A stretch of 64,000 nt of DNA from assembly GCA_947066105.1 (NCBI GenBank), contig CAMSYM010000013.1:1-64000 (forward strand), written 5' to 3'. Position 1 is the first letter of the stretch; each line of letters opens with the position of its first letter. Both the position numbers and the translations under genes were made by a program. The notes under the pieces were generated by a model. It was not told the origin of the DNA and searched no databases. It worked only from the letters and a program-made list of their open reading frames with translations. Of this stretch, positions 1 through 64,000 are shown piece by piece. The DNA is from an uncultured Clostridia bacterium (GTDB lineage: Bacteria > Bacillota > Clostridia > Christensenellales > Pumilibacteraceae).

Positions 1-52
1 AGTGACCAATCGGGTATGAACCGAGTACTCTAGCCAGCTGAGCTATGCCGCC
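1..52 (-). tRNA. tRNA-Met (CAT), 3' part cut by the window edge
   Basis: Read on the minus strand, this starts with GGCGGCA (acceptor 5' arm), then a D-arm with GCTCAGCTGG and GAGT, and an anticodon loop TTCATAC, giving anticodon CAT. The variable region follows. The T-arm, the 3' acceptor half and any CCA lie beyond position 1. CAT can also be initiator Met or Ile2 (lysidine); the 5' half resembles elongator tRNA-Met best. The 27-43 pair at the base of the anticodon stem looks mismatched. Confidence 0.88.
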
Positions 53-159
53 ACACAGTATTAATAATTATATCAAAGTTTATCGCGTTTGGCAAGGATT
101 TTACACCGATATTTTTTATTTACAACGCAATTTTTAGAGCATACGATATAATGCGAAAA

Positions 160-891
160 TCAAGCAAGCTCCTGCGCAAGCCGCACGGCGGCGGCGACCG
201 CCGTAGTAACGGAATCGGTGACTTTTAGGTCGAGTATGTCGTTGGGCGCCCACTGCTCGCCCGCCAAGCTGTCCGCAGTTATAAAAAACGTATAGAACTG
301 CTTGCCGCGAAAATCGGCTACCGCCTGCAATGCCGAGCATTCCATATCGACGGCTATACAACCGTTATTTTTCATCACGTCCGCACGCGCGCGAGTTTCC
401 CTGTAAAACCCGTCGGTCGTCCACGTGCCGCCTGTCATGGTCGACACGCCGCTTTTTTCAAGCGAGCTTTTTACCGTTTCCGCATTCTTTACAGCTATGT
501 ATTCGGCTTTCGGCAAATAATGATAGCTCGTGCCTTCGTCGCGGAACGCTTTATTCGGCACGATAAACGTTTGCGGCGGCGTATCGACGATCGCGCCGCA
601 TATCCCGAACGCGATCAAATGCTTTATCCCACTCGCAAACATCTCCTCCGCATATGCGGCGGCGGCGGGCGCGCCTATCGTACTTTTGTATACCGCAATG
701 CGCTTGCCGTCGCGCTCGAACATATAAACTTCAACGTCCGCGCAACCCTTTAACACACACGTCGGCTTTGCGCCCGTGCGCTTTATAAGCTCGTCGAAAA
801 TATGCGCGCTGAACGCGGTGATCGCAACGTCCGCGCCTATATCGCCGCCTATCGGGTCTATCAAGCCTTTTTCGTTTATAAACTCTATCAT
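160..891 (-). CDS. nucleoside phosphorylase (PNP/UDP family)
   Basis: A 243-residue cytosolic protein of the purine/uridine phosphorylase superfamily, which splits nucleosides with phosphate into base and ribose-1-phosphate. What I see: a glycine-rich GICGAI segment matching the family's phosphate-binding GxCG region (about residue 95), and VDMECSA (about residue 183), the conserved Met-Glu that holds the ribose. The length is normal for the family. The substrate (uridine or purine nucleoside) cannot be settled from sequence. The start is the ATG at 891; its ribosome site is weak. The stop of the CorC-like gene lies 37 bp upstream on the same strand, so the two are probably co-transcribed toward the tRNA-Met. 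Confidence 0.85.
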   Translation of the reverse strand: MIEFINEKGLIDPIGGDIGADVAITAFSAHIFDELIKRTGAKPTCVLKGCADVEVYMFERDGKRIAVYKSTIGAPAAAAYAEEMFASGIKHLIAFGICGAIVDTPPQTFIVPNKAFRDEGTSYHYLPKAEYIAVKNAETVKSSLEKSGVSTMTGGTWTTDGFYRETRARADVMKNNGCIAVDMECSALQAVADFRGKQFYTFFITADSLAGEQWAPNDILDLKVTDSVTTAVAAAVRLAQELA

Positions 892-928
892 GATATCATT
901 CGTCAGGCACGACGCTAAAACCGCGAGC

Positions 929-2230
929 CTATTCTTCGTCCTTTTTGTCCACTACTATCTTTACTTCGGCGACGCGCTTTTGAGTGGAGCGCGTGACGGT
1001 GATATGCATATTGCCGTAATCGAACCCTTCGCCCGCGACGGGGATCTTTTCCATTTGCTCGGTGACCCAACCGCCGACCGACGCCGATTCGAACTCTTCC
1101 TTTACGTCGACTTCCATATAGTCGAACACGTCCAACAGCGGCGCGTTGCCCTTGACGATAAACACGCCGTCGCCCGCCGACTTGACGAATTCCTCTACTT
1201 CGTCATGCTCGTCGTATATCTCGCCGACAAGCTCTTCCAAAATATCCTCCATGGTGATGATACCGCTCGTGCCGCCGTATTCGTCGACGACTATCGCCAT
1301 GTGGATCTTGCTTTTTTGCATCATGCGGAGCGCCGCGGAGATCTTCATGTTTTCGGACAGACACACGGTGTTCTGAACGCACGATTTAAAGTTATCCGCG
1401 CCGTCGAGCGTAGCTATCAAAAAGTCTTTTTCGTGAACAATGCCTGTCACCGTATCTATCGTGCCGCTGTAAACGGGCATGCGCGAAAATCCGTTCTCGC
1501 GAAACTTGGCGGCGACCGACTCCATGCTCTCGTCTTCCGAAATTGCGACTACTCCGACGCGGTGGACCATGATGTCGCCCACGTCGAGATCCTCGAACTC
1601 GATAGCCGAGCGGATAAGCTCGGACTCGTGTTCGTCTATACCGCCCTCGCTGTGAGCGGTTTCCACATACGTCAAAAGCTCGTCCTCGGTTATGCCGGGG
1701 GCTTTTTTAAACTTGAAAATTTTGAGCAACAGTTTTTTCCACTGCGAGAATATCCACGTAAGCGGAAAAAATATTATTTCCAAAAACCAAAGTATGCCGC
1801 TGAACGCTCGCGCAAATCCGTCGGGGTGTTCCTTTGCTATCGTCTTGGGCGTTATCTCGCCGAATATCAACACGGCAAGCGTCATGACCACCGTAGACAC
1901 GGTGACTGCCGTCGAACTGTCCGCAATGACGGAAACGAAAAACACCGTCGCAAGCGACGACCCCACTATATTGACTATATTGTTGCCGATAAGCACCGTT
2001 GTCAACAGCTTATCGTAATTATCTATCATTTTGCCGACGCGCTTAGCCCACTTAACGCCGTTCGCTTCGAGCGTGTGCAACCGCACTCGGTTGACGCTCG
2101 TAAACGCGGTTTCCGCAGACGAAAAGAACGCCGAAAGAAAAACCGAAAGGATCAATACTATCAACAACCCCACTTGCGTCGGGGTCATAATGCTTGCGCT
2201 TATCAAACCTAAACTACTATATGGGTCCAT
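929..2230 (-). CDS. CorC/HlyC-type membrane protein (CNNM + CBS pair)
   Basis: A 433-residue membrane protein of the widespread CNNM/CorC family, linked to Mg2+ or other cation homeostasis. Order of parts: an N-terminal CNNM (DUF21) domain with about four membrane segments (residues ~15-170, including the [11 protein letters not shown] motif), a Bateman pair of CBS domains (~200-330, with [11 protein letters not shown] and a later [10 protein letters not shown]), and a C-terminal CorC_HlyC transporter-associated domain (~340-425). The length is full for the family. The AGGAG ribosome site lies about 17 bases upstream of the ATG at 2230, unusually far, and an in-frame stop rules out an earlier start. 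A good promoter precedes the gene. Confidence 0.92.
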
Positions 2231-2275
2231 GAGGGACGATTATTATTCTCCTATTTGTTATATTGGATATTTTGT

Positions 2276-2304
2276 ATTGTAACACAACCGCGACCGATTG
2301 TCAA
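2276..2304 (-). promoter_or_regulatory. sigma-A-type promoter of the CorC-like gene
   Basis: On the minus strand TTGACA (2299-2304) and TACAAT (2276-2281) are separated by 17 bp. The transcript would start near 2270, about 40 bases before the ATG at 2230. Confidence 0.75.
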
Positions 2305-2378
2305 GAATTTTTATCGCGCGTTTTCGCCCGCCGCGATCGCGGATAAAATTATATATTACTCGGCGCGCGTAAATGTGA

Positions 2379-2413
2379 CAACAGTCCGCGGCGCATCGCG
2401 CCGCGGACTGTTG
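2379..2413. terminator. 16-bp perfect hairpin between the histidine kinase and CorC-like genes
   Basis: A perfect 16-bp GC-rich stem (2379-2394 with 2398-2413) and a 3-base loop. It lies just beyond the minus-strand kinase gene and is its likely terminator, but neither side carries a strong U-tract. Confidence 0.6.
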
Positions 2414-2462
2414 CTTCAAAATTCTCATCCGTTCGATCCGTCAAGATAGTCAATGCTTGATC

Positions 2463-4025
2463 TTACTGTATTTTCGCCCCCCCCCCGATTTTTACGGGTT
2501 TGCACATATCCAACTCGAACCAGAACGTGCTTCCTTCGCCGACCGTCGACAGCACGCCGAATGCCGCCGAATGCGCGGTCAAAACGGTCTTGCATATGGA
2601 CAGACCCAATCCCGTGCCTACGGCTGTGCGTTGCGCATGCTCGGTGCGGTAATATCTGTCCCAAACGGAGTCGAGCTCGTCGGGAGCAATGCCCTTGCCG
2701 TGATCGGTTATCTCCACGCGAGCTTTGCCGTCGACGTGCGCCAACTTGATTATTACCGTGTTATCGTCGCCGCAGTAGTTACACGCATTGCTTATCAGAT
2801 TGTAAAAAACCTGTTCGATGCGCTGTTTGTCGCAATCGACGAATATGTCCTTTTCGATATCGGCAACGATCTTTATGCCGTCGCGCTTTTTGAGCGCGTC
2901 GAACTGCTTGACCACCGTTTTGGCAACGTCCGAAATATCGCACCGTGCGAAATCAAAATCAATTACTCCCGCCTGCAACCGCGAGTAATTGAGAATATCG
3001 TTTACGAGCACCGTCAGCCTGTCCGCTTCCGACATTACCGCTTCCGCGGTGCGCTTGCGCTTTTTCTCGTCGAGCGGCATGTCGCGCAACATCTCGGCGT
3101 TGGCGCGGATAATGGTGAGCGGCGTTCTGATGTCGTGCGATACGTTGGCTATTATGTCGCGCTGCAGCTTTTCGGAACGCGCCGCAGTATCCTTGGCGTC
3201 GTTGAGCGCGTTGGCAAGTATCTCGTATTCCCTGTAACCGTAGCCCTCGAACTTAACGTCGTAATCGCCCGCCGCCAAGCGTTTGGCTTTTTCGGTAAAA
3301 TCGGTCATGCCTTTCGTTTGATACCGCGACGCGAAATATGCGCAAACGCAAGCCAGTACAAGCACTATCACCGTACATACGACGAGTAGGATCAATATCC
3401 TGTTGGTTTGATAATTAAACACGTTGTACGGCTTTAACACGAGCAGACCGAGCCTTGCCCGACCGTCGTCGTATTCGACGTCATGTATGCTCGCGTAGCA
3501 AACGAACGAACCGTAGCTCGTTTTTATGTTGCTCACCCTGTCGCGAACGGAAAAGACGTAGCGCAAATTCAGCTCGCCGAGAATGTTTTCGAACAGCTCG
3601 TTATCGTCGCCTTCGACCGCGCTGTTGCCTATCGCGTCCACCGTCATGACTATTCGCAACTGCCCTTGGTCGTCTACTTCGAACACCACCGCCGCGATCG
3701 AGTTGGCGCGCGCGATCTCGGACAAACGCATGCGGTACAGCAACAGCATGCTTTTATCGTCCGCGCGCTTGGGGAAAGCTTCCGCCGCGGCGTTCCCGAC
3801 CTGACGCACGTCGTCGCGCATGAGCGTGTTGTAAAATCCCAGCAATCCGAAAACCAGCATTATCCAAAGCATCGCCAAAATTATCGCGCCGAACACGCAA
3901 AAATCGAACATCGTCCGCGCCGTTATGGTAGGGATCAACCGTCCGCGCTTTTTGGGCTTGCGTTCGGTCGCGCCGTCGGCGACGGCATCGGCATCGGTAT
4001 CGGGAGTTTTTCCGTTCTCGTTCAT
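2463..4025 (-). CDS. orphan sensor histidine kinase (HAMP/HisKA type)
   Basis: A 520-residue membrane kinase. Parts: a basic N-terminal tail, TM1 (~residues 40-65), an extracellular sensor of about 150 residues, TM2 (~190-215), HAMP (~220-270), the HisKA box with VSHDIRTPLT (phospho-accepting His), and a full HATPase domain with N, G1 (DHGKGIAPDEL) and G2 (GTGLGLSI) boxes. No response regulator gene is adjacent, so it is an orphan or works with a distant partner. The ATG at 4025 was chosen because the reading frame further upstream overlaps the promoter. The last codons contain a run of ten G (2477-2486); slippage there would only change the tail. The start codon sits almost on the predicted transcription start. 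Confidence 0.88.
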   Translation of the reverse strand: MNENGKTPDTDADAVADGATERKPKKRGRLIPTITARTMFDFCVFGAIILAMLWIMLVFGLLGFYNTLMRDDVRQVGNAAAEAFPKRADDKSMLLLYRMRLSEIARANSIAAVVFEVDDQGQLRIVMTVDAIGNSAVEGDDNELFENILGELNLRYVFSVRDRVSNIKTSYGSFVCYASIHDVEYDDGRARLGLLVLKPYNVFNYQTNRILILLVVCTVIVLVLACVCAYFASRYQTKGMTDFTEKAKRLAAGDYDVKFEGYGYREYEILANALNDAKDTAARSEKLQRDIIANVSHDIRTPLTIIRANAEMLRDMPLDEKKRKRTAEAVMSEADRLTVLVNDILNYSRLQAGVIDFDFARCDISDVAKTVVKQFDALKKRDGIKIVADIEKDIFVDCDKQRIEQVFYNLISNACNYCGDDNTVIIKLAHVDGKARVEITDHGKGIAPDELDSVWDRYYRTEHAQRTAVGTGLGLSICKTVLTAHSAAFGVLSTVGEGSTFWFELDMCKPVKIGGGAKIQ

Positions 4026-4031
4026 ATCCGA

Positions 4032-4061
4032 ATTATACCAAAAACATCGCGCGCTTGTCAA
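4032..4061 (-). promoter_or_regulatory. consensus promoter abutting the kinase start codon
   Basis: Perfect TTGACA (4056-4061) and perfect TATAAT (4032-4037) with an 18-bp spacer on the minus strand. The -10 box ends only 6 bases before the ATG at 4025, so transcription should begin at or next to the start codon. This predicts a leaderless or nearly leaderless mRNA, or a translation start further inside. Confidence 0.8.
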
Positions 4062-4146
4062 TCTTTGACCGCACGGCGAGCGCACTTTATGCGCGAGCGA
4101 TACGGAGCAGACTGTCCGCGCGTTTTAAATTTTTTTCCGCAAATAA

Positions 4147-4172
4147 CAAAGGACGTCGTAAGACGCCCTTTG
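4147..4172 (-). terminator. terminator of the transglutaminase gene
   Basis: An 11-bp stem with one mismatch (CAAAGG-A-CGTC against GACG-C-CCTTTG) and a 4-base GTAA loop, starting about 10 bp after the stop codon at 4183. The following minus-strand sequence is only moderately T-rich. Confidence 0.6.
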
Positions 4173-4182
4173 CGATATACCG

Positions 4183-7128
4183 TTATTTTTTGTTTTTACC
4201 GTTTTTTCCGCGCGCACCCGCACTGCCGGAACGCGTGCTTTGCGAGCGAGATCCGCCGACCGTCGCCGTCGCATTCTTTTTGCGCAGGATAAGGAACGCC
4301 GCAACTCCGCCGCCTATGAGAAGAATGACGAGCGGGACGACTATCCCCACTATCAAGCCGACGTTGCTCTTATTCGGTGCGGGCGCAGGCGCGGACGGTT
4401 CCGCATGCGCGACCGCTTCGAACAAATCGTCCTTGCTCACCACTATCTTGTGGCGCACAAGCTCGATACCGTTCTCGGCGTTATACGCCTTTACGCGTTC
4501 GGAAATGAACGACACTTCGAGCACGTTGGTAACGGGATTGGGATTGTTGCCGATCTTATATCCCGTAAGTTCGTCGTAGCCGAGCGTAAGCACGCCGTCG
4601 ACTATCTTGCTCTTTACGTCTTTGCCGTTGAGCAACACGCTGTCGTAATCGTAGCCCGCGTCCTTGACAATATTGAACGTTACGCTCTGACCTTGCTCGA
4701 CCTTGCGTATTTCGGCGTTTTCCACTTTGCCGCCGACGCCGTCCACCGTAGCGTAAACGCTTTTGCCCGCATTCGCTTTATCGGACTTGACCGCACATAT
4801 CATGAACGGGCTGAAACTTTTTACCGTCGCGATTATACCGTACTCGGTAACGACGCAAGGCACCGTTTCGACGGTATCGATAGTGCCGTCGGCTTTACGA
4901 GTATAGTGATAGACCGTGAACGTGACGCCCGCATCATCGGGACCGTAGCCTTCGGGGAAGCCGAAACCGACCTGCATGTAACTGCCCTTGGGAACTTTTT
5001 GGACAACGCCGCACACATGAAGATCTATTTGATAGGTAGCGCTTTTGAGAATATCGTCCGAAGTCAAGCCCGTGCCGCTGTTTTGATCGACAGCCGCATC
5101 GCGCATGGCGTCGCTTTCGGCTTTGTTCGGCTCGTTGACGACGAGCATCAACTGACTGCGCTGGTCGCCGACGATGGGTTTGCCGTTTTTGTCCTTGAAA
5201 TCGCTGAGCGATTCGTCGCTCGCGCTTACGAACTGCGGCTCGCCGAACACCTGCATGTACAATCTGCCGTCGTTGAACACCTTGGGGCAGATGACCTGCT
5301 TTCTCTTAAACGAAATATAGCCGCCCGCTTCGGGAATCTTATTGCTGTCTTTGCCGACAAGATTGGTCGGAGTAAAGTTGTACTCGTCGCAGTTGTGCGC
5401 ATAATCCTTGGGCGGATCGAATGTAAAGCTCAGCTTATTGTCCGCGCTGTGCCACTTCAAGTCGGTCACGGTATTCTCGATTAGATTACCGTTTTTATTC
5501 ATTACCGCAAGCTCGATCTTGTAATCGTCGCCCGCTTCGGTGCCGTCCGGCGCAACAAGCTTTTCGTCGTAAGTAAGCTCGACCTTTACCGGATCGAAGG
5601 ACTTCATATAGCCCGTTTCGTTGGGAACCGTTTTTATAACGTGCGGCGCGGTCACGTATTCGCCGTAAGCGTCGTTGCCGTATATCGTGCTGGTAACCGA
5701 GATATGGCTGTCCGACATCTTGCTCGGATCGTAGAAAATATCCATATCGGGCGCATAGTCGATAATGCCGAACTGAACATGCGACAGACCGGAGTTCACT
5801 TCGATCGGCGAGTAGCCGTCTACGCTCTTGTCCTTGTAATTGGAGTTATCCAACCAACCGGCAATGCTCACCCAAGCGCTCCACTCGCCCGTCTTTCCTA
5901 TCAAGGCGTGGTATGCGAGATATTTGCCGCTGTTTTTCAGTTCCACAGCGTCCTTGCCTTCGTAGCCTACGCCGAGCAAAAGATATGTCGTTTCGGTATT
6001 GCCCGATGAATAGCTGTTATACCCGAGCGTAAACTCGCCCAAGCTTCCGCTGTCCTTGATGTTAAAGCCGTTGACGTCCTCGTTAACGCCGTAACCGAGC
6101 GGACGCAACGTAGGATATTCAAGCTCGAATCCCGACGTGGAAATGACGCCGTCCGCAAAATGATTTTCGGAAAGGAAATCGTCGCCGACGAGCGTATACT
6201 TATCGATATTGCCGGCGCCGTCGTTATAGGTAACGTCCACGCCGTACCACAAACCGTCTATGTTGACGGCGTTCCACATATGCGCTTCCATGCCCGCTTT
6301 TTCGCCGCTCGGCGCAGTACCCGAATACGCGCTGCCTTGAATAAGCACGCACGGTATATCGAGCGCGTCCATAACTACCTTGAATGCGCGAGCATACCCG
6401 CCGCACATCGCCTCGCCGTCGACGAGCGCGCCGTACGCCGTATTGACGTTACCGTTGTAGTCTACGCCGTTCTGCGCGTTTTGGCGCGCGCCGTAGCTGT
6501 ATTCCGTATGCTCCGCTATGTATTTATTTGCCTTTCTTACCTTGTCGGCAACGCTTTCGCTGCCGTTTTCGGCATACGCCTTGGCTTCCGCGACCGCCTT
6601 ATCGAACTTGCCGATCGCCGTAGCCACTTCCGCCGCCGAATCGAACGTATGGTCGACGTAATAATTATCCGCACGCCCCGTGCCTATCGTCGCATACGTC
6701 GCACCGTTCTTGGAGCCCGCGCTGACATACATTTTGTAAACGTCCACATAAAACAATTCGGGATGATCCATATAGAACGCATCGCGCGCCGCGCCGAACG
6801 CCACGGGAAGTTTGGGCGAGCCCTTGTCTATGTACTCGGACAACTGCGCTTCGGTAAGCACGCTTGTCAAGTCGTACTCGAACTTGCCGTCGTTGAACTT
6901 ACCGTTATTCGCCATATCCTCGAACACGCCGTAAAACTTTTGCGCAAGGTCGCTGTTTTTAAGCTCGTCGCGAAAATAAGTCCGTCCGATATTTGCGGAC
7001 TGTTCGTCCGCCGTCGTAAATCTCCCTTTCGAGCATACCGCCGTCATTGCGAACGCCGCGATAAACAACGTCACAACAAAGATAACGATCGCCCGCAAAG
7101 AGGTCGCATGTTTGGTATAAGTTTTCAT
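4183..7128 (-). CDS. large surface transglutaminase-domain protein
   Basis: A 981-residue exported protein with an N-terminal signal or anchor helix (~15-35), a transglutaminase-like cysteine-protease-fold domain, long beta-rich repeats of unknown family, one C-terminal membrane helix (~925-950) and a basic Ser/Gly tail. The transglutaminase core shows the expected triad order: Cys242 in GEAMCGGYA, a His in EAHMWNAV and an Asp in YGVDVTYND. Family members cross-link, hydrolyse or transfer acyl groups at Gln side chains, or act as peptidases; the actual reaction is unknown. The start at 7128 is supported by a GGAGG site 6-7 bases upstream; an upstream ATG in frame lacks one. It is a single-gene unit ending at a hairpin. 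Confidence 0.85.
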   Translation of the reverse strand: MKTYTKHATSLRAIVIFVVTLFIAAFAMTAVCSKGRFTTADEQSANIGRTYFRDELKNSDLAQKFYGVFEDMANNGKFNDGKFEYDLTSVLTEAQLSEYIDKGSPKLPVAFGAARDAFYMDHPELFYVDVYKMYVSAGSKNGATYATIGTGRADNYYVDHTFDSAAEVATAIGKFDKAVAEAKAYAENGSESVADKVRKANKYIAEHTEYSYGARQNAQNGVDYNGNVNTAYGALVDGEAMCGGYARAFKVVMDALDIPCVLIQGSAYSGTAPSGEKAGMEAHMWNAVNIDGLWYGVDVTYNDGAGNIDKYTLVGDDFLSENHFADGVISTSGFELEYPTLRPLGYGVNEDVNGFNIKDSGSLGEFTLGYNSYSSGNTETTYLLLGVGYEGKDAVELKNSGKYLAYHALIGKTGEWSAWVSIAGWLDNSNYKDKSVDGYSPIEVNSGLSHVQFGIIDYAPDMDIFYDPSKMSDSHISVTSTIYGNDAYGEYVTAPHVIKTVPNETGYMKSFDPVKVELTYDEKLVAPDGTEAGDDYKIELAVMNKNGNLIENTVTDLKWHSADNKLSFTFDPPKDYAHNCDEYNFTPTNLVGKDSNKIPEAGGYISFKRKQVICPKVFNDGRLYMQVFGEPQFVSASDESLSDFKDKNGKPIVGDQRSQLMLVVNEPNKAESDAMRDAAVDQNSGTGLTSDDILKSATYQIDLHVCGVVQKVPKGSYMQVGFGFPEGYGPDDAGVTFTVYHYTRKADGTIDTVETVPCVVTEYGIIATVKSFSPFMICAVKSDKANAGKSVYATVDGVGGKVENAEIRKVEQGQSVTFNIVKDAGYDYDSVLLNGKDVKSKIVDGVLTLGYDELTGYKIGNNPNPVTNVLEVSFISERVKAYNAENGIELVRHKIVVSKDDLFEAVAHAEPSAPAPAPNKSNVGLIVGIVVPLVILLIGGGVAAFLILRKKNATATVGGSRSQSTRSGSAGARGKNGKNKK

Positions 7129-7229
7129 ATAGCCTCCGAAAGATTTGATATAAAGATTATATGCGAACCGCAATGATTTGTCAATTATTTTGCATGCGTA
7201 TTATCCAAACGCCGCAAATGTGAAAAAAT

Positions 7230-7245
7230 CTAACAAAGTTGTAAG
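7230..7245. promoter_or_regulatory. imperfect palindrome upstream of the Bce-like module
   Basis: CTAACAA-AG-TTGTAAG, arms matching at six of seven positions, centred about 35 bp upstream of the -35 box of the regulator gene. The position fits an activator site, possibly for the module's own response regulator. It is a single unverified site. Confidence 0.35.
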
Positions 7246-7269
7246 CATGAACGCGCGCACTTCGTTTTA

Positions 7270-7299
7270 TTGACTTGCGCGCGACGTTTGCATTATAAT
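7270..7299 (+). promoter_or_regulatory. promoter of the Bce-like module
   Basis: TTGACT (7270-7275) and TATAAT (7294-7299) with an 18-bp spacer. A GGGAG ribosome site (7306-7310) precedes the ATG at 7319. Confidence 0.8.
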
Positions 7300-7318
7300 T
7301 TATACGGGAGAGAATATC

Positions 7319-7930
7319 ATGTACAAAATACTCATAGCGGAAGACGATCCGACCATACGCGAAGAACTCGCGGCATTGCTCGCGGCAAACGGTTACCGCG
7401 CCGTCGACGCGCCGCCGTGCGACCTTGCGCTGTTGGACGTTAATCTTCCCGACGAAAACGGATTTGAACGCTGTCGCAAACTGCGCAAGCAACACGACGT
7501 ACCCGTTATATTTTTGACCGCGCGCGACTCCGACGAGGACGAATTGATAGGGTTCGGCGTGGGCGCGGACGACTATATACGCAAGCCGTACAATTCGTCG
7601 GTGCTTTTGATGCGCATCGACCGCCTGCTCAAACGCCGAGCGCGCACTGCGATCGAACGGCGCGGGCTTACGCTCGATCTTACGGCGATGACCGCCCGCT
7701 ACGGCGAACGCGCGACGGAGCTTACCAAAAACGAAACGCGCATACTGTATTGCCTTATGCAAAACGAACTGTGCGCCAAGGAGAGCATTTTGGACGAACT
7801 GTGGAACAACAGTATGTATCTCGACGAAAACACGCTGTACGTTAATATAAACCGTTTGCGCGACAAGCTGAAAGGCATAGGCGCGACAGACTTTATACGC
7901 ACCGTGCGCGGCGTGGGGTACAGACTGTGA
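7319..7930 (+). CDS. BceR-like response regulator with a shortened receiver domain
   Basis: A 203-residue OmpR-family regulator. The receiver has the acidic pair (Glu8-Asp9-Asp10), phospho-acceptor Asp40 in LLDVNLP, the conserved Thr in FLTARD and Lys in IRKPY. The C-terminal winged helix (~115-203) ends in TVRGVGYRL, typical of the family. Asp40 sits about 11-12 residues too early: the segment between YRAVDA and DLALLDV, which normally forms helix alpha-2, is nearly absent. It is part of a sensor/transport module with the three following genes, and its stop overlaps the kinase start, so the two are translationally coupled. Bce-type systems sense and expel antimicrobial peptides such as bacitracin (family knowledge). 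Confidence 0.9.
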   Translation: MYKILIAEDDPTIREELAALLAANGYRAVDAPPCDLALLDVNLPDENGFERCRKLRKQHDVPVIFLTARDSDEDELIGFGVGADDYIRKPYNSSVLLMRIDRLLKRRARTAIERRGLTLDLTAMTARYGERATELTKNETRILYCLMQNELCAKESILDELWNNSMYLDENTLYVNINRLRDKLKGIGATDFIRTVRGVGYRL

Positions 7931-8922
7931 ACCTGCGCGAATATTTGGCGGCAAAAGCCGTATCGTTCTGCATTATCATCGGCGCCGCGATCGTTTGGGG
8001 CGTATTCGCGTACATGTGCGGCGCAAACGCCTTTTTGCTGTGGGGAAGCGAAGGATTTTTCATCGTTATCGCCTTGTCGTATCACATTATAGGGTTTGCC
8101 GTTTCGCACGGGCGTTTGACAAAACTGCGACGGACGGCGGACGAGCTCAACGAAAAATATTTGCTCGGCGAACTGTTGCCTCCGCCCGCCGACGCGGTAG
8201 AACACGAATACTTCGAGATAATGCGCTCGGTGTCGCGCGCCGCGATCGGCGAGGTTGAACGTGCCGAGCGCGATAAAAACGATTATTGCGACAGCGTGGA
8301 AAAGTGGATACACGAAATAAAGACCCCGCTCACCGCCTGCTCGCTCATTTGCGCCAACGGCGCCGACCCGCAAAAGATCATGCGCGAACTTCGCAAAGCG
8401 GACAATCTTACCGACACCATCTTGCAATACGCGCGACTGCGCAGTACCGAAAACGCGACGACGATATCGGCTATCGACGTCTGCGACACCGTCGACGACG
8501 CAGTAAAAAGCCAACGCGAATTGTTGATAGCCGCAAACATAAGCGTTACGGTCGACGGCGGAGCGACGGTATTCACCGACGGAAAAGCGCTGTGCTTCAT
8601 CGTAAAACAACTGCTCATAAACTGCGCCAAATATTGCGCCGGCTGTCACATAACGATAACGGCGGAGTCGGACACGCTCGTATTTAAAGACGACGGAGTA
8701 GGCATAGCGTCGTACGACCTGCCGCGCATAACGGAGCGCGGCTTTACGGGGCGCAACGGCAAAACGGCAAGCACGGGCATGGGACTGTATATCGTTTCGG
8801 AACTGTGTAAAAAGCTTTCCGTCGAGCTCGACATAAGCTCGGAGCTCGGCGCGGGAACGACGTTCGTCTTTACATTCGCAAGCGGTGCGACGACCGATAA
8901 GCCGACGTTACAAAACCGTTAG
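7927..8922 (+). CDS. BceS-like intramembrane-sensing histidine kinase
   Basis: A 331-residue kinase with two N-terminal membrane helices (~10-60) and almost no extracellular loop. This is the intramembrane-sensing layout in which the stimulus comes from the partner ABC transporter rather than from a ligand. The phospho-accepting His129 lies in WIHEIKTPLT. The HATPase part has a recognisable G1 box (KDDGVGI) and G2 box (STGMGLYI). The start is GTG at 7927, overlapping the regulator's stop as GTGA. The length is right for the BceS group. The ABC genes follow after 72 bp. Confidence 0.9.
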   Translation: MNLREYLAAKAVSFCIIIGAAIVWGVFAYMCGANAFLLWGSEGFFIVIALSYHIIGFAVSHGRLTKLRRTADELNEKYLLGELLPPPADAVEHEYFEIMRSVSRAAIGEVERAERDKNDYCDSVEKWIHEIKTPLTACSLICANGADPQKIMRELRKADNLTDTILQYARLRSTENATTISAIDVCDTVDDAVKSQRELLIAANISVTVDGGATVFTDGKALCFIVKQLLINCAKYCAGCHITITAESDTLVFKDDGVGIASYDLPRITERGFTGRNGKTASTGMGLYIVSELCKKLSVELDISSELGAGTTFVFTFASGATTDKPTLQNR

Positions 8923-8942
8923 AGTGCGGTAAACTCGCGTTA

Positions 8943-8971
8943 TTGGATATTGCGTCGTATCGCGGTATCAT
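8943..8971 (+). promoter_or_regulatory. possible separate promoter for the ABC genes
   Basis: TTGGAT (8943-8948) and TATCAT (8966-8971) with a 17-bp spacer in the gap between kinase and ATPase genes. Bce-type transporters often have their own regulator-dependent promoter, so a weak -35/-10 here is plausible. The sequence match is only moderate. Confidence 0.35.
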
Positions 8972-8994
8972 AATAGCGCAAGGAGAAATCGATC

Positions 8995-9759
8995 ATGAAA
9001 GAACTTTTAAGCGTACGCAATGTGACCAAACATTACAACGGCGGAAGCGTAGTAACGAAAGCGCTCGACGGCATATCCTTTTCGATCGGCAAAGGCGAAT
9101 TCGTCGCCGTCATGGGCGCGTCGGGCTCAGGCAAAAGCACTCTGCTCAACGTGATAGCGACGATAGACCGCGTCGGCGCGGGCGAAATACTGATAGACGG
9201 CGTCAACGTGTGCGACATGGACGAGAACGCGCTTTCTGCGTTCCGCCGCGACAAACTCGGATTCGTGTTTCAAGACTATAACCTGCTCGACACTCTGACG
9301 ATCGAAGAAAACATCGTATTGCCGCTCAACTTAAAGCGCGAGCCGCTCGATAAAACGCGCGACGCATTGCAACGCGTCGCCGCCCAACTCGATATAGCCG
9401 ATCAACTGAACAAGTTTCCGCACGAGCTTTCGGGCGGACAGCGTCAACGCGCGGCGTGCGCTCGCGCGCTTATCACTTCGCCGTCGTTGATACTCGCCGA
9501 CGAACCGACGGGCGCATTGGACAGCCGCAACTCCAAACTGCTCATGAAAACATTCGACATGATGAACAGCGCGTTCGGCTCGACGATACTCACCGTCACT
9601 CACGATGCGTCTGTGGGCAGTTATGCCGCGCGCGTATTGTTTTTAAAGGACGGCAAGGTGTTCGGCGAATGCGTGCGCGGCGATCGATCGCGCCGCGAAA
9701 TGTATGCCGAGATCCTTTCCGTGACCGCTTCGCTCGGAGGGGACGTAGATGTTTACTAA
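8995..9759 (+). CDS. BceA-like ABC transporter ATPase
   Basis: A 254-residue cytosolic nucleotide-binding subunit of the MacB/LolD/BceA type. Visible motifs: Walker A GASGSGKST (~residue 40), Q-loop FQDYNLLDTLT, signature LSGGQRQRAA, Walker B LILADEPTGALDS and the switch His in TVTHDAS. An AGGAG site precedes the ATG at 8995. The gene overlaps the permease by 11 bp. With the permease it would form the transporter that both removes cell-wall-active peptides from their lipid targets and signals their presence to the BceS-like kinase (inferred from the family). Confidence 0.94.
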   Translation: MKELLSVRNVTKHYNGGSVVTKALDGISFSIGKGEFVAVMGASGSGKSTLLNVIATIDRVGAGEILIDGVNVCDMDENALSAFRRDKLGFVFQDYNLLDTLTIEENIVLPLNLKREPLDKTRDALQRVAAQLDIADQLNKFPHELSGGQRQRAACARALITSPSLILADEPTGALDSRNSKLLMKTFDMMNSAFGSTILTVTHDASVGSYAARVLFLKDGKVFGECVRGDRSRREMYAEILSVTASLGGDVDVY

Positions 9760-11713
9760 ACTCGCCGCGCGAAACGTAAAACGCCAGATAGGCAATTATT
9801 TGATATATTACATCACCGTGTCGCTCACCGTCGCGCTCATGTTTGCGGTGAACAACGCGATATTCGAAAAACAACTGCTCGCCCGCGCCGCGAGCATAGA
9901 CGAATTGCGCACCGCGCTCATAACCGTTACCGTCTTTATCTCGGCGGTAGTCGCGTTCGTGCTCGGCTACGCCACGTCGTTCATGCTGAAACTGCGCAAG
10001 CGCGAGTTCGGCATGTATCTTACGCTCGGCATGACGCGCCGCAACGTGCTCGGCGTGTTCCTGTTGGAATCGCTTATACTTTGCGCGGTGTCGCTCGCCA
10101 CGGGGCTCGTTTTGGGCTTGGCGTTCTATCAAGGCATAATGGCGATAGTCACCAACATCATGGACGTGAGATACAGCTTTGCCGCCTACTCGTTGCAAGG
10201 GCTGTTATTGACCGTCGGCTTGGTCGCGGGAGTGTTTGCGCTGTCCGCCGTAACGTCGGCATTGTATCTTCGACGCGTAAGCATAAACTCGCTGTTGCAC
10301 GACGCGCAAAAATCGGAAAGAACGGTAAAACATCCCGTGCCGTGGGCTGTCCTTGCCGTCGCGACGCTCGCCGCGATCATAACTTGCTGTATCGTGATCG
10401 GCAACGAAATCATCACATCGGCGCAAAACAATAACGGATCGCTCGCCATGCTCAACATTTGCGTGATAACGCTTATTATCTCGATAGTCCTTTTTCACGT
10501 CGGTCTGTGTAAAAGCATGTTCGGCTTGCTGTTGCGCTCGGAGCGGTTCAAAAACAACGGCACGAACACATTCACATTGCGCAAGCTGTCAAGCAAACTG
10601 AGCGCCAACGCCGTTATGGCGGGCATTCTCGCACTTTTGATGACGTTTGCCGTGGCGGGCGCCAACGCTTCGTTTTTGATGCAAACCGCCAACAACGCCG
10701 CGCTCGACCGCAGCTACCCGTTCGACGTATTCGGCGAGATCCCATATGATTCGGACTCGCCCGTCGACATGACGACAGCGCATAACGCGATCGCCGAGTT
10801 TTCGACGATAACGCGCGAAGCCGATTACACGATATACACGTCCGGCAAAGACTACCTGCACGGCTTTACTAAATGGCACGGCGAAAATTATTCGGAACTG
10901 TACGACGAATTTATTACGGAAAGCGAATTCAATGCTTTGTTCGGTATGCTCGGCTATCCGCAATTAAAGCTCGGCGGCGGATTTGCTATCGTTCCGCACT
11001 CTGCATATGCGAAAAACGTAGAAGCGTGCGATTTTTCCGCCGCGCAACTGCGCGTCGGCGAACGCACGTTCGATTTCAAAGGTTTTGCAAACGCGCCGTT
11101 AACTACTTTACGCTTCTTTTTGGCAGTCGTACCCGATGCGGCGATCGACGGACTGACGGCATGTGCCGACGGCTGGGCGTGTATGCTCGACGGCGATAAA
11201 TTCGACGCGCAAGGCTTGCACGACAAGCTGACTTACGAATATACCAACGGGCATTTGCAATATATGCGGTGCGACTTCGGGATCAAGCAATACCACAAAA
11301 TACAATCGGACGCCGAAAGCGCCGTATTTATAGTGACGGCGCTGTACGTCGCACTCGTGTTCGTTTTTATGGCAATGGCTATGCTCGCGCTGAAAACACT
11401 GTCGGATATGGCGGACGACCGCAAGCATTACGACACGCTGTTCCGTTTGGGCGCAAGCAAGCGCGACATGACGCGCACGCTGTTCCGCCAAACATTCGCG
11501 TTTTTCTTTATTCCGTTCGCATTGCCTATACTGTTCGGCATACCCACCGCCGCGATTTGTTATGCTCTGATGCAGACGACGGGCTTTGCGGCCATCGCAT
11601 TAAAAACGATAAACATAGCGTTCGGCGTAGCGGCTGTCATTACCGCGGTTTACGCCCTGTACTTCGCGGCGACATACCTGACGGCAAAACGCAACGTTAT
11701 ACGAAGAGTTTGA
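9749..11713 (+). CDS. BceB-like ABC transporter permease
   Basis: A 654-residue permease with the ten-helix layout of Bce-type transporters: one N-terminal helix, three more by ~residue 170, two pairs around ~200-310, a large extracellular domain (~310-520), and three C-terminal helices in FtsX-like order. FtsX-type sequence is visible in the first cytoplasmic loop (KLRKREFGMYLTLGM) and again near the end (DTLFRLGASKRDM). The extracellular domain is the part that contacts peptide or lipid II in studied relatives. The start overlaps bceA-like by 11 bp. A strong bidirectional hairpin follows. Confidence 0.92.
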   Translation: MFTKLAARNVKRQIGNYLIYYITVSLTVALMFAVNNAIFEKQLLARAASIDELRTALITVTVFISAVVAFVLGYATSFMLKLRKREFGMYLTLGMTRRNVLGVFLLESLILCAVSLATGLVLGLAFYQGIMAIVTNIMDVRYSFAAYSLQGLLLTVGLVAGVFALSAVTSALYLRRVSINSLLHDAQKSERTVKHPVPWAVLAVATLAAIITCCIVIGNEIITSAQNNNGSLAMLNICVITLIISIVLFHVGLCKSMFGLLLRSERFKNNGTNTFTLRKLSSKLSANAVMAGILALLMTFAVAGANASFLMQTANNAALDRSYPFDVFGEIPYDSDSPVDMTTAHNAIAEFSTITREADYTIYTSGKDYLHGFTKWHGENYSELYDEFITESEFNALFGMLGYPQLKLGGGFAIVPHSAYAKNVEACDFSAAQLRVGERTFDFKGFANAPLTTLRFFLAVVPDAAIDGLTACADGWACMLDGDKFDAQGLHDKLTYEYTNGHLQYMRCDFGIKQYHKIQSDAESAVFIVTALYVALVFVFMAMAMLALKTLSDMADDRKHYDTLFRLGASKRDMTRTLFRQTFAFFFIPFALPILFGIPTAAICYALMQTTGFAAIALKTINIAFGVAAVITAVYALYFAATYLTAKRNVIRRV

Positions 11714-11760
11714 TGTAAAATCAAACGCATATCCAACATTTATATAATAATATATTTAAA

Positions 11761-11803
11761 AAATGCGTCTCCGAGTTTACGAAAAACTCTTAAAGACGCA
11801 TTT
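11761..11803. terminator. bidirectional terminator
   Basis: A perfect 10-bp outer stem (11761-11770 with 11794-11803) and a 6-bp inner stem (11773-11778 with 11784-11789). The minus side runs into TTTTTT and the plus side is T-rich, so it can end both the Bce-like module and the XRE gene. Confidence 0.85.
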
Positions 11804-11820
11804 GATTTTAGCGATATTTC

Positions 11821-12084
11821 TCAATCTATGATATTTTCGCTTTTAAACAACGGACTGTCAAAGAACTCGGTCAGATCCATTCCGAAACCTTGCGCTATGT
11901 CATACACCACAGATAATGCGGTAGAACGATTTTTGCAGTGCCGTATCTCGCTTATCATCGAATTAGTCGCGCCGCTCTCCATCGCCAACTTATACTGCGT
12001 CATGTTTTTCTGCGTCAACAGCTCTTCGATACGTGCCGCAAGGGCTTCGGACAATGTCATTGAGTTGTTGTCATATTTCGTCAT
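11821..12084 (-). CDS. small XRE-family DNA-binding protein
   Basis: An 87-residue helix-turn-helix protein: residues ~10-70 form the Cro/C1 fold with MTQYKLAMESGATNSMISEI as the HTH. It carries no other domain. Start: ATG at 12084, with TATAAT (12095-12100) ten bases upstream; an upstream TTG in frame (12108) would fall inside the promoter. It is AT-rich compared with its neighbours and faces away from the 112-aa gene at 12222. A 20-bp inverted repeat lies between them, so it probably represses itself and perhaps the divergent gene. Confidence 0.85.
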   Translation of the reverse strand: MTKYDNNSMTLSEALAARIEELLTQKNMTQYKLAMESGATNSMISEIRHCKNRSTALSVVYDIAQGFGMDLTEFFDSPLFKSENIID

Positions 12085-12119
12085 CACTAAATAAATTATA
12101 CATCTCAATGAAAATTTAT

Positions 12120-12139
12120 TATTTCGCTATTACGAAATA
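12120..12139. promoter_or_regulatory. candidate operator for the XRE repressor
   Basis: A perfect inverted repeat TATTTCG-N6-CGAAATA between the two divergent genes. It overlaps where the -35 of the XRE gene should be and lies 14 bp upstream of the -35 of the 112-aa gene. Confidence 0.55.
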
Positions 12140-12153
12140 TAGCGCATTATATA

Positions 12154-12182
12154 TTGGAGCAGTGTTCACTTATTCTTATATT
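12154..12182 (+). promoter_or_regulatory. promoter of the 112-aa gene
   Basis: TTGGAG (12154-12159) and TATATT (12177-12182) with a 17-bp spacer. An AGGAG ribosome site follows at about 12207-12211. Confidence 0.55.
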
Positions 12183-12221
12183 TCAAAAATTTATACAAAA
12201 TCAATGAGGAGATATAACCAT

Positions 12222-12560
12222 ATGAAATCTATTGCACAAAGGTTAATCAAACATTCGGAAGCGTTCTTTTCGGAGTGTATCGAAAATCCGTCGGATGAAG
12301 AAATCGAATATAACAACGAACTTTTGGAATTGGATAATGCATTCATGGAAATGCTTGAAAACATGCCCAAACAACAAGCTCTTGAAATATTGAGCTTGGT
12401 TGAAGAGCAAGACCATCGAATTAAAATGCTACAACGCGCCGAATTCGAATACACAAAAGGTTATAGCGACAGTTATATACAAAGAGCTTTTTTTGAAGAC
12501 ACGGGTTGGTATTATCCGGATCCGACATATAAAGAGAAAAAAATAAAAGACCGAATATAA
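12222..12560 (+). CDS. small helical protein of unknown function (112 aa)
   Basis: I do not recognise this protein with confidence. It is 112 residues, acidic, and almost entirely helical by eye, with hydrophobic heptad-like spacing in residues 30-75 (LLELDNAFMEMLENMP and ILSLVEEQDHRIKML), then EFEYTKGYSDSYIQRAFFEDTGW. The outline (long helices, then a Phe/Gly motif) resembles small Firmicutes proteins of the DUF6809 kind, but only loosely. The ATG at 12222 has an AGGAG site 8-10 bases upstream. The gene is clearly AT-rich. It is divergent from an XRE repressor and close to tRNA-Thr, which suggests an acquired pair. Confidence 0.7.
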   Translation: MKSIAQRLIKHSEAFFSECIENPSDEEIEYNNELLELDNAFMEMLENMPKQQALEILSLVEEQDHRIKMLQRAEFEYTKGYSDSYIQRAFFEDTGWYYPDPTYKEKKIKDRI

Positions 12561-12828
12561 AGCATCGCATTACATATTATCATCGTTATATAATCCCCCC
12601 CCCACACGGCATAGCCGCTCGACAATTATGGGCGGAATGCCCGCGGAACGCGCGGGCGGGCTTTGCGCTCGATATTCTTTGCTCGTATCATATACGCATT
12701 AAACCGATACACTGTACTCGTTTTAGTATTCGTCGGCGCAAGCGCCTAGCGAACCGTGCGCTGTGAATGCACTATCGCATTTATCACGCTTTACTCCACA
12801 GCGCACGGCGAGCCGCCGCAGTAGCTTA
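12561..12828. other. hairpin-rich intergenic stretch next to tRNA-Thr, no gene seen
   Basis: No coding potential is apparent. It holds a run of nine C (12595-12603), a 7-bp hairpin (12639-12645 with 12651-12657), a 12-bp inverted repeat with a 31-base loop (12754-12765 with 12797-12808), and the 12-mer ACGGCATAGCCG (12606-12617), which recurs in the tRNA terminator (12839-12850). At 12813-12826 there is a near copy of the tRNA-Thr 3' end in inverted orientation. It may be a degraded integration region. Confidence 0.5.
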
Positions 12829-12861
12829 AAACCCCCATACGGCATAGCCGTATGGGGGTTT
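12829..12861 (-). terminator. terminator of tRNA-Thr
   Basis: A perfect 15-bp stem (12829-12843 with 12847-12861) and a 3-base loop, starting at the encoded CCA end of the tRNA and followed by TTTTAAG on the minus strand. The T run is short but the position is right. Confidence 0.75.
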
Positions 12862-12936
12862 GGAGCTACTGGGCGGACTCGAACCGCCGACCTGCTGATT
12901 ACGAATCAGCTGCTCTACCAACTGAGCCACAGTAGC
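12861..12936 (-). tRNA. tRNA-Thr (CGT)
   Basis: A full cloverleaf on the minus strand: acceptor GCTACTG paired with CAGTAGC, D-arm GCTCAGTTGGTAGAGC, anticodon stem GCTGA/TCAGC around loop TTCGTAA (anticodon CGT, threonine), T-arm GGCGGTTCGAGTCCGCC, discriminator T and an encoded CCA (12861-12863). A terminator hairpin follows at once. recR lies 143 bp upstream on the same strand. Confidence 0.95.
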
Positions 12937-13079
12937 ATCATCTTATTCGCTTTGACCGTTACGACGCGTTCAACGACGAGCCGCAAAAGCGCAACATTTG
13001 CATGCGAGTTAAATTATATCACACCGCGCGCGAATTTGCAAACGTTTGAACGGATTTTTTCCGAAATCGATCTATGTAT

Positions 13080-13664
13080 TTACAGCGACGTACGACGATC
13101 GAGCGCCTGCGACAGCGTGACCGAATCGGCGTATTCCAATTCCGAACCCATGGATATGCCCTGCGCGATCCTTGTCACCTTTATTCCCAACGGTTTGATG
13201 AGCCGCGCGAGATACACCGCCGTCGCTTCGCCTTCCACGTCGGGGTTGGTCGCAACGATGACTTCTTCCACGCCGTCCAATCTCGTCATTAGCGATTTTA
13301 TGTTCAAGTCGTCGGGCGTACGGTTATTCATGGGAGACAGCGTGCCGTGAAGCACGTGATAAACGCCGTCGAACGCGCCTGTTTTTTCTATCGCCGTTAC
13401 GTCCTTCGGATAAGCGACCACGCATAAATGCTTGTTCCGTCTGTTCATGCACAGATCGCAAATATCGCCGTCGGTATAATTTCCGCACACGGAACACAGC
13501 CTGACGCTGTTTTTAACGTCCCTGAGCGCGTCGCAAAACGCCTCGACGTCCTGTTCGGACATATCTATGACCGCATGCGCATAGCGCAACGCGGTCTTTC
13601 TGCCGACACCGGGCAGCATCGAAAACCTGCTCGCGAGTACGGCTATGCTTTTAATCTCTTTCAT
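13080..13664 (-). CDS. recR: recombination mediator RecR
   Basis: RecR acts with RecF/RecO to load RecA on gapped DNA. The protein has 194 residues (the family usually has about 200). The N-terminal helix-hairpin-helix carries LPGVGRKTALRYA (~17-29). The zinc finger has all four ligands (Cys57, Cys60, Cys69, Cys72). The TOPRIM domain (~78-180) contains VIVATNPDVEGEATAVYL and the C-terminal Walker-B-like turn. The ATG at 13664 overlaps the ybaB stop as TAATG. The ybaB-recR pairing is a classic conserved order, here preceded by a PrsA-like gene and followed by tRNA-Thr. Confidence 0.97.
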   Translation of the reverse strand: MKEIKSIAVLASRFSMLPGVGRKTALRYAHAVIDMSEQDVEAFCDALRDVKNSVRLCSVCGNYTDGDICDLCMNRRNKHLCVVAYPKDVTAIEKTGAFDGVYHVLHGTLSPMNNRTPDDLNIKSLMTRLDGVEEVIVATNPDVEGEATAVYLARLIKPLGIKVTRIAQGISMGSELEYADSVTLSQALDRRTSL

Positions 13665-13996
13665 TAAACGCCGAGCTGGGAAAGCGGGCTGTTTTGCACG
13701 AGCTCTTCCGCCTGAGCGTAAGCCTCGTTAGCCGCCGCGGTGATAAGGTCTTCGAGCATTTCCACGTCGTCGGGGTCGACGACTTCCGGCTTGATCTCGA
13801 CCGAAATAAAACGTTTACTGCCCGATATGGTAACGGACACCGCGCCGCCGCCCGCCGTGCCGGTAACGCGCGCGTTTTCAAGCTCTTCCTTTGCCTGCGC
13901 CATTTGCGCTTGCAATTTTTGAGCCTGTTGCATCATTTGTTGCATGTTCATGCCGCCACCGCCGCCCGCGCGACCGTATCCGCCGAATCTTGCCAT
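13664..13996 (-). CDS. YbaB/EbfC nucleoid-associated protein
   Basis: A 110-residue DNA-binding protein of the YbaB/EbfC family, which forms dimers shaped like tweezers on DNA. The N-terminus is Gly-rich ([15 protein letters not shown]), followed by the Gln/Met-rich helix [16 protein letters not shown], the central strands with [16 protein letters not shown] and the conserved [16 protein letters not shown] helix. An AGGAG site precedes the ATG at 13996. It overlaps recR by one base, as in many bacteria, and starts 10 bp after the PrsA-like gene, so all three are probably one transcript. Confidence 0.95.
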
Positions 13997-14006
13997 GATA
14001 TTCTCC

Positions 14007-15788
14007 TTACGCGCCCCAAAGATCGGAAAACGCTTTTTCGTACAATTCCGTTTGAGTGTTGTAGTTGTACGTAAGAACGTTGTCTTCCCACGTTTTATAT
14101 GCCGCGCTCTCGCGCGCCGTGCGTATGGGCTTTTCCAAAATATCGTAATGGGTTTCGAGCTTGCCGGGCGTAGTATAGTCGTACAATCCGACTGCGCCGG
14201 GGCGAACTACCGAAGCCAAGTACATGATGTGAACACCGTAATCGGTAATGACAGGCTCGTAATAAACCTGTCCGACTTCGATGTTTTCGCGCATATACCG
14301 CGCCGCGTCCGCAAACTCCTGCATATAGGTCTCTTGCTCGCCCGCGTCGTTACGGTACTTGACGACGTAACCCTTATTATTACCGAACATACCGGGATCG
14401 GTGTTATACAGGTAAACAAGATCGTCGAAAGCAACGTCCGCGCTCGCGACGTTCGATTGCAACGGGAGCATTACCGAGCGTATATGCGACATCACCTGCT
14501 CGACCGACATAGGACGCGACTTATCGTCCTCGCCGTTTTCGTGCGGATAGCAAACTATCGCGTCGGCGAGCCGCGCTCTGTACTCGTTGATAAGCTTTTC
14601 CTGCTCTTTTTCCTGCAAGCTCGTAACTTCCGTGCTCGCTTTATAGGCTTTGAGCGCTTCGGTCTGTTCGTCGGAGAACGGGAGCAGGACATGCTTTACG
14701 TAAAAATAATTATCGTTGGGATGATACAGCACGGTCGTGGTCGAACTGCTCGACATATCGGTATTGTATGCGGCTATGTCGGAACTATAAAGACTGCGTT
14801 GCTCGTTGAGCTGAGAAGTAAATCTGTCCGCGACCTCGCCCGCCGATACCGTTATACCGTCGGTCAAATAGCTTTGTAACGCCGTTATTTTCTGCGAGCG
14901 TTCGAGCGATTCGCCAGTAACGAAATACATCAAATGCCCGAACTCGCTCTCGTCGGAAACGGGATACGTGCCGATGACGGGATATATCTCTTCTATGCCC
15001 ATGGTGTCGATACGCTTGTTGATCGCCTTGATCTCGGCGTCGAACTTTTCGCGTTGCTCCTTGGTGATACGGAAATCGTCTTTTACGCGGCTTTCGATGA
15101 GCGAAATGAACCGACGCATCGCTTCGCGTTCGAGCGAGCGCTGTTCGCTGTCGCCGTTATAGCCGGGATAGCGCGATTTGCTGGGTTCCCATATCTCTTC
15201 GTCCCAAACGTTTTCGTTGTCGCCCGCGTCATCGTCGTCGGTGACTTCGGGTTTAACGGGATACGTCGTTTCGGCGTCGACGCTCGTATTCTCGTCGTCG
15301 GGAGTTATCTGTTCTTCGTCGCGTTCGGCGAGTATGGTGTTCTTTAAGGAAGTAAGCGTGTTATCGATAACGCCGTAAATATTCTTTTTAATGGTGTTTT
15401 GTTCTTTCCTGCCCCATTCGACCTTGCCGCAAGCTATGAGCGCGTCCACTTCGTTGGTAACAAGCTCGACGTTTACGAGCATATCAACCGCGTAACGGTA
15501 CAAGCCTTCGACGTCCGAACCGAACGTTTGCGAAAGGTTGCTCGCGTTATTGTTAACGTAATCGATAAGATCGCGCTTGTAAATGGTCTTTTCGGGCGTG
15601 ACGTACGGATCGGCCAATACCGTTTCGCCGTTCTCGTTTTTTATGCTGTTCGTTATCGTATACGACTTGACGTAAGCGACTTTTTGCCGCATGTCGCGCT
15701 CGGTGTCGTGAGTGATGAACGAGCAACCGCACAGCAAGCCTGCCGCCAGCACGAAAGTCAATATTCCTGTTACAATGCGTTTAAACAT
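14007..15788 (-). CDS. PrsA-like peptidyl-prolyl isomerase lipoprotein
   Basis: A 593-residue exported lipoprotein with lipobox LLCGC (Cys22). The N-terminal part is a SurA/PrsA-type helical chaperone region (~60-330) with an acidic, poorly conserved insert (~165-215). The parvulin-type isomerase region follows (~370-550): [14 protein letters not shown] opens it, [14 protein letters not shown] is the middle, and [11 protein letters not shown] matches the conserved parvulin end motif. Its role would be folding secreted proteins at the outer face of the membrane. It is longer than typical PrsA (about 290 residues) because of the helical region. It has its own promoter, and ybaB and recR follow closely. 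Confidence 0.85.
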
Positions 15789-15823
15789 TTATTACACCTA
15801 TACCGATTAAAACTTGTCCTATA

Positions 15824-15852
15824 ATTATACTAAACAACGGACTAAAAATCAA
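15824..15852 (-). promoter_or_regulatory. promoter of the PrsA-like/ybaB/recR unit
   Basis: TTGATT (15847-15852) and TATAAT (15824-15829) with a 17-bp spacer on the minus strand. An AGGTG ribosome site lies just before the ATG at 15788. Confidence 0.7.
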
Positions 15853-15942
15853 ACGTTTTCCATATGTTTTTGCCATTTATTTACTTTTTATTCGCACCGA
15901 CGCGATAATACGCGTTTTTACGGTAACGCCCCGTCGACGCGC

Positions 15943-15972
15943 TTGACACGGGCATGCGGTTTTTGTTATACT
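15943..15972 (+). promoter_or_regulatory. promoter of the PHP phosphatase gene
   Basis: TTGACA (15943-15948) and TATACT (15967-15972) with an 18-bp spacer, ending 40 bp before the ATG at 16013. Confidence 0.75.
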
Positions 15973-16012
15973 CGTATCATCGCCATACGGCGCGAACACG
16001 CAGGATAATATT

Positions 16013-16774
16013 ATGGAACTCATACCGAACAGCACCGATCTGACGGGATTGGATTGTCATACGCACAGCGTATTTTCGCCCGATTCCGACCAAACGCCCG
16101 AAGCGCTCGTAAAAAGCGCGCGAGCGCGCGGTTTGCGCGGCTTTATCGTAACCGACCATATCGACGTCGACAGATGGGGCGAAGAAATCGATCTCGTCGA
16201 TTACTTCAATACGTGGGAGCGCGTGCGACGCGCCAATCCCGACCTTAAAATATATATCGGGCTGGAAGCGGGCTTCGAGCTTGACACATACAAACGCACG
16301 TATAAGCTTATAAAAGACTTCCCGTTCGAGTATCTTATAACGAGCGTGCATTACGTGCCGGGCGCGTGGTACGCGCAATACGACGGCGGGCGTGAAAAAA
16401 CATACCGCAAATATATAAACGCCGTACTCGATTCGCTCGACGCGCCGTGGGGATTCAACACCGTCGGACACTTCGGCTTTTTCGAACGCTATGCGCCCTA
16501 TCCGCAATCCGACTGGGTCATGGACTACGAAACGTTTGCGCCGCTAATGGACGAAGTGATCAAAAAAGCGCTCGACCGCGGCGTGCTTTTCGAAGAAAAC
16601 ACCAAGGGCGGCGACGTGTTCCGTTTGCCGCGCGCCGACTTTTTACGTGCGTACAAAACGGCGGGCGGGACTCGTCCCGTACTCGGTTCGGACGCGCACT
16701 CGCCCGATGCGGTCGCGCACCGCTTCGACGAAGCCGCGGCTTTTCTCGACGGCATATTCGGTAAAACTCCGTAA
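16013..16774 (+). CDS. PHP-domain phosphatase (HisK-type histidinol-phosphatase family)
   Basis: A 253-residue metal-dependent phosphoesterase of the PHP superfamily. Metal-binding motifs are in order: DCHTHSVFSPDS (~15-26), VTDHIDVD, GLEAGFE, TSVHYVPG, TVGHFGF and the closing GSDAHSPD. This order matches the HisK/HisJ group, which dephosphorylates histidinol phosphate, but no other his gene is near, so the substrate may differ. AGGA precedes the ATG at 16013. It is a single-gene unit with its own promoter and a strong terminator that it shares with the converging gene. Confidence 0.85.
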   Translation: MELIPNSTDLTGLDCHTHSVFSPDSDQTPEALVKSARARGLRGFIVTDHIDVDRWGEEIDLVDYFNTWERVRRANPDLKIYIGLEAGFELDTYKRTYKLIKDFPFEYLITSVHYVPGAWYAQYDGGREKTYRKYINAVLDSLDAPWGFNTVGHFGFFERYAPYPQSDWVMDYETFAPLMDEVIKKALDRGVLFEENTKGGDVFRLPRADFLRAYKTAGGTRPVLGSDAHSPDAVAHRFDEAAAFLDGIFGKTP

Positions 16775-16780
16775 AACGGT

Positions 16781-16819
16781 AAACGGCAGTCGCAAGCTCT
16801 CGCTCAACGACTGCCGTTT
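16781..16819. terminator. terminator between convergent genes
   Basis: A perfect 12-bp stem, AAACGGCAGTCG against CGACTGCCGTTT, with a 15-base loop, followed by GATTTTATT on the plus strand. It lies between the PHP gene (plus) and the small membrane protein gene (minus). Confidence 0.8.
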
Positions 16820-16831
16820 GATTTTATTCGT

Positions 16832-17173
16832 TTATTGCGCTTTGTGCTTGCATGCGATCGTCATGCCGAGCAGTACGCATTCGCCGACGAACGCCGCGCC
16901 GCCCAGCGCGAACCCGAGATACATCACGTACGCCGGGAATCCGACGAGAAGTATGCACCCCGCTATCGCTATCGCGGCGGCTATAAAGTTAAGCCAATGC
17001 TTTTTGCACAGGAACGCCGCGAGCGCAAGCGCGCTTATTATAAGGCTCGGCACGGCTATCGTGTACCACAGCTCCGAATACCCGCGTATAAAACACAGTA
17101 TAAATTCGCCCCAGCACGCAACGAGCAATGCGACCGACACGCCGAGCGAAATATATTTTTTTACGTCGCGCAT
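16832..17173 (-). CDS. small four-helix membrane protein of unknown function
   Basis: I do not recognise the family. It has 113 residues and four hydrophobic segments (~8-28, ~35-55, ~62-82, ~85-107) separated by very short loops, and a basic C-terminal tail (CKHKAQ). The start was put at the ATG at 17173, which lies 5 bp after the stop of the esterase gene and has a GAAGGTGAC-like ribosome site inside that gene's end. The close spacing makes co-transcription with the esterase likely. Confidence 0.7.
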   Translation of the reverse strand: MRDVKKYISLGVSVALLVACWGEFILCFIRGYSELWYTIAVPSLIISALALAAFLCKKHWLNFIAAAIAIAGCILLVGFPAYVMYLGFALGGAAFVGECVLLGMTIACKHKAQ

Positions 17174-17178
17174 TTCCG

Positions 17179-18135
17179 TCACCTTCCGAAAAACCGTAAC
17201 ATCGAGTCGTAGAACGCGACCCGCCACGAGCGCGCCGAATGATAGCCGAACGCTATTTCCACATATTCGGTATTGTCCGCCGTAAACTTATCGTGCTTCA
17301 ACAGCTCGTCGTACATTTTCTTATGCCCGTTGTACGCGAAATCGTAAATGCCGTCGGCGTTGAACATATAGTTGAGCTTAAAGTCCTTGAACGCGTCGGA
17401 ATCGAGCGCGGTCGTTATCGTATCGCTGTCGACCGACGCCGAATAGCAACCGAAATAGCTGATATAGTCGAAGTTTTCCGCCATGCCCCCCGTATACGTT
17501 ATTCGGCAACCGTTGGACAACCCCGCCATCGCTCGGTGATCGCGCGACGCGGTAAGCCCGTCCTGCGTAACGTCCGTCGCGTACGTGCTGTACGCGCTTT
17601 CCACGACGGGTATTATGTCGTAACGAAGCTCCCTTCCGAAGTTATCCGACGAATATTGCTTGACCGTAGACACGTCTTTTATGCTTTTCATGTCGTCGTC
17701 GCCGTATAATCCGTAACTGTAAAAGCTCGGCGTGACGACTATGACGGGCTTTATATCGCCGTAGGCAATGAGATTATCCAAAACGTTCTTTACCCCGACG
17801 GTGTACAGCCACGTATTTTTATGGTCGACCGTCTGCGGATCGGTGCCGTGCAACAAATACATTATATCGTATTGCGCTTCTGCATCGTAGCCTTCGGGAA
17901 GATATACATTTAGCGTCTTTTGTTCGGTGTTGTCGGTGCCGAGCGCATAGTCGTGCGCGGTATACGTCAGTTCGACGATCTCGCCGCCGTCCGCGCGCGC
18001 CGCGCGGTATTTATCCGGCACTTCCCACGCCGTGATATTCGCTTTGCCGTCGCCGTTGCCGCAGGCGAGCAAACACAACGGAAAAACCGAAATCGCAAGT
18101 GCGGTCATATCGGATATTAATTTTTTGAATCTCAT
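17179..18135 (-). CDS. CE1-like esterase lipoprotein (feruloyl/acetyl esterase fold)
   Basis: A 318-residue alpha/beta hydrolase of the esterase-D/CE1 type, placed outside the cell by a lipoprotein signal (LLACG, Cys25). Visible catalytic features: the oxyanion-hole segment IMYLLHGTD, the nucleophile elbow AGLSNG (Ser), and a late His in FGYHSARSW. Relatives remove ferulic or acetyl groups from xylan side chains, or act on other carbohydrate esters; the substrate here is not determinable. It sits next to the first GH3 locus, which makes a role in plant polysaccharide use plausible. The promoter has TATAAT at 18195-18200 with an extended TG upstream. Confidence 0.82.
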   Translation of the reverse strand: MRFKKLISDMTALAISVFPLCLLACGNGDGKANITAWEVPDKYRAARADGGEIVELTYTAHDYALGTDNTEQKTLNVYLPEGYDAEAQYDIMYLLHGTDPQTVDHKNTWLYTVGVKNVLDNLIAYGDIKPVIVVTPSFYSYGLYGDDDMKSIKDVSTVKQYSSDNFGRELRYDIIPVVESAYSTYATDVTQDGLTASRDHRAMAGLSNGCRITYTGGMAENFDYISYFGCYSASVDSDTITTALDSDAFKDFKLNYMFNADGIYDFAYNGHKKMYDELLKHDKFTADNTEYVEIAFGYHSARSWRVAFYDSMLRFFGR

Positions 18136-18194
18136 TTCGATCTGACTCCGTCGGTATTAGGCGCGATCACGACTCAACGATATCGCGCATGTCT

Positions 18195-18200
18195 ATTATA
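18195..18200 (-). promoter_or_regulatory. extended -10 element of the esterase gene
   Basis: TGATATAAT on the minus strand, an extended -10, with only a weak -35 (TTGCGT) 17 bp upstream. It would give a leader of about 55 bases. Confidence 0.5.
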
Positions 18201-18249
18201 TCACATACGATCGCACAACGCAAAGTTTTAGCATTCGGCGATCTATGCG

Positions 18250-18303
18250 TTTACCCGTTAGAGCAAGGCAAACATTCCGGTCCGCCTTGCTCATTCGGGT
18301 AAA
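18250..18303 (-). terminator. long hairpin after the GH3 / small membrane protein unit
   Basis: A two-part stem: TTTACCCG/CGGGTAAA (8 bp) and GAGCAAGGC/GCCTTGCTC (9 bp), separated by a 3x3 internal loop. It begins 7 bp after the stop of the gene at 18310. There is no clear U-tract on the minus side. Confidence 0.6.
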
Positions 18304-18309
18304 TGATAT

Positions 18310-18783
18310 TTACCGCTTGGCGTATACTACTTTGGTTATGCACGCCGATATGCCCATTACAAGCATTGCTACTAACCCTATCACGATCGACGCAAGCGCG
18401 TTTCGGCAAACCCCGATCATGTACGGCTCGTTGATATGAAGCTCCGAACCCCAAGTGAGCGCCATTTCGTATACGGAAGCTTTTGCCGCATATACGACCG
18501 TCAAGCACAGGAAAACACATACGAGCACAACGCACGCGTCTACCGCGATCCCGAGTATTTTTTTGACCGTGCCGTCCGCGGCAAACATGGGTATCAATAT
18601 GACCGCCAACGACAGGATTATCGTCGTTATGCCGAAGCCTATTACGTACGGAAGCGACGCAAACTGCATTTCGAAGTAACCGTAGCAACCGTTATAAGCG
18701 ACTGTGAACAAAACCATTGCGACCGTCGCCAATATGCATGTTGCCGCCGCACCGATGGTAGTTACGTTTATTTTAATCTTCAT
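18310..18783 (-). CDS. four-helix membrane protein coupled to the GH3 gene
   Basis: No known family recognised. It has 157 residues with four predicted membrane helices (~10-32, ~45-67, ~75-100, ~128-150) and a short extracellular stretch between helices 3 and 4. The start at 18783 overlaps the end of the GH3 gene by 11 bp. A GGAGG site sits inside that gene, so expression is coupled. A small accessory membrane protein joined to a membrane-anchored glycosidase could help export, anchoring or uptake of the product; that is only a suggestion. Confidence 0.75.
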   Translation of the reverse strand: MKIKINVTTIGAAATCILATVAMVLFTVAYNGCYGYFEMQFASLPYVIGFGITTIILSLAVILIPMFAADGTVKKILGIAVDACVVLVCVFLCLTVVYAAKASVYEMALTWGSELHINEPYMIGVCRNALASIVIGLVAMLVMGISACITKVVYAKR

Positions 18784-21700
18784 TTTCGACCTCCGCGGAA
18801 TCGTTTTCTTTTTTCTTCAAAAGTATGCTTACCGTGATATACCCCGCAGCACCGAGCGCCGTGAGCGTTGCCGTTACGGTGATCGCCGCCGTCAAAACAT
18901 TATCGTACCACGTTCTGAAAAATACGAGTTTGGAGTTTTTGGCATATCCGTTTGTGACGTTGGAATTAAGGAAGATGTATATCGCGCGGTGTACGGCATC
19001 TTGTATCGCCTGTTGCATATCCATGTCTTCGGCAAGCCCTTCCTCTGTAAACTCGCCCCAGCCGTTGATACCGCCCGTGATGTTATTTGTCGAGCTGGCG
19101 GTAAGCATGCCGTCCGTTCCCGCTATAAGACTGTCGCGGGGATTCATATAATACGCGCTCACCATATCGGTAACGCAGAATCCGTTGAAATCCCATTCTT
19201 CGCGCAGTATACCTGTGATAAGCCCCTTATGCGCGCTCGTAAACGTAGCGCCGGCACGGTTGTAAGCAGTCATTACGGCAAGCGCGGTCTTGTTTTCGAT
19301 AGCCAATTGGAAAGCGCGCAGTTCGCATTCTCTCGCACGTTGCTCGCTCATGAACGGCGCCAAGCCTTTTCGGTTGGCTTCCGTATCGTTGAACGCATAA
19401 TGTTTAAGGCAGGTTATAAGACCGTTGCGTTGCGCTTCGGCGGCAAAATCGTTCGCCATATGCGCAAGATGAACGGGATCTTCCGAATAGTACTCGTGAT
19501 TACGCGCGTTGTACGGAGTACGATGGATATTAACGCCGGGTCCCCAAACTTCCGCTACTCCCGCCCAAAGCGCTATCATGGACAGCACTTCGCCGGATTT
19601 TTCCGCCATTTCATGACTGAACGTCGCACCGATCACGGGCATCGTGGGTAGCGGACGCATTTCGATACTGCCGTACGGATCGTCGTCGGGGCAATCGTAT
19701 TCTTTGTTCGCCGTATTCCAATCGGTTTTTAACGCGCCCCTTTCTCCGTCGTAGCCTACCGGACCGTCCGTCGTTTTAAATGCGGGCGACTGAATGGACG
19801 GTATCGCGTCCCAATCCTGTCCGCCGCACTGCGTAACGCACTGTATAGCTTCTTTTAACGTGACCTGTTCGACAAGCGCCATTATGCGCGGATCGTTATA
19901 TTCTATCCATTCGCCTTTTTCGGGCTTCATTCCCGCAAACGTGTATTCGGTGTCCGCTCCCCATACGACTTTTTTGCCGTCGTTGTCCGTTTTATGCACT
20001 TCGTACAAAGCGCATCGCAATCCCGCGTTCATTGCATCGGTATAATTCAAGCCCGTATACGTTTTGGGCCATGTGGTCTGCCAATTCGAACGCGAAAGTT
20101 CGGTAATTTCCTCTTCGAAGTTGGAAAGCTCCATATCTTGCAGTTGATTTTCTATAACTTCGCCGCTCGCCGAATATAGCATTTCGACCTTTTCCAAATT
20201 ATGTTTTGATGCTTTTGAACTCACGCCCGCATAGTCCATACCGTCGGCTGTACTTTTGCCCTTGGCGGCAAGCACATTGTTCAATGCGTCGTGCGCCCCG
20301 TTGCCGACCGCAAACACGTATTCGCCCGCGTCCAAGACGTACGCGCCTTTCGTGTTGTGGTGCGCGTAGTTTTTATCGTACGACGCAAAGTATTGGAAGT
20401 CCGCCGTTATAGTCAGCTTTTTCGCATCGCCGGGATTCAACACGCCTGTTTTGTCGTAACCTATGAGTTGTATAGCCGATTTTTCCAATCCGTTTTCGGT
20501 ATACGGCGTATTTACATAAAGCTGAACGACGTGCTTGCCTGCGGTATCGCCCGTATTGGTGACCGTAACTTCCGCAGTTACCGTTTTGTCGGAATCGTTT
20601 ATTTTAATGCTGTTGATGCTTTCCGTAAACGTGGTATACGACAGTCCGTATCCGAAAGACGCCACCACTTCGTCGGCATAGTTCCACTTTGTTGCGGACG
20701 CTTTCGCCGTGTCTTGATTGGGCGCTTTATGCGCTACGGACGCATTTCCGCGACCCGTAACGCAATCGTAATAGCGGGATTCGTAATAGCGATACCCGAT
20801 ATAGATCCCTTCCGCTTCGGGCATATACCATGCGCTCATTTCGCTGTTAGTAACCGTTTTGTCGTTTAGATCCGCATTGGCAAAAGTAAAAATGCCGTAA
20901 TTTTGATTTGCGGCGGACACGCTCGATCTTGCGGCATATGTATCGACCATGCGTCCCGACGGATTTACCGTGCCGTCGAGTACTTGCGCTACCGCTACCC
21001 AGCCGTATGTACCGGGCAGCCCCGCCCAAAGCACCGAGTCCGCTTCATACTCGCCGTTTTCCTCGAAAAGCTCGGGTATATCCATTGCCGAATCGGAATT
21101 GACTATCACTACCACGTTATCGTAATTCTTTTTGGCAAATTTGATGGTTTCCATTTCTTTTACGGCAAGACCGAGTACGTCGTGATCTGCATCGAATTGA
21201 CCGTCCACCGCCTTACCTGCGTCGCCCGGTAAGTAATACGCGTTCTCTCCGCCCTGTCTCGACAAAACGATGATCGCGGTCCCGCCTTTTGTTTTATCGC
21301 CGATACCGACGTCTTGCGGCGACGATTCGTTAAGAGTAAATCGACCGTTTTTCAAACTCGAAAGATTGGTCGTTTGCGACACGCCGCCGCCCCAAGGATT
21401 GGCTGTTTCGGTATAGCCGTAACCGGGCGCTTTTTCGTAAGCCGCTTTTGCCGTTGCGTCGATCTTCATGCCTTGATCGGTCAAAGCTTTTTCAAACGAT
21501 ATTTTTTCGCTTACTACGGGCATCGATCCCATAGTCCCGCCGTGGAAAACGTTGTACGCCGCCGTACCTAAAAGAGTGACTTCGCTGTTTTTTGCGAGCG
21601 GTAAAGACTTGTTTTTGTTTTTCATCAAAACGATGCCTTCGCTCGCGATCTCTATCGCCGCCGCTTTTTGATAATCGTACATGCCTTTTGTAGTGGTAAG

Positions 21701-21925
21701 ATCGTAACCGGTCTCTTGCTTGCTCTTTACACGGAAGTTATACAGATCGACGTTCGGGTCGACGTCTTCCGTTACTATGCCCGAACTTTGCGTGCCGAGC
21801 TGAGCGTCGATCCATGAACGATATGTACCGACTACGGACGCAGTGCCCACCGATACGGCAAGCAGACCCGCGCATATGCCGGTCACGCCGCGAACGATGT
21901 TTTTTGTCCTTTTTGTGACTTTCAT
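18773..21925 (-). CDS. membrane-anchored GH3 glycosidase with permuted domain order
   Basis: A 1050-residue extracellular GH3 enzyme, probably a beta-glucosidase or similar. The usual order is reversed. The alpha/beta sandwich comes first (~60-400, EGIVLMKNKNKSLPL; putative acid/base Glu227 in RQGGEN), then a fibronectin-III-like part (~440-560), and the (beta/alpha)8-type catalytic barrel last (~660-980). The barrel has GPGVNIHRTP, CLKHYAFND and nucleophile Asp920 in CVTDM. Reversed GH3 enzymes are known from ruminal Butyrivibrio and Ruminococcus. Hydrophobic helices at both ends (~10-30 and ~1010-1035) suggest anchoring. A strong AAGGAGG site precedes the ATG at 21925. The promoter carries a 21-bp-spaced LytTR-type repeat, and the kinase/regulator pair lies directly upstream. 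Confidence 0.9.
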   Translation of the reverse strand: MKVTKRTKNIVRGVTGICAGLLAVSVGTASVVGTYRSWIDAQLGTQSSGIVTEDVDPNVDLYNFRVKSKQETGYDLTTTKGMYDYQKAAAIEIASEGIVLMKNKNKSLPLAKNSEVTLLGTAAYNVFHGGTMGSMPVVSEKISFEKALTDQGMKIDATAKAAYEKAPGYGYTETANPWGGGVSQTTNLSSLKNGRFTLNESSPQDVGIGDKTKGGTAIIVLSRQGGENAYYLPGDAGKAVDGQFDADHDVLGLAVKEMETIKFAKKNYDNVVVIVNSDSAMDIPELFEENGEYEADSVLWAGLPGTYGWVAVAQVLDGTVNPSGRMVDTYAARSSVSAANQNYGIFTFANADLNDKTVTNSEMSAWYMPEAEGIYIGYRYYESRYYDCVTGRGNASVAHKAPNQDTAKASATKWNYADEVVASFGYGLSYTTFTESINSIKINDSDKTVTAEVTVTNTGDTAGKHVVQLYVNTPYTENGLEKSAIQLIGYDKTGVLNPGDAKKLTITADFQYFASYDKNYAHHNTKGAYVLDAGEYVFAVGNGAHDALNNVLAAKGKSTADGMDYAGVSSKASKHNLEKVEMLYSASGEVIENQLQDMELSNFEEEITELSRSNWQTTWPKTYTGLNYTDAMNAGLRCALYEVHKTDNDGKKVVWGADTEYTFAGMKPEKGEWIEYNDPRIMALVEQVTLKEAIQCVTQCGGQDWDAIPSIQSPAFKTTDGPVGYDGERGALKTDWNTANKEYDCPDDDPYGSIEMRPLPTMPVIGATFSHEMAEKSGEVLSMIALWAGVAEVWGPGVNIHRTPYNARNHEYYSEDPVHLAHMANDFAAEAQRNGLITCLKHYAFNDTEANRKGLAPFMSEQRARECELRAFQLAIENKTALAVMTAYNRAGATFTSAHKGLITGILREEWDFNGFCVTDMVSAYYMNPRDSLIAGTDGMLTASSTNNITGGINGWGEFTEEGLAEDMDMQQAIQDAVHRAIYIFLNSNVTNGYAKNSKLVFFRTWYDNVLTAAITVTATLTALGAAGYITVSILLKKKENDSAEVENED

Positions 21926-22007
21926 TTAAGCCTCCTTATTCTTTGGGATCATTCCCGATTAGCTTAAACTCAGTGTAACATTATTACCCGCAAAATTTTT
22001 TCCGTGA

Positions 22008-22038
22008 CAAAAATTGCGCTCATCTTGGCAAAAACTGT
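22008..22038 (-). promoter_or_regulatory. 21-bp-period direct repeat in the first GH3 promoter (LytTR-type site)
   Basis: On the minus strand ACAGTTTTTG (22029-22038) and GCAATTTTTG (22008-22017) start exactly 21 bp apart, two turns of DNA, the spacing used by LytTR regulators. The inner repeat overlaps a TTGTCA -35-like box (22005-22010), with TAATAA (21981-21986) 18 bp further. Confidence 0.55.
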
Positions 22039-22088
22039 AACGTACACAGCCGTACGGCGACCGCGCGATACGACCGCGGCGAATAGCT

Positions 22089-23357
22089 CTATCGCGCTAT
22101 CGGCATAACGATATCGAGCATGAACCTATCGTCGCGCACCGTCACCGTCATATTGCCGCCGTATTTTTGCGCAATAAAGCGAATGCTTTTAAGCCCGAAC
22201 CCGTGATTGATCTTATCCGATTTCGTGGTCGTCGGCAAGCCGTCGTCCATATCGTAAACGACTGCGCAATAGTTTTCCACGTGTATGCTCAAAAGCGCGG
22301 CGCGACGGTGTACGCGCAACACTATGAACCGTTTGCTTTCGTCGACCGTTTTTTCGTGTTCTATCGCATTGTCGAGCGCATTGCCGAAAAGCGACACGAC
22401 GTCGCTCTTATGCATAAAGTCGAGCGCCTTACCGTCCACCGACACCGACAGATCTATGCCGTACTTATTGCACAAATACGATTTTTCGGTAAGGGTAACG
22501 TCCAACGCTTTGTTGCCCGTGTTTGCCGTTTGTTCGTACTTTTCCACTGCCGAACGTATCTCGTCCAGACTCTCGCGCTCGTCGCCGAGCGTATCCAGCC
22601 CCGCGATGAAATGTTTGAGATCGTGCGCTTTCATGTTGATAATGTTGACCGAACGCTTATATGCGTCGTACATCTTGCTCTCGCCCGCCAGCACGCTTTC
22701 GAGTTTTAGATTTTCGTCGTGTCTGTTCTTGTATATCACCAGTCCGAACTGAACGACGAGCGCGAGAAAATCGCACAGAATAAGCGGCGGCGCGGTGACC
22801 CACACCTTGTCCAGTTCGTACGCCTGCAAAAGGAATTGCATCAAATAACAAAATACGGCGGACGCGATCGCGATGGCAAAAATACCGCCGCTCGCAAGGC
22901 TTATCTTTTCTCGGGTTATTATTTTGCGCACAATCAGCATATATCCCGCCGCATACACGGCAATCATCACGCCTACCGAAATAAAAAACCAGCCTATGTC
23001 GTTAATATTCTCCGCAAACGGCAGATATATCAAAAGCTCAATGTTGTGCGCCAAGTTTTGCAATAACTGCGCTCCGATACAGCAAAACAAAATGTCCGTG
23101 AACTTATTGTCGAAACAAAACGCGCACAGACCTAACGACAGCATGAAAATTATGAACGATGTAAACCCGACCACCACTTTCAACATAAGGTTGGTCAGTA
23201 TCACGGAAATAAGCGCATATACGACGATACCTATCGCCGCACGCCAAGCAAACCCTTTTCGCCGTGTGAATACGGGAAAGAACAACAATTCGGCTATCAG
23301 TATTTGCGGTATGTACCCGTGAGCGACGCTTATATAAAAAAGTTCGGCGAAACTCAC
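22089..23357 (-). CDS. GHKL (AgrC-like) sensor histidine kinase 1
   Basis: A 422-residue membrane kinase of the quorum-sensor type. The N-terminal ~210 residues hold about six membrane helices. A linker helix carries the phospho-accepting His in KAHDLKHF. The HATPase_c_5 (GHKL) domain has the N-box NALDNAIE and the G-box HGFGLKSI. Kinases of this type usually sense small peptides or other extracellular signals and pair with LytTR regulators. The start is GTG at 23357, with AGAGGG about 9 bases upstream, 3 bp after the regulator's stop. No agrB- or agrD-like gene is visible nearby, so the signal is unknown. The GH3 promoter lies just downstream. Confidence 0.9.
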   Translation of the reverse strand: MSFAELFYISVAHGYIPQILIAELLFFPVFTRRKGFAWRAAIGIVVYALISVILTNLMLKVVVGFTSFIIFMLSLGLCAFCFDNKFTDILFCCIGAQLLQNLAHNIELLIYLPFAENINDIGWFFISVGVMIAVYAAGYMLIVRKIITREKISLASGGIFAIAIASAVFCYLMQFLLQAYELDKVWVTAPPLILCDFLALVVQFGLVIYKNRHDENLKLESVLAGESKMYDAYKRSVNIINMKAHDLKHFIAGLDTLGDERESLDEIRSAVEKYEQTANTGNKALDVTLTEKSYLCNKYGIDLSVSVDGKALDFMHKSDVVSLFGNALDNAIEHEKTVDESKRFIVLRVHRRAALLSIHVENYCAVVYDMDDGLPTTTKSDKINHGFGLKSIRFIAQKYGGNMTVTVRDDRFMLDIVMPIAR

Positions 23358-23360
23358 GAG

Positions 23361-24068
23361 CTATACCCTCTCCCCGAGATACGCAGCGAGCTTGTCCAAA
23401 AACGCCGAACGGTAAACTCGGCTCAACGGCAAAGTTTCTCCGCCTATCGTGACTCCGTTGTTATCGTAACCGTCGACGAACGCAAGATTGACTAACAGCG
23501 AACGGTTTATCGCTACAAAACCGTTATTCTCGAAAAATGCTTTGATCTCGTCGAGCGACGCGCGCATTTTACGATCTCCGCCCGTCGTGTGAAAAAACAG
23601 ATAATGCTTGACGCTTTCTATATATCGGATATCGTCGACGGGCATTTTGCGCACGCCGCCGGCACAGCTTATGACAAACGATTTGGGCGCTTTGCTCTCT
23701 ATATGCGCGACGGCGCGGGCGAATTTTATATTAAACAATTCTTGTTCGATCGGTTTGACCAAAAAATCGAACGCATTGACGTCGTACCCGTTTACCGCAT
23801 ACTGCGCGAGCGTGGTTATAAACATCAAGCACACCCGACCGTCCACCGCGCGCAACCGCTTTGCGGCTTCCATGCCGTTCATATGCGGCATGGCTATATC
23901 CATGAGTACAAGATCGAACCCACCGTCATAGTCGCTTATAAATTCCATACCGTCGGCAAACGACGTTATTTCGAACACGCGTTTTGTTTTCGCGCCGTAC
24001 TCGGCTATATAGTTGCGAAACGTATCGTCCCACTTTTTTTCGTCTTCGACAACGGCTATTTTGATCAT
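23361..24068 (-). CDS. LytTR-family response regulator 1
   Basis: A 235-residue AgrA/LytR-type regulator. The receiver domain (1-~120) has acidic Glu-Asp-Glu at 9-11, phospho-acceptor Asp in LVLMDIAMP, and the conserved Lys in LVKPIE. The LytTR DNA-binding domain (~135-235) contains DDIRYIES, NGFVAINRSLLVNL and LSRVYRS. The ATG at 24068 is preferred; a GTG in frame at 24077 is possible. The gene starts its own operon, with the GHKL kinase 3 bp downstream. The likely target is the 21-bp direct repeat in front of the neighbouring GH3 gene. Confidence 0.9.
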   Translation of the reverse strand: MIKIAVVEDEKKWDDTFRNYIAEYGAKTKRVFEITSFADGMEFISDYDGGFDLVLMDIAMPHMNGMEAAKRLRAVDGRVCLMFITTLAQYAVNGYDVNAFDFLVKPIEQELFNIKFARAVAHIESKAPKSFVISCAGGVRKMPVDDIRYIESVKHYLFFHTTGGDRKMRASLDEIKAFFENNGFVAINRSLLVNLAFVDGYDNNGVTIGGETLPLSRVYRSAFLDKLAAYLGERV

Positions 24069-24101
24069 ACGTCGCACACATCCCGATCAAGCTTTTTGAT
24101 A

Positions 24102-24130
24102 ATTGTACACGAAAATACGTATTTTGTCAA
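24102..24130 (-). promoter_or_regulatory. promoter of two-component pair 1, with a palindrome in the spacer
   Basis: TTGACA (24125-24130) and TACAAT (24102-24107) with a 17-bp spacer on the minus strand. A perfect 14-bp palindrome, AAAATACGTATTTT (24112-24125), fills most of the spacer, where a bound repressor would block RNA polymerase. Confidence 0.7.
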
Positions 24131-24195
24131 TGATATCCGATTTTTCGATACGCAAAAACCGCGTGTTACGCGCCGCTTTGCATACGGACCGAAAA

Positions 24196-25626
24196 TTATT
24201 TCGCAACGCGTAGTCTCTCCGAATATTGCATCCAAAAATAATCGGTACACATCGCGCCGTACTTGATGGACGGAACGTAGATCAAAACATCGCGGTTTGC
24301 GCCGCTAAAAAGATCGCCGCCCACGCTCGGCAAGCCGTCGTTCGCTCCCAGCTTCACCGATAAATAAACAGTTTTTAAGTTGGCGCAATCCGCAAAGATA
24401 CCGTCGTCGAGCGCCGTTATATTATCGCCTATTTCTATCGTATGCGCCGAACTCCCGCCGAACGCGCCGCGCTTTATTTTATAAACTTTTTTGCCGTTAT
24501 ACGAGCGCGGAACGCGCAAAACGTCCTTATCCTTTGCTTCGGGTTTGACCGCGACTATCGCCCAACCGCCGATGTCATCTTCGTATTCGTACAGATCGGA
24601 ATCCGTATCGTCGCCGACAGTTTCGTCATCGTCATGCTCCGCGCCCGACGGCGGCAATATCTCTATATCGGTCACGGAATCGTCGCCGAGCAAATGTTTA
24701 AGATCGCCTATCAATATCTTGGTATTGTAAGGAACGCCGCTATTATTCAAATGATAATTGCTGTCGTAAAAATACCCTTCCGACATGATATGATCCTCTA
24801 TGTTCCCAATGATCTCGCATTCCATCTTTTCGCGTAACTTTTCGTATACTTCTAAACGTTTTTCGTACACGCTGTCCGCCGTCAACGCCGCACCGTTCAT
24901 GGGCGGGAAAGAGAAACAAAACCGTGCGCCGACTTTGCGAACGCTCGCCGCATAATCGTTAACGAATTCGATAAACTCGCCGTCTATCATATCGATATTT
25001 ATATCTATCATATTCGCAGGCAAATACAGATCGGGCATTATATTGTACGGTCTGTCATAGACGTTGTCGCCGTATTCGTTGAACGCGGCGCGCGAATACG
25101 CGTTTGTCGGGTCGGGAACGCCGTTTTTGTTCAATGATTTTTTAGCGGTGATATAATCGGGCAATTCGCAAAACAGTCCCGCCCATTCCGAAACGGGAAT
25201 CTGCCATATCATGCTTCTGTTCGCTTCCAAGACCTGCACGGTTATTTCCGAATTGGTATACATCGAATACGCCTGCTTATCCATTTCGGGGGCGAACACC
25301 ACTATATCGCCTTTGCTTATGCCCGACCGCGTAAGATCGAGCGTCGTTTTACTGCCCAGCGCGGCGTATAATCCCATATTGACAACAGGCATACCCAGTT
25401 CTCGTTCAATAACCGCACTGTCTATGCCGAACGCCATGCTCGACCCGCCTACAAGCACTATTTTTTCTCCGTCGGTGTCATGGAGTATCTTATATTTATC
25501 CGCCATCGCCGCCAGATACGTGCGTCCGTATACGTCGGGGATATTCGCGGCATACAAAGACACGCCGACTATCGGAACGACAAAAACAATTATCAAACAT
25601 ATCACGGTCAAAATAATTTTTTTCAT
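24196..25626 (-). CDS. membrane-anchored SGNH-hydrolase-like protein with C-terminal leucine-rich repeat
   Basis: A 476-residue exported protein: N-terminal anchor helix (~4-25), an SGNH/GDSL-like domain (~50-310) and a BspA-type LRR_5 segment (~370-455, IKRGAFGGSS, GIFADCANLKTV). The SGNH marks are the block I motif LVGGSSMAFG with a Ser nucleophile, a block II Asn-Met-Gly (VVNMGLY) and a late D-SNY-H (DSNYHLNNSG) matching the catalytic Asp/His. Proteins of this fold partner MBOAT acyltransferases in polymer O-acetylation (AlgX/AlgJ, DltD, PatB). An acidic, Asp-rich linker (~325-350) joins the domains. It is the last gene of a four-gene operon and starts 8 bp after the MBOAT stop. Confidence 0.82.
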   Translation of the reverse strand: MKKIILTVICLIIVFVVPIVGVSLYAANIPDVYGRTYLAAMADKYKILHDTDGEKIVLVGGSSMAFGIDSAVIERELGMPVVNMGLYAALGSKTTLDLTRSGISKGDIVVFAPEMDKQAYSMYTNSEITVQVLEANRSMIWQIPVSEWAGLFCELPDYITAKKSLNKNGVPDPTNAYSRAAFNEYGDNVYDRPYNIMPDLYLPANMIDINIDMIDGEFIEFVNDYAASVRKVGARFCFSFPPMNGAALTADSVYEKRLEVYEKLREKMECEIIGNIEDHIMSEGYFYDSNYHLNNSGVPYNTKILIGDLKHLLGDDSVTDIEILPPSGAEHDDDETVGDDTDSDLYEYEDDIGGWAIVAVKPEAKDKDVLRVPRSYNGKKVYKIKRGAFGGSSAHTIEIGDNITALDDGIFADCANLKTVYLSVKLGANDGLPSVGGDLFSGANRDVLIYVPSIKYGAMCTDYFWMQYSERLRVAK

Positions 25627-25633
25627 TTCGCAC

Positions 25634-27118
25634 CTAAAATTGAAAATAAATAAAACTGTTGCCGAAGCCCGTTTGCGACGCCAAATATACCCAAACCACC
25701 GCGACCAACACCGTCAATAACGTGTATGCGAATATGCCGTACTCGCCCTGCCCGACATATGCAACTCGGCAATAGCGCACACCCTCCAAACGATCGATAC
25801 GTTTGGATACCGAATACAACAAAAATATGCCCGTCAAACCGAACAGGAACGCAGTGCCGCCGATCTTCATGGATTCGAACGTACTCTCGATATATGTAAA
25901 ACTCAACGTCCAATCGGTGAACAAAGCTTTCAGCAGTATTCCGCATTCGATTATGCTGTTCGCTCTGAAAAATATCCATGCAAAACATACCAGCATAAAG
26001 GTTATCGCTTTTTGCCAAACGGGCAACATTGCCGAATCTTCGAGCTTGATCTTTTGACGCAGACGCTTGCGCGGATCGGACGTTATATTGCCGATAATTT
26101 GATAAAACCCGTGCAACGCGCCCCAAATAACGAACGTCCAATCGGCGCCGTGCCAAAGCCCGCTCAGCACAAACGTTATAAACAGATTAAACAAATGCCG
26201 CGGCTTTGCGCATCTGTTTCCGCCGAGCGGAATGTACACGTAATCACGGAACCATGTCGACAAAGAAATATGCCACCGTCCCCAAAATTCTTTTATGCTC
26301 CGTGCCGAATACGGATTATCGAAATTTTTCATCAGATCGAAGCCGAGCATTTTCGCCACGCCTATCGCAATATTGGTATAACCGTCGAAATCGCATAATA
26401 TCTGCACGGCGAACAACACGGTCGCAAGCGCCACCCCCAAACCGCTCGCATTGGCGGGGTCGTTATAAACCGCATTGACGGCAATACCTATCGTGTCGGC
26501 GATAACTATCTTTTTGAAAAAGCCGACTACCGTAAATTTCAAACCGATGCGCAAATTTTCGGAATTGAATTTGCGTTCGGTCTTTAATTGCGGCAAAAGA
26601 TTTTCGGGGCGCTCGATAGGTCCCGCCACCAGTTGCGGAAAAAACGAAACGAACAACGCATAATATCCGAAATGCCGTTCCGCTTTGATCTTGCATTTGT
26701 ACACGTCTATCACGTAAGACAATGTTTGAAAAGTATAAAACGATATACCGACGGGCAATAAAACGTTCAACCCGAAATCGCTCATGGGTATACCGAAGCT
26801 TCTTATCAACGCGCTTATGCTCGACGACAAAAAATTAAAGTACTTAAAGAAAAACAAAACAAGCAAACTGCTTGCTACCGCAATTATCATAGCGGTCGTT
26901 TTTATCGCCTTTTTATCGGTTTTTTCGATTATCAATCCTGCCGCATACGATATCACGGTAGTACCGAGTATCAAAAACACCAAGTACGCATCCCACGACA
27001 TGTAAAAATAATAGCTTGCGATCAAAAGCGCTATCCAACGAAATCTATGCGGAACAACGTAGAACAAGATCGCTACAACGGGAAAAAATATCAAAAACGC
27101 AACGGAGTTAAACAGCAA
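25634..27118 (-). CDS. MBOAT-family O-acyltransferase (AlgI/PatA/DltB type)
   Basis: A 494-residue membrane enzyme with about 11 hydrophobic segments. It moves acyl (usually acetyl) groups from a cytosolic donor across the membrane to an extracellular polymer. Conserved sequences: SYYFYMSWD near the start, PVGISFYTFQTLSYVIDVY, FFPQLVAGPIER, the FWGRWHISLSTWFRDYVYIPLGGN block, and the catalytic His in LSGLWHGADWTFVIWG. The start is a TTG at 27118 with GGGAGG upstream, inside the end of the small membrane gene it overlaps by 11 bp. It is not a dlt operon because dltA and dltC are absent. The SGNH partners lie on both sides. Confidence 0.93.
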   Translation of the reverse strand: MLFNSVAFLIFFPVVAILFYVVPHRFRWIALLIASYYFYMSWDAYLVFLILGTTVISYAAGLIIEKTDKKAIKTTAMIIAVASSLLVLFFFKYFNFLSSSISALIRSFGIPMSDFGLNVLLPVGISFYTFQTLSYVIDVYKCKIKAERHFGYYALFVSFFPQLVAGPIERPENLLPQLKTERKFNSENLRIGLKFTVVGFFKKIVIADTIGIAVNAVYNDPANASGLGVALATVLFAVQILCDFDGYTNIAIGVAKMLGFDLMKNFDNPYSARSIKEFWGRWHISLSTWFRDYVYIPLGGNRCAKPRHLFNLFITFVLSGLWHGADWTFVIWGALHGFYQIIGNITSDPRKRLRQKIKLEDSAMLPVWQKAITFMLVCFAWIFFRANSIIECGILLKALFTDWTLSFTYIESTFESMKIGGTAFLFGLTGIFLLYSVSKRIDRLEGVRYCRVAYVGQGEYGIFAYTLLTVLVAVVWVYLASQTGFGNSFIYFQF

Positions 27119-27353
27119 GGGTTTTATCCTCCCGTTTATCGATGATAAAAACCGCCGCCGACAAAACGGCTATGCCGAGCGCCGTATCGAACAAACTCGA
27201 CCCGCCCATCAACATCAGTGTTACGTACGACGCCGTACACAGCGTAGCAAGCACAAGCCATACGAAATCACAGCGGCATTTATAATACCGCATCAAATAC
27301 GCGCCGCCGAAAGCGGCGAGCAAAAACAATACAGCCGTATAATTGACGTTCAT
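27108..27353 (-). CDS. small membrane protein of the acyltransferase operon
   Basis: An 81-residue protein with three hydrophobic segments (~6-22, ~28-48, ~52-70) and a charged tail (DKREDKTLAV). I do not recognise a family. It begins one base after the stop of the large SGNH/LRR lipoprotein gene and overlaps the MBOAT gene by 11 bp, so it is translated as part of the same unit. Small membrane proteins often accompany MBOAT acylation systems (for example DltX), which suggests an assembly or regulatory role here. Confidence 0.75.
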   Translation of the reverse strand: MNVNYTAVLFLLAAFGGAYLMRYYKCRCDFVWLVLATLCTASYVTLMLMGGSSLFDTALGIAVLSAAVFIIDKREDKTLAV

Positions 27354-27354
27354 A

Positions 27355-29613
27355 TCATATCACCCCTTGCGCGACCGCATCGCTCAACAGTTCCGTAAAT
27401 CTTTTCGTATATACTTTCGTACCTTCGGTGGACGGATGATTTATCCAGTCCGAAAAACAGTGATACGGCATAGCCGCATCGTCGATCGATCCGAGCACGG
27501 GAAATTCCAGCAGGCTTTTAAGTTCGGCTTGAAAGGTCGTTCTGAGTTCGACGTTTGCCGTATCGTCGTAAGCTTTATATCTGTATACGGGCGGAAAAAT
27601 AAAACAAACGCGCACGCCGTTATCCATATGTTTTTGCGCCCATTCGTTGATAACGGGTACGCCCGATAAAAACGTCATGCTCGGATACAGCGTGGAAATA
27701 TTCTCGCCGAGCGCGCCTTCTTCGGCGTTCGGACGGTAATACGTATAATCGCCGTGTTCGTTCATCATGTATCGGTTAGGCGACGATATAAAACTTCTGT
27801 TATTATCCAAGTCGTCGGCACGCGTCGCAAAATAATCGGGCAAGACCGATAAAATATCGTTCCTGAATCCCGTTTCCGCAAGGTCGAACTCTTCGTACAC
27901 GTCGTAATTGCTTTCAAAATGCCTGAGCCTTCCCGGTTGCTCCGAATTGACTAATTGCATGCCGCGGTCCGTCAACCATAAATGCTCGTAATTTTCCAAC
28001 GCCAATACCAATATGTCGCCCGGATTCAAATAGTCGTTTACCAGATCCATCAACAATCCCAAGCCGTAACGCGCATGCACGCCCATATGGATAACGTCGT
28101 AATTTTTAAAATACTCGTCTTCGTAAAACATTTCGGAACACATTCCCTTAGCCAACGAGCATCCCGATAAAGTGACTATTTTGTTTCTTTTACTCGTTTT
28201 GACGAGCATTTGTTTATCGACCAAATTCGTTTCGAGTATTCTGTCGTATATTCGTTTCCCCGCCGAATTGATATGTAACTTATTTATATCGGTACCAGAC
28301 AATGCCGACGCACTCAGCTCGCGCAGGCTATCATATAAATAGATCTCGCTCATGTTCGGCATATTCGCGAACGCGAGATCGCCGATCCTTTCTATATTGG
28401 TGTTGGTGACTACGGACGAAACGTTTTTAACGCCTTTCAATGCTCCGTCGGCAACGGCAAACACCTTTTTATCTCGATACGTATCGGGTAAAACTATCTC
28501 GGTGATATCTTCCCGATCGTTTACGTACGCGCTTATCGCATAACCCGTTTCGCCTTTATGATCGGTATATTCCGCAAACTCGAAATCATCCGTCGGCGTA
28601 TGTTTTTTGAATTGCGCATACATGACGGTATCATCGGAAGGCATCGCTATCATTGCGCCGAGTGCGTGCCGCTCGCCGCTCCCGTCCGCCGCCGTATTCC
28701 ACGATTCCAGAGTGTAGTCGTCATACCGCCACATATCCAAACCGTTTTTCAAATAAACAAACTCGCCCGCTTGCGCGTAGTCGGCGCAAATCGCGGATTG
28801 CGCTACCTGCGCGCCGTTTAGATCGTATAAAAGCAAATTGAACTCGTCGCCCACGAACTTCGCGGTTATTGCCGAATCGCCGCAAACTTTATACTCGTAT
28901 TTATACGTATCGTAAACGTAATTACCGTCGATCTCGATATATATCAGTCTATACTCGGCATCGGCTATACACTCGACGCTCAAAGTATCGCCGTAACGAA
29001 CGATATTGCTTTCACTGTCGGTAATTATTTCTCCGAACTCCGGCTCATCGACGGTCACTACGCACTCCCGCCCCAAGCAAACGGCTTTCATCGAAATAAA
29101 CTCGTCGTATTCGTCGACGACCGTTACCGACCCGTTAGGCGCTCGGTCGAAATCGTAAGCCGCTCCGTTGATATACAGCTCTTCGATAACGTAATTTTCA
29201 TACGGCGTAAAACAAAACTCGGCGAGCTGTCCGTAAACAGCGCACCCCCCCCCGATCGAACGAACTTCCACCGTGCCGTTTTCCATATACGCGATATCGT
29301 CCGTCTTTCTCGCTTTAAGATCGACCGTGACCGAAAACGCCACGTTATCCACGATCAACTTGCCGTCCGAGAATCGCCCTGCGCTTGATTTGACGAACTC
29401 GTAGCCGCTGTCTATCTTCACGTCGAATTCCGCAGTCTCGCCCGGAAGCACGCGCACTATGCTTTCGCTGTTCACGGTATACCCTTCGCCCGACGGAAGC
29501 ATGACCGTATAATAAGCGTCTTTTTCATAGCCGCCGCATCCCGTCAACACAGCCGCAACGGCGAGCAAAACAAGAAAAGTGGAAATCGATAAAATATACC
29601 TTATTTTTCGCAA
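27355..29613 (-). CDS. lipoprotein with leucine-rich repeat and C-terminal SGNH-like domain
   Basis: A 752-residue surface lipoprotein (lipobox LTGC, Cys25). Parts: beta-rich modules resembling InlB B-repeats (~40-330), a BspA-type LRR_5 stretch (~350-450, IERIGDLAFANMPNMSEIYL), and an SGNH-like domain (~470-750) with LSGCSLAKG at block I and D-WIN-H near the end. This is the reverse of the domain order in the gene at 24196. The start is TTG at 29613, with AGGAG 7 bases upstream and a promoter whose transcript begins near 29650; the upstream in-frame ATG has no ribosome site. A run of nine G at codons 121-123 (29245-29253) could shift the frame. First gene of the acylation operon. Confidence 0.8.
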   Translation of the reverse strand: MRKIRYILSISTFLVLLAVAAVLTGCGGYEKDAYYTVMLPSGEGYTVNSESIVRVLPGETAEFDVKIDSGYEFVKSSAGRFSDGKLIVDNVAFSVTVDLKARKTDDIAYMENGTVEVRSIGGGCAVYGQLAEFCFTPYENYVIEELYINGAAYDFDRAPNGSVTVVDEYDEFISMKAVCLGRECVVTVDEPEFGEIITDSESNIVRYGDTLSVECIADAEYRLIYIEIDGNYVYDTYKYEYKVCGDSAITAKFVGDEFNLLLYDLNGAQVAQSAICADYAQAGEFVYLKNGLDMWRYDDYTLESWNTAADGSGERHALGAMIAMPSDDTVMYAQFKKHTPTDDFEFAEYTDHKGETGYAISAYVNDREDITEIVLPDTYRDKKVFAVADGALKGVKNVSSVVTNTNIERIGDLAFANMPNMSEIYLYDSLRELSASALSGTDINKLHINSAGKRIYDRILETNLVDKQMLVKTSKRNKIVTLSGCSLAKGMCSEMFYEDEYFKNYDVIHMGVHARYGLGLLMDLVNDYLNPGDILVLALENYEHLWLTDRGMQLVNSEQPGRLRHFESNYDVYEEFDLAETGFRNDILSVLPDYFATRADDLDNNRSFISSPNRYMMNEHGDYTYYRPNAEEGALGENISTLYPSMTFLSGVPVINEWAQKHMDNGVRVCFIFPPVYRYKAYDDTANVELRTTFQAELKSLLEFPVLGSIDDAAMPYHCFSDWINHPSTEGTKVYTKRFTELLSDAVAQGVI

Positions 29614-29656
29614 TTCTTTACTCCTATCCGAATATTCGACATAACAGAACATATTG

Positions 29657-29685
29657 ATTTTACATTAAACCACAAAAGATGTCAA
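29657..29685 (-). promoter_or_regulatory. promoter of the O-acylation operon
   Basis: TTGACA (29680-29685) and TAAAAT (29657-29662) with a 17-bp spacer on the minus strand. The start near 29650 gives a leader of about 37 bases to the TTG at 29613. Confidence 0.75.
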
Positions 29686-29724
29686 ACACAATAAAGGATA
29701 AATATCGATTTCGCGCACGCAAAA

Positions 29725-29741
29725 AGGCGCTTACCGCGCCT
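29725..29741 (-). terminator. terminator of the thrC-trpS operon
   Basis: AGGCGC / GCGCCT stem with a 5-base loop, followed by TTTTT on the minus strand, 5 bp after the stop at 29747. Confidence 0.75.
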
Positions 29742-29746
29742 ATATA

Positions 29747-30532
29747 TTATTCCGTATCGTCCGCACCGTCTTGCGGCGACGGATCCGACGCGTTGTCGCG
29801 TTCGCCGTCGGGCTTGTCCGCGTTTTCGTTCGCTTGCGTTATCTCATAGCCGAATATATCGTATTCCGGCTTCGCGCCGTCTGCAACGTTTTGCGGCGAC
29901 GCGTCCGAGCCGACCGGCGGCTTTTTACGCTCGCCTATGCTCGGCAAGCGCTTGAACACCACGTCGGACATCGCCGAAAAAATAAAGTCGAGCGGCAACA
30001 ACACCGCCGTAGCCGCCACCGCGAACACGACATATCCGCCGATCTTGCTCGCCCATGCGACGATGTCGAGTCCCGTCGTACCGACGCTTGCCACATTGAC
30101 CGCTATCGCGTATACCGCGCCGAACGTAACGTTAAAGAACACCGTCGCCGCGACGACGCGCGCTATACCCGTTTTGACCTTGAAATACGTCAGTCTGCGC
30201 ATAAAATAAGCGATCACGCCGTACGGCGCGAACATGACGACGAACAACAGCCATTTGACCGACAGCCCCGTCATCAAAAACATGAGTCCCGCCGCCGCGA
30301 GCGCGCACAGTATGCCGTACGCAAGCCCGCTCCGCCTGCATGCCGAAAATATGCAAAATGCCGCTAAATATAACGGCATGAAGCTTAACGGTAAGTATGC
30401 GGTCATTACGCACATTATGACGGCAAGCGCGGTACAAACCGCGGCTGTCGTTAGCTTGGCTGTGGACTGTTTCAAATATACGCCCTTTGGATACCGGGAC
30501 CGCACGCGCGTAGCAACGTCCGTTTCGATCAC
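29747..30532 (-). CDS. integral membrane protein (ECF S-component/DUF2232-like layout)
   Basis: A 261-residue protein with about six hydrophobic helices between residues ~25 and ~190, then a hydrophilic acidic tail (~200-261) with two Ser/Pro-Gln-Asp segments. The helix count and a KLTTAAVCTALAVIM-like first helix resemble ECF-transporter substrate-binding subunits or DUF2232 proteins, but I see no decisive motif. The start is a GTG at 30532 with a weak ribosome site, 16 bp after the J-like gene. It is the last gene of a run starting with the P-loop gene at 35018. Function not determined. Confidence 0.6.
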   Translation of the reverse strand: MIETDVATRVRSRYPKGVYLKQSTAKLTTAAVCTALAVIMCVMTAYLPLSFMPLYLAAFCIFSACRRSGLAYGILCALAAAGLMFLMTGLSVKWLLFVVMFAPYGVIAYFMRRLTYFKVKTGIARVVAATVFFNVTFGAVYAIAVNVASVGTTGLDIVAWASKIGGYVVFAVAATAVLLPLDFIFSAMSDVVFKRLPSIGERKKPPVGSDASPQNVADGAKPEYDIFGYEITQANENADKPDGERDNASDPSPQDGADDTE

Positions 30533-30548
30533 CGATACCGAATTTTAT

Positions 30549-31199
30549 TTAACAACAACGCATCGCACTGCACAAACAGTCCGTAAGGCAATAGGCGCAA
30601 CAACAGGTCGACAGGCAATTAGCCATATCGGGCTGTTGCTGTTGCGGCTCGTCGTAACGCGGCTGACCGTAGCCGCCGCCGTTGTTGACCGTATTCCCGC
30701 CGAACGCGCCGCCTTGATTTTGCTGTTGCGCGCCGCCCGCAGCCGCGCCGCTTATCGTCAAATTCAATTTATCGAGCGACGAGCGGTACTTCGCGTTGTC
30801 GGGGTCTTCGCGCAACGCCATTTCGAGCTGAGTCTTGGACTCGGTCAACCATTCGCGCTTATAAAACACTATGGCTTGCATATAATGCCACTCGCCGTTT
30901 CTGTCCTGAATGCCGTCGAGCATGCTCTGAGCTTCGTTATACTTGTTTTGCCTTATAAGCTCGTCTATCTTGCCGTAATCGCCGTCGAATTCCGCCGACG
31001 CAGCGCTACGCTCGATGTCGGCGTTGACAAGCACCCACGCTTCTTCCAATTCTTGAAGCTTGCGCGCGCCTTCGTTGCCTTCCTCGCCCGACTTGAACCG
31101 CTGTTCGCCGTAAAGCGCGTGCAGTTCCTTATATCTCGATTTGAGCAGTTCGGGATCGGACGTTCTGTCCAGTCCCAAAACCGAATATGGATCTTTCAT
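30549..31199 (-). CDS. J-like/TPR protein without HPD, Cys-rich tail
   Basis: A 216-residue protein that starts like a DnaJ J-domain (MKDPYSVLGLDRTSDPELLKSRYKEL in outline, helices I-III) but has LYGEQRF where the HPD tripeptide should be, so it cannot stimulate Hsp70 in the usual way. A TPR-like pair of helices follows (~75-140), then a Gln/Gly-rich linker, and a Cys-rich end with nine cysteines in the last 21 residues, which could be lipidated, bind metal or form disulfides. Clostridial relatives are commonly next to DUF5685 genes, as here. A GGAGAT site precedes the ATG at 31199. Confidence 0.75.
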   Translation of the reverse strand: MKDPYSVLGLDRTSDPELLKSRYKELHALYGEQRFKSGEEGNEGARKLQELEEAWVLVNADIERSAASAEFDGDYGKIDELIRQNKYNEAQSMLDGIQDRNGEWHYMQAIVFYKREWLTESKTQLEMALREDPDNAKYRSSLDKLNLTISGAAAGGAQQQNQGGAFGGNTVNNGGGYGQPRYDEPQQQQPDMANCLSTCCCAYCLTDCLCSAMRCC

Positions 31200-31244
31200 C
31201 GTTAAATCTCCGTTTGATGTATTCGCGCCGTCGGCGACGCCGAT

Positions 31245-32114
31245 CTATAAGCGCGGATTTTTGAGTTTTCCGGTCGAACCGAGCAACTCGTCCGTCTTGC
31301 TTTTCATGCCGTCGAACACTATGTTCTTCAACAGGCTGTAACTTTGCGTAAAACGCAATCCGCCGAAGCATTGCGCCGCCCTGCCGCATATGCCGCGCAA
31401 GCAAAACTCTATATCGTCGCGATGCGCGTCTATAAACCGCTTGCGCCCCGTAAATCCGCCGAACGTGGCAAGAAACGGGTTGTACCGCTTGCTCTTGAAA
31501 TCGTCCGCTATGTCGTCGAGCGCGTCGACGAGATAAACGAACTTTCCTATATTATAACACAAGCCTTTGAGATTGTCATCCGTTTGACCACCCACGATAA
31601 GTTCGGGCAGATCGCGCATCAAGCTCGCAAACGGGTCCGCCGCGCGGTCAAGCCCTTTCGTATCGGCTTTTTCGCAGTCCGCTTGCTCGCGTTCCGCCGT
31701 TTCGAGCCGCGCCCAGATTTCGGGGCATAGCGCTTTGGCTTGCTTGCACGGCTTTTCGAGCATACGCCGCACCGCTCTGTACTTTATACCGTCGCCGTCT
31801 CTGACTCCGTCGTCCGCCTTTTGGTAGCTCAACATTATATTGGCGGCGGCGAGCCGAGCGAGCAACGGGTTTTGTTGGAGTATCGCCTTTTTCTTGGGAT
31901 TGAGTATGCAACCGTGTTCTTCTATGACTATGTCCGCTTGCACGTAATCGTGCAACAGCGCGGACAAAAACGCAAAGTCGTAATTAGTCGTGAATCGCGG
32001 CAACTGCCCGTAGCGCCTGCCCGTTTCGCAACACATGCCGCAGTAAAACGCTCGGTACAGCACGAAGTCGCTCGCGCGGAGCTTGGACTTGTCGGGAACG
32101 ATATAGCCGTACAT
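31245..32114 (-). CDS. DUF5685 family protein
   Basis: A 289-residue protein that matches DUF5685 by its opening (MYGYIVPDKSKLRASDFVLYRAFYCGMC in outline), the Cys-rich CGMCCETGRRYG, and the all-helical body with LVDALDDIADDFKSKRYNPF. The Asp-rich helix resembles the isoprenoid-synthase-like Asp motifs of this family, but no enzyme activity is known to me. The ATG at 32114 shares TAATG with the trpS stop, so it is translationally coupled. Its neighbour is the J-like protein, the typical pairing. Confidence 0.85.
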   Translation of the reverse strand: MYGYIVPDKSKLRASDFVLYRAFYCGMCCETGRRYGQLPRFTTNYDFAFLSALLHDYVQADIVIEEHGCILNPKKKAILQQNPLLARLAAANIMLSYQKADDGVRDGDGIKYRAVRRMLEKPCKQAKALCPEIWARLETAEREQADCEKADTKGLDRAADPFASLMRDLPELIVGGQTDDNLKGLCYNIGKFVYLVDALDDIADDFKSKRYNPFLATFGGFTGRKRFIDAHRDDIEFCLRGICGRAAQCFGGLRFTQSYSLLKNIVFDGMKSKTDELLGSTGKLKNPRL

Positions 32115-33136
32115 TACAACCGCACGAATCCGATTTTTTTATAGACCTTTTCGAGCGTGCGGTAAGCAAGTCGCGCCGCCTTTTCCGCACCCGCTTGCAT
32201 GAGCCGCAACAGCTCGCCGTCGTCGCGCCGAAGCGCTTCGTACTTTTCGCGGACGGGACGCAACGTTTCGACAGCCGCTTCGCCGACGCGTTGCTTGAAC
32301 GTCGCGTAATCGGACGACGCGAACTCGTTTTGCGCCTGCTCCAAGGTCGCACCGCTCGCCGCGGCGTAAATAGTAAGGAGATTGGTTATGCCGGGCTTAT
32401 CGTCCGCCGCTTTGATCTCGCGCCCGCTGTCGGTGACCGCGCGCTTGAACTTGCGCATTATGTCGTCCGGCTTATCGAGTATGAATACCGAACCGTCGTT
32501 CGCGCCGTCGCTCTTGCCCATTTTCGCCGTCGGATCGGACAGCGAGTAGATCCTCGCTCCGAACTTAGGCACTCGACCTTCGGGCACCGTGAACGTCGGA
32601 CTGAACTTATTGTTAAAGCGGTTGGCGATGGTGCGGCACAGCTCGACGTGTTGCATTTGATCGTCGCCGACAGGCACTATGTCCGCTTGATACAACAATA
32701 TATCCGCCGCCATCAGTACGGGATAATCGAACAGCCCGACGTTTATGTTTTCTGGCGCTTTCTTGCTTTTGTCCTTAAACTGCGTCATACGGCTCGCTTC
32801 GCCGAACATCGTGTAGTTGTTGAGAAGCCACGACAGCTCCGCGTGCGCAGGCACGTGCGACTGCAAAAACAAAACGTTGTCTGCGGGATCGATACCAACC
32901 GCGACCAACAGCGCGAACAGGCGTTTGCTGTTTTCGCGCAGTTCTTTTGGTTCTATGGCGACCGTGATCGCATGAAGATCGGCTACCGCGAACAGACAGT
33001 CGAACTCCTCGTGCATTTTGCCCCAGTACTTCATTGCGCCGAGATAATTGCCGAGCGTGGGGTTGCCCGTCGGTTTTATCGCCGAAAACACGCGCTTGCG
33101 TTTTTCCGTATTTTGTTGTGACGTTTGGTTTTCCAT
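32114..33136 (-). CDS. trpS: tryptophan--tRNA ligase
   Basis: A class I aminoacyl-tRNA synthetase that charges tRNA-Trp. It has 340 residues, normal for bacterial TrpS. The HIGH-like motif is in PTGNPTLGNYLGA (~22-34) and the KMSKS-like motif is KMGKSD (~207). Other family blocks are NNYTMFGEASRMTQFKDK, VLMAADILLYQADIVPVGDDQ and a helical C-terminal domain. The ATG at 33136 has only an AAGG-type site. The gene follows thrC after 30 bp and overlaps DUF5685. I see no T-box leader for it in the window. Confidence 0.97.
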   Translation of the reverse strand: MENQTSQQNTEKRKRVFSAIKPTGNPTLGNYLGAMKYWGKMHEEFDCLFAVADLHAITVAIEPKELRENSKRLFALLVAVGIDPADNVLFLQSHVPAHAELSWLLNNYTMFGEASRMTQFKDKSKKAPENINVGLFDYPVLMAADILLYQADIVPVGDDQMQHVELCRTIANRFNNKFSPTFTVPEGRVPKFGARIYSLSDPTAKMGKSDGANDGSVFILDKPDDIMRKFKRAVTDSGREIKAADDKPGITNLLTIYAAASGATLEQAQNEFASSDYATFKQRVGEAAVETLRPVREKYEALRRDDGELLRLMQAGAEKAARLAYRTLEKVYKKIGFVRL

Positions 33137-33166
33137 GATTATTATGCCTTATTTTTTACGCGGATA

Positions 33167-34621
33167 TTACTGCGCGCCGTATCGGTCGGCTATGAACTTG
33201 ACAATACCGTCGACGTCCAGCGTTTTATCGAATCTTATCTCCGCGTCGAACACTTCGGTAAGACTTTCGGGAATATCCATGGCGGTAAGCTCTTCGAGCC
33301 GGGCGAGCGTGCGCTCGGTCGCTTCGCCGTCCGTTCGTTCGCCGAGCGCCGCAAGCACCGCGGGCGCGAATTTATACGGATTGGCGGTGGAAACTATGAC
33401 CGTGGGGCGAACAAGCTCGCGCCGCTCGCACACGGCGAAAGCCGCCGCGGTATGCGTGTCTATAAGATAGCCGTATTCGTCGAACATATCGGCGATCGCG
33501 TCGAAAATATCGTCGTCCGTCGCGTAATCGGCGGCAAAGACCTCGCGTATTTTTTCTATTTCGCTCTGCGTTACCGAATACCTGCCCGTTTCTTTAAGGC
33601 TTTGCATGCGCTCCGCCGTAAGCGTGGCGTTGCGTCCGCTCGTTTCAAAGACGAGCCGTTCGAGATTGCTTGAAATAAGTATGTCCATAGACGGACTTTC
33701 CGTCTTGAAGAACTCGCGGTTTATATCGTACTCGCCGGTCGTTATAAAATCGGTAAGCACGTTGTTGGCGTTGGACGCGCAAACGAGTTTGTTGATAGGC
33801 ACGCCCATTTCCAAAGCGTACTTCCCCGCAAGGATATTGCCGAAGTTTCCCGTCGGTACGACGAAATCTATTTTTTCGCCCGCGGTTATCTCGCCCGCGT
33901 TGACCAGATCGCAGTATGCCGAAAAATAGTACGCTATCTGCGGCACGAGCCGACCTATATTGATAGAATTGGCGGACGACAAGCATATATTATTCTCGGC
34001 GAGCGCCGACTTTAAACCGTTGTCGGCAAAAGCCGATTTGACCGCGGTCTGCGCGTCGTCGAAGTTGCCGTTTATCCCAACCGCGCAAACGTTGCCGCCG
34101 CGCTGAGTTTGCATAGCGAGCTTTTGCACGCGGCTCACCCCGTCTGTGGGATAGAACACGCAAACCTGCGTACCGTTTACGTCCTTAAAGCCTTCGAGCG
34201 CCGCCTTGCCCGTATCGCCGCTCGTCGCCACGAGTATCAAAGTATTGCGCCCGTCGCCCTTGTGCGCCTTTGCTTTTACCAAGAGCCGCGGCAATACCGA
34301 TAACGCCATGTCTTTGAACGCGCACGTCTTGCCGTGCCACAGTTCGAGCAAAAACAAACCGTCGTCCGCTTTGACTACCGGCGCGGGATCGCCGTCAAAC
34401 GTTGCGTACGCCTGCTTTGCCACGCCGCCGACGTCGAAGTCGAAAAACGCGCGCAGTACTTTATCGACGCGTCCCGCATAATCGAGTTCGAGCATGTCGG
34501 TATATTTGAGCTTGGGCAACTCCTGCGGCACGAACAAGCCGCCGTCTGCGGATATCCCGTCGATAACGGCTGTCGCGCCGTCCGCAAGGACGGACGCGTC
34601 GCGAGTGGACGTATACTTCAT
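33167..34621 (-). CDS. thrC: threonine synthase
   Basis: A PLP enzyme converting O-phosphohomoserine to threonine. It has 484 residues, the longer form. The start MKYTSTRD is family-typical. The PLP lysine lies in TCAFKDMALSVLPRLL (~residue 110), followed by ILVATSGDTGKAALEGF and VPTGNFGNILAGKYA, the phosphate-binding loops. An AAAGGAC site precedes the ATG at 34621, one base after the stop of the small P-loop gene. thrC, trpS, DUF5685, the J-like gene and the membrane protein gene all run the same way with short gaps. Confidence 0.97.
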   Translation of the reverse strand: MKYTSTRDASVLADGATAVIDGISADGGLFVPQELPKLKYTDMLELDYAGRVDKVLRAFFDFDVGGVAKQAYATFDGDPAPVVKADDGLFLLELWHGKTCAFKDMALSVLPRLLVKAKAHKGDGRNTLILVATSGDTGKAALEGFKDVNGTQVCVFYPTDGVSRVQKLAMQTQRGGNVCAVGINGNFDDAQTAVKSAFADNGLKSALAENNICLSSANSINIGRLVPQIAYYFSAYCDLVNAGEITAGEKIDFVVPTGNFGNILAGKYALEMGVPINKLVCASNANNVLTDFITTGEYDINREFFKTESPSMDILISSNLERLVFETSGRNATLTAERMQSLKETGRYSVTQSEIEKIREVFAADYATDDDIFDAIADMFDEYGYLIDTHTAAAFAVCERRELVRPTVIVSTANPYKFAPAVLAALGERTDGEATERTLARLEELTAMDIPESLTEVFDAEIRFDKTLDVDGIVKFIADRYGAQ

Positions 34622-34622
34622 G

Positions 34623-35018
34623 TCAGTCCTTTATGTACTTTTCGAGAAAGTTGGGAACTTTGTCGGCAGACACGGTGGCGGTAAAATCGACGTTGCCGAA
34701 CTTTTCCATAGTGTCGAATATAGGTTTGAGCGCGCTCGGCTCGACAGCGAGAAGTCTGCTCAATCCGTCGATGAACACCGCTTGGATATCGAAGTTGGTG
34801 GCGAGCATGCCCTTTAAAAACCCCGCCAGCTCGTAAGTATTGCGTACTCCGAAATCGGCTACGTTTATGAATTTGACGTTGGCATTCACGCCCAAGGACT
34901 CGTTGTTGTCGGTGATAAATATCACTTGACCGCTCGCCTTTTCAACGGTAACGTTAGCCGCGTCCATGATGCGTTGGGTCTTGCCCGTGCCTTTTGCGCC
35001 GTAGATAACGGAAATCAT
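34623..35018 (-). CDS. minimal P-loop ATPase-like protein upstream of thrC
   Basis: A 131-residue protein with a clean Walker A at the very start (YGAKGTGKT, ~6-14) and a hydrophobic strand ending in Asp (AVFIDGLSRLL, ~80-90) that looks like a Walker B. The remaining RecA/AAA parts are missing, so it is about half the size of normal P-loop ATPases. I do not know the family name. An AAGGAG site precedes the ATG at 35018. Its stop is one base from the thrC start, so it is the first gene of that operon. Could be a small nucleotide-dependent switch or a regulatory protein. Confidence 0.7.
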   Translation of the reverse strand: MISVIYGAKGTGKTQRIMDAANVTVEKASGQVIFITDNNESLGVNANVKFINVADFGVRNTYELAGFLKGMLATNFDIQAVFIDGLSRLLAVEPSALKPIFDTMEKFGNVDFTATVSADKVPNFLEKYIKD

Positions 35019-35048
35019 ATTGTTTTCTCCTTATGGAAGTATTTTTTT

Positions 35049-35122
35049 AATTCGGAATTCGAAATGCGGAATTCGGAATTGACAGTCGATCAAGAATTAA
35101 TAATGCAGAATGAAAAGTGTTT
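35049..35122. repeat. extragenic repeat with AATTCGGAATTC units
   Basis: Tandem-like units AATTCGGAATTC (35049-35060) and GGAATTCGGAATT (35068-35080), then an AT-rich stretch. A CCCCG-TT-CGGGG hairpin lies at 35143-35154 just outside. Sequences of this look are common intergenic repeats in Firmicutes genomes. There is no gene between 35019 and 35242. Confidence 0.45.
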
Positions 35123-35203
35123 GTCGTTTTTCAAATATATCGCCCCGTTCGGGGTCATAAATTTCGAATTCATCTTGACGGCGGAGATCCGCGTCGGACA
35201 AGA

Positions 35204-35216
35204 AAAGCGCGGCTTT
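35204..35216 (-). terminator. probable terminator of the aminotransferase gene
   Basis: A short AAAGC/GCTTT stem with a GCG loop, followed by TCTTGT on the minus strand, 27 bp after the stop at 35243. Confidence 0.4.
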
Positions 35217-35242
35217 GCCTTTCGTAATTATGCAACGTGCGA

Positions 35243-36463
35243 TCAATCATGGAGTTGAGCCAAAAAGCTCCCCATCGCATCCAACCCGCGCTCGATATCC
35301 TTTTCGGACGCGGCGTACGACATGCGGATATATTCGGGCGCGCCGAAGCTTTCGCACGGGATAACGGCTACCTGCACCTGCTCCAATAACAGCGACGCGA
35401 AGTCGAACGCCGAATCGATGCGCTGTCCTTCTATGCGCTTGCCGATATAGTCTTTGATATTGACCATGATATAGAACGCGCCCTTTGGCTCGATGTATCG
35501 CATACCCAGACGGTGCAAGCGCAACATCATGAGCGCCCTGCGCGCGTCGAACGTTGCGCGCATATCTTCCAAGAACGCATCGCCGTGATATTTATCGGAA
35601 AGCGCCACGCACGACGCGTACTGAGCAATGGTATTGGCGTTGCTCGTGCTGTGGCTCTGCATGCTCGACATTGCGGACGCTATCTGCTCGTCCGCCGCCG
35701 CATACCCGACGCGCCACCCCGTCATGGAATATGTTTTGGACATGCCGTTTATGACTATGGTGCGTTCTTTGAGAATATCCGAATACGCCGCTATCGAATG
35801 GTGACGGCGTTCGTAGGTAAGCTTTTCGTAGATCTCGTCGGACACTACGAATATCTCGTATTTTTCGATAGCCGCGCCCAGCGCGTTAAGCTCGCTGCGC
35901 GTATACACAGCGCCCGTAGGGTTGTTGGGGTTGTTGAGAATGAGCGCCTTGGTCTTTTTTGTAATGGCGCTTTCAAACTCCGCAGGCGTCAGTTTAAAGC
36001 TGTTTTCGGGCTTGGTCTCCACGAACACGGGTACGCCGCCCGCCATTTTGACAATTTCGGGATAACTGAGCCAGTACGGCGACGGTATTATTACTTCGTC
36101 GCCGGGATCGAGTATAGCCATGAACGCATTGAACAGCGAATGCTTTGCGCCGTTAGACACGACAATATTGGCTTTGTCGTAATCGAGCGCGTTGTCGTTT
36201 TTCAGTTTTTGACATATCGCGTTGCGAAGTTCCACCGTACCCGCCGCCGGCGTGTACTTGGTAAGTCCCAGATCGAGCGCTTTCCTGCCCGCGTCGAGTA
36301 TATAATCGGGCGTGTTGAAATCGGGTTCGCCCGCCGCGAACGACACCACGCGCATCCCGTCCGCTTTCATCTTTTTCGCACGCGCGGTTATTTCCAGCGT
36401 GAGCGACGGCGATATTTGTTTTGCTCTTTTTGCTATTTCCAAAGCAGTTCTCCGTTGCGGCAT
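35243..36463 (-). CDS. aspartate aminotransferase (class I, type Ib)
   Basis: A 406-residue PLP enzyme of fold type I that transfers the amino group between aspartate and 2-oxoglutarate. Visible: substrate/cofactor motifs FAAGEPDFNTPDYI (~40), GTVELRNAI, SNGAKHSLFNAF, the conserved NNPNNPTGAVY, VSDEIYEKLTY, and the PLP lysine in NGMSKTYSMTGWRVGY (~245). The C-terminal Arg in EYIRMSYAAS binds the substrate carboxylate. The start was set at the ATG at 36463, since an upstream GTG/ATG frame overlaps the promoter. Its promoter lies within the previous gene's terminator. It may supply amino acids for the threonine pathway next door. Confidence 0.93.
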   Translation of the reverse strand: MPQRRTALEIAKRAKQISPSLTLEITARAKKMKADGMRVVSFAAGEPDFNTPDYILDAGRKALDLGLTKYTPAAGTVELRNAICQKLKNDNALDYDKANIVVSNGAKHSLFNAFMAILDPGDEVIIPSPYWLSYPEIVKMAGGVPVFVETKPENSFKLTPAEFESAITKKTKALILNNPNNPTGAVYTRSELNALGAAIEKYEIFVVSDEIYEKLTYERRHHSIAAYSDILKERTIVINGMSKTYSMTGWRVGYAAADEQIASAMSSMQSHSTSNANTIAQYASCVALSDKYHGDAFLEDMRATFDARRALMMLRLHRLGMRYIEPKGAFYIMVNIKDYIGKRIEGQRIDSAFDFASLLLEQVQVAVIPCESFGAPEYIRMSYAASEKDIERGLDAMGSFLAQLHD

Positions 36464-36488
36464 ATCGCCGCGTCTTTCGTATATCGGT

Positions 36489-36517
36489 ATTATACACCAT
36501 AATATACAAAAAAGCAA
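36489..36517 (-). promoter_or_regulatory. promoter of the aminotransferase gene
   Basis: TTGCTT (36512-36517) and TATAAT (36489-36494) with a 17-bp spacer on the minus strand. The -35 box lies inside the downstream arm and T-tract region of the terminator at 36508-36551. Confidence 0.7.
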
Positions 36518-36551
36518 GCCCTATCGCAAAATAGCTTCCGCTTGCTTTTTT
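36508..36551. terminator. terminator of the TIR/SPFH unit
   Basis: GCAAGC (36514-36519) pairs with GCTTGC (36540-36545), with an inner CTAT/ATAG stem. A-run and T-run of six flank both sides, so it works on either strand. It ends 12 bp before the gene at 36563 and overlaps the next promoter. Confidence 0.8.
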
Positions 36552-36562
36552 CTTCCGTTATA

Positions 36563-36898
36563 TCAATCGCAATACGAATTGCGCTCGACGGTCGCGACTT
36601 CTATATCGCGCAGTATGCTTTCGGCATGCGCAAGATCGCGGTCGCGTCCCTTGGTGAGCGCTATTTTGAGATCGCCCGCCAGCGCGAATATTTTTTTGTC
36701 GCATTGCATGCCCGACGCGGACGCGCTCGGCGTCATGTACTTGACAGTATCGTGAACGCGCGCAACCTTTTGTTCGAGCTCGGAATCGTCCTCGGCAAGC
36801 TCCCTGCAAACGGCGAGCATGCGCTCGTTGTCCTCAATGCGCTCGCGGCTTTCCGCAAGCAAATCCTTTTTATCGGGTTTTGAAAAACAAAATGCCAT
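36563..36898 (-). CDS. small helical protein in the TIR/SPFH unit
   Basis: A 111-residue protein, mostly alpha-helical and highly charged, with coiled-coil-like runs (LLAESRERIEDNERMLAVCRELAEDD and LEQKVARVHDTV). It has no signal peptide or membrane segment. I do not recognise a family. An AAGGAG site precedes the ATG at 36898; the SPFH gene's stop is 12 bp upstream. It is the third gene of the unit and could be an adaptor or regulator for the other two. Confidence 0.7.
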   Translation of the reverse strand: MAFCFSKPDKKDLLAESRERIEDNERMLAVCRELAEDDSELEQKVARVHDTVKYMTPSASASGMQCDKKIFALAGDLKIALTKGRDRDLAHAESILRDIEVATVERNSYCD

Positions 36899-36910
36899 GT
36901 CTTTTCTCCT

Positions 36911-37747
36911 TTACTTGATCTTTTTGCCGCATTCCGAACAATACTTGGCGGCGGGGCTTACCTTCGCGCCGCACTCCGAGCAATATTTATCGGAAAGCGA
37001 CAGCCCGCATTCGGGACAAAACTTCGCGCCCGACGGCACGGCGGTATCGCACGACGGACAGGTCGACGCGGCGGTATCGAGTTCGTCGCGCTTGCGCTCC
37101 ACAGCCATTATGTCCGACTCGGATATTATCGCGCCGTTTATCACGAACGAGCAAAGCTCCAAACCGTATTCCGCGACGAACAGCTCGCTTATCTTGCGCT
37201 TTAAGCGTTCGGAAACGAGTTGCTTGTTCATTGCGAAATCGGTATAGCATAAATGCCCGTCGGTCATCGTTTGCGCGACGACAGGCTCTATCGCGCTCGT
37301 CAGTCGCGTCAGTATGCGTTTTTTGAGTTTATCGACGTTATACTCGCTGTCCGCGCCGACAAGTTCGAGATAGAATTTTTTGGGCGTGGCTACGCGGAAT
37401 TCGAGTTCGCCGTTAAGTCCGACGCGAATATGCACGCCCGTTATAGGATCGCGCGTGGCGAACGGCGTGGGCGTTCCCCAAAGCATGGGGAGCTTTGCGG
37501 TCTTGGAAATGAACACAAAATCGACGGACGCGCAATCGCTGTCTTTTTTGAGCCGTAAAAACCCGCTTTCGGTATCGAAAATATCGTGCCGTCCCGCGCC
37601 GAGCGCCTCGGACACCATGCCGTCCTTAATCAACAGCACGGTATGCGTTTCGGGTACTATGACCTGCGCGGCGGCATGTAGCTTATCTGCGCTTTCGCGC
37701 ACGAACAAGTCCGCGTTACTGCCGGTGAATTTGACTATTTCTGCCAT
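36911..37747 (-). CDS. SPFH-domain protein with C-terminal zinc ribbons
   Basis: A 278-residue protein of the SPFH/YdjI (so-called virion core) type. The N-terminal ~210 residues form the SPFH region: TVLLIKDGMVSEALGAGRHDIFD, WGTPTPFATRDPITGVHIRVGLNG and the later GLELCSFVINGAIIS. Two zinc-ribbon units close the protein: CPSC/CPEC (~227-246) and CSEC/CSEC (~257-275). There is no membrane helix, so it is probably cytosolic or recruited to the membrane. A GGAGG site precedes the ATG at 37747. It lies 36 bp downstream of the TIR gene, whose N-terminal zinc ribbon echoes its own. Role unknown; YdjI relatives form cytoplasmic structures that respond to envelope stress (family knowledge). Confidence 0.82.
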   Translation of the reverse strand: MAEIVKFTGSNADLFVRESADKLHAAAQVIVPETHTVLLIKDGMVSEALGAGRHDIFDTESGFLRLKKDSDCASVDFVFISKTAKLPMLWGTPTPFATRDPITGVHIRVGLNGELEFRVATPKKFYLELVGADSEYNVDKLKKRILTRLTSAIEPVVAQTMTDGHLCYTDFAMNKQLVSERLKRKISELFVAEYGLELCSFVINGAIISESDIMAVERKRDELDTAASTCPSCDTAVPSGAKFCPECGLSLSDKYCSECGAKVSPAAKYCSECGKKIK

Positions 37748-37783
37748 TGTATACCTCCGTATGGTTCTGTGACGACGCCCGCG

Positions 37784-40234
37784 TTATTTGCGGTATTGTT
37801 TTTTGTATTGCGAAAGCTTTATGCTTTCGAGCGTGATGCACGCTATGCCGACTATGATGACCAAAGTCAATATTCCGTACGATGCGCCCCGCACAAACGG
37901 CGTGCCTATCGCCAATACCGTAAGCACGCTCAGCACGAGATTTATATACGTCAAGACGATTATCCCGCGCGATTTGACCGTCAGTATGAACGCGTCGTTT
38001 ATCAATCGGAACACCGCGCTCGCCGTAACGAGCGATATAAGCAAGTACGACGCGCCGTCGTAAGCGTCGTCGAGCGTCGTCAAGGCGACTATCGCAAGCA
38101 CGTACGAAAGCACTGCGCACACTGATATGAGTACGCGCGACGTTATTTTCATCGCCTTTTCTTTGGTTTCCGCTCTTTTGAGCTCGCGTTCGCGCCTGGT
38201 CTTTTCCGCATCGTCGCGTTCGCGTTTTTCGGCGCGGTTGCGGTCGAGCTTTGCTACTATCGCGTCGTACTTCGCGCTCTGTTCTTCCGTAGCGAGCGAC
38301 TGCGCGAGCATGAAGTATTCGTTGGTGGAAATATCCACCGTCGAATATTCGAGCTGTGCTTCGGACAGATTGAACGTCGAAAGCATTTTTCTGAAATACA
38401 ACAGCGACGAATAATAATTATACGTTTCGGGCGGCAGTATGCCCTTGTTGTCGACGAGATAGTCGACGAGCTTGCCGTCGTTCGCGCGCTTCTTACTGCG
38501 CTCCTGCAAAAAATACTTCGCGTTGTCGGAAACCGTTTCGCGCGCTCGGGCGTACATGCTCGCTTGCGCGGGCGACGCGTACTTGACTGCGTTTTTATAC
38601 TCGGCTTCGCGCGTTATGTCCTCCACGCACACGAGATGGGTCTGACCGTACTTGCTCCACAGTTTGAGCCAAAAATATCTGCTCGCTATATCGGGGAAGC
38701 GCGTGAATATTATGCTGTTCTCGTCAGCAAACGACTCCGCGCACCGCGCGAGCGCCGCCTTCATGCCGTCGTAGTTTTCCGCATCGAACATGCGTTGCGC
38801 ATCGTCGAGCGCGGCTGACACCGCTTTGACCGAAAAGTTTTGAAAAGCCTGAGTCACTCGGTCGAGCCGCGCCGCGAACGTCGGCTCGTCGTCCGAAAAG
38901 CGCACGACGTTTTTGTAATATCTGTGCGCGGTGAAATCTATCTCGCTCGCGATCAGCGCGCGGTCGTCGGGCTTGCGGTATTCGCACAGCATCATCAACC
39001 ACCACGCCTGCGCGCATTCGGGATCCATATCGAGAACTTCGTCCAAAAGATCGCGAGCGCGGTCGTAATTTTGCGACTGCACTTCTATTTCGGCGCGGCG
39101 CAGCTTCGCCGCATACGCCGATACCGCCGCGGGCGCGACAGCCGCCACGCCGCCGCCTATTATGCGCTCCAAGCGTTCGAGCCGCTCCTGCTCGCGCGTA
39201 CGGCGTTCTTCGGCAAGCACACGTTCTTTTTCGCGCGCGGCGAGCCGCTTTTCTTCAAGCTCCGCCTTTTCGCGCTCGTCGCGGGCGAGTATGCCCTTTA
39301 CGTCTATTACGAGCTGTTCGAGATGCGCGTACGGATCGTCGGACGCGTCCAGCCACTGCACGGCGGACAACGCGCGGTCGAACGCGCCGTCGTACGGCGT
39401 GTCGTCTATACGGTAGCTGTAAAGCGCCTTGCCCGCAAGCACGGCGGCTTTAAGCTCCATTTCGCAGTCTTCCGAATATATCGACTTAAAGCTCGAAACC
39501 AAAAGGAACAAGCGACTGTTTTCCACGCCTTTCAGTATGTCGCGCTCGTAGTTTTGCGACCCCGCGAGAATGTTGCGCGGCGCTATCCAACACCGCAAAC
39601 CGCGCTCTTCCAGCCGCGTGCATATCGCGTCGGCTATATCCTGATCGGGTTCGGCGGTGCGGTGACATATAAACACGTCGCGGTCGGTGACCTTGGTGTA
39701 CCGCAATTTTTGTATGTACGACTTGACGTTACGATCGAGCATTTCGTCGAACGACGAATGCGTTTGCGGATACGCCCGCGTTATGAACGCCTTGATCGCG
39801 TCCGCATATTTAGGCTCGACGGTCGATATGAGCGACGCGGTCACTTCCTTGCGCTCGTCGGGCGTAACGCCGTCGAACGGCTCGTCGCTCAAAAATTTGA
39901 CGAACGCAACGTCGTTACCCATAAATCTTTCGGCAAGCGCGAGATAATATTTGGCGCAAAAATCGTCGGGCAACACCGAAAGTATCTTCTGCGCGAAAAG
40001 CTTGACGCCGCCGTAATCGCGCGCCTTATTGCTGTCCTGTTGCAAACGCAGTTGCTTGGCGAGATACTCGCGCCAAGCGCGTATATCCTGCGTATGATCG
40101 AGCGTCACCTTGGAAAAAGCGGACGCTCGCGCGACGCTGAACGTACTCCCGCACGCCTCGCATTTAAAAAACTCGTCCGAATCGCTCGGTATGATCGCGG
40201 TACTGCCGCAGTTTGTGCATCTTACTTGTTCCAT
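37784..40234 (-). CDS. zinc-ribbon/TIR/TPR membrane protein
   Basis: An 816-residue multi-domain protein. Parts: N-terminal zinc ribbon (CTNC...CEAC, 6-30), an alpha-helical stretch, a TIR_2 domain (~186-310), a charged coiled coil (~320-365), TPR-like helices (~385-640) and four C-terminal membrane helices (~700-805). The TIR part starts DVFICHRTAEPD, has CWIAPRNILAG and ends with the SIYSEDCEMELKAA motif, where Glu260 fits the catalytic Glu of NAD+-cleaving TIR domains. TIR NADases often act in antiphage defence, but some TIR proteins are structural adaptors. The start is the ATG at 40234; a TTG in frame at 40270 is the alternative. First gene of a three-gene unit with the SPFH protein. Confidence 0.83.
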   Translation of the reverse strand: MEQVRCTNCGSTAIIPSDSDEFFKCEACGSTFSVARASAFSKVTLDHTQDIRAWREYLAKQLRLQQDSNKARDYGGVKLFAQKILSVLPDDFCAKYYLALAERFMGNDVAFVKFLSDEPFDGVTPDERKEVTASLISTVEPKYADAIKAFITRAYPQTHSSFDEMLDRNVKSYIQKLRYTKVTDRDVFICHRTAEPDQDIADAICTRLEERGLRCWIAPRNILAGSQNYERDILKGVENSRLFLLVSSFKSIYSEDCEMELKAAVLAGKALYSYRIDDTPYDGAFDRALSAVQWLDASDDPYAHLEQLVIDVKGILARDEREKAELEEKRLAAREKERVLAEERRTREQERLERLERIIGGGVAAVAPAAVSAYAAKLRRAEIEVQSQNYDRARDLLDEVLDMDPECAQAWWLMMLCEYRKPDDRALIASEIDFTAHRYYKNVVRFSDDEPTFAARLDRVTQAFQNFSVKAVSAALDDAQRMFDAENYDGMKAALARCAESFADENSIIFTRFPDIASRYFWLKLWSKYGQTHLVCVEDITREAEYKNAVKYASPAQASMYARARETVSDNAKYFLQERSKKRANDGKLVDYLVDNKGILPPETYNYYSSLLYFRKMLSTFNLSEAQLEYSTVDISTNEYFMLAQSLATEEQSAKYDAIVAKLDRNRAEKRERDDAEKTRRERELKRAETKEKAMKITSRVLISVCAVLSYVLAIVALTTLDDAYDGASYLLISLVTASAVFRLINDAFILTVKSRGIIVLTYINLVLSVLTVLAIGTPFVRGASYGILTLVIIVGIACITLESIKLSQYKKQYRK

Positions 40235-40285
40235 AGCGGATATCTGTATGCGCGCGCATCCGCGCCGCAATACCTATGCTTATAC

Positions 40286-40314
40286 ATTATATCACGCGCA
40301 ATATTAATAAACAA
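40286..40314 (-). promoter_or_regulatory. promoter of the TIR gene unit
   Basis: TTGTTT (40309-40314) and TATAAT (40286-40291) with a 17-bp spacer on the minus strand, about 50 bp before the ATG at 40234. Confidence 0.65.
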
Positions 40315-40433
40315 TGTTACATTGATTAAAATTTCATTAAAATTATTTCGCTCGCTCCGACATATTACGGTTAGCGCATCAAATCGAACTCCTTCACGAT
40401 CGGAAATTTGCGCGTCTATCGCATTCGGCGCAA

Positions 40434-40459
40434 AAAGCGACGGCAGTTGCCGTCGCTTT
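40434..40459 (-). terminator. terminator of the LRR-lipoprotein unit
   Basis: An 11-12 bp perfect stem (AAAGCGACGGCA against TGCCGTCGCTTT) with TTTTT after it on the minus strand, 41 bp after the stop at 40501. Confidence 0.8.
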
Positions 40460-40500
40460 CGTTAAATGTGAAATAGTTGTATTTACCGAGATCATTCGTT

Positions 40501-42102
40501 TCACCAGATTACGGGCGTTTGTCCGTCGACGTCGTAATGCCAGTAATTTCCGCCGCTTTCGGGTATGTCGTTTTTCGTTTCCGCATAGTAGTATATGCTT
40601 GTCTTTTTTGCACCTGCACTTGACAATTTTTTATCTTCCCATTGCTGTTTCGTACCGGCATAATACAAGTGCGTCATCCCATTGCATCTGTAAAACGCAT
40701 TATAGCCTATTTCCGTCACGCCGCTCGGTATTATTACATTATTCAAATTTACACATTCTGTAAAAACGCCGTTACCTATAATTTTCACACTATTCGGAAT
40801 ATTTACATTTGTAAGACTATTACAAAGTCCGAACAACCCCGTTGGCAGTATTTCCAAATCACTCGGCAATCGCACGTTTTTCAAATATTCGCAACCCGCA
40901 AATAGACTCATGCTGTTGCCGATATCGACTTCGTCGGGTATAACTATAGATATCAGTTCCGAATGATTGAAAGCGCCGCCTGCCATGTGCTTTATTTCGC
41001 TCGGAATCCGTTCTATGACTCCGCCGTTCGGCAATTCACCTTTATAAACCAAAAGCCAATCGTTTATCATGACATATCCGTCAGGCTTACTGTTAAGCCA
41101 TGCCGTACCCTCTACGATACTTAATCCGATATAATCTATTTTACTCGGAAATTCTATGTCAATTAGCGCCGTACAATTTTTAAAAACGCCGTTCTCTAAT
41201 CGTTTTACACCTTCGGGGATAACTATTTTAGTAAGTGCGGTACATCTCAAAAACGCATAGCCTCCCAATTCTTTTAATCCTTTCGGCAACTCGATATCTA
41301 CAAGACTTTTGCATGAACCAAAAGCAAAATCTTCTATAACTTCGACTGTTTGCGGTATTTCTATTTTAGTCAAAGATTCACAGCCGTTGAACATGCTCGA
41401 TAAGTACGTTAACTGTGACGGCAACTTTACTTTTTTTAAACTTATATCTTTTTGAAACGCATCTATTCCTATGACCGCTACCGTTTCGGGGATATCGATC
41501 TCTGTCAATGCCGTACAAACAGCAAATGCGTACTTACCTATTTCTTCCAATGTATGCGGCAGAATAAACTCCGTAGTTTTATCGTTACGTTTATCGGGAT
41601 TGTTCAGCACCCTTAAATCAAACGCCCCATCGGCTATCTTCTTTACAGGCAAACCGTTGTACTCGTCGGGTATAACCACACGTCCCGTCAGATCCGCTTT
41701 GCCACGCGATACTTCGTATCCGCTCCCGTCCGCTAACAACGTATACGCCAAATTCTCCGTCGGAACTATCGGCTCCGTCGGCGTAACGGTATATGTATAC
41801 GTTGCCCATAACGAATCGTCGTATCTTATTCCGTCCCCTATCGCCATTACTTCTATCTTGTATGTATCGGGTCCGCTCAACTCGGACAGATCAAACGCAC
41901 ATTCGTTGGTTTCGTATTCCTTGCCCGCCGCATATACCGTATATCCGTTCGCATTTTCCACAGCGTCCCATTCGAGCGTACTGCCTTGTACACGCAGGTT
42001 TGTCGGCGCGTCAAGCCGCTCGCTCGGCGTATTTCCGCACGCTACGCATATCATGCTTAACGCTATTACGATCGTTACTATTATTGCTCTGACTCTTTTC
42101 AT
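40501..42102 (-). CDS. BspA-type leucine-rich-repeat lipoprotein
   Basis: A 533-residue surface lipoprotein with lipobox VACG (Cys22). A fibronectin-III-like domain comes first (~33-105, LDAPTNLRVQGSTLEWDAVENANGY in outline), then about eleven LRR_5 repeats (~125-490) built on the pattern IPETV..IG..AF..C..L..I.IP. Such repeats bind host or plant polymers or other cell surfaces. The C-terminal segment ends in a WHYDVDGQTPVIW-like region. The ATG at 42102 has an AAGGAAG site; the previous gene's stop is 22 bp upstream. Co-transcribed with the secreted protein at 42125. Confidence 0.87.
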   Translation of the reverse strand: MKRVRAIIVTIVIALSMICVACGNTPSERLDAPTNLRVQGSTLEWDAVENANGYTVYAAGKEYETNECAFDLSELSGPDTYKIEVMAIGDGIRYDDSLWATYTYTVTPTEPIVPTENLAYTLLADGSGYEVSRGKADLTGRVVIPDEYNGLPVKKIADGAFDLRVLNNPDKRNDKTTEFILPHTLEEIGKYAFAVCTALTEIDIPETVAVIGIDAFQKDISLKKVKLPSQLTYLSSMFNGCESLTKIEIPQTVEVIEDFAFGSCKSLVDIELPKGLKELGGYAFLRCTALTKIVIPEGVKRLENGVFKNCTALIDIEFPSKIDYIGLSIVEGTAWLNSKPDGYVMINDWLLVYKGELPNGGVIERIPSEIKHMAGGAFNHSELISIVIPDEVDIGNSMSLFAGCEYLKNVRLPSDLEILPTGLFGLCNSLTNVNIPNSVKIIGNGVFTECVNLNNVIIPSGVTEIGYNAFYRCNGMTHLYYAGTKQQWEDKKLSSAGAKKTSIYYYAETKNDIPESGGNYWHYDVDGQTPVIW

Positions 42103-42124
42103 GCACGCTTCCTTTTTGTAGTTA

Positions 42125-43516
42125 TCAATATAGGTTTGCAAGCTCGTACAAATATCCGATAAATAAATCTACCAATATTTCTTCCTCTATATTTTCTAAT
42201 TGATCGTCGTACATACTTTCAAGTTCGTCGGATGTGATTATTTCCAAACCGTCGTCGCCCGTTTCTATCGGATCTACTTCCCAAATAAATACAGGCATCC
42301 TTGCAATCGGGAATTTTTGTTCATTAGTTTCATCATCTAATATATCATTTAAATCGCCCAAATTATCCTGCAAACTACACAACAACGAATAAAAATCAAG
42401 CTCCAACCGCCACTGTCCCATGCCGTATAGAAAAGTTATATTGAACGGTATTGTATTGCCGAATTGCTGATAATCCGAGAAAATATACTCAACGTATTGC
42501 GGATATTCAGCGACCGAATAGAGCATATCTATATATAAATTACTTCTTTCTGCGCCGTCTACGTTTACCAATATATGTATGTTCTTTCCATTAAAATACT
42601 GCGCTATTTCTTCATCTAAGTATATATTCAACTCTTCACGGTAACGTTCGTTGTAATATTCGTCGTTCCCTTGCCATATGTCGTTTAACATAGTCGGGTA
42701 GCGTTCGATTATCTCTTGCCACATTTCTATATAAGGTTCTATATCGGTATCGCCGTTGAAATAATCTAATTCATACCCGCAGTTTGCCATAACGTATTCG
42801 CCGTAAACCTGCCATAACCGACTGTACAAAGTATATTCGTACTCGTAGCCGCCATATGCGGAACAGCCGTGGCGCATATTCAAAAGCAACGCGCGCAAAT
42901 AGGACGAATATTTATATCTTTCGGCAATATCGAAATTTCGGTATGCGCCTATCATTCTGCCGTCAAGCAACAGCGTGGTTTCGTCATAAACTACGCCTTG
43001 GTCGTCCGCCATAGCTTTTACGCTGTTTTGGATAAATTTATAATGTTTGTCGGTATTGCAACGCATTGTTATATCCGCTTCCACACCGTCGAGCATGTCC
43101 ACGTACGGACTGATAAACATGATCTTACAACCCTGTGCGCGCAAGCATGCGAATAAAACACGCAATACTTCCGAGTCTGGTATCATGGCTTTAAGCTCCA
43201 CTATTACTATCGGTATATTGTAAGTGTTTACAAAGCCCCAAAAATATCCCGTATAGATCATGTATTTGAGTTCTTCGACAGTCATAAACGGCTTAACGTC
43301 AAAAACCGTATTATACCCGCTTAAATACGCATGATCCTTAAACGTCGGCGTGCTGTCACTGAAATAGTATATAGTCTCGTACTCCGCAATATAATCGGGC
43401 GAAAGCGCTTCCGCATCGCGCGGTCTTTGAACGTCCCCGCCTACAGCAATCGCACCCGTCACAAACAACACAAATACCGTTATTGCGACGGTCAGTCTGT
43501 TCTTAATGTTTTGCAT
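42125..43516 (-). CDS. secreted protein of unknown family (463 aa)
   Basis: I do not recognise this protein. It has an N-terminal signal peptide (~8-25), no lipobox, and a long, Tyr- and acidic-rich body (~27-463) with no second membrane segment. Segments such as TYNIPIVIVELKAMIPDSEVLRVLFAC and CKIMFISPYVDMLDGVE look like alternating beta strands and helices of a Rossmann-like or TIM-type fold, but I see no known catalytic motif. AAAGGAGACC precedes the ATG at 43516. A consensus promoter drives it and the LRR lipoprotein gene downstream. Confidence 0.7.
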   Translation of the reverse strand: MQNIKNRLTVAITVFVLFVTGAIAVGGDVQRPRDAEALSPDYIAEYETIYYFSDSTPTFKDHAYLSGYNTVFDVKPFMTVEELKYMIYTGYFWGFVNTYNIPIVIVELKAMIPDSEVLRVLFACLRAQGCKIMFISPYVDMLDGVEADITMRCNTDKHYKFIQNSVKAMADDQGVVYDETTLLLDGRMIGAYRNFDIAERYKYSSYLRALLLNMRHGCSAYGGYEYEYTLYSRLWQVYGEYVMANCGYELDYFNGDTDIEPYIEMWQEIIERYPTMLNDIWQGNDEYYNERYREELNIYLDEEIAQYFNGKNIHILVNVDGAERSNLYIDMLYSVAEYPQYVEYIFSDYQQFGNTIPFNITFLYGMGQWRLELDFYSLLCSLQDNLGDLNDILDDETNEQKFPIARMPVFIWEVDPIETGDDGLEIITSDELESMYDDQLENIEEEILVDLFIGYLYELANLY

Positions 43517-43566
43517 TTTGGTCTCCTTTGATGATTTTCGATATTATATTGTATAAATTAAGAATA

Positions 43567-43595
43567 ATTATAAACCATTAACAATATTATGTCAA
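43567..43595 (-). promoter_or_regulatory. perfect consensus promoter of the 43516-40501 unit
   Basis: TTGACA (43590-43595) and TATAAT (43567-43572) with a 17-bp spacer on the minus strand in AT-rich DNA, giving a leader of about 45 bases. Confidence 0.85.
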
Positions 43596-43699
43596 CCGTA
43601 TTCATATACATTATCACGGTAAAATTTATATCATAAAAATATCTTTGCGGTATTTTGCAGTATTTTGAAGTAATATAAGTTCGCCTGTAAACAATGTAA

Positions 43700-43735
43700 A
43701 AAGAGTACGGTTTTATGTAAAAAACCGTACTCTTT
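43700..43735. terminator. terminator of the second GH3 operon
   Basis: A perfect 15-bp stem (43700-43714 with 43721-43735), with TTTTT on the minus side, 30 bp after the stop at 43766. Confidence 0.85.
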
Positions 43736-43765
43736 AAAATATTCTCATATTAAATGTGCCGAATA

Positions 43766-44431
43766 TCAAGCTTCTATCTTGCCGACATGATCGAGATTTT
43801 CGAGTATAGGTTCCCAAGATATGCCCGTATCGGTGACTATTTTTACGCAGTCTATCGCGGGCGCGCCCGTAGAATGCGTGTACGAATTGATGGTGTTTTC
43901 ACGCACGATCAGTTTTAACGTGTTTTTACCCTTTACGATCTCCGCCTTTTGCGTGACCACCTTATCGGCGAATTTCGGCGCGTCGTCGGACGAGCCCTGC
44001 ACGAGAAGCCCGGTATACGTTATCTCCTTATCGTTGAGTACGATACCGAAGTTTTGCGGCGTGAAAGTGGTGTCGCCCCATTGCGACAGCATACGCACGT
44101 ACAGCGCCGCCGTACCCGCACGCTCGGCGGTGAATTCGAATTCGAGCGTACAGTCGGTCATATGGATATTGTGTATAAAATATCCGTTGCTCACGCCGTC
44201 GGCGTCCGACTGCATGATAAGGTCGTAGCCGCTCGCGCTGCCCGATTGCGCGCCGCCTATCTTGCCCGCTACGGGCGTGTATTCGGCTTCGAGCACGTAC
44301 TGCTTCATGCCTTCGCCCACGACTATGTCGCCGTCGTCGGGCGTTTGCGGCGCGTTGCCGCAGGCGCACAGCGCGAGCGGCAGAGCACAGGTCGCGGCGA
44401 GCGCCGCTACAAGTAATTTTTTGTGTTTCAT
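43766..44431 (-). CDS. CBM6/35-like carbohydrate-binding lipoprotein
   Basis: A 221-residue surface lipoprotein (lipobox LCACG, Cys24). After a short acidic linker comes one beta-sandwich domain (~42-205) with the outline of CBM families 6 and 35: YVLEAEYTPVAGKIGGAQ at the start, FEFTAERAGTAALYVRM strands, KGKNTLKLIVRENT, and the closing PAIDCVKIVTD. It has no catalytic domain, so it probably holds substrate near the GH3 enzymes encoded upstream. The ATG at 44431 overlaps the GH3 stop as ATGA, and AAGGAG precedes it. Last gene of the operon. Confidence 0.8.
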   Translation of the reverse strand: MKHKKLLVAALAATCALPLALCACGNAPQTPDDGDIVVGEGMKQYVLEAEYTPVAGKIGGAQSGSASGYDLIMQSDADGVSNGYFIHNIHMTDCTLEFEFTAERAGTAALYVRMLSQWGDTTFTPQNFGIVLNDKEITYTGLLVQGSSDDAPKFADKVVTQKAEIVKGKNTLKLIVRENTINSYTHSTGAPAIDCVKIVTDTGISWEPILENLDHVGKIEA

Positions 44432-47400
44432 GATATATCTCCTTGAATGTTATTTTCGTTTAAGTTATCGTCGAGCAACGCTTCCGACGGTTTTTTACGG
44501 TCGGGATCGTACGGCAAAAAAGCGAACACGCCTATCGCCGCCGTGCCCAAGCCGAACGCGATACAAACCACTATAACCCATATCTCCCAAACGGGTATGG
44601 CGTAGCCCCACACAACGCCAGCGCCGCGTCCGTTCATGGCGTTGCTGTTGGCGACGGTGTACAGTATGTTTTTAGCCGCGCGGCGCACCGCCGCAAGCCC
44701 CGTCGCCGTCGACACCTTTTTGGGCGCCTTGTCGCCTATGAGATTAAGGTCGCCGCCCGCGCGTATCATTTGGTCGGCGTCCATATACGCGTTGACGTTG
44801 AAGTCGGTTATCACCGTGCCGCAAAACTCCCACTCGTCGCGCAACAGCTCGGTGAGCAAACGGTAGTCGCCGCCCGCCCACACCGTGCCGATGCGGTTGA
44901 AGCTGCTCATGACCGCCGTCGCCTTGCCCGTTTGCACGCACATTTCGAACGGCTTGAAGTACGTTTCGCGCATAGCCTGCTCGTTAGCCCAGGTCAACAG
45001 CCCGTTGCAGGTGTCGCGGTCGGTCTCCTGATCGTTGAGCGCAAAGTGCTTCATAAATGTATACACGCCCTTTTCGCTCGCGCCCGTCACCACCTGCGCC
45101 GCCATCAAGCCCGAAAGACACGCGTCCTCGCTGTAATACTCGAAGTTGCGCCCCGCAAACTGATTACGGTGCAGATTCATCGCGGGCGCGTACCAACCGC
45201 TGTACGGTGTGCCGTCGCCCTTTTCGTCGCCGACGAGCCCTTCGTTGCCCACCATTACACCGAAGTCGTGCGCGAGCGTCTTGTTACGCGTCGCCGCGAG
45301 CACGCACTCGCTCGCATAGTAGCACGTTTTGTAAATGCTGTCCGAGCCCATGAACAGCGCAAACCCCATAGGTCCGTCCGCGTCGATGGTGAGCGGCTTA
45401 TCTATATTCTCGATGTACGCCGAGTGGAAGTTGCCCGACCGCACGAGATCGACGAGCTGAGTCGCCGTCAATTGGTTTAGAAGTTCGTCCCACTTGTGGT
45501 CGTCGTAGTCCAGCCCGAACATGTCGTACAGCTTGAGCGTCGTCTCCTTTTCTGACAGAACGCGCGAGCTCTGCGTCGGCGCGGTATCGGTATACCACGG
45601 CTTATCCGCGCCGTCGTCTGGTATTGCGAGCGCATCCGTGATAAACTTTTCGTCGACCGTGCGGTAAGAAAGCTGTCCCGCGCCCTTGAGCCCGTCGAAA
45701 TTTTTAAAGTTTTCCGCGCGCGACAGGTATTCGGTCACATGCGAGCTTACGTCGTCGAACAGATTTTTGACTTGCTTGCCGCCCTTGGTCGTTTCGTACG
45801 AATATCCGCCGCTCGGCACGGTATAGGTGAATTTGGGCGTGCTTGCGTCCGCCCAGCAATGCGCGTCGCCGCCGATATATATCGTGTACTCGCCGCCGTC
45901 GAGCTCATAGCCCTTAAATCCGTTTTTATTTGCGTCGTCATAGTCGTAGCTTGCCATATCGCGCACGTTTATTTCGAGCGTGACAGATCCTTTGCCCGTC
46001 CTTTTGGCAAGCAACTCCGTCTTGGCGAAGTCGCCGAGCGCGACGTGCGCTTTTTCGATGCCGCCGTCGGTATACGGCGCGGAATAGTACAGGCTTACGC
46101 TTTCCTTGCCGTCGTACTCGCCCATGTTGGAAACGTCCACCGTAAACGACAGCTTGCCGTCCTTGGCGAGCGTCGACCCGCTCGGCGTTTGCGCCGTCAC
46201 GGCATGCTCGAACTTCGTATACGACAGCCCGTGCCCGAACGGATACACCACATTGTTGCCGTACCAATCGCCGCCCGCGGTATGCCCGCGCGTTTCGTAA
46301 TAGCGGTAGCCGAAGTAAATGCCTTCGCGGTATTCGACGAACGCGAGCTTGCGCAGCTTTACGCCGTCACCGTCCTTGGTATAATAACGGTTGCCGTCGG
46401 CGGTCAAATAGTTGCCGAAGTTGTACCACGTAGGATCGAGCTTGAAGTCGCGGGCGTACGTATCGACGAGCCGACCGCTCGGGTCGACGCTGCCGGCAAG
46501 TATCCTGCCCAGCGCGTTGAGCCCGCTCGCGCCCGGCGTGCCTATCCACAACGCTGCTTTGATTTTGGCGTTATATGCGTAGTGCGCGGGATCGTCCAAG
46601 AATCCGAGTTCCAGCGGCGATGCGGAATTTAACACGACTATCACCTTGTCGAAGTTGGCGCACGCCTCTTTGAGCATTTCCGTTTCGTTTTTATCGAGTT
46701 GCAGGTAATGATCGTCGCCGAAACGCGCGCCCGTCACCGTTTTGTCGGCATTGGCAAAGTCGGTATATTTACTGCCCGTCCAGCGCATGGTGCGCGGCAG
46801 ATCGAACCCTTCGCCGCCTATACGCGAGACGACCACTATCGCCGCGTCGGAATATCCCTTATAGCTGTTTTTTACCGCGTCCGAATACGGAAGCGGCGCT
46901 TCGCCGGTGGGAAACCCGCTGAGCGTGACGCCCATATCGGGCGACGCCGGTCTGCCCGAACCCGACGCGTTGCCGCTCAAATACTCGCGCATTACGGGAT
47001 TGGTCTTGAACAACCCGTCCTTTTCGAGCGCGACCGAAAGATCGGTCTTGGCGTTTCCGGACGAGCCCGCGTTGGAACCCGTGCCGCCGAGCACGACGTC
47101 GACGGAGTTCTTGCCGAACACAGTCACATTGCGCTCGTTTTCGGCGAGCGGCAGTATGCCGTCGTCGTTTTTCAAAAGTACGAACCCTTCCTCGCAGATA
47201 TCCTCGTTGAGCGCGTTCGCCGCGGCGTAAACGTCGTCCTTGTTGTCGTAATCGGCGGTAAAGCGCATGTATTTATCGGGATCGCCGCTTTTAAGGACGC
47301 GCCGCTCGCCGCCCATCACCGAATTGACGGTGTTGTAAACGAGCATGTTTTGCGTAAGCACGAGCGCCGCGACAAACACAAACACGAACAACACCGCAAA

Positions 47401-47451
47401 CACTATGAACCACGGCAACGGTATCCTGCGTTTTTTCTTATATTCTTTCAT
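44428..47451 (-). CDS. membrane-anchored GH3 glycosidase with permuted domain order (enzyme 3)
   Basis: A 1007-residue GH3 enzyme with the reversed order: anchor helix (~14-36), alpha/beta domain (~70-390) with acid/base candidate Glu214 in IGGEGFDLPRTM, fibronectin-III-like part (~400-530), then the barrel (~650-930) with GWYAPAMNLHRNQFAG, MKHFALNDQETD and nucleophile Asp883 in VITDFNV. A second helix near the C-terminus (~950-975) precedes a charged tail. The ATG at 47451 is the only good start; its AGGAG site is about 14 bases away, longer than usual. It lies 90 bp downstream of the larger GH3 gene and overlaps the CBM lipoprotein gene. Confidence 0.9.
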   Translation of the reverse strand: MKEYKKKRRIPLPWFIVFAVLFVFVFVAALVLTQNMLVYNTVNSVMGGERRVLKSGDPDKYMRFTADYDNKDDVYAAANALNEDICEEGFVLLKNDDGILPLAENERNVTVFGKNSVDVVLGGTGSNAGSSGNAKTDLSVALEKDGLFKTNPVMREYLSGNASGSGRPASPDMGVTLSGFPTGEAPLPYSDAVKNSYKGYSDAAIVVVSRIGGEGFDLPRTMRWTGSKYTDFANADKTVTGARFGDDHYLQLDKNETEMLKEACANFDKVIVVLNSASPLELGFLDDPAHYAYNAKIKAALWIGTPGASGLNALGRILAGSVDPSGRLVDTYARDFKLDPTWYNFGNYLTADGNRYYTKDGDGVKLRKLAFVEYREGIYFGYRYYETRGHTAGGDWYGNNVVYPFGHGLSYTKFEHAVTAQTPSGSTLAKDGKLSFTVDVSNMGEYDGKESVSLYYSAPYTDGGIEKAHVALGDFAKTELLAKRTGKGSVTLEINVRDMASYDYDDANKNGFKGYELDGGEYTIYIGGDAHCWADASTPKFTYTVPSGGYSYETTKGGKQVKNLFDDVSSHVTEYLSRAENFKNFDGLKGAGQLSYRTVDEKFITDALAIPDDGADKPWYTDTAPTQSSRVLSEKETTLKLYDMFGLDYDDHKWDELLNQLTATQLVDLVRSGNFHSAYIENIDKPLTIDADGPMGFALFMGSDSIYKTCYYASECVLAATRNKTLAHDFGVMVGNEGLVGDEKGDGTPYSGWYAPAMNLHRNQFAGRNFEYYSEDACLSGLMAAQVVTGASEKGVYTFMKHFALNDQETDRDTCNGLLTWANEQAMRETYFKPFEMCVQTGKATAVMSSFNRIGTVWAGGDYRLLTELLRDEWEFCGTVITDFNVNAYMDADQMIRAGGDLNLIGDKAPKKVSTATGLAAVRRAAKNILYTVANSNAMNGRGAGVVWGYAIPVWEIWVIVVCIAFGLGTAAIGVFAFLPYDPDRKKPSEALLDDNLNENNIQGDIS

Positions 47452-47541
47452 TGTCGGGTAAAATTCTCCTCGCTGTCGATTTTTTCGCACGGGCGATGCG
47501 TTATCGCGCCGCCCGTGCATGCTTTACGGCATTGCCGCTAT

Positions 47542-50500
47542 CTACTTTTCGCCCTGCGAAGCGCCGTCATCCGCCTGTTCCGCGCCGACAGTCTGCTTTT
47601 TCTTTTTGCGCATCGATACGAGTACAAGCGCGAGCGCCGCGCCGCCAAACGCCAGACCTATTGCGCCTAACACAATACCTATCGCTCCCATCGTAGCGCC
47701 GCTGTCTGCACCGCCTTTTATCACGGTAGTGAGCCCGCCGCCGTTATCCACGAACATTGTGAGCGTTATATCGTCGGTGAGTTCGCCGTCCGACGCGCGC
47801 ACAGTAAAGGTGTACGCGCCCGACGCTTCGGGCTTGCCCGACAGCGTGCCGTCGCTTGAAAGCTTTATACCGGACGGCAACGACCCGCTTATTATCTCGT
47901 AGCTAATGTCGAATGAGCCTTGCGCGGTACCCACGGAACCCAGATACGCTTCGCCCACCTTGCCATAAGGAAGTTCCGTCGTGCTGTCGAATCTGAGATC
48001 GACGTTGAGCGTGAACTCCGCTTCGACGGGATCCGCATACAGATTGGACGCAACGACGGTGAACGTTTTGGATACGGCTTCGGCGGGGATTCCCGCTATC
48101 ATGCCGTTTTCGGTAAGTTTAAGCCCTTTGGGAAGCTCGCTACCGTCTTTGAGCGCGTATTTGACTTCCCCGCCGCACACCGCATCGGCGACGCTCGCTA
48201 CATAAGTCTTGCCGTACACACCGTTTTGCAAAGTCTTGCCCGCATATGACAAAGCGTGCAAAACCGTTATAGTAAACGTGCAATCTACGTCGCGATACCC
48301 GATCGCGCTTGCAATAACGGTAAAAGCATAATCGCGACACTCTTTTGTGGGAACGCCGGTTATATATCCGTTATCGTTCAATACAAGTCCTTCGGGAAGG
48401 ACCGAACCGTTTGCGAGCGTGTAAGCGATAGGCGGAAAATTGGCAACTTCGTCGGGCGTAGCGTAAGGATCGTAAATGCTTGCTTTCGCAACGCTCGCAT
48501 TGAGCGCCGAACCTATAATGGCGTTAAGCTCCGTTTCGTGCGTGTTGTATACTATTACTCCACCCGCTCCCGTTACCGTTATGGTGAACGTTCGACTCAC
48601 CGTTTCATTGCCTAAGGTCGCGACTATCACGATCGACAAACGCGATTCCGTTTTGGGTTTTCCACTTATAGTTCCATCGGGCGAAAGAGTAAGCCCGCGC
48701 GGCAACATAGATCCTTCCGCCACGAAAAACGTAACGTCGGAAATATTCACGTCGGGATAATACATTGTATTGAGTTCCAAGCAGTCCGCAATGGATTCGT
48801 TGTATTCCACATCCACCATTGCGACAGAAAGCGTCTTAGATTTAAAGTTGCGCATTTTTTTGGGCACGGTCGGAGTTTCGCCCGCGTTTAACGCCATGCT
48901 GTTGGCATGCGTATAAAGTATATCGTGCGCGCAATTACGCAAACAGTTGACCGTGGTCGCGCTGTCCTTGGAGCCGTGAAGAGTGCCGTAACCGAGCGCA
49001 AGACTGCCGCCCGCGCGTATCATGATATCGGCGTTAGACCACGAAGCGAACGTGTCGGTAACAACGTTGCCCCTAAAACCCCATTCGTCGCGAAGCACAT
49101 TGGTGAGCAGCTCGTACGAGCCACCCGCCCAGCGCGGACCGAAGCGATTGAGCGAGCTCATTATGCCCATCGTTTCGCCGACTTTTACGCACAGCTCGAA
49201 CGGCTTGAAGTACACTTCGCGCATTGTCTGCTCGTCCGCCCAAGTTATAAGTCCGCAACGGTTGGTCTCCTGACTGTTGACGGCAAAGTGCTTTACGTAG
49301 CACCACATACCTTTTTCCTGCGCGCCTAAAACTATTTGCGCCGACTGCATGCCCGCAAGCACGCCGTCTTCGGAGAAGTATTCTCCCACGCGTCCGCCGA
49401 ACGGACTGCGGTGGATATTGACTGCGGGAGCATACCATCCCGGCACGCGCGTGCTCGCGTCGCCCGAACCCCAAAGCGACATATTTCCGAGCAACAAGCC
49501 TCTGCGATACGCTAATTCCGTGTTAAACGTCGCCGCTGTAACAATATCGTTGGGCAAATAGACATTAGTTTCCGCCCCCGGAATTAAAACACACACGGGC
49601 GCATCTTCGTTATAAACTTCGGTAATGCCCAGTTCGGGTACGTTTATGCCCGATTTATACGCGCCGCGAAGCGCTATCTCGGTGAGTTGAGCAACAGTCA
49701 ATTGATCGAGAAATTCGTCCCACTTCGGATCTTCGTAATCCAGTCCGAACAGCTCTTGCAGCTTTATGGGCGTGTCGTATTTTACGCCTGTTTTGGGCAT
49801 TACGTCGTTGTACCACGGATCGGTCGGTTTATCTTCGGGATATACCGTGCCGAACGGCGCTTCCGCAACGTCGTTGTACTCCTTTAATCCGTCTATTATC
49901 CACTGCTCGGCAGTCAGTCTGTACGACAGCGTGGGATACGTGCCAGCCCAATCGGCGCGCGTCATATATTTGTCTTTTTCGTCATTTTGGTCGTCTTCGG
50001 GATAACGATCCTCGTGCAAAAGCTGTTCGCTCATCTTATCGAAGCGGTTTTCGACTTTGGTACCGTTGGTCTCGAACTCGTACTTGACGCCGCTCGCAAG
50101 CTCGTACTGCTTTGTAATTACGTTTTGCTCCGCCCAACAGTGAGCGTTTTTGCCGATGTAAATATTGTACTTGCCCGCATCAAGCTCGTAGCCTTTAAAT
50201 CCGTTTTTATTGGCGTCGTTATAGTCGTAACTCGCCATGTCGCGCACGGCAAATTCCAGCACGACCGTTTCGCTCTGTTGCGGTTCGAGCAATTCGGTCT
50301 TGGCGTAAGCGCCCAGCTTGACATGAGCTTTTTCTATACCGCCCATTATATACGGCGCATTGTAATAAAGCTGTACCACGTCCTTGCCGGCAACGTCTCC
50401 CGTGTTTTTTACGGTCACCTTTGCCGTTATTTTGCCGTCGGTATCGAGCGTTTCGTTTATTTCATCCAGCGTCCACTCAAACGACGTGTACGACAACCCG

Positions 50501-51822
50501 TAGCCGAACGGATACACGACGTGCGCATCGTACCAGTTATCCCACGTTTTGCCGTCGAGCGCGTCCTGCTTGGCTTTATCCGCCGCATTTGTCTTGCTGT
50601 AATAATGTATCGCCTCGTTCGCACCATGGGCAAAGCGCGGTAAAACGTCCGTTTCCGTACCCGTCCACTGCGTATCAAGCCCTTCGGTATAGCCGCGCGT
50701 TTCCCAGTAGCGATAGCCAGAATATATGCCTTCCTTGTAATACACGTAGTTGCTGTAATATCCGCCGCCGCCGTTGCCGCCCGTGCCGCGCATGTTTTCG
50801 TTTGCGTACTGATTGCCTTTTGCGTATACCGTAGAACCGTTTTTCTCGTAATCTTCCATAAAGTTGTTGCCGAGATTGTTCCAAGTGGGATCGGCTTTAT
50901 AATCGCGAGCATACGTATCGGGAAGTCGTGCGCTCGGATTGGCTTCGCCGATAAGAATATCGGCAACGCCCAGCCATGCGTCGGCATTGGAAAGATTAGT
51001 CCACAATGCCCCGACTATTTTATCGCTGTACGCGTAGTGATCGGGATCGTCCAAAAAACCGCACTCCATCGGCGCGGGAGAATTGAGTATCACTATGACC
51101 TTATCGAAATGCTCGGCGCAGTATTTTAGCGTCGCGGTTTCGTATGCATCCAACTGTAACTGATGATCGTCGTATGCTCGCGCGCCCGTCACCGGTTGCA
51201 TTTCATCTTCGCCGAAAATCTTGTAGCTACCGTCCACCTGCCCCATAGTGCGCGGAATATCGAATCCTTCGCCGCTCGTACGGTAAAACGTTACAATAGC
51301 CGCATCATTGTATTCTGCTATGGAATCGGTCGGATCGCTGAATTTGGTTATATCGGCTTCGCCCGTAGGCAATCCGCTTACCACCACGCCGTTGCCGGGA
51401 TGTCCGGGAGCGCCGATGCCGGAAACCGAACCCGCATAAAACTGTTGCAATACGGGATTGATCTTGAACCCCGCATTTTTAAGCCCCATTGCCACGCCGC
51501 CGCCGGGCACATTTTTACCGAACAGCGAAATGTTCTTTTCTGTGATAAAAGGTAAAGCTTTGCCCCCCATAGGCATTTCGGCGTTTTTGAGAAGCACCGT
51601 TCCTTCAACAGCGATTTCTCTATTGAATTTTTTGCCTGCCTCCAACACATCGGAACGCGTGTCATAATCCGAAAGGAAGTAGTTGCCGCCTATTATCTCG
51701 TGTTCTGCCGCTCTGGCGGGGACGTGAGCGATCGCGGGCGTGAGCGACATCGTTACGGCGGCAAACGCCGATAATATCATACCGCCGTAAAGCGATTTTT
51801 TAACTGTTTTTTTGATATTCAT
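47542..51822 (-). CDS. giant GH3 glycosidase with four Ig-like modules (enzyme 2)
   Basis: A 1426-residue exported enzyme. Signal peptide (~10-35); reversed GH3 core with the alpha/beta domain first (~60-430, acid/base candidate Glu185 in TSGEGFDIPRTM), fibronectin-III-like region (~440-560), and a barrel (~680-1000) with WYAPAVNIHRSPFGG, YVKHFAVNSQETNRCG and nucleophile Asp923 in VVTDTF. About four He_PIG-type Ig modules follow (~1010-1370), each with a DGTISGKP- or NGYITGVP-like turn, then a C-terminal membrane helix (~1390-1415) and a Lys-rich end. The Ig modules probably act as spacers or adhesion parts. The ATG at 51822 shares TAATG with the upstream gene's stop. Confidence 0.9.
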   Translation of the reverse strand: MNIKKTVKKSLYGGMILSAFAAVTMSLTPAIAHVPARAAEHEIIGGNYFLSDYDTRSDVLEAGKKFNREIAVEGTVLLKNAEMPMGGKALPFITEKNISLFGKNVPGGGVAMGLKNAGFKINPVLQQFYAGSVSGIGAPGHPGNGVVVSGLPTGEADITKFSDPTDSIAEYNDAAIVTFYRTSGEGFDIPRTMGQVDGSYKIFGEDEMQPVTGARAYDDHQLQLDAYETATLKYCAEHFDKVIVILNSPAPMECGFLDDPDHYAYSDKIVGALWTNLSNADAWLGVADILIGEANPSARLPDTYARDYKADPTWNNLGNNFMEDYEKNGSTVYAKGNQYANENMRGTGGNGGGGYYSNYVYYKEGIYSGYRYWETRGYTEGLDTQWTGTETDVLPRFAHGANEAIHYYSKTNAADKAKQDALDGKTWDNWYDAHVVYPFGYGLSYTSFEWTLDEINETLDTDGKITAKVTVKNTGDVAGKDVVQLYYNAPYIMGGIEKAHVKLGAYAKTELLEPQQSETVVLEFAVRDMASYDYNDANKNGFKGYELDAGKYNIYIGKNAHCWAEQNVITKQYELASGVKYEFETNGTKVENRFDKMSEQLLHEDRYPEDDQNDEKDKYMTRADWAGTYPTLSYRLTAEQWIIDGLKEYNDVAEAPFGTVYPEDKPTDPWYNDVMPKTGVKYDTPIKLQELFGLDYEDPKWDEFLDQLTVAQLTEIALRGAYKSGINVPELGITEVYNEDAPVCVLIPGAETNVYLPNDIVTAATFNTELAYRRGLLLGNMSLWGSGDASTRVPGWYAPAVNIHRSPFGGRVGEYFSEDGVLAGMQSAQIVLGAQEKGMWCYVKHFAVNSQETNRCGLITWADEQTMREVYFKPFELCVKVGETMGIMSSLNRFGPRWAGGSYELLTNVLRDEWGFRGNVVTDTFASWSNADIMIRAGGSLALGYGTLHGSKDSATTVNCLRNCAHDILYTHANSMALNAGETPTVPKKMRNFKSKTLSVAMVDVEYNESIADCLELNTMYYPDVNISDVTFFVAEGSMLPRGLTLSPDGTISGKPKTESRLSIVIVATLGNETVSRTFTITVTGAGGVIVYNTHETELNAIIGSALNASVAKASIYDPYATPDEVANFPPIAYTLANGSVLPEGLVLNDNGYITGVPTKECRDYAFTVIASAIGYRDVDCTFTITVLHALSYAGKTLQNGVYGKTYVASVADAVCGGEVKYALKDGSELPKGLKLTENGMIAGIPAEAVSKTFTVVASNLYADPVEAEFTLNVDLRFDSTTELPYGKVGEAYLGSVGTAQGSFDISYEIISGSLPSGIKLSSDGTLSGKPEASGAYTFTVRASDGELTDDITLTMFVDNGGGLTTVIKGGADSGATMGAIGIVLGAIGLAFGGAALALVLVSMRKKKKQTVGAEQADDGASQGEK

Positions 51823-53888
51823 TATGCATTCACCCCCGTATTTTTAGGCTCCGTAAAATCTCCGTCAAAACCGATCCCGTTATTGTACGTCATAATAATA
51901 CTGTAATTGTTTGCATAGTACGGCGCAACAACTTCGGGCTTTGTTTTATCGGGCGTAGAATACCCGTTCATCATAAAGAACAGTTGATATACTTCCTTTT
52001 CTCCGTCGATCGGTTTTGAACGCGGCACGCGAAGCGCGATAAGCTCCGTTTGACCGTGGTTACTTACCGTGCAGTCCGCAAAAGCCACGCCATCGTTGAA
52101 TTGGAAGTTACCGTCGGTATCGAATTCGGGTTCGTTGTTTGCTCCGCCATCCACGCATTTATACGGCACGCCGAAGTCCTTTTTCAGTGCGAACGTGTAT
52201 GTGTATGAATGATCGGACCCCGCTTGATTGACCAAACGAATATAAACGGTCATGTACGGATCTTCGGGATCGTATTCGGGAAGATTATCGAATTCACACG
52301 AAAATACGAAAACGCCCGACGGTCTGTAATGCTCATAATTTGCCGCATATATCCAACTACCGTTAAGACGACCGTCCGAATCATGTCCTTTTATCGACGG
52401 ACCGGAGCTACTTGCGTCTCCGTATTGCGCCCAGAACTGATTGCCGACAAAAGTGGGAAACACCGTTCCCGCAACGGTACCGAGAGTCTTATCGCCTTTC
52501 GGATAAGCGTCGGCGCAACCTACCGCTATATCGAGCGGTATATCGTTACCGCTACCGACATATTCACGCACAGAAAAGCCCCACCAAGGATTTCCCGAAA
52601 AGCCCAAAATCGCCACAAAAGTTTTTGTGATCACTTGTCCCGCCGGCACCGTTACCCAGCCCGAAGTAGCGATATTGGTCAAATACGATGCATATAGCTC
52701 CACCGTTACGGGTCTATCGCCGCGATTGCGGAATATGGCGCGTATCGCTTGCGACGGATGATCTACCGTATTTAATACCGATCCGCATATACATTCGTTA
52801 TATCCATCCATTTTGCCGGTATTGCCGGGGATTTTGAACGTATAACCCGAAAAGCCTTCAAACACGGGGTCGGCGTTAGATAATGTGCCGTCGATAGGCG
52901 TTGTCTGCCATATATTTATTTTTTCGGCATTCAACAATTTTTTGGTGGTAATATCCGAATAGTTCGCCCAATATGTAGTCGTTTCGTCGGGCATACCGAA
53001 TCCGGTCACTTTCATTTCGGCATCGATCCTGTTGTTTACGGTATTTTGATCCCAACCGACGAACATTCTGTTAGACGACGGTTTGACCGCACTGAAAGTA
53101 AGCGGCGTATTATACGCGTATTTGTATTCGGTTATAGCCGTTTCGTCGGATGCCGAGCCGTCGTAACCCGTGACTACGCCTTGTTGTACAGACGCAGAAC
53201 CGTCGGATGTAACTTTGCCGCCTACAAGACGCAGAGTATACAAAGTATCTTTAAATGCCGCCTTTATCGTAACGTCGCCCGCCGGCATTTTAAACATATT
53301 ACCGTTTACCCAAGTAACGGGCGTTTGACTATCGGTAAATATCCATTCGGAAAAATCCTTATGTTCGGGACGCACCGCCGTAAGCGTGACTATATCTCCG
53401 ACCGTAGCCGTAGTAACGTTAGCCCTGCCGTCAACGACGGTCACCGTGTATTTACCGTGTACCCCGCTTTCTACGGAAAGCAAGATCTTACTCGATTCCG
53501 AACCGTATTTTGCGGTGATGACCGTATCGCCCGCATCGCAAAGCGTTACTTTACCGTCGTTTTCCACTGTCGCAACGCTCTTGTTCGAGCTGTCGAAAGT
53601 AAGCTTGCCCTGCGCACCGTCGTCTTTCTTGACGACGGCGTCGAGTTCGATAGAGCCGAACGACAGATCGACCGACAGCATTCCGTCCACCGTTTTATCA
53701 TTGTAAGTTATCGCTACCGAATGCACCTTGGGCGTGCTTTCGGGCGGCGTCAACGACGGCAACGGCGTTTCCACCGTTCGGTCGGGCGCGGCGCAGCCCG
53801 TTAAAAATGCCGCCGCAAAGCACAACGCCGTCGCTATGACCGCGACCAGCGCCCGTGCCTTCGACGGTAACTTTGTCCTGTTCATCAT
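51822..53888 (-). CDS. Ig-like surface lipoprotein heading the second GH3 operon
   Basis: A 688-residue surface lipoprotein (lipobox LTGC, Cys32). After a Pro/Thr-rich linker come a BIG_2-type Ig domain (~52-140, GKLTFDSSNKSVATVENDGKVTL in outline) and InlB-B-like repeats (~145-320, FSEWIFTD..MPAGDVTIKAAF). The C-terminal half (~330-688) is beta-rich and looks like a sugar-binding or sandwich domain, but I cannot name it. CGGAGGAAG precedes the ATG at 53888. The promoter contains a LytTR-type direct repeat. It overlaps the giant GH3 gene by one base and probably binds the substrate or the cell wall. Confidence 0.8.
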   Translation of the reverse strand: MMNRTKLPSKARALVAVIATALCFAAAFLTGCAAPDRTVETPLPSLTPPESTPKVHSVAITYNDKTVDGMLSVDLSFGSIELDAVVKKDDGAQGKLTFDSSNKSVATVENDGKVTLCDAGDTVITAKYGSESSKILLSVESGVHGKYTVTVVDGRANVTTATVGDIVTLTAVRPEHKDFSEWIFTDSQTPVTWVNGNMFKMPAGDVTIKAAFKDTLYTLRLVGGKVTSDGSASVQQGVVTGYDGSASDETAITEYKYAYNTPLTFSAVKPSSNRMFVGWDQNTVNNRIDAEMKVTGFGMPDETTTYWANYSDITTKKLLNAEKINIWQTTPIDGTLSNADPVFEGFSGYTFKIPGNTGKMDGYNECICGSVLNTVDHPSQAIRAIFRNRGDRPVTVELYASYLTNIATSGWVTVPAGQVITKTFVAILGFSGNPWWGFSVREYVGSGNDIPLDIAVGCADAYPKGDKTLGTVAGTVFPTFVGNQFWAQYGDASSSGPSIKGHDSDGRLNGSWIYAANYEHYRPSGVFVFSCEFDNLPEYDPEDPYMTVYIRLVNQAGSDHSYTYTFALKKDFGVPYKCVDGGANNEPEFDTDGNFQFNDGVAFADCTVSNHGQTELIALRVPRSKPIDGEKEVYQLFFMMNGYSTPDKTKPEVVAPYYANNYSIIMTYNNGIGFDGDFTEPKNTGVNA

Positions 53889-53908
53889 ACTTCCTCCGAA
53901 ATGAGATT

Positions 53909-53925
53909 ACGCAAGTCTTTTGCGT
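53909..53925. promoter_or_regulatory. inverted repeat in the leader of the GH3 operon
   Basis: ACGCAA-N5-TTGCGT, a perfect 6-bp inverted repeat 10-20 bp before the ribosome site of the gene at 53888. It may be an operator or a small RNA hairpin. Confidence 0.35.
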
Positions 53926-53935
53926 TACCGTCAGT

Positions 53936-53964
53936 CTATCATTTATTTTGTTTATTTCAATCAA
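53936..53964 (-). promoter_or_regulatory. promoter of the second GH3 operon
   Basis: TTGATT (53959-53964) and TGATAG (53936-53941) with a 17-bp spacer on the minus strand. The boxes are weak, as expected for an activator-dependent promoter; the LytTR-type repeat ends 5 bp upstream of the -35. Confidence 0.55.
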
Positions 53965-53969
53965 AGCGG

Positions 53970-54000
53970 CACCAACTTGAAATATTGCAACATATACTTA
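53970..54000 (-). promoter_or_regulatory. LytTR-type direct repeat in the GH3 operon promoter
   Basis: On the minus strand TAAGTATATG (53991-54000) and CAAGTTGGTG (53970-53979) begin exactly 21 bp apart. The second half-site, AAGTTGGTG, is identical to the half-sites in front of the regulator gene at 56106. Confidence 0.75.
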
Positions 54001-54043
54001 TTTGCCCGACATCGCAAATCGGAGAAGAGCGCCGTGTCGCAAT

Positions 54044-55381
54044 TTATCGATCTGCCGATTTAGGCGGGGCGATCTGCGGAAACAATATATTCATGGTAAA
54101 CAGATCTTTATCGGTGTTCACCGCAAGATCGCCGTCATAGCGGTCGCATACGTATTTAATGCTCTTTACGCCGTAGCCGTGAAAGCGCTGATCGCCCTTG
54201 GTGACCGGCAATCCGTGCTCGAAAATTATCGGTTCGGCAAAATGATTGCTCTCGCGAATGACCAGCATTTCGCCCACCGCCTTTATATTGAGCATGATGG
54301 TGCGCTTATCCTCGTCGACTGATTTTACAGCTTCAATTGCGTTGTCGAGCATGTTGCCGAACAGCGTGTATATATCTTCCTTGGTCATGAATCCCAGTCT
54401 TTTGCCGTCAGCCATTATGTTGATGATAATGCCGTTTTTGTTGCACAACAGGCTTTTTTCGGTAAGTATCACGTCGAGCGCGTCGTTGCCCGTTTTGACC
54501 GAAGAATCGTAAATGCTAATCTGTTTTTCTATCTCTTTGAGTTCTTTATCGCTCACCGTCTTGCCGTCGCCCAGCGCACGGACCTGATGTTTAAGGTCGT
54601 GGCACTTCATGTTGATGAGCTCGATGTTCTCCCTGCTCATCTCGTACTGCTTGCTTGCCTGACGCCACATTTGCTCCACGCGGTCGAGCGTGTTTTCCAG
54701 CTTCTTGCGCACAGACACTTCAAACTGCAAAAATACCGACAAAAAGCAACACAAAATATTATACACGCCTATAACTATCCTGAGCGACTTCGCGCCCGCG
54801 ATATCGGTCTTGACGACCACAGCGTTGAGCACGATATCTATTATAAGCACCGATACGGCGAGTACGAATATAAACGTCGATCTCAGCTTTACCGGCTCGC
54901 GCGAGCGCAGTTTGGTGGAAAACAGCATGTAAAACACAAAATACACGGGCGCATACGACGCGACGTACATCACCGCCACGAACAGATCGGGAAATATCCC
55001 CGCGAACTCGCCCGTGCCGTAAAACCCGCTCGACGCGGGATATTCGAATACGACCAAGATTATGTTATACAGCTCATACGCCAGGTGTTGCGTGGTATAA
55101 CCCGCTATACAGCAAAACGCGACGGTAAGCAAACTCTCGTCGAACAACATTTTGTGCATGACGAGCGTCACCAAAAATATGCACAAAAACATGACCGATA
55201 TGTAAAACGGATTATCGGATAAAACGGGGATCAGCCACGCGACCAAAAAGCACGCGCCGACGGCAAACGGCATGCCTATCCAAAAATACTTGCGCCTGCG
55301 AAAGCGAAACACATACATCGATTCCGCGAGCAACAGCTCCAACACGAATTGAAACGATTTGTAAAACTCGAACTGCGTCAT
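54044..55381 (-). CDS. GHKL (AgrC-like) sensor histidine kinase 2
   Basis: A 445-residue membrane kinase. About six membrane helices occupy ~1-220, then a dimerisation helix with His in MKCHDLKHQVRAL, and a GHKL ATPase with N-box GNMLDNAIEAV and G-box FHGYGVKSIKYV. It is of the same class as kinase 1 but clearly diverged, so it is not a recent duplicate. The ATG at 55381 overlaps the regulator's stop as ATGA (4 bases), so the pair is coupled. It probably senses an extracellular signal, perhaps a peptide or sugar, and controls the GH3 operon downstream. No signal-peptide gene is seen. Confidence 0.9.
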   Translation of the reverse strand: MTQFEFYKSFQFVLELLLAESMYVFRFRRRKYFWIGMPFAVGACFLVAWLIPVLSDNPFYISVMFLCIFLVTLVMHKMLFDESLLTVAFCCIAGYTTQHLAYELYNIILVVFEYPASSGFYGTGEFAGIFPDLFVAVMYVASYAPVYFVFYMLFSTKLRSREPVKLRSTFIFVLAVSVLIIDIVLNAVVVKTDIAGAKSLRIVIGVYNILCCFLSVFLQFEVSVRKKLENTLDRVEQMWRQASKQYEMSRENIELINMKCHDLKHQVRALGDGKTVSDKELKEIEKQISIYDSSVKTGNDALDVILTEKSLLCNKNGIIINIMADGKRLGFMTKEDIYTLFGNMLDNAIEAVKSVDEDKRTIMLNIKAVGEMLVIRESNHFAEPIIFEHGLPVTKGDQRFHGYGVKSIKYVCDRYDGDLAVNTDKDLFTMNILFPQIAPPKSADR

Positions 55382-56106
55382 AGATGTTCTTCGAGATAGC
55401 AATTGAGCGTGCGCACGAATTCCTTTTTGCGCGGATGACTGACGCTAAGCTCGTCGTATTCGGTCGCGCCGCGACGCTTGGCAATGTGCAAGATGTGGTC
55501 GGCTATGCCGAGCACGAACCGAAGATTGACCAAGCACGATTTATTGCACTGCGCAAACTCGTTTTCGGTGAACAACGCATATTCGTCTTTAAGCGCGCCG
55601 CGTTTTTCGTAATCGCCGTAGACGGTGTGGTAAATTATGCTGTGCTTTATCACTTCGACGTAGCGTATCTCCTCCACGGCTATATACCGCGCCGCACCGT
55701 TATCGTAGACAGTAACGCGCGGCACGTCCTTTTTTCCGTGCTTTCTCAATACGCGGTCGAGCTTTATTTCCAGATTGCCGTACTTTATCGGCTTGACTAT
55801 AAAATCGTCGGCGTCCACTTCGTAGCCGCGTATAGCGTACTGCGCCATGTTAGTCACGAATATGAGCGCGACATCACCGTCCATCTTGCGCAGGTTGCGC
55901 GCGGCGTCCATGCCGTTGAGATCGGGCATATCTATATCCAAAAACACGATGTCGTAATTGGGCTTGTACCGCGCCAAAAATTTTACGGGACTGTTAAAGC
56001 AGATCGTACTGCAATCTATGCCGTGCCCGACGCAGTACCGCTCGACGTAGCTTTTTAACGTTTCCACAGCATCTTGTTCGTCGTCGACGATCGCAACGTT
56101 AAGCAT
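55378..56106 (-). CDS. LytTR-family response regulator 2
   Basis: A 242-residue AgrA-type regulator: receiver (~1-120) with acidic DDE near residue 10, phospho-acceptor Asp in IVFLDIDMPDLNG and the conserved Lys in FIVKPIK, then a LytTR DNA-binding domain (~135-240) with IRYVEVIKHSI and FAQCNKSCLVNL. AGGAG lies 5 bases before the ATG at 56106; two GTG codons directly upstream are less likely. Its own promoter carries a perfect pair of 10-bp direct repeats at 21-bp period, and a half-site is repeated in front of the GH3 operon, so self-regulation and control of that operon are the simplest reading. Confidence 0.92.
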   Translation of the reverse strand: MLNVAIVDDEQDAVETLKSYVERYCVGHGIDCSTICFNSPVKFLARYKPNYDIVFLDIDMPDLNGMDAARNLRKMDGDVALIFVTNMAQYAIRGYEVDADDFIVKPIKYGNLEIKLDRVLRKHGKKDVPRVTVYDNGAARYIAVEEIRYVEVIKHSIIYHTVYGDYEKRGALKDEYALFTENEFAQCNKSCLVNLRFVLGIADHILHIAKRRGATEYDELSVSHPRKKEFVRTLNCYLEEHL

Positions 56107-56139
56107 CACCACTCCTTTGAACGCTTTGTTTCAAATTAA

Positions 56140-56168
56140 AGCATACCACAATCCGACTCGAATTGCAA
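56140..56168 (-). promoter_or_regulatory. promoter of two-component pair 2
   Basis: TTGCAA (56163-56168) and TATGCT (56140-56145) with a 17-bp spacer on the minus strand. The boxes are weak, fitting an activated promoter. Confidence 0.5.
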
Positions 56169-56187
56169 TACCTAATACGAATTTTGT

Positions 56188-56218
56188 CACCAACTTACGA
56201 TTTTAAAACACCAACTTA
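56188..56218 (-). promoter_or_regulatory. perfect LytTR-type direct repeat in front of regulator 2
   Basis: TAAGTTGGTG occurs twice on the minus strand (56209-56218 and 56188-56197), identical at all 10 positions and exactly 21 bp apart. It agrees with the LytTR consensus as I remember it (a GTT core in a 9-bp half-site, about 12 bp between half-sites). Confidence 0.85.
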
Positions 56219-56286
56219 TCAAATTTATGCTCACTTTACAAATCGATTTTAATATACTCCGCTATTTATCCGCTATTTAAAAACCC

Positions 56287-56315
56287 TTGACTTTATATAA
56301 ACATGGTTATATAAT
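56287..56315 (+). promoter_or_regulatory. promoter of the tetR-like gene
   Basis: TTGACT (56287-56292) and TATAAT (56310-56315) with a 17-bp spacer in AT-rich DNA. Confidence 0.75.
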
Positions 56316-56325
56316 ATATGTTATA
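56296..56325. promoter_or_regulatory. candidate TetR operator over the -10 region
   Basis: Inverted arms TATAAACAT (56296-56304) and ATGTTATA (56318-56325) enclose the -10 box, a classic place for self-repression by the TetR protein encoded next. The arms differ by one A. Confidence 0.45.
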
Positions 56326-56355
56326 TAGCAGTATTAATTAAGGAACATACATACT

Positions 56356-56910
56356 ATGCCCAAACAACGAATCACAAAGGAAATGATTTTAGACGTCGCG
56401 TTTAAACTGGCAAGAGAAAAAGGCGGCGAACACGTCGTACTCAAAAACATAGCCGCCGAGATCGGATGTTCGGTACAACCGATATACAGTTACTACGACA
56501 ATATGGAGACTTTGAAAGAGACGGTATTCGGCGCGGCGATGCAATTCTACAACCGATTTATATATTCTCGCGTCGACGCGGACGGCATATTGGAAAGCAT
56601 GGCAAGAGCCAACGTAGCTTTTGCGAAATACGAAACAAATCTTTTTAAGTTACTGTTTTTGCAAAAGCTGAACGGACTGAACAGCTTCGACGATATTTAC
56701 GAGTGGATGGGAGACAAGCAAGCCGCAACGCAGCTCGCGGAAAAACTGTCGCTCACGGAGAACGAGATCAAAGAAATTTATATCATGCTGATAGTTTTTA
56801 CTCACGGAGTGGCGACTATGATCGCAACGGGCGGCGCAAACATATCGGACGAAGAAAGCGCTTCCGTACTCGAAAAAGCTTATCGAGCGTTTGTAAAAGC
56901 GCAAACATAA
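56356..56910 (+). CDS. TetR/AcrR-family transcriptional regulator
   Basis: A 184-residue one-component repressor. The N-terminal TetR HTH (~8-55) shows ITKEMILDVAFKLAREKG, VVLKNIAAEIGCSVQPIYSYYDN and LKETVF. The rest is an all-helical ligand-binding domain with a TetR_C-like IYIMLIVFTHGVATMI helix. AAGGA lies about 12 bases before the ATG at 56356. It is divergent from the LytTR pair and 38 bp upstream of the DUF2461 gene, which it may share a transcript with. The ligand is unknown. Confidence 0.9.
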   Translation: MPKQRITKEMILDVAFKLAREKGGEHVVLKNIAAEIGCSVQPIYSYYDNMETLKETVFGAAMQFYNRFIYSRVDADGILESMARANVAFAKYETNLFKLLFLQKLNGLNSFDDIYEWMGDKQAATQLAEKLSLTENEIKEIYIMLIVFTHGVATMIATGGANISDEESASVLEKAYRAFVKAQT

Positions 56911-56948
56911 ATACAAGAATTTAAAAACTTTATTTTATAGGAGCAAAA

Positions 56949-57632
56949 ATGAATACGCAAACCATTTTGAAATACCTTTCGGAGCTTTCCGCAAACAACG
57001 ATCGCGAATGGTATCATGCGCACAAGGATGATTACAGGTCCGCTAACGAGCAATTCGAACAGCTTATACAGGCGCTTATTTACGGCATAGGCGAATTCGA
57101 TGACGGCGTTTTGCACAACGTACCCAAAGAGCTTACTTTCAAGCTTGTGCGCGACACAAGATTCAGTCACGACAAATCGCCGTACAATCCGTCGTTCAGA
57201 GCGCATATTTCGTCGAAAGGCAAGCTCCCCGTCCCTGTCGGCTACTATATAATGATAAAGCCGAACGGCGGCTCGTTTTTAGGCGGGGGTCTGTTTGCGG
57301 ACATGTTTGCAAACGCCACCGCAATGGTTCGCGACTATATATCCGCACATCCCGACGAGTGGAGCGAAATCATAAACGCCGCCGAGTTCAAAAAATACTT
57401 TGACGTAAAAGGCACGGCATTGAAAAACGTTCCCGCAGGCTACGACAAAAACGCTCCGCAGTCCGAATATTTGAAATTCAAGTCTTGGTACGTCGAGTAT
57501 TTCTTGACCGACGAAGAGATCGGCGACAGCGAGAAGTTTATGCAAAACGCCTTAGTCGTGTTTAAAGCGATGAAACCCTTTAACGATTATCTGAACGCCG
57601 CTATGAAGGATTTTAAAATGCCGACGAGATGA
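56949..57632 (+). CDS. DUF2461 family protein
   Basis: A 227-residue protein of DUF2461 (TIGR02453), recognisable by LKYLSELSANNDREWYHAHKDDY at the start (in outline), the FKLVRDTRFSHDKSPYNPSFRAHIS block with conserved Arg, Asp and Lys residues, GYYIMIKPNGGSFLGGGLF, and the later GYDKNAPQSEYLKFKSW. The domain is widespread but its activity is not known to me. AGGAG precedes the ATG at 56949. Probably co-transcribed with the TetR gene; a hairpin follows 44 bp after the stop. Confidence 0.92.
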   Translation: MNTQTILKYLSELSANNDREWYHAHKDDYRSANEQFEQLIQALIYGIGEFDDGVLHNVPKELTFKLVRDTRFSHDKSPYNPSFRAHISSKGKLPVPVGYYIMIKPNGGSFLGGGLFADMFANATAMVRDYISAHPDEWSEIINAAEFKKYFDVKGTALKNVPAGYDKNAPQSEYLKFKSWYVEYFLTDEEIGDSEKFMQNALVVFKAMKPFNDYLNAAMKDFKMPTR

Positions 57633-57675
57633 TCGCTTTCCGATCGTATCGTTGCACGTCGCCGTCCGCATTATA

Positions 57676-57715
57676 AAAAGCGATCCGAAGCTCGAACAAA
57701 CTTTGGACCGCTTTT
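57676..57715. terminator. terminator between DUF2461 and GNAT genes
   Basis: AAAAGCG pairs with CGCTTTT, then after a single mismatch TCCGAAG pairs with CTTTGGA (one G-T), enclosing a 10-base loop. It lies between convergent genes and can serve both. Confidence 0.65.
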
Positions 57716-57750
57716 CCGTATAAAACAAAATTTATTTGCTTTGCAGTATT

Positions 57751-58449
57751 TCAATCGCCGTCTATTTCGCACCAATACGTATATGCGCGTCCCGCTTTAA
57801 GTCCGAGCTTTTTTTGCAATGCAAGGCTGGCGACGTTTTCGATATGCACGTCGCAAACGGGCGTTCGACCGAACGTCATTACGTAGTTTATCATAAACCG
57901 TTCGAGCGCCGATCCAAGTCCGCGCCGCCTGTATCCGTCAAACACTTCGAGCATGCCCATGTTTCCGTCGCCGTGCCGTCCCATAAACCCCGCGAGCTTA
58001 CCGCCGACTATCGCGCCGAACACGCCTTTTTCGCGCATGAGTTTTTGTATCGTTTGCATATCGTACGTTTCGCCGGGATTGTTGTAAACGTCGAGTATCG
58101 CTTGCGCAAGCGATGAGCCGAGCCGCTTTATCTCCACGCCGCTCGGCAGATCGAGCGACGGCGGCATGCTTTCGGTATATGCAAACGTGACGCATGCGCC
58201 GCAATCGAATCCAAGCCTTTGCGGCGTATCCGACGGCGCGTTCATGATACACACTTTACCTATCAATCCGTACTTATTCGCATATTCGCCGTAATCGTTT
58301 ATATCGGCAAACACGCACTTGCGCCAACCGTTGACTTCCGCCGCGGCTACGCGTTCGTCGTGAACGAGCCACTGCCCGTTTTCGTATTCGACCGCATCCG
58401 CAAGCGCGGCGCGCTCCACGATAAATTCGTCGTTTTCGAGCAATTTCAT
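57751..58449 (-). CDS. GNAT-family N-acetyltransferase
   Basis: A 232-residue acetyl-CoA-dependent transferase. The N-terminal half (~1-125) is a degenerate GNAT-like lobe. The second half (~130-232) carries the working fold: GAIVGGKLAGFMGRHGDGNMGMLEVFDGYRRRGLGSAL in outline, with the RRRGLG acetyl-CoA pyrophosphate loop (motif A), and ENVASLALQKKLGLKAG (motif B). The substrate is unknown. The ATG at 58449 has no clear strong ribosome site. It is a single-gene unit that converges on DUF2461. Confidence 0.88.
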   Translation of the reverse strand: MKLLENDEFIVERAALADAVEYENGQWLVHDERVAAAEVNGWRKCVFADINDYGEYANKYGLIGKVCIMNAPSDTPQRLGFDCGACVTFAYTESMPPSLDLPSGVEIKRLGSSLAQAILDVYNNPGETYDMQTIQKLMREKGVFGAIVGGKLAGFMGRHGDGNMGMLEVFDGYRRRGLGSALERFMINYVMTFGRTPVCDVHIENVASLALQKKLGLKAGRAYTYWCEIDGD

Positions 58450-58520
58450 GGTACTTGTATTTTACACTCACGCCGCACGCTTTGTCAACCGTTTGCGTGA
58501 CCGCTAAAATACGACAAGCA

Positions 58521-58545
58521 AAAAGCACGGTAAAGCCGTGCTTTT
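58521..58545 (-). terminator. terminator of the Gln/Pro-rich membrane protein gene
   Basis: A perfect 10-bp stem (AAAAGCACGG against CCGTGCTTTT) with a 5-base loop and TTTTT on the minus side, 29 bp after the stop at 58574. Confidence 0.8.
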
Positions 58546-58573
58546 AAACCTGTGTTATTTCGACCGCCCGCCA

Positions 58574-59752
58574 TCACTTGCGCGCGCCCGACATCGCCTT
58601 TAACAGCTTGCTGAGCGCCTCGTTGAGTCTGCGCTGACGCTCCGGCGTCTTGTTTTCGGGCTTGGCGCGTTCCTTTTGTAAAAGCGACGCGACCTCGCGC
58701 ATTGTTTCGCGCGACGCGCCTTCGCGCTCGATCTTGTCTATACGCGCTATAACGTCGTCTACGGACGCGCTGTCGGCAGTAGCCGTTTGCGCGAACGCCT
58801 GTTGTTGCGGTTGAGCCTGTTGCGGCGGCGGGGTTTGACGCGCTTGCGCCTGAGCCTGTTGCGCGCGCATTTGCGCCAACGCTTCTTCGCGCGCGCGGCG
58901 ACGCTGTTCTTCCTCGCTTTCCTGCGGCGTCGGTTCGATTATCGGTTGGGCGTAAGCCTGTTGGGGTTCCGCATAAGCCTGAGCCTGTTGCGGCTCGGCA
59001 TATACTTGTTCCTGTTGCGGTTCATACGTTTGAACGGATTCGGCATAGGCTTGTTGCGGCTCCGCATACGCCTGCTGAGGCTCCGCATAAGTCTGAGCCT
59101 GTTGCGGCTCGACAGACGAGTATGCGGGCGCCGAATCGCTCGACGTTCTTTGCTCGCCGTCAAGCACGGGGATGAACTTGCCGTACGTTTTGACCGCGCC
59201 CGAATATGCGAGCTTGCCTACTATACCGCCTATGACCGTCAAAAGCCCGCCCAGCGCGAGCACCGTGAACGGCGCTATATACACGTTGGCGGTCACCGAT
59301 GCCATTGCGTCTATCGCCGCTTCGAGATCGCCTTCGCCGCCCGACGGCACGGATACCTTTGCGAGCGGCATCACGAAAAACGCCATAAGCGCGCAAATAA
59401 CGGTAGCCATAAACGTGACAAGCCACACCTTGGAAATGAACGAGCGTTTATACGGCTCGTCTACGCACAGCTGTTTGGTAACGAGCATGGACGGCTTTAT
59501 ATTGCCCATGCGCGCGTTTTTATACTGCGCCTTTACGGGCGCGGGCAACTGCTTCATTGCGACGAGCGCGACTTCGGGCTTGGCGGTAGCGCGTTTCATG
59601 ATCGCTTTGATCTTGTTGAACATGCCCGTCGTCAAGCCGACGATAAGCGTTACGGCAAAAGCCAAAACGACTATACCGAGCATAACGTACAACCAAATAT
59701 CGCCCGACAGGCTCAACTGATTGCCGAATAATTCTCTGAGCGTTTTCAGCAT
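58574..59752 (-). CDS. membrane protein with Gln/Pro/Ala-rich repeats
   Basis: A 392-residue protein I cannot assign. It has membrane helices at ~20-43 and in the middle (~108-130 and ~155-182), then a low-complexity region (~205-320) built of YAEPQQA-like repeats and Gln/Ala runs, and a charged C-terminal helix pair (~330-390, VDDVIARIDKIEREGASRETMREVASLLQKE in outline) that looks like a SHOCT-like or coiled-coil end. AAGGAG precedes the ATG at 59752. It sits between addA (171 bp upstream) and the GNAT gene. Confidence 0.7.
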   Translation of the reverse strand: MLKTLRELFGNQLSLSGDIWLYVMLGIVVLAFAVTLIVGLTTGMFNKIKAIMKRATAKPEVALVAMKQLPAPVKAQYKNARMGNIKPSMLVTKQLCVDEPYKRSFISKVWLVTFMATVICALMAFFVMPLAKVSVPSGGEGDLEAAIDAMASVTANVYIAPFTVLALGGLLTVIGGIVGKLAYSGAVKTYGKFIPVLDGEQRTSSDSAPAYSSVEPQQAQTYAEPQQAYAEPQQAYAESVQTYEPQQEQVYAEPQQAQAYAEPQQAYAQPIIEPTPQESEEEQRRRAREEALAQMRAQQAQAQARQTPPPQQAQPQQQAFAQTATADSASVDDVIARIDKIEREGASRETMREVASLLQKERAKPENKTPERQRRLNEALSKLLKAMSGARK

Positions 59753-59923
59753 TACTATCTCCTTTTGCGAAATTATACAATTAAGCTATTATAGTTTAGC
59801 ATAATCGAAAGAAAAAATCTATACTTTTCGATAAAGTTTTTCGATTTATTTAAGGTTATTTTATGACAATGCGAGATTTTTGGCGATATTCGGTACGGAA
59901 CGGACCGATAAGCGAGCCAAAAC

Positions 59924-62900
59924 TCAACATTCGACGTCTACGGCTATAAGCTCGCCCGTCGCGAAAGAATACAAAAACGTCTTTCGCACCCTGTACTTGC
60001 CGCCCGTCGCCTTTTCGACGGCGCGAGCGTATAAACGCAACTGCATTTTATATCCGTCGTTGGCAAGCTTTTTCGGATCGCCCGTTTTATAATCGACTAT
60101 CGCCGCATTACCGCGTCCGTCGACCATCAAAAGGTCGAGAACGCCCTGCACGAGCACGCTTCCCTTTGCGTCGATGCCTATTTCACCGGCGGGCATATCC
60201 ACAATAAAATACCTTTCCTTGAAACAACGCACGTCGCCTTCGAACATGCCGTCCGATTTCAGTTTGTGCAAAACTCCCGCCGCATATGATATTTTACGAA
60301 CGTCGACAAGCTCTATATTTTTGCATTTGCCTACCAATGCGTCGACGTCGGGGCAGTCGAAGTCGATCAACTCCATTGCGCGGTGATACGCCGTGCCGCG
60401 CAACCGCGCGTCGACGCCGCTTTCTTCGTCGCGGATCATAACGCGCGCCGCGCCCGTATAATCGTCGTTGTCGGCGAGCGCATACTCGCGCGCGATCGCC
60501 GTAACGCACGCCTTAACCGGAATATCCTTGCGCTCGGCGTTTTCTTCGGCGCAACGCTCGCGGACCGCGTTCTCGATAGCCTTTGCGTCGTCCCGTCCCG
60601 TCTTTGTCGGCGTTATGTCGCCGCCGCGGTTTCCGATAGAACGCGCGTATTCCCGAGCGTCGGCAGTTATCTCGTCGAGCGCATGATCGGGCGATACTCC
60701 CGCCGCGCCGCACCGTGCGAAGTCGAGCGGACACTTGGCTTTTTCGGGTGAAAGCACTTCGGCGTTACGCGATTTGTTTTTGCCGCATACGATAAGCTTC
60801 TTTTTGGCGCGCGTGAGCGCGACGTAAAACAGACGCAACTCTTCCTGTTTGAGCTTGTCGGGCGCAACGGCGTTTTGCGCCGCCCAGCTCGCCGTTTTCA
60901 AAAGCGTTCGCGTTTGCGGGTCGGGAACTTTTACCGCCACTCCGCCGTCGGGCACAAGCACGCGCGCCGACATATCCGTCGTATTGAACTCGCGCGCCGT
61001 GTCCGCCACTATCACGAAATCGTATTCAAGCCCCTTGGACGAATGCACCGTCGTTATATTGACCGCATCGCTCCCGCCGTCGAGCGCGAGATCGAAGTCC
61101 GCCGAGTCGTAATAATTCAAAAACGTATGGATATCGCATCGACGCTCGGTCGCATATTCGATAAGCGCTTCCGCCGCGCGAGCGTCGCCGCCCGTTTCGT
61201 ACACATGCTGAAAATAATCGACGCGCGACGTGATATAACCGAGCGTGTCGCCGCAATCGTGAGTTTTCGCATACGCCGCTATCTCGTCGCGCAACGCGAA
61301 AAATCTGTCGAGCTTTTTTCTGTACTCGCCGTTGTAAGCATCCGCGCGTTGCCAAAAGGCATACGACTTGCCGTCGTCGGGCAGTATTCCGCAAGCCGCA
61401 CACGCCGCGCCGCCCGCCACCGCCAGCTCGGCGAGCTGTTCGTCTGAAAACATTCCCATAGACGAGCGCAACGCCGTATACAGCGCAACGTCGTCGAACC
61501 TGTTGTCTACGCAACGCAACAGATCGGTAAGCGCGACCGCCGACGCATAGCTTTTGACAGACGACTTGCGCCCGAAGTTATAGCGTATACCGCGCTTATC
61601 GAACTCGCGGGCAAGCTCCGAGCAAAACGCGGCGTTAGCCGAGCGCATGAGTACGGCGATCTCGCCGAGCTCGGGCGGGAGCTTTTGCTTTTTGCCCTGC
61701 GCTTTGGCGAGCATGTTCTCGTATTCGGTTTTGAGCGTGACAAAGCGTATCCAGCGCTCGATCGCGTCCGCTATAAACGCCGCTTCGGGATCGGGCGAAC
61801 GTTCGCAAGTCGACGCGGCGATCACCGAATATCCGCCGTCGCACCGCACGGGTACACGTTCGGGAAGATCGACTGTAACGAGTTCGGCGCGAGCACCCGT
61901 CGGGAGCGCGGTCGCCGTATCGGGCGCGCCGCAAACCAGCCTGTCTTTGTTTAAATAGTCCGCCCCGCCGAAATCTTCGGTCATGGTTTTATCGAAAATT
62001 TTGTTGACAAAATCGACGACAGCGCGCGACGAGCGGAAATTATCGGTAAGCGGAACGTGTACGAACCGTCTGCAACCCTTATATTTTGCGCCCGATCTTT
62101 CGTAATCGCGCACTGCGTCTATCGGTATCGCGTTTTTTATCTCTTTGATAAAGTGTTCGGGACTGCACCGTCGAAACCCGTAAATGGACTGTTTGACGTC
62201 GCCGACGACGAACATCTCCGCGCCCGCGTCGCGGAATTTTTCGGCAAACTCGAACTGCAACGGATTGACGTCTTGGAATTCGTCGATGAAAACATGATCG
62301 ATCGATCGGCGTATTTCGTTCATGCACGCGCGATCGCTCAAAACGCGGTACGCGCCGTGTTCGAGATCGGAATAACCGATCTTGTTACGGCTCTTTTTCC
62401 CCGCATCGAACTTTTCGAGCGCGGCGCGAGCGACCGCGAGCAATGCGTCGACGTACGGCTTTCCGTCGATATCCTTGACCCCGTCGTATTCCGCTTTCAG
62501 CTCGCGCAGTTTTTTGCAATCGGCTTTGAGCGCTTTGAACCGCTCGTTGAGCGTATCCGTATGATCGCCGCGTTCCGAATGCGACGTAGCCGTCGGTTTA
62601 TCGATAACGCCGTCCGCATAGTCGGCGAATTCGTCGATCGCTACGGCGTGCTTGACCATGCCCGCCGCGACAAGATCGTTTTTGAGCAAAGCTATACGCT
62701 CGGTCAACTGCGCCCGCTTTGCCGCGACTATTCCGTCGAGAACGCCGAATTTATCCGAGTCGGGCGCAGAATCGGCAAGATATTTATGCGGCGCGGCGTT
62801 TGACAGCGCGAACTCGACGATATCGGTCACCGCGGACACGACGTTTTCCGCGCTCCTACGCGTCGACAGCATATCGTACACCGCCGCAAAATAACGGTCG

Positions 62901-63394
62901 CCGCTTTTAAGCGCGTCCGCCACCGCCGCTTCCGCGGCGTCGCGTTCGATAAGCGATATCTCTCCGTCTTCGCACAGCGTCGCCGACGGATCGATGCCCG
63001 CCGCACCGTAATACTTGCGAACGAGCTTTTGACAATAGCCGTGGAGCGTGCCTATATTGCACACGGACAAAGCGTCCGTCGCGTCGCATATGCTCGCATA
63101 CACTACGGCGTTTTTGCCTTCGCTCGCGCGTTTCAGCTCGGACAGCTTTTCGGACAGCTTGACGCGCATATCCGCCGCCGCCGCGCGGGTAAAGGTAACT
63201 ATAAGCATTTTATCGAGCCGCGCGCCATGCAACAGCTTGTTGATTATACGCGCTATCATGACGGTGGTCTTGCCGCTGCCCGCGCCCGCCGAAACTATCA
63301 TGTTCCCGTCGCGAACAGCCGCTTCCGTCTGATTGGGCGTAAAACGGTCGCCCACGCCCCACTCGCGCATATCGGTAGCTCCGAAATTATTCAT
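59924..63394 (-). CDS. addA: ATP-dependent helicase/nuclease subunit A (AddA)
   Basis: AddA with AddB resects double-strand breaks and makes 3' ends for RecA, the Bacillota counterpart of RecBCD. It has 1156 residues, slightly short for the family. The UvrD helicase motifs are Walker A SAGAGSGKTTVMIARI (~35-50), FIDEFQDVNPLQ, VGDVKQSIYGFR, and the late TTVHSSKGLEYDFVI and LFYVALTRAKKKL. The nuclease domain ends the protein: GVLDLLMVDGRGNAAIVDYKTG followed by QLRLYARAVEKA. The ATG at 63394 overlaps the addB stop by 8 bp, with GGGGGA upstream, so the two subunits are co-translated. Confidence 0.97.
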   Translation of the reverse strand: MNNFGATDMREWGVGDRFTPNQTEAAVRDGNMIVSAGAGSGKTTVMIARIINKLLHGARLDKMLIVTFTRAAAADMRVKLSEKLSELKRASEGKNAVVYASICDATDALSVCNIGTLHGYCQKLVRKYYGAAGIDPSATLCEDGEISLIERDAAEAAVADALKSGDRYFAAVYDMLSTRRSAENVVSAVTDIVEFALSNAAPHKYLADSAPDSDKFGVLDGIVAAKRAQLTERIALLKNDLVAAGMVKHAVAIDEFADYADGVIDKPTATSHSERGDHTDTLNERFKALKADCKKLRELKAEYDGVKDIDGKPYVDALLAVARAALEKFDAGKKSRNKIGYSDLEHGAYRVLSDRACMNEIRRSIDHVFIDEFQDVNPLQFEFAEKFRDAGAEMFVVGDVKQSIYGFRRCSPEHFIKEIKNAIPIDAVRDYERSGAKYKGCRRFVHVPLTDNFRSSRAVVDFVNKIFDKTMTEDFGGADYLNKDRLVCGAPDTATALPTGARAELVTVDLPERVPVRCDGGYSVIAASTCERSPDPEAAFIADAIERWIRFVTLKTEYENMLAKAQGKKQKLPPELGEIAVLMRSANAAFCSELAREFDKRGIRYNFGRKSSVKSYASAVALTDLLRCVDNRFDDVALYTALRSSMGMFSDEQLAELAVAGGAACAACGILPDDGKSYAFWQRADAYNGEYRKKLDRFFALRDEIAAYAKTHDCGDTLGYITSRVDYFQHVYETGGDARAAEALIEYATERRCDIHTFLNYYDSADFDLALDGGSDAVNITTVHSSKGLEYDFVIVADTAREFNTTDMSARVLVPDGGVAVKVPDPQTRTLLKTASWAAQNAVAPDKLKQEELRLFYVALTRAKKKLIVCGKNKSRNAEVLSPEKAKCPLDFARCGAAGVSPDHALDEITADAREYARSIGNRGGDITPTKTGRDDAKAIENAVRERCAEENAERKDIPVKACVTAIAREYALADNDDYTGAARVMIRDEESGVDARLRGTAYHRAMELIDFDCPDVDALVGKCKNIELVDVRKISYAAGVLHKLKSDGMFEGDVRCFKERYFIVDMPAGEIGIDAKGSVLVQGVLDLLMVDGRGNAAIVDYKTGDPKKLANDGYKMQLRLYARAVEKATGGKYRVRKTFLYSFATGELIAVDVEC

Positions 63395-64000
63395 CGCAGT
63401 CCCCCGTTTGCACGTCGCCGAGATCGAGATCGACGTCGGCGCTCCGTTCGGGTATCCCGTCGCCGCACACGCCGTGGAACGCGCAACGCGAGCATGCGCC
63501 GTCTATCGGCGAGCGCGTTATATTTCCGTCCGCCATCTCGTCGACCGCGATCGACGCATTGCGCTTGCACCGCTCGATCAAAGCATCGAACGCGGCGCTC
63601 GGCAAGCCCGCTTTATACTGCTCGTTGAACGATAATTCGCCCGTCTTTGCGTCGCGCTTCAATTTGACCGACAATACAGTCGACGGTCGCAACTCGGCAA
63701 GCGCGCCGTCGTACTTTACGACGGTGTCCGTATCGCGCACAAAACAACCGTCCAACGGCTTGGATCGGTTATCGTAACGCGGCGCGAGCTTGGCATAGAA
63801 AAAACCGGTCACGTCGCTCGCGCCCGTCGCATACGCGTAAAGCGGCAACTGCATATCGGTGCCGAGCAAACATGAGCCGAGCTTAAACTCGGTCGCGCCC
63901 GTTTTGTAGTCGATAATGCGAAGCTTGCCGTCGCACTCGTCTATTCGATCTATAACGCCTACAAACTCGGTCTTATGCGAATCGCCGAGCGTCAAGCCGT
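63387..64000 (-). CDS. addB: ATP-dependent nuclease subunit B (AddB), C-terminal part only
   Basis: This is the C-terminal ~204 residues of AddB; the gene continues beyond 64000. Seen here: the PD-(D/E)XK nuclease core with FVGVIDRIDECDGKLRIIDYKTG (catalytic Asp and Lys in DYKTG) and MQLPLYAYA, then the C-terminal cysteine group CSRCAFHGVC (C-x2-C-x5-C), which with an upstream Cys holds the 4Fe-4S cluster that AddB needs. The stop overlaps addA by 8 bp. Most of AddB (helicase-like part and Chi recognition) is outside the window. Confidence 0.95.
   Translation of the reverse strand, partial: GLTLGDSHKTEFVGVIDRIDECDGKLRIIDYKTGATEFKLGSCLLGTDMQLPLYAYATGASDVTGFFYAKLAPRYDNRSKPLDGCFVRDTDTVVKYDGALAELRPSTVLSVKLKRDAKTGELSFNEQYKAGLPSAAFDALIERCKRNASIAVDEMADGNITRSPIDGACSRCAFHGVCGDGIPERSADVDLDLGDVQTGDCDE

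Follow-up and report, generated by a model that had tools for sequence, protein, structure and literature searches.

A probable envelope-acylation operon in which two SGNH proteins carry leucine-rich repeats at opposite ends

In an uncultured bacterium we found four closely packed genes, all on the minus strand and in the order A, B, MBOAT and D, that very probably encode an accessory machine for acylating the cell envelope. This reading is built on the genes, on folds predicted by modelling, on motifs and on conservation, from which the chemical steps set out below are inferred. MBOAT-SGNH acylation is known as a general kind; the distinguishing feature here is that the two SGNH enzymes carry leucine-rich repeats (LRRs) at opposite ends, and dozens of related loci preserve this layout. 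A preliminary description, made from the DNA letters alone, had reported four tightly coupled genes, interpreted them as an O-acylation operon and proposed that the system might be undescribed. We confirmed the first observation, and an MBOAT with an acyl-shuttle C-terminus alongside SGNH partners bears out the second; moreover, among the matches listed in the literature searched, we found no description of an LRR-SGNH-paired MBOAT system. Coordinates count from the first letter of the window, which is the whole stretch of 64,000 nucleotides analysed. The genes, domains and key residues are as follows.

27355..29613, minus strand: gene A, a lipoprotein of 752 aa with a beta-rich N-terminus, then LRR and SGNH parts; TTG start (alternative start, an ATG at 29652)
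28249..28596, minus strand: LRR module of A, aa 340-455
27358..28248, minus strand: SGNH domain of A, aa 456-752
28159..28161, minus strand: codon for Cys485 of A, at the SGNH nucleophile position
27108..27353, minus strand: gene B, a membrane protein of 81 aa containing three hydrophobic segments
25634..27118, minus strand: MBOAT acyltransferase gene, 494 aa (PF03062)
25637..25654, minus strand: FIYFQF, the acyl-Tyr shuttle motif at the C-terminal end of the MBOAT
24196..25626, minus strand: gene D, an anchored protein of 476 aa, SGNH then LRR
24685..25536, minus strand: SGNH domain of D, aa 31-314
25441-25443, 24763-24765 and 24751-24753, minus strand: codons for Ser62, Asp288 and His292 of D
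24199..24606, minus strand: LRR module of D, aa 341-476

The MBOAT gene, the sole MBOAT match in the genome, encodes a member of PF03062 (98 bits; cut-off 27). Its product contains a WHG motif that includes His323, and WHG was found in 47/47 MBOATs from the loci that carry the system (see below). All 47 also had a C-terminal shuttle motif of the form F[IVA]YF[QS]F. An acyl-Tyr shuttle route has been demonstrated for PatA/PatB, where, according to the part of that account available, the motif is on PatA (PMC12148441). Like this peptidoglycan O-acetyltransferase, the operon combines an MBOAT bearing a C-terminal acyl-Tyr shuttle motif with an SGNH partner; here, however, there are two SGNH proteins with LRRs as well as B, none of which is mentioned for PatA/PatB in the same part of that account.

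The location of the shuttle motif also bears on whether the operon might be a Dlt system for the D-alanylation of teichoic acid, which we consider exceedingly improbable. DltB/DltD/DltX resembles the operon in that A and D have DltD-like folds, with DltD among the best fold matches, and in that a small membrane protein is encoded in the operon; moreover, the MBOAT scored 166 bits with the DltB model, and two related loci (L113 and L118) have ligase and carrier protein genes. The cut-off of the DltB model is, however, 375 bits, so that the MBOAT does not qualify as a DltB equivalog, and the motif sits on the MBOAT itself, whereas in Dlt systems, as far as the available excerpts describe them, it sits on DltX. 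In addition, the genome gave a single AMP-binding match, a protein encoded on a different contig that looks like a fatty-acid-CoA ligase, and DltA was absent from the 25 best of the 106 NCBIfam matches of this protein (the genome is 96% complete). Because no DltA-type ligase was seen in the genome and the MBOAT falls far below the DltB cut-off, we rejected the Dlt pathway. We likewise rejected the idea that B is a DltX, since B has no FxYxxF motif and the MBOAT carries its own. B is instead a conserved fourth component: a profile search detected it in 45/47 system loci, 10 of them outside the set used to build the profile, and no match to the profile adjoined the MBOAT in the 42 loci that do not have the system.

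The predicted model of D (pLDDT 89.6) has a DltD-like SGNH fold; SGNH esterases were also among its closest matches. In sequence alignment the catalytic Ser, Asp and His were each present in 45/45 D proteins, as in an extracytoplasmic SGNH partner, and in the region after block II the invariant residue was Glu114 rather than the block III Asn of classic SGNH enzymes, which may count against the overall reading. Note that, despite the similar fold, searching A, D and the 16 SGNH parts of A3 with the DltD Pfam family yielded nothing at E ≤ 1. Nor did the DHHW family (PatB1-type) give a match at E ≤ 1 among the SGNH proteins scanned. PatA1/PatB1 and CcsH/CcsI of Gram-positive bacteria, which pair an MBOAT with a DHHW partner, are like the operon in having an SGNH-superfamily partner and in occurring in Bacillota, to the extent covered by the excerpts available (PMC9487903, PMC7710045), but the operon has two partners, both with LRRs.

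The preliminary description had expected Ser/Asp/His in both SGNH domains. The models support an SGNH fold for A as well as D, and the triad of D is canonical, but in the A protein of the window Cys485 replaces the block I Ser. Across A domains the nucleophile position is Ser in 43/47 and Cys in 4/47; the acid position is Asp in 30/46 (otherwise Asn in 14, Gly in 1 and Glu in 1), and the His position is His in 45/46. Since the triad is complete in 45/45 D proteins and the A of the window has Cys, the transferase is probably D, with A as an additional SGNH partner that is drifting, although the Cys could still be active. (The lipobox pattern fits 34/46 A proteins; of the 12 misses, examined by eye, six are lipobox-like, with LPAC, LPSC, FPAC or LNGC, and six are truncated or uncertain at the start.) One SGNH protein, most likely A, might instead be a de-O-acylase that trims the product, as Ape1 does beside PatA/PatB. 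For the models of both A and D the closest folds include SGNH esterases, and the esterase Ape1 is, according to the available part of the account, encoded in the PatA/PatB operon (PMC12148441). Nevertheless, the drift at the nucleophile and acid positions of A, together with a match to DltD as good as that to most esterases, makes such a role unlikely.

A survey of MBOAT loci for LRR-SGNH partners, with mechanical gene calls, found the system in 47 of the 89 loci scored, a ratio that cannot serve as a prevalence because the relatives are the best 80 of 466 (L078 was left out as a copy of L113). The records with the system are mostly from gut Clostridia. System loci were defined by the LRR-SGNH protein; that the other 42 have no LRR partners is therefore built into the definition, but that they have no B is not. 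Moreover, because the A and D labels were assigned by LRR order, we judged the mirror arrangement by gene position and by tree. In system loci the first SGNH gene after the MBOAT was SGNH-LRR in 44/46 cases, and SGNH genes before the MBOAT were LRR-SGNH in 42/43; the gene order differs among loci, and the partners remain together. In a quick tree of the SGNH domains alone, one set (SH-aLRT 95, with no bootstrap) contained 45/45 D-labelled and 0/46 A-labelled domains. Two points count against the overall reading: in this tree the A of the window has a long branch and groups closer to D, a placement flagged as possibly false, and one locus (L120) has an A-D pair with no MBOAT within its 18 kb. 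The models and the conservation in dozens of loci uphold the mirror-image fusions first noticed in the preliminary description.

The LRR modules of A and D have, by model, the BspA-type LRR fold with the LRR_5 repeat (best fold matches TpLRR and 4oju); BspA-type surface proteins share this fold, which is here fused to SGNH domains. The operon might instead be an ordinary MBOAT-SGNH acetylation pair whose LRRs are passive surface domains acquired from a genome rich in BspA repeats, a reading that we regard as unlikely. Consistent with it, LRR_5 has 109 matches in the genome, the LRR of D is less conserved by column than its SGNH domain (0.47 versus 0.60), and that SGNH domain is related to LRR-less partners (about 310-360 aa) of other MBOATs, with scores of 276 (L075), 278 (L083), 274 (L104), 250 (L110) and 208 bits (L099). 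Arguing against it, gene position and LRR end are linked, the SGNH tree splits the two domain orders, B, which was detected independently of the LRRs, follows the LRR loci, and the LRR of A nearly abuts its SGNH domain (median gap 6.5 residues, compared to 71 in D). The possibility, raised in the preliminary description, that the fusions are ordinary DltD-type partners was half borne out: the fold of D is DltD-like and its SGNH domain has plain, LRR-less kin, but A, B, MBOAT and D form a conserved set of their own.

Genes for a glycosyltransferase, an ABC-2 permease and Wzy_C lie upstream of A in three loci that cluster together in the tree (L048, L049 and L051; a transporter ATPase gene was seen in L048 and L049), which points to a surface polysaccharide as the acceptor. 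Against this, these loci make up only 3 of the 26 system loci with at least one neighbour scanned, and the window is not among them; other scanned neighbours of system loci were mostly housekeeping or unrelated. The acceptors might alternatively be proteins; the cell has many surface proteins with LRRs, and these could perhaps be recognised through LRR-LRR contacts. The abundance of LRR_5 matches fits this idea, as does the lack of polysaccharide genes among the scanned neighbours of the window; we nonetheless hold it to be highly improbable, given the polysaccharide export genes adjoining the system in the three relatives and given that the known MBOAT-SGNH systems compared act, in the excerpts available, on glycans or teichoic acids. 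A further point against the main reading is that no LCP wall-polymer ligase (PF03816) turned up in the genome, which is 96% complete; one Wzy_C protein is encoded on another contig. Regarding the donor, five related loci have an acyl-CoA-ligase-like gene, L113 and L118 being the two that also have the carrier protein gene.

We envisage that, on the cytoplasmic side, the MBOAT would draw an acyl group from acyl-CoA, acetyl being the simplest case, and that the Tyr in its FIYFQF tail would be loaded with this group outside the membrane. D, tethered at the membrane by its N-terminal helix, would then move the acyl group onto Ser62 (of Ser62/Asp288/His292) and from there to a hydroxyl on a polymer of the surface, for which an exported polysaccharide is the likeliest candidate. 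A, with an active site under weaker constraint, would hold or present the acceptor or perform a second transfer step, reminiscent of the division between AlgJ and AlgX. The LRRs of A and D may bind the acceptor or one another, and B probably packs on the MBOAT as a small membrane subunit. The alginate system AlgI/AlgJ/AlgX/AlgF is similar in having one MBOAT, two SGNH proteins of differing roles and one further component. LRRs, however, take the place of the carbohydrate-binding module found in AlgX, and B is hydrophobic with three helices, whereas AlgF is described as being without the membrane tether of AlgJ. Neither A nor D matched the AlgX family PF16822 at E ≤ 1; among four LRR-less partners scanned, it matched only L075 (E 0.012) and L104 (0.037), both weakly.

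Surface acylation affects lysozyme and autolysin resistance, immune recognition and biofilm formation. The operon would add to the known machinery a conserved acylation system with a new fourth subunit and with LRRs in place of the carbohydrate-binding module of AlgX, as well as loci in which a ligase and a carrier protein are combined with an MBOAT bearing its own shuttle; A and D would offer a tractable pair for studying acceptor choice by MBOAT-SGNH systems. We tentatively entertain the possibility that this is a separate class of machine, one that pairs a catalytic SGNH-LRR protein with a lipid-anchored LRR-SGNH protein that has a relaxed or Cys-based site. The LRRs would then contact one another or the same surface polysaccharide, and a dedicated three-helix subunit would sit on the MBOAT. 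In some relatives of such a class a non-acetyl acid might be ligase-charged onto an acyl carrier protein, joining Dlt-like activation to PatA-like delivery.

The following features flank the operon.

29657..29685, minus strand: promoter-like site upstream of A, TTGACA-17-TAAAAT, scoring 11/12
24160..24172, minus strand: terminator-like hairpin 3' of D
23361..24077, minus strand: LytTR response regulator gene, a neighbour outside the operon that has a separate promoter-like site (24130-24102)
22089..23357, minus strand: GHKL sensor kinase gene, a neighbour outside the operon

The region holds 23 promoter-like sites (13.6 expected), and only those upstream of A and at 24130-24102 score 11/12. 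It also holds 24 terminator-like hairpins (13.0 expected), which makes the hairpin 3' of D weak evidence. We rejected the LytTR/GHKL pair as an operon member because it has its own promoter-like site and is separated from D by the hairpin. Together with the finding that 19/20 GHKL matches in the genome have a GH3 place at most 7 kb away (using 30/32 GH3 matches; two sharing a frame with another were left out), these features better fit a repeated regulator-GH3 cassette. Contrary to this rejection, a GHKL kinase is near the system in 5/47 system loci (the window, L112, L113, L115 and L116) and in 0/42 others. In a sister species the site is empty, all four genes being missing as one block.

According to the gene calls, the genes for A, B, the MBOAT and D occupy one stretch of the window:

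29613 to 24196, minus strand, four-gene operon encoding A, B, the MBOAT and D

A and B lie 1 nt apart, B overlaps the MBOAT gene by 11 nt, and 7 nt separate the MBOAT gene from D. A (752 aa), a lipoprotein by its LTGC lipobox, runs from a beta-rich region through a BspA-type leucine-rich repeat (LRR) to an SGNH domain at the C-terminus; B (81 aa) contains three hydrophobic stretches; the third gene specifies the MBOAT (494 aa); and in D (476 aa) a helix at the N-terminus precedes the SGNH domain, which a linker joins to an LRR at the C-terminus. A promoter-like element (TTGACA-17-TAAAAT; 23 such sites observed versus 13.6 expected by chance) precedes A, and a terminator-like hairpin (24 observed versus 13.0 expected by chance) follows D. 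The operon looks like a single transcription unit.

To survey MBOAT loci we queried genome contigs with the MBOAT and took 80 loci, the best 80 of 466 relatives, to which we added the window together with nine loci that carry an MBOAT in other genomes of its family, the Pumilibacteraceae. Because L078 is a copy of L113 it was left out, giving 89 scored loci. In this sample, 47 of the 89 loci encode at least one SGNH protein with an LRR, and both A and D are present by our test in 39 of these 47 system loci. As for the other eight, D is truncated by the contig end in L032, a D-like protein in L064 showed no LRR by the profile, L046, L057 and L119 encode an SGNH protein that is A-like according to the SGNH tree (with an LRR also present by Pfam in L046), L038 and L045 start at a contig edge, and in L079 D is present but neither A nor B was found. 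Note that L079 comes from a record titled Acholeplasmatales bacterium, and that its D-type protein adjoins the MBOAT.

Since A and D were labelled by domain order, that order alone is no test. Counted by position, independently of the labels, the first SGNH gene after the MBOAT encodes an SGNH-LRR protein in 44 of 46 cases, and SGNH genes before the MBOAT encode LRR-SGNH proteins in 42 of 43. Moreover, in a quick tree of the SGNH domains only, a set with SH-aLRT support of 95 unites all 45 domains labelled D and excludes the 46 labelled A. A profile of B matches in 45 of the 47 system loci, ten of which did not contribute to building it, and in the 42 other loci it matched no gene adjoining the MBOAT; the single match among these (L089, E 0.024) lies more than 7 kb from its MBOAT. 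Gene order varies: L114 and L117 have B, A, MBOAT, D, and L112, L113, L116 and L118 have MBOAT, D, A; A is in tandem in L040, L041, L042 and L048 and a fused double protein in L043. By profile, D proteins of 731-959 aa in L048, L050, L053, L066 and L068 carry two or three LRR modules. An A-D pair at L120:8224-11740 has neither an MBOAT match nor a clear B in 18 kb, and the same genome contains two more copies of D, each adjoining an MBOAT.

Among the open-licence papers listed, none was recognisable as a description of LRR-SGNH partners of an MBOAT, and none of the open-licence papers contains MBOAT, SGNH and "leucine-rich repeat" together. The word leucine is absent from the main text of an SGNH review (PMC9487903), and a paper on extracellular acetylation (PMC12345273) names MBOAT and SGNH in its reference list only.

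The survey proteins were aligned by profile to compare their active-site residues. In D, the nucleophile Ser, the Asp and the His are each present in 45 of 45 proteins, whereas 43 of 47 A domains have Ser at the nucleophile position and four have Cys (the window, L032, L112 and L116); at the acid position of A, 30 of 46 have Asp, 14 Asn, one Gly and one Glu, and 45 of 46 retain the His. Majority identity is 0.60 in the SGNH domain of D versus 0.44 in that of A. This pattern suggests that D is the conserved catalytic partner and that A is drifting. The two may divide the work much as AlgJ and AlgX do in alginate O-acetylation, with the LRRs replacing the carbohydrate-binding module of AlgX.

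PMC12148441 shows acetylation by PatA of the invariant Tyr in its own C-terminal hexapeptide, and shows that PatB is able to accept the acetyl group of a peptide of this kind. F[IVA]YF[QS]F is the C-terminal sequence of all 47 system MBOATs; as FxYxxF is also found in 42 of the 43 other survey MBOATs, the shuttle motif marks the general kind of enzyme rather than this system. By this route an acyl group would pass from acyl-CoA to the MBOAT, then to the Tyr of FIYFQF, to Ser62 of D and finally to a surface hydroxyl. An acyl-CoA-ligase-like gene (Pfam) lies in or adjoins the operon in L112, L113, L116, L118 and L121, all from one genus of the family, and two of these loci also encode a phosphopantetheine carrier protein, in both cases alongside an MBOAT with the shuttle motif:

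L113:10893-11141, acyl-carrier-like protein, between ligase and B
L118:6234-6560, acyl-carrier-like protein, between ligase and B

These score 23.3 and 26 bits, respectively, above the Pfam cut-off of 20.8 and below the NCBIfam acyl-carrier cut-offs. According to PMC12148441, a carrier like DltC is absent from other MBOAT/SGNH pathways. In the window neither a ligase nor a carrier gene lies beside the operon, and the sole AMP-binding protein of its genome is 22-27% identical to these ligases. That protein (L155:1075-3606) is encoded beside a gene for an HGSNAT-type transmembrane acetyltransferase.

Full-length D homologues are found in 9 of 74 genomes of the family, four of the nine falling within the genus (20 genomes). 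In the order sample the D-SGNH profile matches 17 of 396 genomes (E <= 1e-10), and in 12 of these the open frame is at least 472 aa, sufficient for an LRR; in the phylum sample it matches three of 398, namely that of the window itself and two whose frames measure 319 and 346 aa. The genome of a sister species, G016, is the nearest in the genus by its DnaJ-like protein (89%). There the LytTR gene directly follows DUF2232, the four operon genes are missing and no full-length D was found in the genome. DNA identity to the window is 97% across the regulator and kinase and 81-85% in the upstream blocks, while the downstream GH3 protein is only 34% identical (L178, G016:C6:13000-24000, against window 22100-24070); recombination at this site is probable. 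In three other genomes (G004, G006 and G014) the flanking DUF2232 is absent from the stretches fetched around the systems, and the DnaJ-like genes and systems lie on different contigs. Together with the empty site, these differing flanks and contigs suggest that the system is an accessory unit found at different sites, the genomes all being drafts.

The best clue to the acceptor comes from L048 and L049, in which genes for a glycosyltransferase, an ABC-2 permease, its ATPase and a Wzy_C protein directly precede the system, and from L051, in which a glycosyltransferase, a permease and Wzy_C were seen; these neighbours point to an exported polysaccharide. Of the 26 system loci with at least one neighbour scanned, these three show such genes, and the three cluster in the tree. 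The remaining neighbours are mixed, and many are housekeeping genes. Within the window's family, a LytTR/GHKL pair lies near the system in the window, L112, L113, L115 and L116, and six of the family loci contain GH3 genes; the window's genome has about 30 GH3 places in all. Across the window's 2.05-Mb genome (30 GH3 places used), 19 of the 20 matches to GHKL kinases lie no more than 7 kb from a GH3 place, forming a repeated sensor/regulator-GH3 cassette of which one copy lies at window 18773-24077. The two domains of the GH3 protein in this copy (18773-21925) occur in swapped order, and each end of the protein carries, by eye, a hydrophobic stretch.
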